From Chromatiales bacterium (GTDB lineage: Bacteria > Pseudomonadota > Gammaproteobacteria > Steroidobacterales > Woeseiaceae), in assembly GCA_024679535.1 (NCBI GenBank), contig JAIBDF010000016.1, forward strand, positions 1 through 37,804: a stretch of DNA of 37,804 bases, in the 5' to 3' direction. Shown piece after piece: positions 1 to 37,804 of this stretch. Position numbers and translations under genes: made by a program. Each line of letters begins with the position of its first letter. Positions within the stretch are counted from its first letter, which is position 1. The notes below the pieces were generated by a model. The model searched no databases. It saw nothing but the letters and a program-made list of their open reading frames with translations, and was not told the DNA's origin.

Positions 1-1450
1 ATTCCTCTAACGCCCGTTCGTAGTTACCCTGCATCAACCACAGGTTGCCGCGACCCCAGTAGAGCGCCGTGCGGCTCGCGTCGGCTTCCTCCAATTGATC
101 AAATATGCGCAGCGCCTCGTCGAAATGTCCGCGCGCGGCCAGGCCGGCGGCGAGACTTCTCTGGGCATCCCAGTTCAGGGGATCCTGCTCGACAACCTGC
201 TGTACGTCGGCGAACGCTTCATCACGCCTGCCGAGCGAACTCTTGAGTCGCGCCAGTTGCAATCGGATAGTGGTATCACCTGGCCGCAGGGCAAGCGCCA
301 AATTGAACGAGGCCTCGGCGGCAGTCCAATCCCAGTCGTAAGATTGCTGGATACCCGCGAGCGCCACATGCCCCTCCGGCAGATCCGGATTTAACTCTAA
401 CGCACGCAGCGCACTGCTCCGGGCCTCTTCAAAGCCGATCGTAAAGTCCGTGTCGATAAAACCGGTGATATAGGCCTGCGACTCCGATTTTCCGGCCCAG
501 GCCAGCGCCAGGTTCGGGTCCTGTTGCAGGGCGCGCTCAAAATAACTGAGCGCACGCTCATTCCCCTGCAGATTGCCGCGATTAGCCTCATGATGACCCT
601 TGAGGTAATCGTTATAGGCATTTCCTGTCGTTTGCGAGACAGGCTCGTGAACCTCGGCGCTGTGTCCGAGCAAGGCAACGCGCATCGCCCTGGCGACTTC
701 GCTTGCGATTTCGTCCTGCACGGCAAAGATATCTTCCAGCGTACGATCGTAGGTTTGTGACCACAGGTGGTAGCCGTCTTCGGCGTTAATCAGCTGTGCC
801 GTGATGCGAATCTGCACACCGCTTTTCTGCACGCTGCCCTCGAGCACGTGCGCCACTCGCAGTTGCTCACCGATGCTGCGCAGGTCTTCGTTGCGATTCT
901 TGAACGCGAACGAAGAAGTACGCCCGGCCACTTTCAACTCACTCACCTGGGCCAGTGCGTTGAGCAGGTTCTCCGTGAGGCCGTCCGTGAAATACTCCTG
1001 GTCCTTGCCCGGACTCATATCCACGAAAGGCAGCACCGCAATCGACTTTTGCGGGTCGGCGCTGACTTGCGTTGCTGCCGCTTCGGGCTGCGCCTCCGGC
1101 GCGTTGCTAATGACGAACTTATCCAGGGCGAAATAGGCGATTGCCAGGGCCATGACTGTGAACGTCAGCCGGTTGAGTTTCTGTCCGGTTTGCGGCGTTA
1201 TCGACTGGCTGCGATCGACATCTTTCTCACGCTTGACGCCTTCAGGCGTGAGCTCGAATGCCCACGCGAAGAACAGGACCAATGGCAGCCCGAGCAGCAG
1301 CATCACGACAAAGGTCTTGAGTACCCACTCGGGCGCACCGAAGTTCTCGAACGCAAACTCGGCGACCTGCGCAAGCAGCCAGCCAATGACGATGTAGGCG
1401 AGGCCTACACGCACCACGTTACGTCGCTTCAGTTCCGCGAAAAATGACAT
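1..1450 (-). CDS. TolB/FlgO-like domain plus TPR membrane protein, 3' end outside window
   Basis: The open frame starts with ATG at 1450 and runs off the left edge without a stop, giving at least 483 residues. The N-terminus (FFAELKRRNVVRVGLAYIV) and three hydrophobic segments at about residues 14-35, 43-65 and 95-112 match a family of inner-membrane anchored proteins common in marine gammaproteobacteria. Residues about 136-230 resemble the TolB N-terminal/FlgO domain (SIAVLPFVDMSPGKDQEYF, then DGLTENLLNALAQ), and from about 270 onward the sequence is built of TPR-like helices rich in ALELNPDLPEGH-type motifs. Family members are often paired with adenylate cyclase or HTH output domains; none is seen here because the C-terminus is missing. 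The role is unknown, probably protein-protein interaction or signalling at the membrane. The frame was read by hand on the minus strand. Confidence 0.8.
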   Translation of the reverse strand, partial: MSFFAELKRRNVVRVGLAYIVIGWLLAQVAEFAFENFGAPEWVLKTFVVMLLLGLPLVLFFAWAFELTPEGVKREKDVDRSQSITPQTGQKLNRLTFTVMALAIAYFALDKFVISNAPEAQPEAAATQVSADPQKSIAVLPFVDMSPGKDQEYFTDGLTENLLNALAQVSELKVAGRTSSFAFKNRNEDLRSIGEQLRVAHVLEGSVQKSGVQIRITAQLINAEDGYHLWSQTYDRTLEDIFAVQDEIASEVARAMRVALLGHSAEVHEPVSQTTGNAYNDYLKGHHEANRGNLQGNERALSYFERALQQDPNLALAWAGKSESQAYITGFIDTDFTIGFEEARSSALRALELNPDLPEGHVALAGIQQSYDWDWTAAEASFNLALALRPGDTTIRLQLARLKSSLGRRDEAFADVQQVVEQDPLNWDAQRSLAAGLAARGHFDEALRIFDQLEEADASRTALYWGRGNLWLMQGNYERALEE

Positions 1451-1596
1451 TGTCGTTTTTAAATCCCATACGGCGCACTTGCAAGCGCCTTCGCGACCAT
1501 TATGACCCGTGGAGCTGCTCCGCGCATGTCCAATACAGCAGACAGCCGGTGAAACCCGGGCTGCCTTGGGCATTCGTTTTATGCAGGCCTAATAAT

Positions 1597-1620
1597 AAAA
1601 GGCCCCGAAAGGGGCCTTTT
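1597..1620 (-). terminator. Rho-independent terminator, probably bidirectional
   Basis: A perfect 10-bp stem (AAAAGGCCCC / GGGGCCTTTT) closes on a GAAA tetraloop, with A- and T-runs on both sides. It lies 27 bases after the stop codon of the leftward beta-propeller lipoprotein gene and so should end that transcript before the next leftward gene. Confidence 0.85.
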
Positions 1621-1646
1621 GCTTACCACTGAATGACACGGTGCGC

Positions 1647-3599
1647 TTAGAACGGTCCATTCATTAGGGATGGTGATTGCCAGAATGCCGCCCACACTTC
1701 TTCATCACGGATGTAGTACACCGTATCGCCGTGAAGGAACGACCGGCTGCGCTCCACCCAGTCCGGCGATTCAGGATCCGCCGGTAGCGGCGCGATGACA
1801 CCAACGCGGTTCAGCGCTGCGAGCGACGGCGTGTTCTTGTCGAGAATCTCGAACAGATGGAGTTCAGATCCCTCGAACTGCCAGCTGTTATCTACGCCAT
1901 AGATCTGGGCCGGGATTGCGAGGCGATCGACACCATTGATGTCTGCCTGATAAGTAAAGGCGTGACGATCATAGAGTGCCTCACTATAGGAACCGCTCCC
2001 ACCGATAGTCGAGCTGCCGCGAGACAGCGGCTGCGCGATGTTTGATACGTCGAACAACTCAAGCTTGAGGGCCCCTTGCTCGCTGCGGCCGAGCCCAAGC
2101 AGCAAAGCCTCGTTAACCGGGTGGAGAAAATCAGAGACGCCCGTCACCTGCAACTCGCCCGCGATGAACGGATCATCCGGATTGGATAGATCGATTGCAT
2201 ATAGCGGATCGATTTGCTCAAAAGTCACTGCATAGACCGTGTCGCCGAGGAACCGTACCCCATAGAGTGACTCATTCGGCTTACCAATTTCCGCGGGTCG
2301 ACTGTCGTTAGGCAGCATCGACACGATGTCGAGATCCGGTCGTGTGCTCGATTCCCGCAGAATGAAGAGTTGGTGGTCAACAAAGTCGTCGTTGCTCCAG
2401 TCGAATTGCGAAGCCATCAGGCGGAGGTCGCCATTGTGTTCGCTCATCCGAAAATCCGCCTGCCCACCGCGCCATACGACCCCGTCAATGTCGGCCGAAC
2501 CGCGGTAACTGACGCTCGTGCCAGCCAGCGCAAACTTGTGAACGCGCGTTATGTTGCTCTCAAATGCCTGGTCGTGCCTTAGCTCAGTAAAATAAAACGC
2601 GCTCTCCGAAACATAAGCTCCGTATGCAGATTCGTTGTAGCAGGCGGTCGTGAAGTTATTGGGATCGTCGAGCGGAATCGCCGTGATGCTCGTGATCACC
2701 GCGTAGGGTTGATTTTCACCGGTTGTAACGTAACAGTTTTCGGGCGTAACGAGCTGTTGTGTCTCGCCACCGATCGTAATCTTTGGCAACAGATCGTCAA
2801 GCGTAGCGCTTGCGAGCAGCGCCTCGTTTTCCGCCTGCTGCTCCGGCGTTTGCACGGAGTAGTGCAAGCCCTCGATCCAGGGTGTGTAGCGGCTGACGAC
2901 GTAGACCATATTACCGATGCGCCGGCTCTCGACAAACACGCCGTCGATCATCGCCTCGATCTCGAGGCTCGGGTTCGCCTTGTCGCTTATGTCATAGAGC
3001 TGGAAGCCCATATCATCCGGAGCCCAAATCGCCAGATCGGTCCAGAGCGCACCGTACAGGCCGTAAGTAGCACGCGCGGTGAGCGCGAAAAGCCTGTCCT
3101 CCTCAACGTACATGCCCTGCACGGAAACACCGTCCTCCAGTGGGATCGTGCTAACGACGCCCGCATCGCCGTTGGCCGGATCGGTCGCTAGAATCCGGAT
3201 TGAACGTTCGGGCTCGGGCCGCGCAGCATCCACGGGCGAGCCCGCCTCGGCGAGAATGAAGCAACAGTGAAAATAGCGGCGTGGAGCCACATACAGGTGT
3301 TCCCCGTCGTAGCGCACCGCATCAAGCTCGTCGACGTTCATTTCCTGCGTATAGGTACCCGTGTAATTGCCGGTACCCGCCGAGGTCGAGGCCGCCGTAT
3401 CGGCCACGGCTAACTGCTCCGGATTGGCCATGGCTGTGAGGCCGCCTTTTAGTAACGCTTCGAGTGCCGCGGCACTTGCTACCGGAGTCAGGAGGCCCTG
3501 CGCCGGTTGCGGGGGATCACCTGTTGCCGACGATCCGGACCCACAACCAGCCATCGCCAGAAGTACGAAACCAAAAAAACATGAAGTACGCGCTTTCAT
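1647..3599 (-). CDS. Lipoprotein with C-terminal-type beta-propeller domain (COG4880 / Beta_propel family)
   Basis: A 650-residue exported protein. The ATG at 3599 is preferred over longer frames because AAAGGAG lies about 9 bases upstream and it is followed directly by a lipoprotein signal peptide (KARTSCFFGFVLLAMAGCGS; the lipobox Cys is at about residue 18). A low-complexity Gly/Ser linker follows, then a long beta-rich region that repeatedly alternates statements such as VDELDAVRYDGEHLYVA, RIGNMVYVVSRY, VRFLGDTVYAVTFEQIDPLYAIDL and PLLLGLGR-like strands. This is the pattern of secreted proteins with a propeller distantly related to WD40. These proteins have no established enzymatic role and may be binding scaffolds anchored to a membrane facing the periplasm. 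It has its own terminator downstream (1597-1620) and appears monocistronic. Confidence 0.85.
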   Translation of the reverse strand: MKARTSCFFGFVLLAMAGCGSGSSATGDPPQPAQGLLTPVASAAALEALLKGGLTAMANPEQLAVADTAASTSAGTGNYTGTYTQEMNVDELDAVRYDGEHLYVAPRRYFHCCFILAEAGSPVDAARPEPERSIRILATDPANGDAGVVSTIPLEDGVSVQGMYVEEDRLFALTARATYGLYGALWTDLAIWAPDDMGFQLYDISDKANPSLEIEAMIDGVFVESRRIGNMVYVVSRYTPWIEGLHYSVQTPEQQAENEALLASATLDDLLPKITIGGETQQLVTPENCYVTTGENQPYAVITSITAIPLDDPNNFTTACYNESAYGAYVSESAFYFTELRHDQAFESNITRVHKFALAGTSVSYRGSADIDGVVWRGGQADFRMSEHNGDLRLMASQFDWSNDDFVDHQLFILRESSTRPDLDIVSMLPNDSRPAEIGKPNESLYGVRFLGDTVYAVTFEQIDPLYAIDLSNPDDPFIAGELQVTGVSDFLHPVNEALLLGLGRSEQGALKLELFDVSNIAQPLSRGSSTIGGSGSYSEALYDRHAFTYQADINGVDRLAIPAQIYGVDNSWQFEGSELHLFEILDKNTPSLAALNRVGVIAPLPADPESPDWVERSRSFLHGDTVYYIRDEEVWAAFWQSPSLMNGPF

Positions 3600-3802
3600 C
3601 GCATCGGCTCCTTTTTGCCCATACTCAAACCCTATCCCTTTTGGCAAGAGCGGTCTGTCGTGATATTGCGCAACAATGTGTGAATGTGTAAGGAAGCTCC
3701 CTCTACATTTTTGCACAAACTTCATACACCATTAATACCGGCCTGTGACGGTTTGCTTACGACACTGAGTGTTGTGTCCACAGGACCGTGGAGGTGTGCC
3801 GC

Positions 3803-4036
3803 ATGACCCGACAATTTTGGTGGCTGGTATCGCTCGCCTTCCTGGCAGCGCCCTGCCAGGCGGCCGAACAGCCCGAGGTAGAAAAGCCGTCGAATTGGCG
3901 CCTGGGAGCCGCTGTGGGCTATGGCATACGGTCCAACCCACGCGTTTTTTGGCCAAGCCAATACACGCTTTGTGGGCGTGGACGTGGCTGGATTGCCGCT
4001 TTCCGAAGTCGTCGAATTCAAACCACCGGAGCGTGA
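3803..4036 (+). pseudogene. Remnant of a MipA/OmpV-like outer-membrane protein gene (N-terminus only)
   Basis: The ATG at 3803 opens a good signal peptide (MTRQFWWLVSLAFLAAPCQA) followed by NWRLGAAVGYGIRSNP. This is the start of mature MipA/OmpV scaffolding proteins, in which a strand-rich barrel of over 200 residues should follow. Here the similarity stops after about residue 48. The frame continues with unrelated Arg/Cys-rich residues to a stop at 4036, while the adjacent frame takes over with kinase-like sequence. I read this as an internal deletion or frameshift that removed most of mipA. MipA genes commonly sit beside two-component systems, which fits the kinase remnant that follows. Confidence 0.5.
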
Positions 4037-4442
4037 CTATGCGATCGAACTCGGCCTGGAGGTGCTCACCGACGGCAACTGGATCGGCAAGATCATCGAC
4101 AAAGCACCCGGCGATGTAATCCTCGTCGATGAGGGCGCTGACTCGACTCCCGACACGGTCCGTATGGATCCGCGTCTGATGGAGCTCGCACTTAGCAATC
4201 TACTGGTCAACGCGAGCAAGTACGGCCGGCGAAAAGTGCTTTTGGGCGCGGTGCAGGTTGGTAGCGATTACGCATTGACTGTCGAAGACGATGGCCAGGG
4301 CGTTCCGGTTGACGAGCGTGAAACCGTATTCAAAGCGTTCACCCGTCTGGATGACAGCCGCAATCGAGAAACCGGCGGCTACGGGCTGGGGCTGGCCGTC
4401 GTCGCGCTCGTTGCCGGCAGATTTGACGGACCAACCGAATAA
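3921..4442 (+). pseudogene. Remnant of a sensor histidine kinase (ATPase domain only)
   Basis: An open frame of 173 codons contains, in its second half, the HATPase_c boxes of a histidine kinase. The N box is LALSNLLVNASKYG, the G1 box is VEDDGQGVP, the F-box region is VFKAFTRLDDSRNRETGG, and the G2 box is GGYGLGLAVV. There is no sensor region, transmembrane segment, HAMP or His-phosphoacceptor helix, and the frame ends shortly after the G2 box (RFDGPTE). The ATG at 3921 falls inside the MipA-like remnant, so it is not a natural start. The order of boxes resembles RstB-type kinases, the usual neighbours of mipA. It is probably a decayed mipA-regulator-kinase locus and cannot encode a working kinase. 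Confidence 0.55.
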
Positions 4443-4489
4443 CGAGGACGACCCTGAACAGTCTTTTCTTGCTCGGCTGATCAAACGGC

Positions 4490-4579
4490 AATGGTGACGA
4501 CGGTTTCGACTACCTGGCCAAGGGCTTCACAGGCGAATTGATTGGCCGTTTGTCCAAGCACCCGGACATCCCAGGATAA
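4490..4579 (+). pseudogene. Short TolB/FlgO-like protein fragment
   Basis: A short frame reads NGDDGFDYLAKGFTGELIGRL and ends at TAA 4577-4579. It resembles the segment of TolB/FlgO-like domains that follows the LPF motif (compare GKDQEYFTDGLTENLLNAL in the first gene of this window). The same frame is closed by a stop at 4478-4480, so no complete gene is present. It adds to the impression that 3803-4690 holds only gene debris. I see nothing recognisable from 4580 to 4690. Confidence 0.3.
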
Positions 4580-4690
4580 TTCGTTAAATGGAATTTGTTG
4601 AGCAGAGGCGGACCGATTCGCGGAGGACGCAGGAGAAAGCGTTCGGCGGGCGACTACAGTGTACCGGAACGGAAAACATCACATCACCGG

Positions 4691-5719
4691 CTAGCCGCCG
4701 ATATAGTACATCTCCATTTTCTGAATTTCGCGGCCTTCCCGGCGCAGGGCAGCACGTTGCTCGCTGTATCGATCCGCGCGCCGCGTCCACACCTGCCGGA
4801 TGATCTTGGCGAGTTCTTCGTCGCTGGCTCCGTCTCGCAGCGGCTGGCGAAGGTCGGTGCCCATCGTTGCAAAAAGGCAGGTGAACAGCTGGCCGTCGGA
4901 TGACAGCCGGGCACGGTGGCAACTCCCGCAGAACGGATTGGTCACCGACGAAATGAAACCAATCTCACCGGCGCCATCCTCGTACACATAGCGGGTAGAC
5001 ACCTCGCCATCGTAATTGCTGCTCACCTCCCTCAGCGGCCAGCGCTCGGCAATGCGCTCGCGCAACTCAGCCGACGGCACGGTGTCGGTTTCCTTCCAGT
5101 GATTGATGTTGCCGACGTCCATGAATTCGATCAGGCGTACGATGACGCCAGAACCGCGAAACCGCTCCAGCAGCTCGGGTACGGTATGGTCGTTGACACC
5201 GCGCTGCACGACCGCGTTGATCTTGATTGGGGTAAGGTCCGCTTCGAGTGCGGCATTGATGCCTTCGAAGACGCGGTCCACACTCCCGCGGCCGCCGTTC
5301 ATGTCGCGGAACACCCTCTCGTCGAGTGCATCGAGGCTGACCGTCACGCGATCCAGACCTGCGGCCTTCAACCCCGCCGCATGTTGAGCCAGCAGGATGC
5401 CGTTAGTGGTCAGCGCAACCTCCTCGATGCCCGGCAGCGCGCGCAGATCACCGATCAGGTCCGCGAGCGCCGGTCGCAGCAACGGCTCTCCCCCCGTAAT
5501 ACGCAGCTTGCGAACGCCGGCCGAAGCAAACAGGCGCGTGACGCGCACGATTTCGCTGAACGTCAGCCGCTGGTCGGTCGCCAGGAACTTGAAGTCTCGG
5601 TGATACTTTTCTTCGGGCATGCAATAAGTGCAACGAAAATTGCACCGGTCCGTAACCGAGATACGGAGATCCCGCAGACCGCGCCCCTTCCGATCGATGA
5701 ATTGCATGGACTCAGCCAC
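4691..5719 (-). CDS. moaA: GTP 3',8-cyclase MoaA (molybdopterin step 1)
   Basis: This is a radical-SAM enzyme converting GTP to 3',8-cyclo-dihydro-GTP, the first step of molybdopterin synthesis, in the cytoplasm. The N-terminal SAM cluster is C26-x3-C30-x2-C33 (DRCNFRCTYCMP), followed by the GGEP motif at about 76-79. The C-terminal substrate-binding cluster is C264-x2-C267-x13-C281 (PFCGSCHRARLSSDGQLFTC). The protein ends in the Gly-Gly pair (YYIGG) needed for activity. The 342-residue length is normal. The start is either GTG at 5719, overlapping moaD by 8 bases, or ATG at 5707, 4 bases after the moaD stop; the second gives a cleaner MQFIDRKGRGLRDLRIS start. It is the last gene of the leftward cofactor operon. 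No moaC or moaE is visible in the window. Confidence 0.97.
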   Translation of the reverse strand: MAESMQFIDRKGRGLRDLRISVTDRCNFRCTYCMPEEKYHRDFKFLATDQRLTFSEIVRVTRLFASAGVRKLRITGGEPLLRPALADLIGDLRALPGIEEVALTTNGILLAQHAAGLKAAGLDRVTVSLDALDERVFRDMNGGRGSVDRVFEGINAALEADLTPIKINAVVQRGVNDHTVPELLERFRGSGVIVRLIEFMDVGNINHWKETDTVPSAELRERIAERWPLREVSSNYDGEVSTRYVYEDGAGEIGFISSVTNPFCGSCHRARLSSDGQLFTCLFATMGTDLRQPLRDGASDEELAKIIRQVWTRRADRYSEQRAALRREGREIQKMEMYYIGG

Positions 5720-5990
5720 CCGCTACGGCTGCAATGATGCTGACGACGTCACCATCGTGCAGCGGTGTTTTCAGACCGCTATGTGAACGCACGTCGTCGG
5801 TTCCGACGAAGACGTTGACGTACGGGCGAAGCTCACCGTCACTTACGATGACCCGCTGCAGGAACCCGGGGTGGCGATCACCGATCTGTTCGAGCGCCGC
5901 ACCCACAGTGTCGGCGTCGGCATCCATGACTATCGCATCGTCAACGAACGGCCGAAGCGGCATGGGAATATGCACGGCAATCTTGCTCAT
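5712..5990 (-). CDS. moaD: MoaD/ThiS-family sulfur carrier protein
   Basis: A 92-residue ubiquitin-like protein ending in AVAGG. The terminal Gly-Gly would be adenylated and thiocarboxylated to carry sulfur to molybdopterin synthase. Its sequence (PLRPFVDDA, GDRHPGFLQRVIV, LRPYVNVFVG, LHDGDVVSII) is closer to the longer archaeal and actinobacterial small-modifier type than to E. coli MoaD. The ATG at 5990 is inferred because it forms an ATGA overlap with the yqeC stop; longer frames lack a ribosome site. It lies directly before moaA and behind yqeC, so it is translated as part of a tightly coupled set. The likely activating enzyme is the MoeB/ThiF homologue at 32080-33174. The MoaE partner is not in the window. 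Confidence 0.9.
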   Translation of the reverse strand: MSKIAVHIPMPLRPFVDDAIVMDADADTVGAALEQIGDRHPGFLQRVIVSDGELRPYVNVFVGTDDVRSHSGLKTPLHDGDVVSIIAAVAGG

Positions 5991-6751
5991 CTCGTCACCA
6001 CTGCAACAACGGGACTCAAGGATCGTCGCAGACAACAAAGAACTACCTGATCGAAGCGCGATGTCATTTCGATCGCCGCAGTCGCGGCGGCTCGCGCCAA
6101 TTCTTCTTGCCGATCATTGTCCACCATGTTGATAACCGGCGCAACGCGTGCGCCGGCGGTCCCCTGCAATGCACCTGCATCGCTCGCCAGCAAGCGTCCC
6201 ACGGCCTCCGGCGTCAGTAATTTTCCCGGCGCAACGCCCGCTGCCGCTGCAACACGCTCAATGCGGTGCGCCACACGTTCTTCCAGCGGTTCGCCGATCG
6301 CCCGTGCCGAGACCACGGGAATCACGACATCGGCGCCCGGCACGAGTAAGGGTTCGCCTTCCTCCGGTGCCTTGATCCAGCGCATGCGTGCGCCGTCGGC
6401 CTTAACGAAACTCGCGTCGAAACCACCATCCTCGTGAAGCGAACGGATCATCTCCGGCGACACGCCCGAGTATCGGCCCGCCTTTTTCGACGGGCAAGCA
6501 TAAGCGACGGAACCTGAGCGCGCTGCGGCCAGAACGCGATCCGGTAACATCGTTTCATCGTCGACGATGCGTTCGACCTGGAGGTCCTCGGGAAACGCGG
6601 ACATATGCACGGTCGTGGTCAAGGCGATACGGCCGGCGTGTTCGCGGACCAGTTGATAAAGGACGGATTTCTTACCGCCAGCGCCGACCGCGCAGATGAT
6701 TCCCTGGTAAGCATCGAGCTCCTCGATCAGTGAACCCGAATGCGCTGTCAT
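5987..6751 (-). CDS. yqeC: YqeC-family protein (selenium/molybdenum cofactor accessory)
   Basis: A 254-residue protein with a P-loop-like start (ICAVGAGGKKSVLYQLV, about residues 19-35), then TTTVHM, a KADGAR motif and VIPVVSARAIGEPL. These are the hallmarks of the YqeC family (TIGR03172), known as probable accessory proteins of selenium-dependent molybdenum hydroxylases. The ATG at 6751 is chosen because its A is shared with the TGA of the upstream propeller gene (TGATG). The gene ends in an ATGA overlap with moaD. No selD, yqeB or hydroxylase gene is seen nearby, and both formate dehydrogenases in the window carry cysteine, so its substrate here may be the molybdopterin cofactor itself rather than a selenium-containing form. 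That last point is inference. Confidence 0.85.
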   Translation of the reverse strand: MTAHSGSLIEELDAYQGIICAVGAGGKKSVLYQLVREHAGRIALTTTVHMSAFPEDLQVERIVDDETMLPDRVLAAARSGSVAYACPSKKAGRYSGVSPEMIRSLHEDGGFDASFVKADGARMRWIKAPEEGEPLLVPGADVVIPVVSARAIGEPLEERVAHRIERVAAAAGVAPGKLLTPEAVGRLLASDAGALQGTAGARVAPVINMVDNDRQEELARAAATAAIEMTSRFDQVVLCCLRRSLSPVVAVVTR

Positions 6752-7815
6752 CACAGCAGCTCGTCCACGGCCTTTATGCTCAGAACGCGAGGCAGGTAGC
6801 TCGCGATTTCCTGCCAGCGGTCGCCGGCGTCCACGCTCGCGAATAGTTGCCCCCCCGATGTCCCGAAGTAGACCCCGCAAGGCTCGCGCGAGTCTGTGGC
6901 CATGGCTTCGCGCAACACGGTGACGTAAACGTGTTCGGCCGGCATGCCCTCGCTCGCCGACTCCCAGGTGGCGCCCCCATCGCGGCTGCGGTACACCCGT
7001 AGTATTCCGTCGACAGGCATGCGCAGATGCGAGCTCGACTCCGGAATCTGGAATACGGTGTCCGGGTCATGCGGGTCAACCACAATCCCGTAGCCGAAAT
7101 CGCTCGGCAACCCGTCGGTGATTTCAACCCAGCTTCGTGCGGCGTCGTCACTCCGGTAGACGCCGTTGTAACACTGGCGGTAAAGCCGACTGGGCATCGT
7201 CGGATGCCTGACGACGCGATGCACGTTGTGGCCGGTCTCGGGCCAGGGCCCGGGCAGGTTCTCGGCACGCACTCCGACGTTGGCGGGCTGCCACGTCTCG
7301 CCGCCATCGTCACTGCGATACACCCCGCCCGCCGAGACGGCGGCGACGATGTCGTCCGGGTTCTGTCCGTCGACGTAGATCGAGTGCACCGCAAAACAAC
7401 CCTTGGAGGGCTCCCAGGTCGAGCGTGTCGGATGCTCGTTGAGACCGGCGACAGGCTGCCAGCTCCGGCCGCGATCATCGCTGCGAAAGAGCCCGGCCGG
7501 ATCGATACCTGCGAACAGGACGTCGCCCACTGCGGCCAGGTACCAGATAGCTTGCGTTGCGCCATGCCCGCTGTCCGCAGCGTGCTGCGGCGCGGCCTCG
7601 AGCGACGTCCAGGTCGCGCCGAAGTCGGTGCTCGCGTAGATATGTGCGCCCCAGATCGCGTGTGACGTTGCGGCATAGAGCATGCCGTCGGGCGCGACCA
7701 GCGTGTGCAACACGGAGTAGCCCGCCAGGTGCGGACCGTCGAGACGCCAGTCCCCGTTCTCACCGTCCGCGAAGACACGAAAAAGCCCTTTCGAAGTGCC
7801 GACCAGCAACATCAT
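6751..7815 (-). CDS. Asp-box (BNR) beta-propeller protein of the WD40/YVTN/BNR-like type
   Basis: A 354-residue protein without a signal peptide, hence probably cytoplasmic. It contains at least six Asp-box repeats of the form S-x-D-x-G-x-x-W (YASTDFGATW about 60-69, FRSDDRGRSW about 110-119, YRSDDGGETW about 166-175, then YRSDDAARSW, YRSRDGGATW and FASVDAGDRW), each marking a propeller blade. Automatic annotation would call it exo-sialidase or glycosyl hydrolase. I see no basis for enzymatic activity, and the cofactor operon context argues against it. The start is ATG-ATG at 7815/7812. The stop overlaps yqeC by one base and lies 60 bases after moaB. I recall similar propellers beside MoaD-like genes in other bacteria, suggesting a conserved but uncharacterised role; that recollection is unchecked. 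Confidence 0.85.
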   Translation of the reverse strand: MMLLVGTSKGLFRVFADGENGDWRLDGPHLAGYSVLHTLVAPDGMLYAATSHAIWGAHIYASTDFGATWTSLEAAPQHAADSGHGATQAIWYLAAVGDVLFAGIDPAGLFRSDDRGRSWQPVAGLNEHPTRSTWEPSKGCFAVHSIYVDGQNPDDIVAAVSAGGVYRSDDGGETWQPANVGVRAENLPGPWPETGHNVHRVVRHPTMPSRLYRQCYNGVYRSDDAARSWVEITDGLPSDFGYGIVVDPHDPDTVFQIPESSSHLRMPVDGILRVYRSRDGGATWESASEGMPAEHVYVTVLREAMATDSREPCGVYFGTSGGQLFASVDAGDRWQEIASYLPRVLSIKAVDELL

Positions 7816-7875
7816 GACGTCAGGGCCACGAGACCGGCAGACGCGCAGGCATGGTCGATGTTCCTGACGGGCCTG

Positions 7876-8406
7876 TCACGTTTCGAGCAGCCTCGGCATC
7901 AGTTCCGCCAGGTTGCAGGGCCGTGTGCGCTGGTCGAGCTGGGCGCTTATCAGGTCGTCCCAGGCCGTGGCGCAGGCACCCGAGGAACCGGGTACGCAGA
8001 AGACATAGGTCCCGTTCGCGACGCCGGCCAGGGCACGCGACTGTATCGTCGAGGTGCCGATCTGCTCCCAGGAGATCTTGCGAAACATCTCCCCGAAGCC
8101 GTCTATCACTTTATCGAGCAGCGGCCTCACGGCTTCGGGTGTGCCATCGCGCCCGGTGACTCCGGTGCCGCCCGTGGTGATAACGGCATCGACATCGTCA
8201 TCGGCGATCCAGCCCGCGACGGCGGCACGAATCCTGTAGACGTCATCGGGCACGATCAGCTTATGCGCCAAGTGATGGCCTGCCTTACCCAGGCGCTCGG
8301 ACAGCAGTTTGCCGGACTTATCGGTCTGCTCATTACGACTGTCGGAAACAGTCAGGACCGCGATGTTCAGCGCGACGAATTCGCGGTCGTTCAGAGAAGC
8401 ACTCAT
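7876..8406 (-). CDS. moaB: MoaB/Mog-family molybdopterin adenylyltransferase
   Basis: A 176-residue protein of the MoaB/MogA fold, which adenylates molybdopterin before metal insertion. The core motif TTGGTGVTGRDGTPEAV, then IGTSTIQSRALAG and CVPGSSGACATAWDDLI, match MoaB. The ATG at 8406 has GGAG about 10 bases upstream and gives the usual MoaB N-terminus with LNIAVLTVSDSR at about residues 13-24. It sits 25 bases after moeA on the same strand. No separate mogA is seen in the window, so this protein probably does the adenylation for both formate dehydrogenases. Whether it is a functional MogA equivalent rather than an E. coli-type inactive MoaB is inferred from the missing paralogue. Confidence 0.92.
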   Translation of the reverse strand: MSASLNDREFVALNIAVLTVSDSRNEQTDKSGKLLSERLGKAGHHLAHKLIVPDDVYRIRAAVAGWIADDDVDAVITTGGTGVTGRDGTPEAVRPLLDKVIDGFGEMFRKISWEQIGTSTIQSRALAGVANGTYVFCVPGSSGACATAWDDLISAQLDQRTRPCNLAELMPRLLET

Positions 8407-8431
8407 ATTGTTCCCACTCCTTGCGCGCCGT

Positions 8432-9697
8432 TCAAACGAAGGCCGCAAATGGCTGCACGATCACCTCGTCGCCTGCCGCAACGGGACCGCAGTCCTCTGG
8501 AAGAACGATAAAGCAATTCGCAGCGCTCATCGAACTTAGAATCCCGGAACCCTGGGTGCCCGTCCTGCGCACGACGAGACGGCCGTCCGGCTGCCGCGAA
8601 AGCGCGCCGCGCTGAAATTCGCGGCGACCCGGCTTGGTACACAGGGCTTCTCCGCACACTGCCGTCACACTCAGCGGCGGCGCGGGATCCGGCAATCCGG
8701 CGAGCGACTGCAGGGCCGGCTGCACCAGCTGGTAGAAGGTGACCATGACCGATACCGGATTGCCCGGTAACCCGAAGAACAGCGCGTTGCCGATGCGGCC
8801 GAAAGCGAGTGGCCGTCCGGGCTTCATTGCGACTTTCCAGAACCCTACTGAACCGGAGCGTTCGAGTGTCTCGGTCACGTAGTCGGCATCGCCGACCGAG
8901 ACGCCCCCGGATGTAATGATGGCGTCGGCTACGGCCGCCGCGTCCGCGAATGCCCGCGCCACCGCATCACGCTCATCGCGCACAACCCCCATGTCGATTG
9001 CTTCGACACCGAGGCGCATCAGCATGCCGTAGATCGTGTACCGGTTGCTGTCGTAAATCTGGCCTTTCTCAAGCGATTCACCGACGTGCCTCAATTCGTC
9101 TCCCGTCGAGAAGAACGCAACGCGCGGGCGCTGGCGCACACTGACCTCGCTCACGCCGAGTGACGCGATGATGCCGAGCTCGGCGGGCCGCAGGTGCGTG
9201 CCGGCTCGCAGAGCCACTTCACCCGCACCGATATCCTCGCCGGCGCGCCGCACATGCTGTCCGGCCTTTTGACCTGTCGCCAGAATCGCGATGTCACCGT
9301 CGAGCTCGACGTTCTCTTGCATGACCACGGAATCCGTACCCGCCGGCATCGCCGCGCCGGTCAGAATGCGGGTGCACTGGCCCGCAGTGACGGCACCGGT
9401 GAACGGCTTGCCGGCCGCGGCAACACCAATAATCGCGAGGCGGGTCTCACCGTCGGCCTGGAGATCTCTATTGGCATACGCATACCCGTCCATCGCCGAG
9501 TTCGTGTGCGCCGGGACGTCTATGGCCGACACGACGTCACCGGCAAGCACCCGGCCCAACGCGCTGCGGATCGCGAGTGTCTCGATGCCCTGGACTGGTC
9601 GAGCATCGGCCAGAATGCGCGCCAGCGCATCTTCGAGCTTCAGCGCCGGACCGAAGTGGCCATCGGCGCAACAATCGATGTCGGATTTGCTGCTCAT
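8432..9697 (-). CDS. moeA: Molybdopterin molybdenumtransferase MoeA
   Basis: A 421-residue enzyme inserting molybdate or tungstate into adenylated molybdopterin. Visible family motifs include PAHTNSAMDGYA, ILTGAAMPAGTDSVVMQE, the MPT-binding region FFSTGDEL, SGGVSVGDADYV, MKPGRPLAFG and FFGLPGNPVSVMVTF, followed by the C-terminal beta-barrel domain IV (about 330-421). The start is taken as ATG 9697, one base after the mobA stop and with GGAAG upstream; an ATG at 9706 is possible but would overlap mobA. Next to a tungstate importer, the MoeA here may act on tungstate; nothing in the sequence itself shows metal preference. Confidence 0.96.
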   Translation of the reverse strand: MSSKSDIDCCADGHFGPALKLEDALARILADARPVQGIETLAIRSALGRVLAGDVVSAIDVPAHTNSAMDGYAYANRDLQADGETRLAIIGVAAAGKPFTGAVTAGQCTRILTGAAMPAGTDSVVMQENVELDGDIAILATGQKAGQHVRRAGEDIGAGEVALRAGTHLRPAELGIIASLGVSEVSVRQRPRVAFFSTGDELRHVGESLEKGQIYDSNRYTIYGMLMRLGVEAIDMGVVRDERDAVARAFADAAAVADAIITSGGVSVGDADYVTETLERSGSVGFWKVAMKPGRPLAFGRIGNALFFGLPGNPVSVMVTFYQLVQPALQSLAGLPDPAPPLSVTAVCGEALCTKPGRREFQRGALSRQPDGRLVVRRTGTQGSGILSSMSAANCFIVLPEDCGPVAAGDEVIVQPFAAFV

Positions 9698-9698
9698 G

Positions 9699-10322
9699 TC
9701 ATTCATCTTCCGTCGGAGTTGGCTGTTTGTGTTTTGCGAGTTCTTCTTCCAGCTCCTGCTTGTCCACCGGTGCGTTGACGTTCGAAAACGTATCGATCGC
9801 ATCGCTGAAATCGGCGCTCGCATAGCCGTGCCGTTCGTACCAGTGATCGATCTTACGCCCACCGCCATCGAGATACTCGACAAGGTCGGCGAACAGATCC
9901 CGATGCAGCATCGCGAATACAGGCTGCAGCCGCTCGCCGTCGTGGGCGACTGCAATCTGCGAACCTTCGTTCGCCAATGCCGCATGCAAGCGTCGCACGA
10001 GATCACCGCAGATCAGCGGCGAGTCGCAGGGCACGACCACGATCCAGGGCGTCTTTGCCGCCTGCATTCCGCTTGCGAATCCCGCCAGTGGCCCACGGAA
10101 CTCCCGGTTGCCGTCGTCTATAACGGCACATCCGAACTCGCTATATTTATCGTGATTGCGGTTCGCATTGATCACTATGTCGGCCACCTGCAAGCGGAGC
10201 GCGTCGATCACCCAGGCGATCATTGGCCGATCGTTAATCGAAACGAGTCCCTTATCGACGCCGCCCATACGCCTGGCCAAACCGCCGGCGAGGATAATGC
10301 CCGTAACCTGGTCGCGTACCAT
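9699..10322 (-). CDS. mobA: Molybdenum cofactor guanylyltransferase MobA
   Basis: A 207-residue nucleotidyltransferase that attaches GMP to molybdopterin to make the bis-MGD form used by formate dehydrogenases. The signature VTGIILAGGLARRMGGVDKG (residues about 6-25) is followed by GPLAGFASGM and VVPCDSPL, and near the C-terminus FSNVNAP. The frame is open for a further 48 codons upstream; ATG 10322 was chosen because the conserved domain begins there. The ribosome site is weak, and an in-frame GTG at about 10370 remains possible. It is the first gene of the leftward cofactor operon, so the promoter should lie in 10323-10460, back to back with the Fis-type regulator. Confidence 0.93.
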   Translation of the reverse strand: MVRDQVTGIILAGGLARRMGGVDKGLVSINDRPMIAWVIDALRLQVADIVINANRNHDKYSEFGCAVIDDGNREFRGPLAGFASGMQAAKTPWIVVVPCDSPLICGDLVRRLHAALANEGSQIAVAHDGERLQPVFAMLHRDLFADLVEYLDGGGRKIDHWYERHGYASADFSDAIDTFSNVNAPVDKQELEEELAKHKQPTPTEDE

Positions 10323-10393
10323 CTCGTTTATCGCAGTCAAATACCGATCCTTTTGGGTCTCAGGGGACACATCGTTTTCGAATTTCAATGTTC

Positions 10394-10412
10394 TTGCGTC
10401 ATTCTGACGCAA
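10394..10412. promoter_or_regulatory. Perfect 8-bp dyad in the mobA / regulator divergent region (operator candidate)
   Basis: TTGCGTCA-ttc-TGACGCAA is a perfect inverted repeat with a 3-base centre, placed between the divergent mobA and Fis-type regulator genes. The form suits a dimeric DNA-binding protein. A second dyad (ATGCGCG-cgtct-CGCGCAT, 10448-10466) overlaps the regulator's annotated ATG. Which protein binds, if any, is unknown. Confidence 0.4.
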
Positions 10413-10464
10413 AGCATAGTCTGTCCGCGAGTTTTTTGCCGGACGCGATGCGCGCGTCTCGCGC

Positions 10465-11139
10465 ATGGGAACCGGAGCATTTTTGTCACAATCCAGCTCG
10501 ATTCTACTTATTGGTGGCGCCCGGCCCGAGGCATCACGCCTCCAGCGCGCGTTGTCACGGCACTTCCTGCTGGTTGAGAGTGTGCGGGACGTCGAGCAAG
10601 CGCGACAACTCGCGCGGCGATGCCGATTTCATGTGCTGGTCCTGATTGATCCCGAATCGCCCTGGGAGAGGATGCGCGAGGCGCTCGACGAATGCGAAGA
10701 ACTGCCGCCCGCCGTCCTGATCATCATCGAGAGGAACCGGGCGGAAACCGCGATCGACGCGCTTCGCGATGGTGTATGCAACGCATTGCTGCGGCCCGTC
10801 TCGAACAGTGAGCTTGTTGCGGCGCTGATCCATGCGATCGACAACGCCGACTCACGGCGATGCGGGATCCGGGAGACGGAGCGCGTGCTCGTCGACGAAC
10901 CGACTGCGATTTCGCAGCTGCAGTCGCTGACCGAAGTCCTCGCACCCGCGCTGGCAGGAGGAACCACGCCATCCGGTTACCCACCCGACTGGACACTTGA
11001 GCAGGTTAAACGCCATCATATGACTCGAGTTCTCGACGACAGCGGCGGCAATAAATCGGCCGCGGCGCGACGCCTCGGTATCTCGCGCAAGACGCTGGAG
11101 CGCAAGCTCGGTACGGGCAATCTCAAACAACGGAGGTAA
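10465..11139 (+). CDS. Receiver-like plus Fis-type HTH regulator lacking an AAA+ domain
   Basis: A 224-residue protein with a receiver-like N-terminal half (about 12-126) and a Fis-type helix-turn-helix C-terminus (EQVKRHHMTRVLDDSGGNKSAAARRLGISRKTLERKL, about 179-215). NtrC-type activators have the same ends, but the central sigma-54-interacting AAA+ ATPase is absent, so it cannot drive sigma-54 promoters by itself. The receiver is degenerate: the acidic pair is replaced around ILLIGGARPE, the conserved Thr/Ser region reads LIIIER, and the active-site Lys is Arg110. D62 is the only candidate phosphorylation site. ATG 10465 lacks a good ribosome site; TTG 10483, with GGAG 6 bases before it, is a plausible alternative. 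It is divergent from mobA and coupled to the next gene. Confidence 0.8.
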   Translation: MGTGAFLSQSSSILLIGGARPEASRLQRALSRHFLLVESVRDVEQARQLARRCRFHVLVLIDPESPWERMREALDECEELPPAVLIIIERNRAETAIDALRDGVCNALLRPVSNSELVAALIHAIDNADSRRCGIRETERVLVDEPTAISQLQSLTEVLAPALAGGTTPSGYPPDWTLEQVKRHHMTRVLDDSGGNKSAAARRLGISRKTLERKLGTGNLKQRR

Positions 11140-11141
11140 TC

Positions 11142-11366
11142 ATGAGCAACAGGGACTTCGACAAGGATCAATTGAACATTGAAATTCGCCGCTTTCTGAA
11201 GCTGGTCGGGATCACGTCGCAACGCGAACTCGAAAAAGCCGTGAAAGACGCAATGGCAGCTGGCAATTTTCCTCAATCAGGCAAGCTGGCTGCCAGGATG
11301 ACGCTGTCGGTGCCTGTTCTGGATCTCGAACACGTCATCGACCACGAGATCGATATCGACAGGTAG
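11142..11366 (+). CDS. DUF6494 family protein
   Basis: A 74-residue protein (RDFDKDQLNIEIRRFLKLVG, then ITSQRELEKAVKDAM and a C-terminal acidic segment VIDHEIDIDR) that I recognise as DUF6494. Such proteins are found encoded near formate dehydrogenase genes, but their function is not known. The start is secure: GGAGG lies 5 bases upstream and overlaps the stop codon of the preceding regulator, so both are translated from one message. It is predicted mainly helical, has no signal peptide or membrane segment, and may be a small partner of the regulator or of a formate dehydrogenase assembly protein. Confidence 0.8.
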   Translation: MSNRDFDKDQLNIEIRRFLKLVGITSQRELEKAVKDAMAAGNFPQSGKLAARMTLSVPVLDLEHVIDHEIDIDR

Positions 11367-11391
11367 CGGCGCCGATCTGCGACCCCTGCGA

Positions 11392-12363
11392 TCAATCACC
11401 ACCCGTCCAGATGAGCGTGCCCAGCTCCGAGAGATCGTAGCCGCCGAGCGTCTTGACATGGCGGTGGCAGTCGCTGCCGCGCAGGTAGTCGAGCAAATGC
11501 TGGAACAGGCTGCGAAAGAAGATTCCACGGTGCAACGCGAGGTCAAACGCTTCCCAGCCGATCGAGAGGAAGTCGAGTCCGAATTCATTCGCGGAGGCAC
11601 GAATCCCCGGGGCAATCTCGGCCTGCCCAATTGCGATCAGCGACGCCGCTTCACGCTCGCTACCGGCGCGACCGGTGATGCGCCGGTCCGACGGGTCCAG
11701 GTCGTGCTGCGAGATCAGTTCGCGAATAAATCGTTGCGAACCGCCACCCTCCTGTCGTTCGACCCAGCGCACTTCCCGTCGAAACAGTCCTTCGATCCCG
11801 TCTTTGGCGGACCACAGGCCCGGCGAGACCAGCAAACCCTGCTCCCGCCGATACAACCGTACGAGGGCCCACTCACCGGCCTGCACGAATTGGCGCAGCA
11901 GCGCAGGATGGCGCTGGAAGCTCTCCGCCGCGGGCCCCCAGTGGACGCTGCAGACGTCGGCGCGCCGGTTGGCTAGCAGCGCGAGCCCAAGCTGGCTGCC
12001 GGTGGAGGTATAGCTGATCAGTGCACGGGATTGCAGTGACGTGGCAATCTGACTGAGAGCTCGATACAGCAGCGGGTCGTCGCTGCCGGCGATGACAATG
12101 CGGTCCGTCAGCAATCCGCCGTGACTGGATTCCAGCAGCCACTGGTCAACCAGATTGCGCGGAAACAGCCATTTGCCCGTCAGCTTGGTCGCAGGAATCT
12201 TGCCCTCTTGCACCAGTCCGTAAACTTTCTTTTCGTTGACCTGCAAATAAGCCGCCACCTGTTTCACCGTCATGAAGCTCGGCGGCGCGTCAGCGCGTTC
12301 CGCTGCTTCGTCGGAATTGCTTGTTCGCGCATTATCGACGCTGTTGGAGTTCGGCTTCACCAT
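11392..12363 (-). CDS. Excisionase-type HTH regulator fused to a periplasmic-binding-like domain
   Basis: A 323-residue protein. Residues about 31-76 form an excisionase/MerR-like HTH (MTVKQVAAYLQVNEKKVYG, then EGKIPATKLTGKWLFPRNLVD; HTH_17 type). Residues about 87-300 match the PBP_like ligand-binding domain that is related to molybdate/tungstate-binding proteins and sometimes fused to MoeA (IVIAGSDDPLL, YTSTGSQLGLALLANRRADVC, HWGPAAESF). No signal peptide is present, so the ligand is sensed in the cytoplasm. Between the cofactor operon, the formate dehydrogenase operon and tupBCA, it is a good candidate for a tungstate- or molybdate-responsive regulator taking the place of ModE. It is divergent from DUF3305, so it may control 12364-12549. 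It could equally sense formate; the ligand is not shown. Confidence 0.85.
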   Translation of the reverse strand: MVKPNSNSVDNARTSNSDEAAERADAPPSFMTVKQVAAYLQVNEKKVYGLVQEGKIPATKLTGKWLFPRNLVDQWLLESSHGGLLTDRIVIAGSDDPLLYRALSQIATSLQSRALISYTSTGSQLGLALLANRRADVCSVHWGPAAESFQRHPALLRQFVQAGEWALVRLYRREQGLLVSPGLWSAKDGIEGLFRREVRWVERQEGGGSQRFIRELISQHDLDPSDRRITGRAGSEREAASLIAIGQAEIAPGIRASANEFGLDFLSIGWEAFDLALHRGIFFRSLFQHLLDYLRGSDCHRHVKTLGGYDLSELGTLIWTGGD

Positions 12364-12549
12364 CGGGATTCCAGTTGCCGCAGTTGCCAGATTGGCCCAT
12401 GTACATACAGAAAGGCCGTTTCGGGACGATACGTCATCCGCGCAACCTGGTCACGGTTCATTGGCGTCGGCATGGTCTCTGCACACTGCGCGACTGGCCG
12501 CATCGTTAACATGACCGTTCTTTGATCGTTTAAGCTACTATTGATCGAA

Positions 12550-13032
12550 ATGAGCCTCGCAGAACGACACACGATAGCCGTAATCATGCAGCGCAGCCAG
12601 GTACAGCAGGGCCAATGGTCTGTGACGAGCTGGCGCGCAGTGTCTGTTGTCGCGGGCGAACATCTCGTCGGCAAGGGCGCCGGGCAGAAACCGATTTACG
12701 AAAACGACAGCGATGCCCAGTTCCTCTGGACCGGCTTTTCACTGGAGCTCTATCGGGACCAGGCCGAAGACTACTGGTACAACCTGACCGGTGACAGCCC
12801 GTCGCTGTTTGTTATCTGCCATGAATCGCCGGAAGGTGATCTGACGCCGTTTCGGGTCACCGCTGACCAGGATTCGGCATCCGGGTGCCTGGAAAGCGAC
12901 GACCAGGTATTCGCCGTGCCGATCCCGCCGGAAATATACCAGCGCCTCGAGCAATTCGTCGTGGCTCACTACGTTCCCCGCGAGCCAAAGAAACGCAGAC
13001 GCAAGAACTGGTCGCAGGAGACTGAAGGATGA
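12550..13032 (+). CDS. DUF3305 domain protein, formate dehydrogenase cluster
   Basis: A 160-residue protein matching DUF3305 (QQGQWSVTSWRAVSVVAGEH, LWTGFSLELYRDQAEDYWYNL, PSLFVICHE, VPIPPEIYQRLEQFVVAHY) with a basic tail (EPKKRRRKNW). It is soluble, with no signal peptide. In many proteobacteria, DUF3305 and DUF3306 genes precede the Fe-S protein, TorD-like chaperone and fdhXABC, as here, so a role in assembly of the membrane-bound formate dehydrogenase is likely but unproven. ATG 12550 is used; a TTG at 12541 is in frame. It overlaps the next gene by four bases (ATGA). It opens the rightward operon, and its promoter should be in 12364-12549. Confidence 0.85.
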   Translation: MSLAERHTIAVIMQRSQVQQGQWSVTSWRAVSVVAGEHLVGKGAGQKPIYENDSDAQFLWTGFSLELYRDQAEDYWYNLTGDSPSLFVICHESPEGDLTPFRVTADQDSASGCLESDDQVFAVPIPPEIYQRLEQFVVAHYVPREPKKRRRKNWSQETEG

Positions 13033-13655
13033 GCAACACCCCAGGCAAGCAAGCGCCGGGCAATAGTGCCGCGGACGTCGATACTCTTGAGAACGAGGCG
13101 TTTCTGACGCGCTGGTCGAAACGCAAGGCGCGGTCACGTGACGGCGTGGACTTGCCGGAACCGCTGGAAAACGCAGCGAGCGAGGACGAGACGGGTGCGC
13201 CCGGTGCCGCTGACACCAGCGGCGATGCACGGGCCGAAATCGCCGGACACGCCGACGGGCCGGTCGCGGATGCAGCGGAGACGACGCCCGAGTTACCACC
13301 CATCGAATCGCTGGGCGAGGACTCTGACTATCGCGCATTTCTTGCGGACCACGTACCGGCCGACGTGCAGCGCAAAGCGCTGCGCAAGTGGTTCCAAAGC
13401 CCCAAGTTCAACGTGCGCGACGGTCTCGATGACTACGACCTTGACTTCTCTTCGCCCGAGCCGCTCGGTGACATCGTGACGGCCGAGATGCGGCACCGCC
13501 TGCGCCAGGAACTCGAGCGCATGGTCGGACTCAATGACGACGAAGACAGCCCGCAGGACGTGATGCCGGCTGCGGCCGTCGAGGCTGTCGAAAGCGACAA
13601 CCCGGAAGAACCTGCTGACAACGAGCCAGACGATGAACCACCTGCAACTGCCTGA
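13029..13655 (+). CDS. DUF3306 domain protein, formate dehydrogenase cluster
   Basis: A 208-residue, strongly acidic protein. The N-terminus has the conserved FLTRWSKRKAR segment (about 19-29). A low-complexity Ala/Glu/Asp region follows, then the conserved core SDYRAFLADHVPADVQRKAL and KWFQSPKFNVRDGLDDYDLD (about 98-138), typical of DUF3306. The tail is again acidic and probably disordered. No enzymatic motif or membrane segment is visible. It is translationally coupled to DUF3305 (4-base overlap) and overlaps the following Fe-S protein gene by 23 bases, so the three products are probably made in fixed proportion and may act together in formate dehydrogenase maturation. Confidence 0.85.
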   Translation: MSNTPGKQAPGNSAADVDTLENEAFLTRWSKRKARSRDGVDLPEPLENAASEDETGAPGAADTSGDARAEIAGHADGPVADAAETTPELPPIESLGEDSDYRAFLADHVPADVQRKALRKWFQSPKFNVRDGLDDYDLDFSSPEPLGDIVTAEMRHRLRQELERMVGLNDDEDSPQDVMPAAAVEAVESDNPEEPADNEPDDEPPATA

Positions 13656-15303
13656 TACGACGGAGAACGGTCGGGCGAGAGCCGAGGCCCTGGATCCTCG
13701 CCATCGACCCGATGCGGCGCCGACGTCGACGGTCGAGTTTATCTCCCATGGGCGCGTGCTGATCGTCGGCGAGGAAAGGGGTGCGCTGTACGCGGCGCAA
13801 CAGCTCGACGACGATCTGGTGGCGACCGTTTGGGTGCCGGGAGACGCACGGCCTGCGACCGGCACCGTCGACGGGCTAACCATCGTGCGGGGCGGCCAGC
13901 CGCAACTCTCGGGAAACCTGGGTAATTTCAGGTTGAGCTTCCCTGCTTCGGACGATGGCAGCAATCCGGATGCAATAGCGACCCTCGAGAAAGCGCGCTT
14001 TGACCTGGTGCTCGACCTCAACGACTCGCCGATGCTCCCGCGGGAAGTGCTGCCGCCAGGCTATTACACGCCCGGCAGAGATGCCTACGCGCTGGAAGAG
14101 GCCATCGCCGAACTCCCCGACATGCGCGGCGAGTTCGAGAAACCGAAGTATTTCAATTTCGACCCGAACATCTGCGCACACGGGCGCCGCGGAATCAGCG
14201 GCTGCACCCGATGTCTCGATGTGTGCCCGACCCTGGCGATTAGATCGATTGGCGAAACCGTGCAGGTCGATGAAAACATCTGCCAGGGCTTCGGCAGCTG
14301 CGCATCGGTTTGCCCCACCGGTGCGATCACCTACGCCTTTCCCGGCACCCGCGATTTGCTGGCTTACCTGCGCACCGTTGTCATCCAGTATGGCGAAAGC
14401 GGCGGTGCCGATCCCGTGCTGCTGTTTTACGACGGCGCGTCCGCCGGCCTGATCGCCGACGAGTTCGCGCAGTCGCTGCCGGAGAATACGCTGCCCGTCG
14501 AGCTGGAGGAGGTGGGGTCCGCCGGCATGGATACCTGGTTCACGTGCCTCGCCTTTGGGGTGCGCCGGATCCTGGTTCTGACGGCAGCCGAGACGCCGCG
14601 GAGCGTCGCGGACGCGCTCGAGCGCGAGGTCGAAGTCAGCGCGCGGATTCTCGAGGGCATGGGTTACCCGGGCGCTGCGGTAGAGCTGATCGGCGCAGGG
14701 GATGTCAAGACCGTCACCGAGGCCGTGGGTTCCAAACAGTCGATCGATCTCGGCCGACCCGCACGCTTCGTCCCGCCTCCGGAGAAGCGCCTGTTGCTGC
14801 GTACCGCGATCAATCATCTCTTCGAGGAAGCGCCGACCCGCAAGAAGGTCGAACCATTGCCGGCAGGCGCACCGTTCGGCCGCATTCGCGTCGACAAGTC
14901 CGCGTGTACGGTGTGCATGAGCTGCGTCGCCGTCTGCCCGACGTCCGCACTGCGCGAGGGCCAGGGGTTGCCGCAGCTGAATTTCGTGGAATGGTCCTGC
15001 ATCCAGTGTGGGCTCTGCGAAACCGCCTGCCCCGAGGACGCGATAAAGTCCGAGCCACGATTCCTGTACGACGACGGCGAACGCAGCGCGCCGCGCCTGC
15101 TGCACGAAGAGCAACCCATGTGCTGCATTTCCTGCGGCAAGCCGTTCGCGACGCGCTCGATGCTCGACGCCATGAGGAAAAAGCTCGAGGGCCACTGGAT
15201 GTTCCAGAGCAAGGCCGAGCGGCGGCGCCTGGAAATGTGCGACATCTGCCGCGTAAAAGACATGATGCGCGACCAGGGCGGCGACGGTCCGCGATCGGCC
15301 TGA
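13633..15303 (+). CDS. Multi-cluster 4Fe-4S protein of the formate dehydrogenase cluster
   Basis: A 556-residue cytoplasmic protein with two ferredoxin-like modules. The first, about residues 175-240, has a C-rich motif around ISGCTRCLDVCPTLAI and ICQGFGSCASVCPTGAI. The second, about 420-475, has ACTVCMSCVAVCPTSAL and CIQCGLCETACPEDAI. Near the C-terminus, CCISCGKPF and CDICRVKDMM add two further Cys pairs that may bind zinc or an additional cluster. The middle (LLFYDGASAGLIADE, VRRILVLTAAET) resembles a domain seen in electron-transfer Fe-S proteins. The position between DUF3306 and the TorD-like chaperone is conserved in proteobacterial fdh clusters. A role as electron donor or scaffold in maturation is inferred; it is not one of the FdhABC subunits. 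Confidence 0.85.
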   Translation: MNHLQLPDTTENGRARAEALDPRHRPDAAPTSTVEFISHGRVLIVGEERGALYAAQQLDDDLVATVWVPGDARPATGTVDGLTIVRGGQPQLSGNLGNFRLSFPASDDGSNPDAIATLEKARFDLVLDLNDSPMLPREVLPPGYYTPGRDAYALEEAIAELPDMRGEFEKPKYFNFDPNICAHGRRGISGCTRCLDVCPTLAIRSIGETVQVDENICQGFGSCASVCPTGAITYAFPGTRDLLAYLRTVVIQYGESGGADPVLLFYDGASAGLIADEFAQSLPENTLPVELEEVGSAGMDTWFTCLAFGVRRILVLTAAETPRSVADALEREVEVSARILEGMGYPGAAVELIGAGDVKTVTEAVGSKQSIDLGRPARFVPPPEKRLLLRTAINHLFEEAPTRKKVEPLPAGAPFGRIRVDKSACTVCMSCVAVCPTSALREGQGLPQLNFVEWSCIQCGLCETACPEDAIKSEPRFLYDDGERSAPRLLHEEQPMCCISCGKPFATRSMLDAMRKKLEGHWMFQSKAERRRLEMCDICRVKDMMRDQGGDGPRSA

Positions 15304-15486
15304 TCTCGGCGCGGCCACGCGCAGGTAGCGCTTCTTCAGGATGGAGCAAAATGTCGCATATTTTGGATGTTATCGCTCTCATATAGTCATTATCACGGTA
15401 TTAAATGTATTTCACACCACTGGCGGCCGATGGCGGAATGGGTCTAAAATGACCGGGTGCCAGGGGGGCACGCAGAGCCGAGAAAA

Positions 15487-16134
15487 ATGAGCGAAGCGTC
15501 TGCAACATGTGAAACGACGACAGCGGGGGCTGGCGTCGTAACAATCGAGCCGGAAAACAAGCTGCGCGCAGACACCTATCGACTGCTCGGCCGCCTGCTG
15601 GGCACGCCACCGGATGACGCCACTCTCGCGCGGCTGTCAACAGCGCCGACAAGCGAAGAAGACAACCTGCTGGCTGTGGCCTGGCGGCTGCTGGCGACAT
15701 CAGCCGGGCGCACCGTCGCAAACCAGGTGGCAAGCGAATACGAGGCGCTTTTTATCGGGCTCGGCCGCGGCGAACTGGTGCCGTACGCCTCGTGGTACCT
15801 GACCGGCTACCTGATGGAGCAACCACTCGCCCAGCTGCGTTCCGACATGAGGGAACTCGGCTTCGAACGTCGGGACAACGTCAGCGAGCCGGAGGACCAC
15901 GCCGCGGCGCTTTGCGAAATCATGGCACTACTCGCCGGCGACGACGAACCCGGCAGCCTCGAAACGCAGACGCAGTTTTTTGAAAACCACGTCGGGCCGT
16001 GGATCGCCCGATTCTTCCGTGACATGCAGCAGGCACCTTCGGCGCACTTCTACAGGGCCGTGGGTCAGCTTGGAGAGCAATTCATCGAAACGGACCAACG
16101 ATACCTGGAAATGGTGGATCGAACGGACACCTGA
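15487..16134 (+). CDS. TorD/DmsD-family chaperone for formate dehydrogenase
   Basis: A 215-residue all-helical protein of the TorD family, which binds a Tat signal peptide and holds the apo-catalytic subunit until cofactor insertion. The family core YEALFIGLGRGELVPYASWYLTG (about 86-108) and the segment EPEDHAAALCEIMALL (about 136-151) are clear. ATG 15487 is chosen over the longer frame from 15457 because the upstream codons are not conserved-looking. A 183-base AT-rich gap precedes it, and such a gap could hold an internal promoter; I see no convincing -35/-10 pair. It lies just before fdhX and fdhA, whose Tat signals are the probable clients. Confidence 0.9.
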   Translation: MSEASATCETTTAGAGVVTIEPENKLRADTYRLLGRLLGTPPDDATLARLSTAPTSEEDNLLAVAWRLLATSAGRTVANQVASEYEALFIGLGRGELVPYASWYLTGYLMEQPLAQLRSDMRELGFERRDNVSEPEDHAAALCEIMALLAGDDEPGSLETQTQFFENHVGPWIARFFRDMQQAPSAHFYRAVGQLGEQFIETDQRYLEMVDRTDT

Positions 16135-16147
16135 TGGGAGATGAGAG

Positions 16148-16357
16148 ATGAGTCGTAATACACAGTCGTACACCGAACAACGGCGTACTTTTCTCAAAAC
16201 AATGGCTGTCGCGGGCGGCGCAACGGCAACGGTCCTCCTGACCGGTCAGGCAGCTGGCGCTTCGCCGGAGCAGAACCTGTCGCCCGAGGCGCCAGAGAAT
16301 CGGGGCTACCATGAAACGCCCCATATCCGTAATTATTACCGTATAGCGCGCCTGTAA
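16148..16357 (+). CDS. FdhX-like small Tat-signal protein, formate dehydrogenase region
   Basis: A 69-residue peptide that starts with a twin-arginine signal (EQRRTFLKTMAVAGGATAT, about residues 10-28) and has only a short mature part (about 30 residues) ending in GYHETPHIRNYYRIARL. This matches the formate dehydrogenase region Tat-target family (TIGR02811, FdhX type), a small protein always found just before the catalytic subunit gene. Its function is not settled; it may be a small periplasmic subunit or assembly partner. The start has GGGAGATGAG upstream. It sits 13 bases after the chaperone gene and 53 bases before fdhA. Confidence 0.9.
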   Translation: MSRNTQSYTEQRRTFLKTMAVAGGATATVLLTGQAAGASPEQNLSPEAPENRGYHETPHIRNYYRIARL

Positions 16358-16410
16358 CCGGTTTTTTCGCCGCCTTACAACGCACCTGACACTGACCTGG
16401 GGGATTAGCG

Positions 16411-19323
16411 ATGAAGCTGATCAAGAAGCGAGACCTCACCGCCACCGAGACAAACAGCGTAGCAAGTAACATTCTCGGCTCCGCAGTAGACCGCCGCACC
16501 TTCCTGCGCCGCGCGAGCCTTGGCCTCGGCGGCACCGCAGTGGCCGCGACACTGCCCACGACAATGATTCAACGCGCGGAGGCCACCTCGGCCGTCGGCG
16601 CCGAGGGTGATACCGAAATCCGGAAATCCGTCTGCACGCACTGTTCCGTTGGCTGCGGCGTTGTTGCCGAAGTGCAAAACGGCGTCTGGACCGGTCAGGA
16701 ACCGGACTTCGATTCACCGTTCAACATGGGTGGCCATTGCGCCAAAGGCGCGTCAGTGCGTGAGCATGGCCACGGTGAACGACGACTCAAGTATCCGATG
16801 AAGCTCGAGGGCGGCAAGTGGACTCGCGTTTCCTGGGAACAGGCGCTCGACGAGATCGGCGACAAGGTGCTCGACATCCGCAAACGCTCTGGCCCCGACT
16901 CGGTGTACTGGCTGGGCTCCGCCAAGTTCAGCAACGAGCAGGCGTACCTGTTCCGCAAGTTCGCGGCCCTGTGGGGCACCAATAACGTTGATCATCAGGC
17001 GCGGATTTGTCACTCGACGACCGTTGCGGGCGTAGCCAATACCTGGGGCTATGGCGCAATGACCAACTCGTACAATGACATGCATAACTGCAAGGCGATG
17101 TTCTTTATCGGAAGCAACGCCGCAGAGGCACACCCGGTTGCTATGCAGCACGTGCTGCGGGGTAAGGAGAACGGCGCGAAGATGATCGTCGTTGATCCGC
17201 GCTTTACGCGCACGGCCGCGCACGCTGACCAGTTCATCCGTATCCGGCCCGGCACCGATGTGCCACTGATCTGGGGCATGCTCTGGCACATTTTCGAGAA
17301 TGGCTGGGAGGACAAGAAGTACATAGGGCAGCGTGTCTACGGCATGGATGAGGTCCGCGCCGAAGTCGCGAAGTGGACGCCGGACGTCGTCGAGAACGTT
17401 TCGGGCGTACCGGGTGCCGACGTCGAGCTTGCGGCCAAGACAATGGCCGAGAATCGCCCCGGCACGATCGTCTGGTGCATGGGTGGTACCCAGCACACGA
17501 TCGGCAACAACAACACGCGCGCCTACTGTGCACTGCAGCTTGCGCTCGGCAACATCGGCGTGTCGGGCGGCGGCGCCAACATCTTCCGCGGCCACGATAA
17601 TGTCCAGGGCGCCACGGATCTCGGCATCCTCTCGCACACACTGCCGGGTTACTACGGGCTCGCCGAGGGTTCATGGAAGCACTGGGCCCGGGTCTGGGAT
17701 CTCGATTTCGACTGGGTCAAAGATCGCTTCGACACCGGTTATGTCGACACGTCGGGTGACGTCGAGGGAGGCGATGCGGCGGTGCCATTCGCCAACCCGA
17801 TGAACTCGGCCGGCATCCCCGTCTCACGCTGGGTCGACGGCGTCCTCGAGGACAGCCGACTGATCGACCAGCGCGACCAGCTCAAGGCGATGTTCTTCTG
17901 GGGTCATGCACCGAACAGTCAGACTCGCGGTCCGGAGATGAAGACGGCGCTCGAGACGCTGGAACTTGTCGTCGTCGTCGATCCGTATCCGACGCATACG
18001 GCCGTCCTGCCAGACCGGAAGGAGGGCATGTACCTGCTGCCGGCCGCGACTCAGTTCGAGACCTACGGCTCGGTTACTGCATCGAACCGCTCGCTGCAGT
18101 GGCGCGACAAGCTCATCGACCCGATGTTCGAGTCATTGCCCGACCACACGATCATGTACAAACTCTCGAAGAAACTGGAATTCTCCGACCAGCTATTCAA
18201 GGCCATCAAGGTTAAGAACGATGAACCGCTGGTCGAGGATATTCTGCGCGAGATCAATCGAGGCATGTGGACTATCGGCTATACGGGCCAAAGCCCCGAG
18301 CGTCTCAAGCTGCACATGGCCAACAAGCACACCTTCAACGTGACAACGCTGAAGGCTGAAGGCGGACCGTGTGACGGGGACTACTATGGGTTGCCATGGC
18401 CAAGCTGGGGCACACCAGAGTTAAAGCATCCGGGAACACCGGTGCTGTACGACACGAGCAAACACGTTGCCGATGGCGGCCTCAATTTCCGGGCGCGGTT
18501 CGGGGTCGAGCGCAACGGCGTCAACCTGCTTGCAGAGGACTCTTACAGCAAGGGCGCCGAGATCACCGACGGTTACCCGGAATTCACGGCAGACATGCTG
18601 AAGCAACTGGGCTGGTGGGACGATCTCACCGCCGAGGAAAAACAGGCAGCCGAGGGCAAGAACTGGAAGACCGACCTTTCTGGCGGTATCCAGCGTGTAG
18701 CGATCAAGCACGGTTGCGCGCCGTTCGGTAACGCCAAGGCCCGTTGCGTAGTCTGGACGTTCCCGGATCCGGTGCCGGTGCATCGCGAACCGCTCTACAC
18801 TTCGCGTCGCGACCTCGTCGACAAATACCCGACGTACGAGGACGTCAAGAGCCATTACCGTCTGCCGACGCGTTATGGGTCGATCCAGGCCAAGGATTAT
18901 TCGGTCGAGTACCCGCTGATCCACACCAGCGGGCGATTGGTCGAGTACGAGGGAGGCGGCGAGGAGAGCCGCTCCAACGCCTGGCTCGCGGAGCTGCAAC
19001 AAGAGATGTTCGCCGAGATCAATCCAGCCGACGCCAACGACGCGAACATACGCGACGGTCAGTGGATGTGGCTGGAGGGTCCCGAGGGAGGCAGAATCAA
19101 GATCAGGGCCATGATCACGCCGCGGGTGGACCGGGGCGTTGTATTCACGCCATTCCACTTCGGCGGCTGGTTCGAAGGAAAGGACCTGCTTGATAAATAT
19201 CCGGAGGGCGCCGCACCGTATGTACGCGGTGAGGCCGCTAACACGGCTTTCACCTACGGTTATGACTCCGTCACGCAAATGCAGGAAACGAAAGCTTCCC
19301 TTTGCAAGATCATCGCAGCCTAG
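16411..19323 (+). CDS. fdhA: Formate dehydrogenase catalytic subunit FdhA (Tat-exported, Cys type)
   Basis: A 970-residue molybdopterin oxidoreductase that oxidises formate to CO2 in the periplasm. The Tat signal VDRRTFLRRASLG (about 26-38) is followed by the proximal 4Fe-4S cluster ligands C75, C78, C82 and C110 (CTHCSVGC ... GGHCAKG). The active-site metal ligand is Cys200 followed by His201 (ARICHSTTV), encoded by TGT, so this is a cysteine rather than selenocysteine enzyme. The bis-MGD binding regions and the C-terminal barrel domain (IHTSGRLVEYEGGGEESRSN onwards) are complete. The start has GGGGGATTAG upstream. Linkage to tupBCA suggests tungsten in the active site; the sequence does not decide the metal. 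Confidence 0.97.
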   Translation: MKLIKKRDLTATETNSVASNILGSAVDRRTFLRRASLGLGGTAVAATLPTTMIQRAEATSAVGAEGDTEIRKSVCTHCSVGCGVVAEVQNGVWTGQEPDFDSPFNMGGHCAKGASVREHGHGERRLKYPMKLEGGKWTRVSWEQALDEIGDKVLDIRKRSGPDSVYWLGSAKFSNEQAYLFRKFAALWGTNNVDHQARICHSTTVAGVANTWGYGAMTNSYNDMHNCKAMFFIGSNAAEAHPVAMQHVLRGKENGAKMIVVDPRFTRTAAHADQFIRIRPGTDVPLIWGMLWHIFENGWEDKKYIGQRVYGMDEVRAEVAKWTPDVVENVSGVPGADVELAAKTMAENRPGTIVWCMGGTQHTIGNNNTRAYCALQLALGNIGVSGGGANIFRGHDNVQGATDLGILSHTLPGYYGLAEGSWKHWARVWDLDFDWVKDRFDTGYVDTSGDVEGGDAAVPFANPMNSAGIPVSRWVDGVLEDSRLIDQRDQLKAMFFWGHAPNSQTRGPEMKTALETLELVVVVDPYPTHTAVLPDRKEGMYLLPAATQFETYGSVTASNRSLQWRDKLIDPMFESLPDHTIMYKLSKKLEFSDQLFKAIKVKNDEPLVEDILREINRGMWTIGYTGQSPERLKLHMANKHTFNVTTLKAEGGPCDGDYYGLPWPSWGTPELKHPGTPVLYDTSKHVADGGLNFRARFGVERNGVNLLAEDSYSKGAEITDGYPEFTADMLKQLGWWDDLTAEEKQAAEGKNWKTDLSGGIQRVAIKHGCAPFGNAKARCVVWTFPDPVPVHREPLYTSRRDLVDKYPTYEDVKSHYRLPTRYGSIQAKDYSVEYPLIHTSGRLVEYEGGGEESRSNAWLAELQQEMFAEINPADANDANIRDGQWMWLEGPEGGRIKIRAMITPRVDRGVVFTPFHFGGWFEGKDLLDKYPEGAAPYVRGEAANTAFTYGYDSVTQMQETKASLCKIIAA

Positions 19324-19334
19324 GAGACACGATC

Positions 19335-19928
19335 ATGGCACGAATGAAATTCCTATGTGACGCCGAACGCTGCATCGAATGCAATGGTTGCGTAACGGCC
19401 TGCAAGAACGAGCATGAGGTTCCCTGGGGCGTCAACCGACGTCGCGTCGTCACTCTCGATGACGGTGTCCCCGGCGAAAAATCAATCTCGGTAGCCTGCA
19501 TGCACTGCACGGACGCGCCCTGCGCGGCCGTCTGCCCGGTCGACTGTTTCTACACGACTGACGACGGCATCGTATTGCACGACAAGGACCTCTGCATCGG
19601 CTGCGGCTATTGCTTCTATGCCTGTCCTTTCGGCGCACCGCAGTTCCCGCAGCAAGAGGCGTTCGGCGTACGCGGCAAGATGGACAAATGCACGTTCTGC
19701 GCCGGCGGCCCCGAGGAAGACAACTCCGCGGCCGAGCTTGAGAAATATGGCGCCAACCGGTTGGCCGAGGGCAAGTTGCCGCTCTGTGCGGAGATGTGCA
19801 GCACGAAGGCGCTGCTGGCCGGCGATGGCGACGAAGTCGCGGACATCTACCGCGATCGCATCACGAAGCGCGGCGGTCGCCCTGAGACCTGGGGCTGGGA
19901 TACCGCGTACAAGAAGAGCGACGTCTGA
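19335..19928 (+). CDS. fdhB: Formate dehydrogenase iron-sulfur subunit FdhB
   Basis: A 197-residue ferredoxin-like subunit that carries electrons from FdhA to the cytochrome b subunit. Four 4Fe-4S cluster motifs can be read: CIECNGCVTACKNEHEVP near the N-terminus, CMHCTDAPCAAVCPVDCF, CIGCGYCFYACPFGAPQFP, and a split group KCTFCAGG with CAEMCSTKAL. It has no signal peptide and is expected to be exported together with FdhA by the Tat system. ATG 19335 is preferred, with GGAG upstream overlapping the end of fdhA; the gap to fdhA is 11 bases. The length is that of the short FdhB type without a C-terminal membrane anchor. Confidence 0.96.
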   Translation: MARMKFLCDAERCIECNGCVTACKNEHEVPWGVNRRRVVTLDDGVPGEKSISVACMHCTDAPCAAVCPVDCFYTTDDGIVLHDKDLCIGCGYCFYACPFGAPQFPQQEAFGVRGKMDKCTFCAGGPEEDNSAAELEKYGANRLAEGKLPLCAEMCSTKALLAGDGDEVADIYRDRITKRGGRPETWGWDTAYKKSDV

Positions 19929-19958
19929 CAGCACGGGCGTCGCAAGGAAGAGCGGAGC

Positions 19959-20090
19959 ATGACGAAGAGCATCATGAGGGCGGGTCGCCCACCGGCGCTG
20001 GCGATGGCCGTGGGAATCACGTCACTAAGCTCGACCGGATGTACGCAACAGAGTAAGAAACGGTTAGTAATGGGACAGTCGGACCGGTAG
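19959..20090 (+). CDS. Small predicted lipoprotein (43 aa) between fdhB and fdhC
   Basis: A 43-codon frame starts at ATG 19959, preceded by GGAAGAGCGGAGC, a good ribosome site, and ends at TAG 20088-20090. The product has basic residues at the start (MTKSIMRAGR), a hydrophobic stretch (PALAMAVGITSLSST) and a lipobox-like STGC with Cys at residue 28, leaving a 16-residue mature peptide rich in Lys, Arg and Gln. It lies 30 bases after fdhB and 73 before fdhC, in the same direction. I do not recognise a family. It could be a small accessory of the membrane-bound formate dehydrogenase, or a chance frame filling an operon gap. Confidence 0.5.
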   Translation: MTKSIMRAGRPPALAMAVGITSLSSTGCTQQSKKRLVMGQSDR

Positions 20091-20163
20091 CCAGGCCAGT
20101 CCGTATTAGCGAATGAACGCCGCGTGCCCGCCAGGGTCGCGGCGCAAATTAGGAGCCTGGTCA

Positions 20164-21234
20164 ATGCGCGCACAAACAATCACTAGGAAACCCCGGAGCC
20201 GTCGTCGTATCGCCCTCGTCACGGTCGCACTGTCGCTGTTGCTGGCTATGGCGTTACCGTTGACCGGCTACATCGCACACGATGCGGGCCTGGCGTGGGC
20301 CCAGTCTGACGACGCCGAAAAAGAGGCCGTCAATTCGCGCTCCGAGTATTGGCGCGCCGTACGCCAGGGAACGGAAGGCTATTCCTCGGTATCGGGTCCT
20401 GAAGCCGGCGTTCTGATCCAGAGCGGCGGCGAGGACTGGCGCAATTTGCGCAGCGGTCCCTTGAAATTTTTCGGCGGGTCGTTGCTGATCGCCGTGCTCA
20501 TTGCGATCCTCGTGAATCATCTGGTCAGGGGCAAGGATATGATCGACTCGCCGACCGGCCGCAAGATCAATCGCTGGAGTGGCTTCGATCGTGCCCTGCA
20601 CTGGTACGTCGGTATCACGTTCATCATCCTCTCGATCACAGGCCTGAGTCTGCTGTTCGGACGAGCGTTGCTGATCCCCTTGCTGGGCAAGGAAGGCTTC
20701 GCTGCCTGGGCGCAGCTGTCCAAGCCTGTACACGACTATCTGGCCCTGCCGTTCATTGTTGGCTTCGCACTAATGCTGCTCATCTGGATTCCGAGGAACT
20801 TTCTGCGGAGCCATGACTTCGCGTGGCTCAAGTCCGTGGGCGGCATAGTCGGCAAGGATCATCATCCGCAAGCCGGCTACATGAACGGCGGCGAGAAGGT
20901 ATTCTTCTGGATCCTGTTCTTCGGCGGCATTGCACTGATGGTGTCAGGCTTCTACCTGCTGTTCCCGAACCTGGGTTGGGAGCGGGAAACGATGCAGCTG
21001 TCGCATATCGTGCACTCGGCCAGCGGCTTGTTCCTGATCGGCATCTCGCTCGGCCACATTTACCTCGGCAGCATCGGTGTCGAAGGCGTGCTCGAGGGCA
21101 TGGTGCGCGGCGAAGTCGATGAGGGCTTCGCGAAGCAACACCACAACCTGTGGTACGACGAAGTCAAAGGCGTCGCCCCTCCTCAAGAGGGCTCCGCGGC
21201 GCCGGACGTTTCGGGCGCAACGCCGACGACCTAG
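20164..21234 (+). CDS. fdhC: Formate dehydrogenase cytochrome b subunit FdhC
   Basis: A 356-residue membrane protein that takes electrons from FdhB and passes them to quinone. An N-terminal signal or anchor segment (about residues 15-40) and a periplasmic stretch of about 70 residues precede a fifth hydrophobic segment (SLLIAVLIAILVNHLV) and the four-helix cytochrome b core. Likely haem ligands are the histidines in ALHWYVG, KPVHDYLALP, LSHIVHSASG and SLGHIYLG. ATG 20164 has AGGAG 9 bases upstream. The long N-terminal extension is typical of the Shewanella/Wolinella type of gamma subunit. It is followed by a hairpin (21264-21294) that may end the main operon transcript. Confidence 0.95.
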   Translation: MRAQTITRKPRSRRRIALVTVALSLLLAMALPLTGYIAHDAGLAWAQSDDAEKEAVNSRSEYWRAVRQGTEGYSSVSGPEAGVLIQSGGEDWRNLRSGPLKFFGGSLLIAVLIAILVNHLVRGKDMIDSPTGRKINRWSGFDRALHWYVGITFIILSITGLSLLFGRALLIPLLGKEGFAAWAQLSKPVHDYLALPFIVGFALMLLIWIPRNFLRSHDFAWLKSVGGIVGKDHHPQAGYMNGGEKVFFWILFFGGIALMVSGFYLLFPNLGWERETMQLSHIVHSASGLFLIGISLGHIYLGSIGVEGVLEGMVRGEVDEGFAKQHHNLWYDEVKGVAPPQEGSAAPDVSGATPTT

Positions 21235-21263
21235 CCGCCACAGTTGCCCATTGGTTTTCTGAG

Positions 21264-21294
21264 CGGGCCCCGATGATGACGATCACGGGGCCCG
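21264..21294 (+). terminator. 9-bp hairpin after fdhC overlapping the next start codon
   Basis: CGGGCCCCG and CGGGGCCCG form a perfect 9-bp stem around a 13-base loop, 30 bases after the fdhC stop, followed by TATCTGTTTT. It resembles a Rho-independent terminator with a weak T-run. The loop contains both candidate ATG codons (21273 and 21276) of the ankyrin lipoprotein, so it could also control translation of that gene. Confidence 0.55.
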
Positions 21295-22058
21295 TATCTG
21301 TTTTGCCCCTGGCGATGGTCCTGCCAGTCCTCTGGCTTTCGTCCTGCGCCACGACCGATACCGGCGCTGATCCCTGGTCCGTGGCGCTGGCCGCGAAGGA
21401 CCTCGCGGCGATCAGTCAGCTGCTCGACAGTGACGAAGCCGATGCCAATCGCTCCAGGCCCGATGGCAAGACGGCACTCATGTTTGCCTCACAGTTAAGT
21501 GACACCGAACTCGTCGCCCGTTTGCTGACGGCTGGCGCCGACGTTAACGCGCGGAACGCGAACGGCGGTACTGCACTGATGTACGCGGCCCTGGGTGGCG
21601 ACGCGACGGTGACAGCACTGCTGCTCGACGCGGGTGCACGCCACGACACCAAGGCGAAACTGGGCTGGACCGCCCTTGAAGTGGCGGCGGTCAAGGGGCA
21701 TATATCTGCCGCAAGAAAGTTGCTCGAAGCTGGCGCGGAACCGGACGTCCGGGATACTTACGGATGGACGCCATTGATGCGCGCCGTCGATACGCGTCAC
21801 CTCGCATTCGCGCGGATGCTGCTGGAAGAGACCAGCACAGATCTGCGCGCCCGCCAGGAGTCCGGTGCAATGGCGCTGCATATCGCCGCGGCAAGCGGGG
21901 ACCCGGCGATGGTCAGGCTACTCGTCGACCATGGCGCAGAGCGGGACGCGACCGACAACGACGGCCGCACGGCTGACGATATTGCGCGGTCGCTGGGTCA
22001 CGCGGAAATTGCTGACTACCTGTCCGGAGAGGAACCGCTGGAACAAGGCGGTTCGTGA
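21273..22058 (+). CDS. Ankyrin-repeat lipoprotein
   Basis: A 261-residue exported protein. The N-terminus is a hydrophobic stretch ending in a lipobox (LPVLWLSSCATT, Cys at about residue 24), unusual in having no Lys or Arg before it. About six ankyrin repeats follow, for example DGKTALMFASQLSDTELVAR, ANGGTALMYAALGGDATVTA, LGWTALEVAAVKGHISAARK, YGWTPLMRAVDTRHLAFARM and SGAMALHIAAASGDPAMVRL. It is probably anchored on the periplasmic side of a membrane and may bind proteins. Its start codons lie in the loop of a hairpin, so either the ATG at 21273/21276 is used under structural control or a later codon (TTG 21303 or ATG 21315) is the true start. It is convergent with the Rieske gene, 7 bases away. 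Confidence 0.8.
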   Translation: MMTITGPVSVLPLAMVLPVLWLSSCATTDTGADPWSVALAAKDLAAISQLLDSDEADANRSRPDGKTALMFASQLSDTELVARLLTAGADVNARNANGGTALMYAALGGDATVTALLLDAGARHDTKAKLGWTALEVAAVKGHISAARKLLEAGAEPDVRDTYGWTPLMRAVDTRHLAFARMLLEETSTDLRARQESGAMALHIAAASGDPAMVRLLVDHGAERDATDNDGRTADDIARSLGHAEIADYLSGEEPLEQGGS

Positions 22059-22065
22059 CGGTTTG

Positions 22066-22809
22066 CTAACAGGCCTTGGTCCGCGTGTATTCACTCATTG
22101 ACCAGACGACCGTCGTATCCCTGGCCTCGCGCCGGATGTCGTCGCGCTTGTGTGCGAGCGACACCTGGAGGCCGAACTCGGTGAGAAAACGCTCAAACAT
22201 ACTGCCGCCGTAGACACCCGTCGCGAACAGCGCCTGCTCATCGGGGTCGTAGTCGAGATGCACTGCTGCGAGCGGTTGTGGAGCGGGTCCCGACAGGACG
22301 CGCGCGCCTTCGCGGGGATCGTAGACGCTGCCCTCCGAGCAACAGTAAATCACCTGTCCGCGGCTCCGCCAGCCGCTACTGGTGTTCGACGGCGACATGG
22401 GCTGGTGCCGATAATCGATGAAGCTCACGGTTCGTGTCGGGTAGCTCATGCGATGCGCACAAATTGCTGAAAACGCCACGATCGAACGGCCCGGCCCGGC
22501 CCCGCCCGCCCAACGGTACGCACGGCCGTCTGCGGTGGTCAGCTCGGCGCCCGGCTCCGCCGGAGACCCGAGGTTGATCAGGAAACAGGGGGTAGTGACA
22601 TAGGGATAATGAAAGACAAAGCTTTCGCCAATGGCCAGGCTTCCGGGATCAAGCGCCTTTCCGTCGGAATCAACAAGCCTAACGCGCTCTGCCGGGATCA
22701 GCTCCCCAGCCGGCTCGGCAACCAGGGCCGGGTTGGCGGCTACGGCAGCGCCTGCGCCGACGCAGATCTTGAGAAATTTCCGTCTGTCGAATGAACTGGA
22801 GTCAGGCAT
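22066..22809 (-). CDS. Tat-exported Rieske-like [2Fe-2S] protein with altered ligand motif
   Basis: A 247-residue protein with a Tat signal (FDRRKFLKICVGAGAAVA, about 7-24) and a Rieske-like domain. The first cluster motif is normal, C117-A-H119 (SAICAHRMSYP). The second reads C156-C157-S-E159-G-S (VIYCCSEGSVYDP), where the usual second histidine (C-x2-H-G-S) is replaced by Glu. I checked the codons on the minus strand (TGT TGC TCG GAG). The Pro-loop-like SGPAPQPLAAVHLDYD follows as in true Rieske proteins. The protein may hold a cluster with unusual ligation, or none. It is divergent from tupB and convergent with the ankyrin gene, so its link to formate or tungstate metabolism is uncertain. 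Confidence 0.8.
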   Translation of the reverse strand: MPDSSSFDRRKFLKICVGAGAAVAANPALVAEPAGELIPAERVRLVDSDGKALDPGSLAIGESFVFHYPYVTTPCFLINLGSPAEPGAELTTADGRAYRWAGGAGPGRSIVAFSAICAHRMSYPTRTVSFIDYRHQPMSPSNTSSGWRSRGQVIYCCSEGSVYDPREGARVLSGPAPQPLAAVHLDYDPDEQALFATGVYGGSMFERFLTEFGLQVSLAHKRDDIRREARDTTVVWSMSEYTRTKAC

Positions 22810-22922
22810 CCTGTGTTACCTAAATCGATATCGGGCGCGGTTATAGCCAGATAGTAGCAAAACGGGCGATGGTTCGTTGCTGGCGTTCCAAACGGGCATC
22901 TGAAAGAATGATGCTTTGCATC

Positions 22923-22952
22923 CTCATGCGTACCGGATTGCGCACGCATGAG
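22923..22952. promoter_or_regulatory. 9-bp dyad in the tupB / Rieske divergent region (operator candidate)
   Basis: CTCATGCGT and ACGCATGAG form a perfect inverted repeat with a 12-base spacer, giving a 21-base centre-to-centre distance, two turns of the helix. It lies 43 bases before the tupB start and 114 bases before the Rieske start. A tungstate-responsive regulator, possibly the HTH-PBP protein in this window, is a candidate binder. A direct repeat AACGGGC at 22861-22867 and 22891-22897 lies in the same region. Confidence 0.4.
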
Positions 22953-22994
22953 ACGATTTGGGGGCACCGCAGGCCTTGTGATCGTTTTTCTAAT

Positions 22995-23699
22995 ATGAAC
23001 GAATCCTCGTCAGCAATCGGCACGGCGTTGTCGATGATTGCCACGCTCGACGCCGACTTGTTCGAGATCGTCTTGCTCTCGCTGCAGGTCAGCCTGGGTG
23101 CGGTCGCGATCGCGTCGGTCATTGCGCTGCCGCTGGGGGCGCTCATTGCGCTGCAGAGATTCCCCGGCCGGCGGGCCGTTGTCATTCTCCTCAATGCGAT
23201 GATGGGGCTGCCACCCGTAGTCGTCGGCCTGATGGTCTACGTTTTGTTGTCGCGCGCCGGACCGCTCGGGTCGATGGGCCTGCTGTTCACGCCCACCGCG
23301 ATGGTTATCGCGCAGAGCATCATCGTGCTGCCGATCATTGCGGCGCTGTCGCGGCAGACGATCGCCGACCTGCACGAGGAATATGGCGAGTACCTGCGGT
23401 CGCTCGGTTGTACGCCGATGCAGAGCATCGCGACGTTGCTCTGGGACGGGCGTTTTCGATTGCTGACCGCCATCATGGCAGGCTTCGGCAGGGCCATTGC
23501 CGAGGTTGGCGCCGTCATTATCGTCGGAGGCAACATCCAGCATTCGACCCGGGTGATGACGACGACCATTGCGCTGGAAACGAGCAAGGGCAACCTTGCC
23601 CTCGCGCTTGGACTCGGCGTAATGCTTCTGACCCTTGCCCTGAGCATTAACGCGGCGGCGCTGGTCATTTCCGATACCGCGAGGCGGCGTTATGGCTGA
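22995..23699 (+). CDS. tupB: Tungstate ABC transporter permease TupB
   Basis: A 234-residue inner-membrane permease. It has about five hydrophobic helices, and the conserved permease loop contacting the ATPase reads ADLHEEYGEYLRSLGCTPMQSIATLLWDGRF (residues about 121-151). The overall sequence (LQVSLGAVAIASVIALPLGA, GLPPVVVGLMVYVLLSR, IAEVGAVIIVGGNIQ) matches TupB rather than ModB. ATG 22995 is chosen because residues before it do not belong to the family. It overlaps tupC by 8 bases. The order here is tupB-tupC-tupA, not the usual tupA-first order. With TupA and TupC, it imports tungstate for the cofactor of the formate dehydrogenases. Confidence 0.92.
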   Translation: MNESSSAIGTALSMIATLDADLFEIVLLSLQVSLGAVAIASVIALPLGALIALQRFPGRRAVVILLNAMMGLPPVVVGLMVYVLLSRAGPLGSMGLLFTPTAMVIAQSIIVLPIIAALSRQTIADLHEEYGEYLRSLGCTPMQSIATLLWDGRFRLLTAIMAGFGRAIAEVGAVIIVGGNIQHSTRVMTTTIALETSKGNLALALGLGVMLLTLALSINAAALVISDTARRRYG

Positions 23700-24468
23700 C
23701 GGCGCACCGCACACCGAAGCCCGCGAGTACGAACAGCGAGATTCGATTGCCAAACACCCGCTGCTGCCGCTCGTTGCCCGGGGAGTGGATTTCGGGATCA
23801 ATGGCCAGCGAATCATTGACGATGTGTCGTTCTGGATAGGCTCGAGCGGACGGACCGTCATCCTCGGCCCTAACGGGGCTGGCAAAAGCGTCATGCTGCG
23901 CCTGTGTCATGGCCTCCTCAAGCCCACCCGCGGAGAAATTCGCTGGGGCGACATGTCGGTAGCCGATGCGCGCGAGCAACAGGCGATGACGTCTCAAAAA
24001 CCGGTAATGCTGCGGCGCACGGGCAACGACAACCTGCTGCACGTACTGAGGGTGAAAGGCGTGCCCCTGGGTGAGCGCCAGGCCCTCGTCGATGCTGCCC
24101 TGGAGCAGGCAGGACTGACCGACCTTGGCGGGCGGGCCGCCCGCGATCTTTCCGGCGGACAACAGCAACGGCTGGCGATTGCGCGGGCGTTCGTTCTCAA
24201 ACCCAAGGTGCTGCTGCTGGACGAACCCACCGCAAATCTCGACCCCGCCGCCGTGCGGGGCGTCGAGGAACTGATCGGTGCCATCGGCGCCGCCGGCACC
24301 AAGATACTGATGACGACACACGACATCGCCCAGGCAAAGCGGCTCGCCGCGGACGTCATGTTTCTCAACCAGGGCCGGCTGCTCGAGCACGCGCCGGCGA
24401 TGGAGTTCTTCTCATCGCCAAAAGACCCCGAGGCCGCGCGTTTTCTCGCCGGCGAACTACCGGCCTGA
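23692..24468 (+). CDS. tupC: Tungstate ABC transporter ATPase TupC
   Basis: A 258-residue ABC ATPase. Walker A is GPNGAGKS (59-66), the signature is LSGGQQQR (153-160), Walker B is VLLLDEP (173-179) and the switch histidine is H210 (MTTHD). All catalytic motifs are intact. It overlaps tupB by 8 bases and is followed by tupA after 47 bases. The N-terminal 25 residues before the domain are longer than usual and polar; an internal start is possible but no better ribosome site is seen. Substrate assignment rests on its TupA and TupB partners. Confidence 0.92.
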   Translation: MADGAPHTEAREYEQRDSIAKHPLLPLVARGVDFGINGQRIIDDVSFWIGSSGRTVILGPNGAGKSVMLRLCHGLLKPTRGEIRWGDMSVADAREQQAMTSQKPVMLRRTGNDNLLHVLRVKGVPLGERQALVDAALEQAGLTDLGGRAARDLSGGQQQRLAIARAFVLKPKVLLLDEPTANLDPAAVRGVEELIGAIGAAGTKILMTTHDIAQAKRLAADVMFLNQGRLLEHAPAMEFFSSPKDPEAARFLAGELPA

Positions 24469-24515
24469 CTTGTGATGACGCATTTTCCTCAGCGCTCCAC
24501 GGGATAAAGCCGAAC

Positions 24516-25373
24516 ATGCGCAGCAAGACGAATTCTTCTCCAACCACGTTCACGCGCCTGGTGGCGGCGCTTGTCCTGGGCGTCCTGGCCATCGCGAGTG
24601 CGGCACTCGGTGAACCGCGCTCGATCATCGTCGCGTCGACGACATCCACGCAAAACTCGGGCCTTTTCGCCTGGTTGCTGCCGCAATTCACGGCGGAGAC
24701 CGGCATTGATGTCAAGGTCGTCGCGGTCGGCACCGGTCAGGCCATACGTATCGCGACGAACGGCGATGCCGACCTGTTGCTGGTTCACCATGAAGCATCC
24801 GAACGAAAGTTTGTTTCTGACGGGCTGGGTCTCGCGCGCCACCCGATCATGCACAACGATTTTGTACTCGTAGGGCCTGTCGCCGATCCCGCCGGCGTCC
24901 GCGGTATGAGCGAAATCACGGTGGCGTTGCGGCGTATTGCCGAGAGCGAGCAGATATTCGTATCGCGCGGCGACGACAGCGGCACTCACAAGAAAGAACT
25001 CGAGATCTGGACCGCCAGCGGTTTCGATCCCCGCCCGGCGAGCGGCTCATGGTACCGCGAGGCGGGCTCGGGCATGGGGGCAACCCTCAATACCAACGGC
25101 GCCATGGGAGGGTACACGCTCAGCGACCGGGCGAGCTGGGTAAGCTTCGGTAACAAGGGAGACATGGAGATACTCCTCGAAGGCGACCCGCCCCTGAACA
25201 ATCCCTACGCGGCCATCGTCGTCAACCCTGAACGACACCCGCACGTGCGGGTCAGGGAGGCCCAGGCTTTCGTGGATTGGCTTACGTCAGCACGGGGACA
25301 GGCCGCGATTGCTACGTTTCGCGTCGACGGCCAGCTGCTGTTCTTTCCAGATGTTGTGCCGGACGGGGTGTAG
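24516..25373 (+). CDS. tupA: Tungstate-binding periplasmic protein TupA
   Basis: A 285-residue substrate-binding protein with a signal peptide (about 1-32, RLVAALVLGVLAIASAALG). The oxyanion-binding motif STTSTQNSG (41-49) and the later RGDDSGTH are the hallmarks of TupA; molybdate-binding ModA lacks this TTSTQ-type start. Further family segments are VAVGTGQAIRIATNGDADLLLVH, HNDFVLVGP and GMGATLNTNGAMGGYTLSDRA. TupA proteins bind tungstate with very high preference over molybdate, which is the main reason to expect tungsten in the formate dehydrogenases of this locus. It is followed after 9 bases by an outer-membrane barrel gene, which makes co-transcription nearly certain. Confidence 0.94.
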   Translation: MRSKTNSSPTTFTRLVAALVLGVLAIASAALGEPRSIIVASTTSTQNSGLFAWLLPQFTAETGIDVKVVAVGTGQAIRIATNGDADLLLVHHEASERKFVSDGLGLARHPIMHNDFVLVGPVADPAGVRGMSEITVALRRIAESEQIFVSRGDDSGTHKKELEIWTASGFDPRPASGSWYREAGSGMGATLNTNGAMGGYTLSDRASWVSFGNKGDMEILLEGDPPLNNPYAAIVVNPERHPHVRVREAQAFVDWLTSARGQAAIATFRVDGQLLFFPDVVPDGV

Positions 25374-25382
25374 ACCTGGCAC

Positions 25383-26774
25383 ATGAACAACGAGATTCGT
25401 TCCCGACACCGCGTTCGCCTTCCACTACACATCGTTCCACTGCTGGCCTTGCTGTGCGTTAGCGTCGTTCAGGCGCAGGGCGAACCACCACCCAGGGAGT
25501 CGGCCGCCGAAGCCCCGGACTGGCTCTCCATAAGCGGCAGTCTGCGGCTGCGCTATGAATCCATGGACAACTCGTTTCGCCTCGTCGGTCCGGACTCGGA
25601 TGAGCTGCTGGTGTCGCGCCTGCTCGTGCACGCCGCGGTCAAAGGCGAGCGATTCTATGGGGGGCTCGAACTCCAGGATTCCCGGGCGTGGTTACATCAG
25701 GACCTGACACCGGTCGGTACGGACGACGTCAACGCGCTCGAGCCGCTACGCGCATACATCGGCTACAAGAACGAGAGTGTCGACATCCAGGTCGGCCGGA
25801 TGACAATGGATGTTGGCAGCCGCCGCCTGGTGGCGCGCAATCGCACGCGCAATACGATCAACGCCTTTACGGGCATCCGGGCCAGGTGGTCGAATCCCGG
25901 GCGCGTCGGCCTGGACGCATTCGTAACGATGCCGGTTGCACGCCTGCCCAATATCCTCGAACGAGATCGTATGCGAAACAACGAGTTCGATCTCGACCAG
26001 GAACATTGGGAGCGGTTGTTCTGGGGCTTGCATGTATCCGACCTGCAGATCAGCAGCCGTTTTGACACTGAGGCGTATCTGATCGGGATTCGCGAAGATG
26101 ATCGGCCAGGTTTGCCCACGCGCAATCGCAACTTCCTGACATCCGGTGTACGCGCGCACCATTCGGGCGATGTATGGGCTTACGAGATCGAAGCCGCGCT
26201 CCAGCACGGCAAGAGCCGTGCCAGCGTGCTGCCAATCGACACCACGGACCTCGATCACCGCGCGTGGTTCACTCACGCCGAAATCAGCCGCAAATTGCAG
26301 GGCAGCTGGGAGCCTCGCGTGATCTTGCGTTTCGATTATGCATCGGGCGACAAGGATCCGAATGACGGCGAGTTCAACCGCTTCGATACCCTGTACGGCG
26401 CCAGGCGCTGGGAGTTCGGGCCTACAGGAATTTATGGCGCCTTGGCGCGCAGCAATATCCTGTCGCCCGGTATCGCCCTGCGGTCGAAGCCGGGCCCGTC
26501 CACCGATTTCCGAATCGACTACCGGCCTGCATGGCTTGCCAACAAGCGCGATGCCCTGCTTACAGCAGGGCTCAGAGACCGTGATGGCCTTTCAGGGTCG
26601 TTTATCGGTCACCAGATTGATTTGCGCTGGCAACGGTGGTCGGATTCACGAAACCTGACGATCGACGTCACGGCCGCTTACCTTTGGAAGGGGGAGTTTC
26701 TCGAAAATGCTCCGTTCGCGCCGCCGACCTCCAACACGGCTTACGCCTACATTTCGACGGCGTTGGCCTTCTGA
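25383..26774 (+). CDS. Alginate-export-family outer-membrane beta-barrel protein linked to tupBCA
   Basis: A 463-residue outer-membrane protein with a signal peptide (about 1-32) and alternating amphipathic strands ending in AYAYISTALAF, a C-terminal aromatic residue typical of barrels. It resembles the alginate export family (PF13372): LSISGSLRLRYESMDN, LLVSRLLVHAAVKGERFYGG, DIQVGRMTMDVGSRRLVARN. Nothing indicates alginate synthesis nearby. Its start is 9 bases after the tupA stop, so it is in the tungstate transport unit. A channel for tungstate or another oxyanion through the outer membrane is the simplest inference. The remaining 172 bases before sodC hold no clear terminator. Confidence 0.82.
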   Translation: MNNEIRSRHRVRLPLHIVPLLALLCVSVVQAQGEPPPRESAAEAPDWLSISGSLRLRYESMDNSFRLVGPDSDELLVSRLLVHAAVKGERFYGGLELQDSRAWLHQDLTPVGTDDVNALEPLRAYIGYKNESVDIQVGRMTMDVGSRRLVARNRTRNTINAFTGIRARWSNPGRVGLDAFVTMPVARLPNILERDRMRNNEFDLDQEHWERLFWGLHVSDLQISSRFDTEAYLIGIREDDRPGLPTRNRNFLTSGVRAHHSGDVWAYEIEAALQHGKSRASVLPIDTTDLDHRAWFTHAEISRKLQGSWEPRVILRFDYASGDKDPNDGEFNRFDTLYGARRWEFGPTGIYGALARSNILSPGIALRSKPGPSTDFRIDYRPAWLANKRDALLTAGLRDRDGLSGSFIGHQIDLRWQRWSDSRNLTIDVTAAYLWKGEFLENAPFAPPTSNTAYAYISTALAF

Positions 26775-26946
26775 TCGGAATGGAAGCTTGCGACGCCGGG
26801 ACATCGTGAATTATGCCCGGACAATATTGCAGAGTTTCCGCGTTTCGGGCCCGACATGACTCCGGCATCGGCCGCCGCGGAACTCGGCCGGCGGATGCTA
26901 TACTGATAACGATCCCTCACCACCACTCGCAGGGGAGAACCTGACG

Positions 26947-27477
26947 ATGAAATTCCAATTGCGTTGTACACTGCTCCTGACCGGCTGCGCCCTCGCGGCC
27001 ACGGCCTATGCTGACGAAATCCGTATCGACATTCACGCCATCAGCGCCGACGGCGTCGGCGAATCGGTCGGCACCGTCACCGCGACCGACGGCGAGAACG
27101 GCCTGACGCTGACGCCGGACCTGGCAGGGCTGCCGACCGGCGAGCACGGTTTCCACATCCACCAGAATCCGAGCTGCGACCCGGCCGAGAAGGAAGGCTC
27201 CATGGTGGCCGGTCTCTCAGCGGGCGGTCATTACGACCCCGAGGGCACCAGCGTGCATAAGGGCCCGCAGGCCGAAGGCGGTCATCTAGGCGATCTGCCC
27301 AAGCTGGTCGTCGCCGATGACGGTACTGCAACGACACCCGTTATGGCGCCGAGGCTGACAGTCGCCGACATCAATGGACGTGCGATGATGATTCACGCCC
27401 ACGGCGACAACTACAGCGACGATCCGAAACCTCTCGGGGGTGGCGGTGCCCGCATCGCCTGCGGCGTCATCAAGTAG
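26947..27477 (+). CDS. sodC: Cu/Zn superoxide dismutase SodC
   Basis: A 176-residue periplasmic enzyme with a signal peptide (about 1-22). Copper and zinc ligands are readable: H70 and H72 (GFHIHQNPSC), H95 (GGHYDP), a later zinc His in VHKGPQAEGGHLGD with the Asp of GHLGD, and H150 (MMIHAHGDNYSD). The disulfide pair is probably C77-C172. The start has CAGGGGAGAACCTGACG upstream. A possible -10 element (TATACT, 26899-26904) lies 42 bases before the ATG, so it may have its own promoter. It dismutates superoxide in the periplasm, perhaps protecting the oxygen-sensitive exported formate dehydrogenase; that link is only inferred from position. It is convergent with fdsA, 13 bases apart. Confidence 0.94.
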   Translation: MKFQLRCTLLLTGCALAATAYADEIRIDIHAISADGVGESVGTVTATDGENGLTLTPDLAGLPTGEHGFHIHQNPSCDPAEKEGSMVAGLSAGGHYDPEGTSVHKGPQAEGGHLGDLPKLVVADDGTATTPVMAPRLTVADINGRAMMIHAHGDNYSDDPKPLGGGGARIACGVIK

Positions 27478-27490
27478 TTTTCAGCGGCAT

Positions 27491-30256
27491 CTACTCCGCG
27501 GCAACGCCTTCAGCTGGTTCGACTCGCGCCGCGCAGAACTTGAACTCGGGTATCTTCCCGATGGGATCGAGCTTCGGGTTGGTCAACAGGTTTGCAGCCG
27601 CTTCCGTGTAACAGAACGGGATGAACACCGTGCCGTCGGCAACATCGCGGTCGAGGCGCACGCGCAGCGTAATTGCGCCGCGCCGCGTCGACACGCGGAT
27701 GAAATCTCCGGGCTCGAGTTGCATCCGCTCAAGATCTCGCGGCGACAGACAGGCGACCGCTTCGGGCTCGAGCCTATTCAGGGTGTGCGCACGCCGCGTC
27801 ATGGCGCCGGTATGCCAGTGTTCCAGCATCCGTCCCGTACTCAGGATCATCGGGAAGTCGTCATCCGGCGCCTCGTCCGGCGGCGTGAGCTCGGTTGGCA
27901 CGATCCTGGCGCGGCCGGTCTTCGTCGGAAAGCCGCTGCCAAAAATAATCGCATTGCCGGGTTCGTCGGGCGCATCGCAAGGATAGGTCACGGCGTCCTC
28001 GCGTTCGAGCCTCGCCCACGTGATGTTGGCAAACGACGGCATAATCTCCGCCATCTCCGCAAAGACGTCACGCGGATGTGTGTAGTGCCAGTCGAGCCCG
28101 ATACGCCGCGCGATTTCCTGCGTGATCCACCAGTCCTGACGCGCATCGCCAGGCAGCGGCACGACTTCGCGCGCCAGCTGCACCTGGCGGTTGGTGTTCG
28201 TAAACGTGCCGGTCTTCTCCGGGTGTGCGGAGGCCGGCAGCACGACATCCGCCTGCCACGCGGTTTCGGTAAGGAAAATGTCCTGCACCACGAGATGTTC
28301 GAGTTTCGCCAGCGCTTGGCGGGCGTGCGCCTGGTCCGGATCCGACATTGCCGGGTTCTCACCCAGGATGTACATCGCCCTGACCTCTCCCGCGAGGATC
28401 GCGTTCATAATTTCGACTACGGTAAGGCCGCGCCTGGGGTCCAACGCCGTGCCCCAGAAATCCTCGTAGCGCTTCCGGTTGTCCTCGTCCTCCACCGGTT
28501 TGTAGTCGGGGTAGAACATCGGGATCAGCCCGGCATCCGAGGCGCCCTGCACGTTGTTCTGCCCGCGCAGCGGGTGCAACCCCGTGCCCGGCCGGCCTAG
28601 ATGCCCGGTAACCAGCGCAAGCGCGATCAGCCCGCGCGCGTTGTCCGTGCCGTGCACCGATTGCGAGATGCCCATGCCCCAGAAGATGATCGAGTTCTTC
28701 GAGGTCGCATAAAGGCGCGCGACGTCACGGATCGTTTTCGCGTCGATGCCGCAGACATCGGCCATCTTCTCGGGCGGGAAGGCCCTGACGCGGTCGGCCA
28801 GTTCCTCGAAGCCTTCGGTGTGCATTCCCAGGTATTGCGGGTCGTGCAGCCCTTCCTCGATGATCGTGTGGAGCATCGCGTTCAGCAGCGCCACATCCGT
28901 GCCGGCCCTGAACTGCAGGTTGAAGGTCGCGTGGCGGCCCAGTCCCTGCCCGCGTGGGTCCGCGACGATCAGCTTCGCGCCGCGCTTCGCGGCATTCTTG
29001 AAATAGGTGGCCGCGACGGGATGGTTCTGCCCGGGCCGCGCGCCGATGACGATAATGCAGTCAGCGCTATCCACGGTCGTGAAAGGCGCAGTGACGGCCC
29101 CCGAGCCGATGCCCTCCATGAGCGCTGCAACAGACGAGGCATGACAGAGTCGGGTGCAGTGATCGACGTTGTTCGTACCGAAACCGGCCCGCACAAGTTT
29201 CTGGAACAGGTAGGCTTCCTCGTTCGATCCCTTCGCCGAGCCGAACCCCGCAAGTGCCGACGCTCCGGTTTCGTCGCGCGCCTTTCTGAGGCCCACGGCC
29301 GCCCGCTCCAGCGCCTCCTCCCAGCTCGCTTCGCGAAAGTGGCTCCACGGGTTTGCGGGATCGAGCCGTAGTGCGCCGTCCTTGGGTGCATCGTCCTTGC
29401 GAATCATCGGCTTGGTCAGCCGATGCGGGTGGCTGATGTAGTCGGAGCCGAAGCGGCCCTTTACGCACAGGCGCTGTTCGTTGGCGGGGCCATTGCGACC
29501 GTCGATGTGGAGGATGCGGTCGTCCTTGACGTGCACCGTGGTCTGGCAGCCGACGCCGCAATAGGGACACAGCGTGTCGACGGCGCGGTCCGGGAATTTC
29601 TGCCGCGTACCGGCCTCGTCGAGCAGGTTGGCTTCCATGAGCGCGCCGGTCGGACAGACCTGAACGCATTCGCCACAGGCCACGCAGGTCGATTCGCCCA
29701 TCGGCGCATCGAAGTCGAACACGATCTTCGATCCGTGACCGCGGTGGGCCATTCCAATGACGTCATTCACCTGCACCTCGCGGCAGGCCCGGACGCAGAG
29801 ATTGCAGTGTATGCAGGCATCGAGGTTGACGGCGATTGCAACGTGGCTGCTGTCACCTTCTGGTTGCTTCCGCGATGGAAAGCGGCTGTCGGCGATGCCC
29901 ATGGTATCGGCCCACGCCCAGAATTTCGATTGCGGGTCGTGCGCCGTTGCGCGTGCCGGTTGATCGGCGACGAGGAGCTCCATGACCATGTCGCGCGCGC
30001 TTCTCGCCTTGTCCGAGGCTGTGCGCACGACCATATCCGGCACCGGCTTGCGGACGCAGGACGCGGCGAGCACGCGCTCGCCTTCGATCTCGACCATGCA
30101 GGCCCGGCAGTTGCCGTCGGCCCGGTAGCCGGGTTCGGGCGCGTGGCAAAGATGCGGAATGGTATTGCCCTGCCGCTTCGCCACCTGCCAGATGGTCTCG
30201 TCCGGCGATGCCTCGACCGGTCTGCCATCCAGCGTGAACGTGATCGTCTCACTCAT
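27491..30256 (-). CDS. fdsA: NAD-dependent formate dehydrogenase alpha subunit FdsA
   Basis: A 921-residue cytoplasmic molybdopterin enzyme without signal peptide. The N-terminus holds a 2Fe-2S domain with C37, C50, C53 and C67. Next come a His-Cys cluster region and two 4Fe-4S motifs (ACIHCNLCVRACREVQ, TCVACGECVQVCPTGAL), then the catalytic-domain cluster CPYCGVGCQTT. The active-site ligand is Cys371-His372 (CTRLCHASS, codon TGT), so no selenocysteine. The C-terminal barrel domain (ILSTGRMLEHWHTGAMTRRA onwards) is complete. ATG 30256 has GGAGGAG upstream and overlaps the fdsGB stop by four bases (ATGA). With FdsGB it forms a soluble enzyme coupling formate and NAD+ or NADH. Confidence 0.95.
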   Translation of the reverse strand: MSETITFTLDGRPVEASPDETIWQVAKRQGNTIPHLCHAPEPGYRADGNCRACMVEIEGERVLAASCVRKPVPDMVVRTASDKARSARDMVMELLVADQPARATAHDPQSKFWAWADTMGIADSRFPSRKQPEGDSSHVAIAVNLDACIHCNLCVRACREVQVNDVIGMAHRGHGSKIVFDFDAPMGESTCVACGECVQVCPTGALMEANLLDEAGTRQKFPDRAVDTLCPYCGVGCQTTVHVKDDRILHIDGRNGPANEQRLCVKGRFGSDYISHPHRLTKPMIRKDDAPKDGALRLDPANPWSHFREASWEEALERAAVGLRKARDETGASALAGFGSAKGSNEEAYLFQKLVRAGFGTNNVDHCTRLCHASSVAALMEGIGSGAVTAPFTTVDSADCIIVIGARPGQNHPVAATYFKNAAKRGAKLIVADPRGQGLGRHATFNLQFRAGTDVALLNAMLHTIIEEGLHDPQYLGMHTEGFEELADRVRAFPPEKMADVCGIDAKTIRDVARLYATSKNSIIFWGMGISQSVHGTDNARGLIALALVTGHLGRPGTGLHPLRGQNNVQGASDAGLIPMFYPDYKPVEDEDNRKRYEDFWGTALDPRRGLTVVEIMNAILAGEVRAMYILGENPAMSDPDQAHARQALAKLEHLVVQDIFLTETAWQADVVLPASAHPEKTGTFTNTNRQVQLAREVVPLPGDARQDWWITQEIARRIGLDWHYTHPRDVFAEMAEIMPSFANITWARLEREDAVTYPCDAPDEPGNAIIFGSGFPTKTGRARIVPTELTPPDEAPDDDFPMILSTGRMLEHWHTGAMTRRAHTLNRLEPEAVACLSPRDLERMQLEPGDFIRVSTRRGAITLRVRLDRDVADGTVFIPFCYTEAAANLLTNPKLDPIGKIPEFKFCAARVEPAEGVAAE

Positions 30257-31962
30257 GAAAGCTCCTCCGGGAAGTACTTTAAGAGACAAAGGAGCGGATT
30301 CGGTGCCGCCTGCCCCAGGCCGCAGATCGAGGCCGAGGCCATCACGCCGCCGAGTTCACGCAACAGGTCTTCGTCCCACGTTGCTTCCGACATAAGCTCA
30401 ACGGCCTTCTCGGTGCCAACACGGCAGGGCGTGCACTGGCCGCAGCTCTCGTCCTCGAAGAATCGCATCAAGTTGAGCGCGGCGCCCCGGATGCTGTCCT
30501 TGTCCGACAGCACGATCACGGCCGCGGACCCGATGAAGCACCCATGCGCCTCGAGCGTGCCGAAATCGAGCGGAATGTTCGCCATGCTCGCGGGCAGTAT
30601 CCCGCCCGACGCGCCGCCCGGAAGATACGCGCTGAACGTGTGTCCGTCGGCCATGCCTCCGCAATACTCGTCGATGAGTTCGCGCGCGGTGATGCCGGCG
30701 GGGGCGAATTTCACTCCAGGTTCCTTGACGCGTCCCGAAACAGAGAAGCTGCGGCGCCCCTGGCGTCCGTTGCGGCCTTCGGCCGAGAACCAGGCCGGGC
30801 CTCTTTCGACGATGTCGCGCACCCAGTACAGGGTCTCGACGTTGTGAATCAGTGTCGGTTGCCCGAACAGGCCCACCTGGCTCGGGAACGGAGGCTTGTG
30901 GCGCGGCAGACCGCGTTTCCCTTCGATGCTCTCGAGCATCGCGGATTCCTCGCCGCAGATATAGGCGCCCGCACCGCGGCGCAGGTGAATCGTGCAATCG
31001 CCGTTGAGTCCTTTGTGCTCCACCTCGGCGATGGCCGCCAGTAGCATCTCGCGCACCGCCGGATACTCATCACGCAAGTAAATGTAAATCGCCTCAGCTT
31101 CGATGGCCCACGCTGCGACCAGCATGCCCTCGAGAAAGCGGTGCGGGTCATGCTCGAGATAGTAGCGATCCTTGAACGTGCCCGGCTCACCCTCGTCGGC
31201 ATTCACGGCCATCAGGCGCCGCCCTGCTTCGGCTCTGACGAAGCGCCATTTGCGCCCGGCCGGAAAGCCCGCGCCGCCGAGTCCGCGCAAGCCGGAATCC
31301 TCCATGATTGCGACCAGTTCGTCGGCGGATCGATTGCCTGCGAGGCAGTCGCGCAGCAGTCCGTAACCGCCGGCCCCGACGTACACGTCGAAGCCCATGT
31401 GGTCGGGAATTTCGGGATGATGGTCGCCGCCATTCACCGCGGCCGCGATCGACTCGGCATCGGCACGGTCGACATGCCGGTGCCCCACCTGTGCCACAGG
31501 CGCCGTATCGCAGCGCCCCATGCAGGGCGCGCGGACGACACGCACGTCGGCGCCGAGTCTGCCAGGCAATGATTCCAGGAGCGCATCGCCGCCCGCACAT
31601 GCACAGGTCAGGCTGTCGCAGACGCGGACCGTTACGGGCGGCGGCGGTGTTTCTCCATCGAGGATGATGTCGAAATGGGCGTAAAAAGAGGCGACTTCAA
31701 ACACCTCGGCCATGGACAGCCGCATTTCGGACGCGAGCGCCTGCAGGTGCTCGGCGCCGAGGAAGCCATACCGGTCCTGGACGAGGTGAAGGTGCTCGAC
31801 GAGCAACTCTGGCGCACGCGAGCGGTCCCCGAGCAATGCGGCAATGTCACGCTCTGCTGCCGGGTTGAGCTGGCGCCCTTTATCAAAGCCAGGCGAACGC
31901 CGCCGGCCCGATGCGGGGGCTATCCGGCGCGGGTCTCCGCCATTCCTGCCGATATCAGCCAT
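30253..31962 (-). CDS. Fused FdsG-FdsB (NuoE-NuoF like) diaphorase subunit of NAD-dependent formate dehydrogenase
   Basis: A 569-residue fusion. The N-terminal part (about 1-180) is the thioredoxin-like 2Fe-2S domain of FdsG/NuoE, with ligands C115-x4-C120 (VCDSLTCAC) and C147-x3-C151 (APCMGRCD). The C-terminal part is FdsB/NuoF: NADH site GLRGLGGAGFPAGRKW, FMN region AYICGEESAMLESIEGKRGLP, and 4Fe-4S ligands SCGQCTPC with a late Cys in SICGLG. In most organisms these are two genes. ATG 31962 has GGAAAGAG upstream; ATG 31989 is also possible and gives 578 residues. It transfers electrons between NAD(H) and FdsA. It is first in a two-gene leftward operon and divergent from the MoeB-like gene. 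Confidence 0.93.
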   Translation of the reverse strand: MADIGRNGGDPRRIAPASGRRRSPGFDKGRQLNPAAERDIAALLGDRSRAPELLVEHLHLVQDRYGFLGAEHLQALASEMRLSMAEVFEVASFYAHFDIILDGETPPPPVTVRVCDSLTCACAGGDALLESLPGRLGADVRVVRAPCMGRCDTAPVAQVGHRHVDRADAESIAAAVNGGDHHPEIPDHMGFDVYVGAGGYGLLRDCLAGNRSADELVAIMEDSGLRGLGGAGFPAGRKWRFVRAEAGRRLMAVNADEGEPGTFKDRYYLEHDPHRFLEGMLVAAWAIEAEAIYIYLRDEYPAVREMLLAAIAEVEHKGLNGDCTIHLRRGAGAYICGEESAMLESIEGKRGLPRHKPPFPSQVGLFGQPTLIHNVETLYWVRDIVERGPAWFSAEGRNGRQGRRSFSVSGRVKEPGVKFAPAGITARELIDEYCGGMADGHTFSAYLPGGASGGILPASMANIPLDFGTLEAHGCFIGSAAVIVLSDKDSIRGAALNLMRFFEDESCGQCTPCRVGTEKAVELMSEATWDEDLLRELGGVMASASICGLGQAAPNPLLCLLKYFPEELS

Positions 31963-32079
31963 CGAATCTCTTTCCTTGTCTACTTCCATTCTTCCCCTAG
32001 ATTACCACCGTCGCACGTACCACGAACGGATAGCGCGTACACCGTAGCGACAGGCAGGCAGTATGATAATGTCACAGCA

Positions 32080-33174
32080 ATGAACGTTGACCTTGCCCGA
32101 TATCACCGCCAGATGCTGCTGCCCGGCTTCGGGGAAGCCGGGCAACGCCGCCTGCAGGGCTCGACGGTGCTGTTACTTGGCTGTGGGGCCCTCGGATCCG
32201 TAGCTGCAGACATGCTCGCGCGGGCCGGTGTCGGACACCTCGTTATTGTCGACCGCGATTTTGTCGAGCTCAGCAACCTGCAGCGCCAGATGTTATTCGA
32301 CGAGCGGGACATTTCAGATGCTATTCCAAAGGCAGAGGCGGCGAAGCGAAGAATTGCCGAAATCAATTCCCAAATTCGGGTTACCGCGATCGTTGACGAC
32401 GTAAATCACTCGAACATTGAACGTTACGCAAATGGCGCTGACGCATTCGTCGACGGACTGGACAATATTGAAACACGCTACCTGGCGAACGATCTTGCGG
32501 TAAAAAGCGGCCGGCCCTATGTGTACGGTGCTGCGGTCGGTACGACCGGCATGGCGTTTTCGGTACTCCCGCATACTACGAGCGATGCGGCCTGGGAAAC
32601 TTTCGAGGGCGGCAGCCTGGCGACCCCATGTTTTCGCTGCGTGTTCGAGGAAGCGCCACCGCCGGGAACAATAGCCACTTGCGACACGATCGGCGTGATC
32701 AGTTCCGTCGTTGGTATCGTCGCCAATTTTCAGGTCACCGAAACACTCAAAATCCTGACGGGTAACTTTGACCGCGTCAGCAGAAAATTGCTGAACCTCG
32801 ACCTCTGGGCGAACGAGATAATGCAGCTCGATATTGCTGGCGCCTATGAAAAGAGCGACTGTCCGTGCTGCAAGCATCGAAGTTTCGAGTACCTCGACGG
32901 CAAGGCGGGCTCGAGCACCACCATTTTGTGCGGGCGTAACGCAGTACAGCTCAGACACCGACAGCTTTCCCAGGGCGTCAACATGGACGCAGTCGCATCG
33001 CGCTTGCGCGAGCACAGCGATGTAATTGCCAACGAGTTCATGTTGCGCGCCGGCATCAGGGATCAAGAAAAAAACTACGAGATTACGCTCTTTCCGAATG
33101 GCAGGGCGATCGTCAAAGGAACGGACAAACCTGAGGTTGCGCGGAGTATTTACGCCAAATTCGTGGGCAACTAG
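32080..33174 (+). CDS. moeB: MoeB/ThiF-family adenylyltransferase with C-terminal extension
   Basis: A 364-residue E1-like enzyme that adenylates the Gly-Gly end of a MoaD or ThiS protein. The ATP-binding loop is GCGALGS, preceded by RYHRQMLLPGFGEAGQ and followed by VDRDFVELSNLQRQMLF. The catalytic Cys is in the TCDTIGVIS segment. Zinc is held by two CxxC pairs, CFRC and CPCC. Beyond the core, the C-terminal 100 residues (TTILCGRNAVQLRHRQL, LFPNGRAIVKGTDKPEVARS) form the extension found in Bacillus-type ThiF/MoeB proteins instead of a rhodanese domain. ATG 32080 is the start of the family sequence; the open frame extends further upstream. The only MoaD in the window (5712-5990) is the expected partner. 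Confidence 0.9.
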   Translation: MNVDLARYHRQMLLPGFGEAGQRRLQGSTVLLLGCGALGSVAADMLARAGVGHLVIVDRDFVELSNLQRQMLFDERDISDAIPKAEAAKRRIAEINSQIRVTAIVDDVNHSNIERYANGADAFVDGLDNIETRYLANDLAVKSGRPYVYGAAVGTTGMAFSVLPHTTSDAAWETFEGGSLATPCFRCVFEEAPPPGTIATCDTIGVISSVVGIVANFQVTETLKILTGNFDRVSRKLLNLDLWANEIMQLDIAGAYEKSDCPCCKHRSFEYLDGKAGSSTTILCGRNAVQLRHRQLSQGVNMDAVASRLREHSDVIANEFMLRAGIRDQEKNYEITLFPNGRAIVKGTDKPEVARSIYAKFVGN

Positions 33175-33284
33175 AAGTACCTGCTGGCTCGGGATTCGCC
33201 GTTGCGTTGTTAGGTCGATGCGCTTTGTAACGTGGAAGATGAAATAGTGCCCTCCGACCGAAGCGGAAAAGCAGCATGGGCCGA

Positions 33285-33884
33285 TCACCCACTCTCCTTG
33301 TGCTTCGACGATGCCGTGTGGAGAGGGCTGGTTCCGGCTAACCTGTCGCGCCACCAACGATGCAGCGCGTCTGCTTCGCACGGCACCTCCGCGATCTCAC
33401 CCCCGGTCACCTCGCGCCAAGATGCCAGAGCCGGCTCGGGCACCAGTACCAGGATCGGCAGGCCGTCTGCGATGACCGCTAAAATTTCATCCGCAAGCCC
33501 AGCGCCGCTTTGTTCCTGCTCGCCGAATTTCTCGGCGATGACGAGGTCCGGCCGGTTGATGAGTGCGCGCCGCAGCGGCGCACCAGCGTTCGCGAGTGCG
33601 GCCGTGTCGAGCGTGCATTCTTTGCCGTCCAGCCACATGCGACTGGGCTGATTAATCATGATGTGGTCGCCGGTGGCGAGGTCGACGCTGTCGATGTGTG
33701 TGCGGCGGCCCTGCTCGTCGAAAAAAGCTACCTGCACCATGCCGCCGAGGCGGCAGCCGCTGTCCGCCAGTTCCCGGGCGAAGTCGGCCAGCGCGCTACG
33801 GTCGTGCTCGTCGTGTCGAAAGACGACTGCGGCGGCTTGAATTTCAGATTCGGTGCTCACGATAAGGTGCGTTGTTCGAATCAC
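33285..33884 (-). CDS. DUF2478 domain protein
   Basis: A 199-residue cytoplasmic protein that I match to DUF2478 (IQAAAVVFRHDEHDRSALAD, GCRLGGMVQVAF, LDGKECTLDTAALANAGAPL, PDLVIAEKFGEQEQSGAGL, GLPILVLVPEPALASWREVTGG). Members of this family are often encoded beside molybdate or tungstate transport genes and look like a divergent NTPase fold, but the canonical P-loop is not present. The function is unknown; a role in metal or cofactor handling is suggested by its neighbours. The start is GTG 33884 or a later GTG at 33860, and no good ribosome site distinguishes them. It is the last gene of the metabolic region before the tRNA-Phe fragment, 39 bases away. Confidence 0.75.
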   Translation of the reverse strand: MIRTTHLIVSTESEIQAAAVVFRHDEHDRSALADFARELADSGCRLGGMVQVAFFDEQGRRTHIDSVDLATGDHIMINQPSRMWLDGKECTLDTAALANAGAPLRRALINRPDLVIAEKFGEQEQSGAGLADEILAVIADGLPILVLVPEPALASWREVTGGEIAEVPCEADALHRWWRDRLAGTSPLHTASSKHKESG

Positions 33885-33922
33885 GAGATGGTATCAAGAA
33901 AGCACCTGGGTGATTGAGAATT

Positions 33923-33967
33923 TGGTGGCCAGGGGCGGAATCGAACCACCGACACGCGGATTTTCAG
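33923..33967 (-). repeat. tRNA-Phe 3' half fragment, copy 1 (attachment-site-like)
   Basis: Read on the minus strand, the 45 bases begin at the anticodon loop (CTGAAAA, anticodon GAA) and continue through the variable loop, T arm (GGTTCGATTCC) and acceptor strand to CCA. The 5' half that should precede it is absent; the bases before the loop do not pair with TCCGC. It is identical to 37533-37577. The region 33885-34245 otherwise holds only the conserved 80-bp segment and a terminator. Confidence 0.85.
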
Positions 33968-34004
33968 AAATCTAAGTGGTTGATATGACGCATATTTATC
34001 AACC

Positions 34005-34084
34005 AGTTACCGGAGCGTTCGTTGCTTGATTTGCATCACTGTGCATAACGATGCACAGCTGTTCTACGGAAATTTCACGCACTG
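34005..34084. repeat. Element-end segment, copy 1
   Basis: The 80 bases beginning AGTTACCGG lie exactly 82 bases after the start of the tRNA fragment and align without gaps to 37615-37694, about three quarters identical by hand count. The segment contains TGTGCAT-aacg-ATGCACA (34040-34057), a perfect 7-bp dyad. No coding frame is supported here. It may be the conserved end of an element, bearing recombinase-binding sites. Confidence 0.6.
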
Positions 34085-34194
34085 ATTCGCAAGACTCTGC
34101 AACCAGGTTTTCAGTCTTGCATCCCGCGGAGACGAAGGACGTGACTGGCGTCACCCTGACGACTCTTGCCGGGTACGCATTAACTCGCGACCAA

Positions 34195-34222
34195 AAGGCC
34201 GCTCCCTTTCGGGAGCGGCCTT
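34195..34222 (-). terminator. Rho-independent terminator of the PKD-protein gene
   Basis: A 12-bp perfect stem (AAGGCCGCTCCC / GGGAGCGGCCTT) closes on a 4-base loop and, in the leftward direction, runs into TTTTGG. It lies 24 bases after the stop of the leftward PKD-domain gene. Confidence 0.88.
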
Positions 34223-34245
34223 GTCTACAGTCAATCAGACCTTGA

Positions 34246-36381
34246 TCAGAAATTGACGGTCGACGTATTGGAACACGTCGTCATACTGCCAGCCTCGCAC
34301 ACCTGGTAAACGTAGGTGTTACCGCCACGTGTACCAATATTGTCCGTATACGCGCCATTGTTGGGCGTCGTGGTGATTTCGTTGCCATCACGATAGATGT
34401 CGACGTTGCTGCCAGTCGCACCGTTCCAGGTAAGATCAACGCTTTGCCGCCCACGCACCTTATAACCATTGGTCGACAACGTGATGTCACCTGGCGGCAC
34501 CGGCGTCGAGACTGTGACGGTATCCGAGAAGCCGTCGGATGCACCTTCGTTGTCCGTCACCGTTAGCGTCACGGTGTAAGTACCGTCAGCGGCATAGGTG
34601 TTGCTCGGATTTTGCGCGGTCGAGCTCTGACCGTCACCAAAAGTCCAGCTCCAGCTGGACACCGGGCCATCGCTATCGGTGCTGGTATCGGTGAAATCGC
34701 AGCTGCGGTCGGTGCAGGACGACGTAAATCCGGCGGTGGGTGGGTTGTTGCCACCAGTACCGCCGCCGCTACCAACGGTGAAGCTACAGACAAAGGTCGA
34801 CCATTGGAACTGGCCGGTGTTCACGAACACCTCGTTGGTGTGCCAGAAGCTGTCGTCGATTGGGTCGATGGAGGTCGCCGAGTAGTCGCCGGAACGACCC
34901 GTATCCTGTTGCACGCCGGAGCCAGGAGCGCATACATCCTCCGCGGAATCCAGGCTGCCGCTCCCGCTGGCCGAGGCCGATTGGCCCGCCACAGCAGTTG
35001 ACACAAAGGTATTGCTGCTGCCCAGCAGGTAACCGATACCGATGTCGCCAGCCGCGTTCATGGCGGCGCTCGGCATCCAGCGGTTCTCGCCGTCGTTGGG
35101 GCCGAAGGTTCCTTCCTGGTAAAGCGACCAGCCGTCAACCGTTGTTTCTCGCAGTTCGTACCAGCGGATGCCGGCGCGGCCGCCGCCAACGTCAACGGTG
35201 TGAGACGCCAGCATGGTTCGATAAGTGCCAAAATCCCGGATCTGCAGCCGATGCATCAGGCGGTCGGCAATCGCTTCGAGGGCCGGACCGCCGCCTGGCT
35301 GCGGGATACACGCCTCGCGCGACGCCGAGCAGAGGTCGCTGTCATAGGGCGTAATCGGGATGGATGCAACTTGGCTGACCGATGCGTTCTCAGTCGACCA
35401 GTCGACGTCTATCTCCCAGATGTCGAAGGCATCGGCTGTGGACATGGCGGTCGCAAACAGCGCCGGAGCGCTGCCGGTACTGTCGAGGTCGCCGGCGACG
35501 AAGCCGAACTCGTTACTGCCAACGTTGAAGCCCAGCAGCGATGCCGGTTGTCCCGCGTACATCGCGGCCTTGTCCATAACGCCAAGGAAGGTGCCGGCAA
35601 ACGTGAAACGCGGTCCGCGCTTTCGGAACAGATTGGCGATCATCGTGACCGAGCCGCTTACAAGCCCGTGTTTTGGATAATCGTTCAGGCCGAAGCCGTC
35701 GAAAGAGAACTCGTAACGGTTATAGCCACCGGTGGGATCGCCGGTCTGTGAGATAGCCACGCATTGTGAAAACGTACTCAGGTTGTCCGGAAACGCGAAT
35801 TGACTAACCAGCCAGCGATCTTCCACTTCGTCGTACAGCACGACTGGGTCGCCCTGGTTGTTCGGTCCGCAGTTGCCGCCGATACCGCCCCAGATTGCGT
35901 TACTCGGAAAGGGTCCTCCGTTTTGCACGATGTTGCCCTGCTTGTCGTAAATCGTCGTCAGCAGATTGATCATCTGCACGAAATGGTTAGGGCCCACTTC
36001 GCCATCGGTGTCGGGCGGCGCGATCAGGAAGCCGAGTATGCTGCCATTGTCGTTATTCGACGCCCCGGGAAAGCCGGCGCCCATGGCGGTCGTGCCGCTA
36101 CCCTGAACTTCCTGCAAGACGGCGTCCGGTACGGATGGTTCTGCGCCGCTTTGTCGAGGCCTGCCTTCACCGCGGAAGTTGGGCACCTCCCTCGGGCCGG
36201 CACGATCGGGTATGCGAGTACGCGCCTGCGCCCCGGCAACCGCAAGCGAGGCCAGCGGTTTGTTGACGGCACGCGCTTCGATGCGTTCGAGCGCCTTATC
36301 GGATTGCGCTGCGGCCGGCTGTGATAACAACAGCAAGCCGCACACTAGTGCTGCTACCAAGACAAAAATTCGTTGTGGCAT
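34246..36381 (-). CDS. Secreted PKD-domain protein
   Basis: A 711-residue exported protein. ATG 36381 has GAGGAG upstream and starts a clear signal peptide (RIFVLVAALVCGLLLLSQPAAA). The main body (about 60-540) is beta-rich and repeatedly mentions motifs such as GPNHFVQMINLLTTIYDKQG, VVLYDEVEDRWLVSQFAFP and RWMPSAAMNAAGDIGIGYL, a pattern I associate with uncharacterised large secreted proteins. A PKD domain spans about 545-625 (FTDTSTDSDGPVSSWSWTFG, then TYTVTLTVTDNEG). A fibronectin-III-like module forms the last 86 residues (DLTWNGATGSNVDIYRDG). Such modules are found in surface and extracellular proteins; no catalytic motif is recognised. It lies between the two tRNA-Phe fragments and has its own terminator. 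Confidence 0.85.
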   Translation of the reverse strand: MPQRIFVLVAALVCGLLLLSQPAAAQSDKALERIEARAVNKPLASLAVAGAQARTRIPDRAGPREVPNFRGEGRPRQSGAEPSVPDAVLQEVQGSGTTAMGAGFPGASNNDNGSILGFLIAPPDTDGEVGPNHFVQMINLLTTIYDKQGNIVQNGGPFPSNAIWGGIGGNCGPNNQGDPVVLYDEVEDRWLVSQFAFPDNLSTFSQCVAISQTGDPTGGYNRYEFSFDGFGLNDYPKHGLVSGSVTMIANLFRKRGPRFTFAGTFLGVMDKAAMYAGQPASLLGFNVGSNEFGFVAGDLDSTGSAPALFATAMSTADAFDIWEIDVDWSTENASVSQVASIPITPYDSDLCSASREACIPQPGGGPALEAIADRLMHRLQIRDFGTYRTMLASHTVDVGGGRAGIRWYELRETTVDGWSLYQEGTFGPNDGENRWMPSAAMNAAGDIGIGYLLGSSNTFVSTAVAGQSASASGSGSLDSAEDVCAPGSGVQQDTGRSGDYSATSIDPIDDSFWHTNEVFVNTGQFQWSTFVCSFTVGSGGGTGGNNPPTAGFTSSCTDRSCDFTDTSTDSDGPVSSWSWTFGDGQSSTAQNPSNTYAADGTYTVTLTVTDNEGASDGFSDTVTVSTPVPPGDITLSTNGYKVRGRQSVDLTWNGATGSNVDIYRDGNEITTTPNNGAYTDNIGTRGGNTYVYQVCEAGSMTTCSNTSTVNF

Positions 36382-36509
36382 TCGTGAACTCCTCAAGATA
36401 CGTACCCCAAGTATGGCAGTCATGCTAGCCTTTGCCGCCAGAGCAGACAAGCAAGCTCACGAGGCCGTTGAATGCCGTGGCCTGAACATTGAACATAAAC
36501 CGGAAAACC

Positions 36510-37418
36510 ATGCAGATACGATTTCTACTCACGATCTTAGTCCTCGCGACATCGTTGCCGATCAGCGTCGCCGCCGCATCTGACGCGTCAGCCTTATCCG
36601 CGAGCATCGAGGCAGAATTGGAAGCTGCAGCAACGTCCTTCCGCCTTGATGTCGACTGTACCGACGCGGATGCGCCGCGCTCACTGAAGGTATTCAAAGG
36701 AACCGTCGCCATATGGAATCGCGATCGACAGGTCCTGCTCAGCCAGGCGGACAGCGCCGAGTTGCTCAGGATGCTGCTGGACGCGGATTTTGCATCTTTC
36801 GACGCCCGCTATGGCGGTCGCCAGAAATCGGACAAGGAGGAGGCGCCCTTACGCGTTTCCTGTCGCATTCACCTGCGGCTGCGCGACATCGAGAGATCTT
36901 CTGTGCAATTGCTCGACGGCGAGCAGTCGGATGCACTTGTCGGTCTGGCCGGAGAATTGTTGGATCACGTAGAGAAACACGCGGACGACGGCATCACGGT
37001 TAGCAGTCTGCAGGACGGCCTGGTCAAGCTGGCCAACGAGGTGCTTGCGCCCGAAGTACTCAGCCTGCGTTTGTTGTGGCTGCCCGCCGATGGCGAGGAT
37101 CGAAGCGGATATATCTTTCGGGTCGAGGGGGGTGACGTATCGCGGCAGAGTTATGTCCCGGGCGAGTCTATTGGAATGGAAGAAAAGAAGCGCCTGAAGA
37201 GCTGCGAAGCTGGCAAACTTATACGCGTTCTTAACGAGACACGGATTTGGGACATGCCGACGAACGTGCGGCAAGCCGGAAGCACTGAACTTGACGTAAG
37301 TGTGCTCGGGCATCGCAAGTCAGTAATTGGGCGCTCGAGTTTCAGGGCTACCGATGACGAGGCTCGGACCGCCTTTGCAGCCCTATTAGAAGGACTCGAC
37401 GCACTGCCCTGCCAATGA
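36510..37418 (+). CDS. Secreted protein of unknown function
   Basis: A 302-residue protein with a signal peptide (MQIRFLLTILVLATSLPISVAAA, split here as residues about 1-23) and no transmembrane segment afterwards. I do not recognise the family. The mature part has four notable cysteines (VDCTDADA, VSCRIHLR, KSCEAGK, ALPCQ at the very end), which could form two disulfides, and two regions of similar plan (RLDVDCTDADAPRSLKVFKG and LRLLWLPADGEDRSGYIFRV), so an internal duplication is possible. ATG 36510 is chosen over a TTG at 36489. It is divergent from the PKD-protein gene with 128 bases between them, so the two may share a control region. Confidence 0.65.
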   Translation: MQIRFLLTILVLATSLPISVAAASDASALSASIEAELEAAATSFRLDVDCTDADAPRSLKVFKGTVAIWNRDRQVLLSQADSAELLRMLLDADFASFDARYGGRQKSDKEEAPLRVSCRIHLRLRDIERSSVQLLDGEQSDALVGLAGELLDHVEKHADDGITVSSLQDGLVKLANEVLAPEVLSLRLLWLPADGEDRSGYIFRVEGGDVSRQSYVPGESIGMEEKKRLKSCEAGKLIRVLNETRIWDMPTNVRQAGSTELDVSVLGHRKSVIGRSSFRATDDEARTAFAALLEGLDALPCQ

Positions 37419-37532
37419 AAGGCCTTCGGCGAGACTGTCCGATGATGGACGCACGAATTTTCAGAACGGTATGTGCTGGCGCTGCTCAGCGTGGATCCGC
37501 CCCGAAGCGTCCACACCGACCCGGTCAGGTTA

Positions 37533-37577
37533 TGGTGGCCAGGGGCGGAATCGAACCACCGACACGCGGATTTTCAG
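37533..37577 (-). repeat. tRNA-Phe 3' half fragment, copy 2 (attachment-site-like)
   Basis: This is identical over 45 bases to 33923-33967 and in the same orientation. The upstream half of the tRNA is again missing. The preceding bases (TCGCGA on the minus strand) pair only partly with the anticodon stem, so it is not a functional tRNA gene. Coding frames through this sequence giving GGIEPPTRGF are artefacts. Confidence 0.85.
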
Positions 37578-37614
37578 TCGCGAGTTGGTTCGCCTGAGGT
37601 TTTATATTTCAATG

Positions 37615-37694
37615 AGTTACCGGGGCGTCCGTTGCTCAATCTGCAGTACAAAGCACAGCGATGCACAGCTAGTTCACGCAAAACTCACGCACGG
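37615..37694. repeat. Element-end segment, copy 2
   Basis: This segment aligns without gaps to 34005-34084 and lies at the identical 82-base distance from its tRNA fragment. The shared core includes GATGCACAGCT and TCACGCAC. It suggests that a second, related element begins here and extends beyond the right edge. Apart from this segment and the tRNA fragment, 37419-37759 shows nothing recognisable. Confidence 0.55.
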
Positions 37695-37759
37695 TATTCC
37701 GAGTGAAAAACACGCGCAAGGATCCTGTTTAGCACATGAATTGAGGTACGATTATCTCC

Positions 37760-37804
37760 ATGATCAATAGTGAACCTGTGCCAACCACAACGACAAGTCT
37801 TCGC
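37760..37804 (+). CDS. Start of a possible reading frame, cut by window end
   Basis: An ATG at 37760 opens a frame of 15 codons (MINSEPVPTTTTSLR) that reaches the window edge without a stop. It lies 183 bases after the second tRNA-Phe fragment, where the integrase gene of a tRNA-targeted element is often found. There is no clear ribosome site, and too little sequence to assign a family. Confidence 0.25.
   Translation, partial: MINSEPVPTTTTSLR

Follow-up and report, generated by a model that had tools for sequence, protein, structure and literature searches.

A Rieske-fold protein family with an acidic residue at the place of the second cluster histidine, often encoded near formate dehydrogenase genes

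What becomes of a Rieske-type cluster site when a glutamate stands where the second ligand histidine is expected, and which enzyme might such a protein serve? In this study we follow up a gene that raises this question in a Chromatiales bacterium of the family Woeseiaceae (GenBank assembly GCA_024679535.1, contig JAIBDF010000016.1). The whole stretch of 37,804 nucleotides that was analysed is called the window below. A sequence-only reading of this DNA had described a Rieske-like protein with an intact C117-x-H119 and a second motif reading C-C-S-E-G-S, and the sequence is exactly so. The gene and its motifs are as follows (rows refer to the family alignments described below):

22066..22809, minus strand: gene of the Rieske-fold protein, acidic (Glu) type; 247 amino acids, ATG start, 0 internal stops
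22780..22785, minus strand: R9-R10 of the Tat-like N-terminus; RR in 17/17 rows of family alignment A1
22453..22461, minus strand: first cluster motif, C117-A-H119; Cys and His in 36/36 family rows
22327..22344, minus strand: second cluster motif, C156-C157-S158-E159-G160-S161; C156, C157 and S161 in 36/36 rows
22333..22335, minus strand: codon of E159, which stands where the second His ligand is expected, by alignment to SoxF and AioB and by the tree
22321..22323, minus strand: codon of Y163; Tyr in 31/32 acidic rows
22279..22290, minus strand: loop G174-P175-A176-P177; GPA in 36/36 rows, P177 in 25/32 acidic rows
22069..22071, minus strand: C247, the C-terminal cysteine; 36/36 rows

Fold and export of the protein

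Judged from its sequence and a predicted model, the window protein is a Rieske-fold protein, because it matches SoxF and AioB in sequence and its AlphaFold2 model matches such proteins in structure. With phmmer it matched SoxF (1jm1) at 1.8e-12 and AioB at 6.5e-7, and with a 17-row family profile the SoxF match rose to 1.4e-16. The AlphaFold2 model, made from a 15-row alignment, has a mean pLDDT of 77.2 (64 for residues 241-247) and a pTM of 0.75. Its best structural match is AioB (Z 15.5, rmsd 2.1, 128 residues aligned; Foldseek 2.1e-8), and SoxF is matched with Z 12.8 and rmsd 3.5 over 164 residues; the nitrite reductase small subunits 3c0d and 4aiv are also among the structural matches (Z 8.6). 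HMMER alignments to SoxF and AioB place C156 on a ligand cysteine, C157 on a proline, S158 on a disulfide cysteine and E159 on the second histidine ligand, which bears out the earlier claim that a glutamate occupies the place of the second cluster histidine.

Beyond the fold, the window protein shares with AioB (1g8j/1g8k, 4aay) the C-x-H motif and a GGVGP segment in the alignment, but AioB has C-x-x-H and two histidine ligands where the window protein has glutamate. The best sequence matches of the protein are Sulfolobus SoxF and SoxL2 (TIGR03171); PCFL and GPAPxPL-like segments are common to it and SoxF. SoxF has a normal C-x-x-H and, unlike the family, a proline at the place of C157, and the aligned stretch stops before C247. 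On curated models the window protein scored 84.6 bits for SoxL2 (TIGR03171, below the cut-off of 582.1) and 40.8 bits for AioB (TIGR02694, below the cut-off of 95.65). A Pfam search found no domain in the window protein, and at E 0.01 the Pfam Rieske model PF00355 matched 0/17 members of A1; a weak Tat signal in two of the members was all that the search returned there. PF00355 was matched by 3/4 rows of the family that have histidine at position 159 (one score being 20.9 bits against a cut-off of 20.3), here called His-type rows.

The protein is, from its N-terminal sequence, probably periplasmic and exported by the Tat system; its mature form would span about residues 32-247. It had been argued beforehand that a Tat signal implies a cofactor folded before export. 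This argument carries modest weight, as the RR pair is conserved throughout A1 but the Pfam Tat model gives a weak match in 2/17 members only. At the other end of the chain C247 is the last residue of the protein; in one homologue (L030) a single glycine follows this cysteine.

The acidic position and its history in the family

Homologues were taken from 14 loci in genome contigs, from 5/60 genomes near that of the window (strong matches), from 18/369 class genomes and from 4/398 phylum genomes, the window's own genome being included in each of the three genome sets. A sixth match in the 60 near genomes (L006, E 4e-5) is a weak canonical Rieske protein and was left out of the family. Once duplicates had been taken out, the family alignment had 36 rows, with 31 distinct acidic and 4 distinct His-type sequences, the window protein among them. 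L012 and L021 are one contig, given as two rows in the tree and the residue counts and counted once among the 31 loci. L013 and L063 are the same locus, as are L012 and L045, and each was counted once. Left out were L002 (the same protein as L007), L004 (the same as L013), L039 (which repeats the window gene) and L038 (a second view of the L037 gene), and L034 is a partial row whose N-terminal part lies in another frame. The closest named relative is L007, from a Woeseiaceae metagenome bin (96% identity). Among the 32 acidic rows identity averages 48% over all pairs and is 31% at its lowest. A tblastn search of 72,556 plasmid records with the window protein gave zero matches, and the idea of a plasmid-borne family was rejected.

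All 36 rows have the first Rieske motif C-x-H. The second, C-x-x-H, is replaced in 32/36 rows, position 159 being E in 30 (including the window protein), D in 2 and H in 4. The second motif of the window protein continues as C156-C157-S158-E159-G160-S161-V-Y163-D, and that of the His-type rows reads CCAHGS twice, CCLHGS and CCAHAS. Invariant in 36/36 rows are C117, H119, C156, C157, S161, D164, G174-P175-A176 and C247. Residue 120, which adjoins H119, is R or K in 31/32 acidic rows and Q once; in the four His-type rows it is L, L, Q and A. Position 158 is S in 29/32 acidic rows and A in 3, against A, A, A and L in the His-type rows. Only at S158, E159 and G202 do at least 85% of the acidic rows agree on a residue that is absent from all His-type rows. 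Invariance of CCSE had been named as a point to check in homologues: in the acidic rows it nearly holds, with E in 30/32 and D in 2/32 at position 159 and S in 29/32 at 158, and four family rows have histidine. Position 160 varies in the acidic rows (G 10, H 8, K 7, R 5, Q 1, N 1). A shifted CxxH, C157-S-E-H160, was considered and rejected: it occurs in 8/32 acidic rows only, hence it is not the family's ligand.

The disulfide cysteines of bc1-type Rieske proteins lie in CxHxGC and CxCH. The family, unlike those proteins, has no cysteine at the corresponding positions 122 and 158, which are S, T, V, A or L in 36/36 rows. The canonical disulfide cysteines are gone, and C157 and the C-terminal cysteine are invariant instead. 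The 36-row alignment was also searched for a Cys or His that the acidic clade had acquired as a substitute for the lost histidine, and none was found.

A tree was made of 42 rows, comprising the 36 family rows, 4 outgroup rows that are AioB-like in appearance and 2 distant Rieske rows, the latter on very long branches and of unsure placement. The 32 acidic rows lie on one side of one branch (support 99/99.7), and the four His-type homologues fall outside the acidic clade; the branching order among them is not resolved by the tree. Rooted on the outgroup, the tree makes histidine the ancestral state and its replacement a single event; inside the clade there are changes between Glu and Asp, but no row reverts to His. 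Comparison of the window gene with five close relatives gives dN/dS values of 0.06-0.24, the lowest coming from pairs near synonymous saturation, and the gene is under purifying selection.

Neighbouring genes and co-occurrence

The genes around the Rieske-fold gene in the window are:

12541..16134, plus strand: DUF3305, DUF3306, 4Fe-4S protein and NarJ/TorD-type chaperone of the formate dehydrogenase (FDH) locus; upstream of the FDH genes
16411..19323, plus strand: FDH alpha subunit (molybdopterin); Fdh-alpha model 469 bits, below the cut-off of 666
19302..19928, plus strand: FDH3 beta subunit (4Fe-4S); NF038355 349.6 bits, above the cut-off of 240 (window protein only)
20113..21234, plus strand: FDH gamma subunit (cytochrome b); TIGR01583 174.2 bits, cut-off 115.85; PF01292
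21150..22058, plus strand: ankyrin-repeat protein (Pfam Ank); convergent (tail-to-tail) with the Rieske-fold gene, stop codons 7 bp apart
22869..25373, plus strand: ABC transporter genes (permease, ATPase, TupA-like binding protein); TupA model 212.3 bits, below the cut-off of 400

The order is thus FDH alpha, beta and gamma, then the ankyrin-repeat gene, then the Rieske-fold gene on the opposite strand. Operons of similar make-up, dmsD-fdhGHI with DUF3305 and DUF3306, are on record in an excerpt of PMC4464133. The window's FDH alpha subunit scored 70.8 on the arsenite oxidase large-subunit model, below the cut-off of 359; in contrast to AioB, the enzyme linked to the window protein is therefore formate dehydrogenase and not arsenite oxidase. 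The ABC transporter on the other side of the Rieske-fold gene probably carries tungstate, and a molybdenum-cofactor radical-SAM gene is also found in the window. At 11392-12363 (minus strand) an excisionase-type helix-turn-helix is fused to a domain that resembles the C-terminal portion of a molybdopterin biosynthesis protein, and the product may regulate the FDH locus in response to molybdate or tungstate. Near the Rieske-fold gene of several distant loci we also noted a Cu/Zn superoxide dismutase gene (window 26947-27477; L015:5620-6096; L019:870-1358; L046:9450-9941).

Among the 31 distinct acidic loci, the window included, FDH genes were found in 20 and ankyrin genes in 20, either in 23, both in 17 and neither in 8; the flanks are unequal in length and some contigs short, and the counts were checked by script. 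L047 enters the FDH count through a gamma-subunit match that is partial (44% over 132 residues), and a 4Fe-4S match in L017 (40% identity, 103 residues) is left uncounted; with it the numbers would be 21 for FDH and 24 for FDH or ankyrin. The 8/31 loci with neither gene in their flanks count against formate dehydrogenase as the partner. A 184-residue protein with no Pfam or NCBIfam match (L014:3881-4432) and a biotin/lipoate ligase-like protein (L014:5193-5948) recur beside the FDH, ankyrin and Rieske-fold genes, with matches among L048, L049, L050, L058, L059 and L061.

The setting of the four His-type members (L056, L057, L060 and L066/L142) is different. They have the same architecture, with C157 and the C-terminal cysteine, and are 30-46% identical to acidic members, but in addition to the histidine at 159 they differ in that a gene for a flavoprotein like flavocytochrome c sulfide dehydrogenase or sulfide:quinone reductase (FCSD/SQR-like) lies directly upstream on the same strand in 4/4 loci (L056:5198-7181, L057:5624-7784, L060:2323-4389, L142:5641-7767). 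Such a gene was found in 0/31 acidic loci, and FDH or ankyrin genes in the flanks of 0/4 His-type loci. The flavoprotein of L060 matches Pfam FCSD models and the other three are 61-70% identical to it. L142 has a second FCSD/SQR-like flavoprotein downstream. The flavoprotein gene upstream in all four loci suggests that the His-type protein stands in for the usual cytochrome c partner.

Across the class, FDH-alpha (E 1e-200 or better) was found in 46/369 genomes, namely in 13/15 carriers of the acidic type, 0/3 carriers of the His type and 33/351 other genomes. Fisher's test gives p 3e-11 (13/15 vs 33/354), although the genomes are related and the true weight is less. The two acidic-type carriers without FDH-alpha have genomes 72% and 85% complete, and in two of the 13 with both (G165, G213) the genes lie on different contigs or at a great distance from each other. 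When 36 genomes (own included) were searched for both genes, the same 4 carried both. The protein as an obligate FDH subunit was rejected, as 33/46 FDH-bearing genomes gave no match to it, in a search that scores only some first-look candidates per genome and could miss a few Rieske-fold genes. In 20 of these 33 genomes we looked for an ankyrin gene downstream of FDH and found it in 0/20 loci, four of the 20 stretches ending 0.1-3 kb past the gamma gene. Since no FDH locus of this control, which had no Rieske-fold gene, had an ankyrin gene, the latter seems to be tied to the Rieske-fold gene rather more closely than to FDH.

Proposed cluster, alternatives and meaning

The reading that we favour is that the window protein works in the periplasm as an accessory redox partner or sensor of formate dehydrogenase and that its Rieske fold carries a [2Fe-2S] cluster with Cys2-His-Glu ligation; on the sequence evidence our confidence in this reading as a whole lies somewhat below even. 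Its parts differ. That a cluster is present we consider rather likely, and we argue for it because the ligands, the Ser/Tyr pair and the GPA loop are kept; in Rieske proteins the residues that stand where S161 and Y163 are form hydrogen bonds, to a sulfur of the cluster and to a cysteine ligand, according to an excerpt of PMC12954380. That Glu159 is a ligand is a close call that falls just short of even. Carboxylate ligation with charge balance is argued for because of the strict acid at 159 and the basic residue beside the remaining histidine. By analogy to Rieske geometry we assume that Cys117 and Cys156 would bind one iron, and His119 and Glu159, in place of two histidines, the other; R or K at 120 would balance the extra negative charge of the acid. 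The anionic glutamate in place of a neutral histidine would lower the potential and part of the proton coupling would be lost. Both changes would be in keeping with an accessory protein that carries electrons for, or senses the redox state of, an enzyme working at low potential, as formate dehydrogenase does. Ser and Tyr at the conserved places usually make the potential higher, however, and so offer no simple fit to a low-potential role. The function as carrier or sensor of a periplasmic FDH/ankyrin module we infer only from genetic linkage.

As to the history, the His-type members behind sulfide-dehydrogenase-like flavoproteins would represent the ancestral setting, and the change from histidine to acid would have happened once, alongside a move to the formate dehydrogenase and ankyrin-protein locus. 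A C157-C247 disulfide would replace the lost canonical one. For these cysteines a replacement disulfide is probably the better explanation than extra ligation, since both are present also in the four His-type rows with their normal 2Cys/2His set. The full account, in which a natural Rieske-fold Cys2-His-Glu cluster arose once from Cys2-His2, with charge balance from Arg/Lys by the remaining histidine, a relocated disulfide and a change of partner from flavoprotein to formate dehydrogenase, is put forward tentatively, as a proposal that we would sooner doubt than assume.

Other explanations of the site have to be weighed. With one histidine lost, the cluster may be weakened or left with a water or hydroxide ligand, and the fourth ligand of a [2Fe-2S] cluster could also be Cys157 or Cys247 (3Cys/1His, mitoNEET-like), Glu159 being merely nearby. 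The invariance of both cysteines would fit, and the histidine at 160 in 8/32 acidic rows could give C157-x-x-H160. However, both cysteines are equally invariant in the four His-type rows, so they were not gained to replace the histidine, position 160 varies as given above, and water leaves the restriction of 159 to Glu or Asp unexplained; we regard such ligation as unlikely. A similarly low probability attaches to a single metal ion, Zn or Fe, bound by Cys-His-Cys-Glu, the protein then serving the formate dehydrogenase locus in structure, metal handling or maturation. Rieske loops resemble zinc-ribbon and rubredoxin knuckles, these four residues could form such a site, and the NarJ-type chaperone, DUF3305/3306 and the molybdenum-cofactor radical-SAM gene of the window would agree with maturation, but S161 (32/32) and Y163 (31/32) are kept in the acidic rows and a zinc site would have no need of them.

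The cluster might also have been lost, leaving a binding or assembly factor as in nitrite reductase small subunits of the NirD type, which have a Rieske fold with altered ligand positions. NirD lacks the Cys and His cluster ligands, and 3c0d and 4aiv, presumably without a cluster, are among the structural matches of the model; one ligand and the canonical disulfide are gone in the window protein as well. Unlike in NirD, three of the four ligands (C117, H119, C156) are invariant in 36/36 rows and the fourth is acidic, and these ligands with their second shell are conserved in 31 distinct sequences of 48% mean pairwise identity (32 rows). As the remaining residues that bind or tune a cluster have been retained, a site with nothing in it is the less likely case, and we consider loss of the cluster improbable. 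Chance or a decaying mutation in one genome is very hard to credit, and nothing was found in its favour: the gene is not decaying, because Glu or Asp is found clade-wide and dN/dS is well below 1. The sequence-only reading had held that homologues with a normal CxxH would make the glutamate a single mutation in a dying gene; four such homologues exist, but outside the well-supported acidic clade.

For the proposed Cys2-His-Glu cluster a natural parallel is known in RsrR of Streptomyces venezuelae, a [2Fe-2S] protein with two Cys, one His and one Glu, in which Glu and His are on different irons (excerpt of PMC12499515), unlike in our proposal; RsrR is moreover an unrelated protein, a transcription regulator of the Rrf2 superfamily (excerpt of PMC5015018). 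With ligation of the RsrR kind go g values of about 2.00, 1.92 and 1.87 (average 1.93), and with Rieske clusters 2.02, 1.90 and 1.80 (1.91), as given in PMC12499515. Among the matches listed in a search of open-access titles and abstract beginnings we found no Rieske protein from nature in which Glu or Asp is a ligand and no such gene beside formate dehydrogenase; most subscription papers were outside this scope, and absence is unproven. Replacement of Rieske ligands has been studied mainly in laboratory mutants. Ligation by two Cys and two His sets Rieske clusters apart and adds to their high potential, as stated in an excerpt of PMC12954380. Standard domain models miss the acidic family, as the Pfam Rieske result for A1 demonstrates. 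If our proposal is true, the formate dehydrogenase locus would gain an unrecognised component, and the family would offer a natural experiment on how ligand charge acts on potential and proton coupling, with living His-type relatives for comparison.
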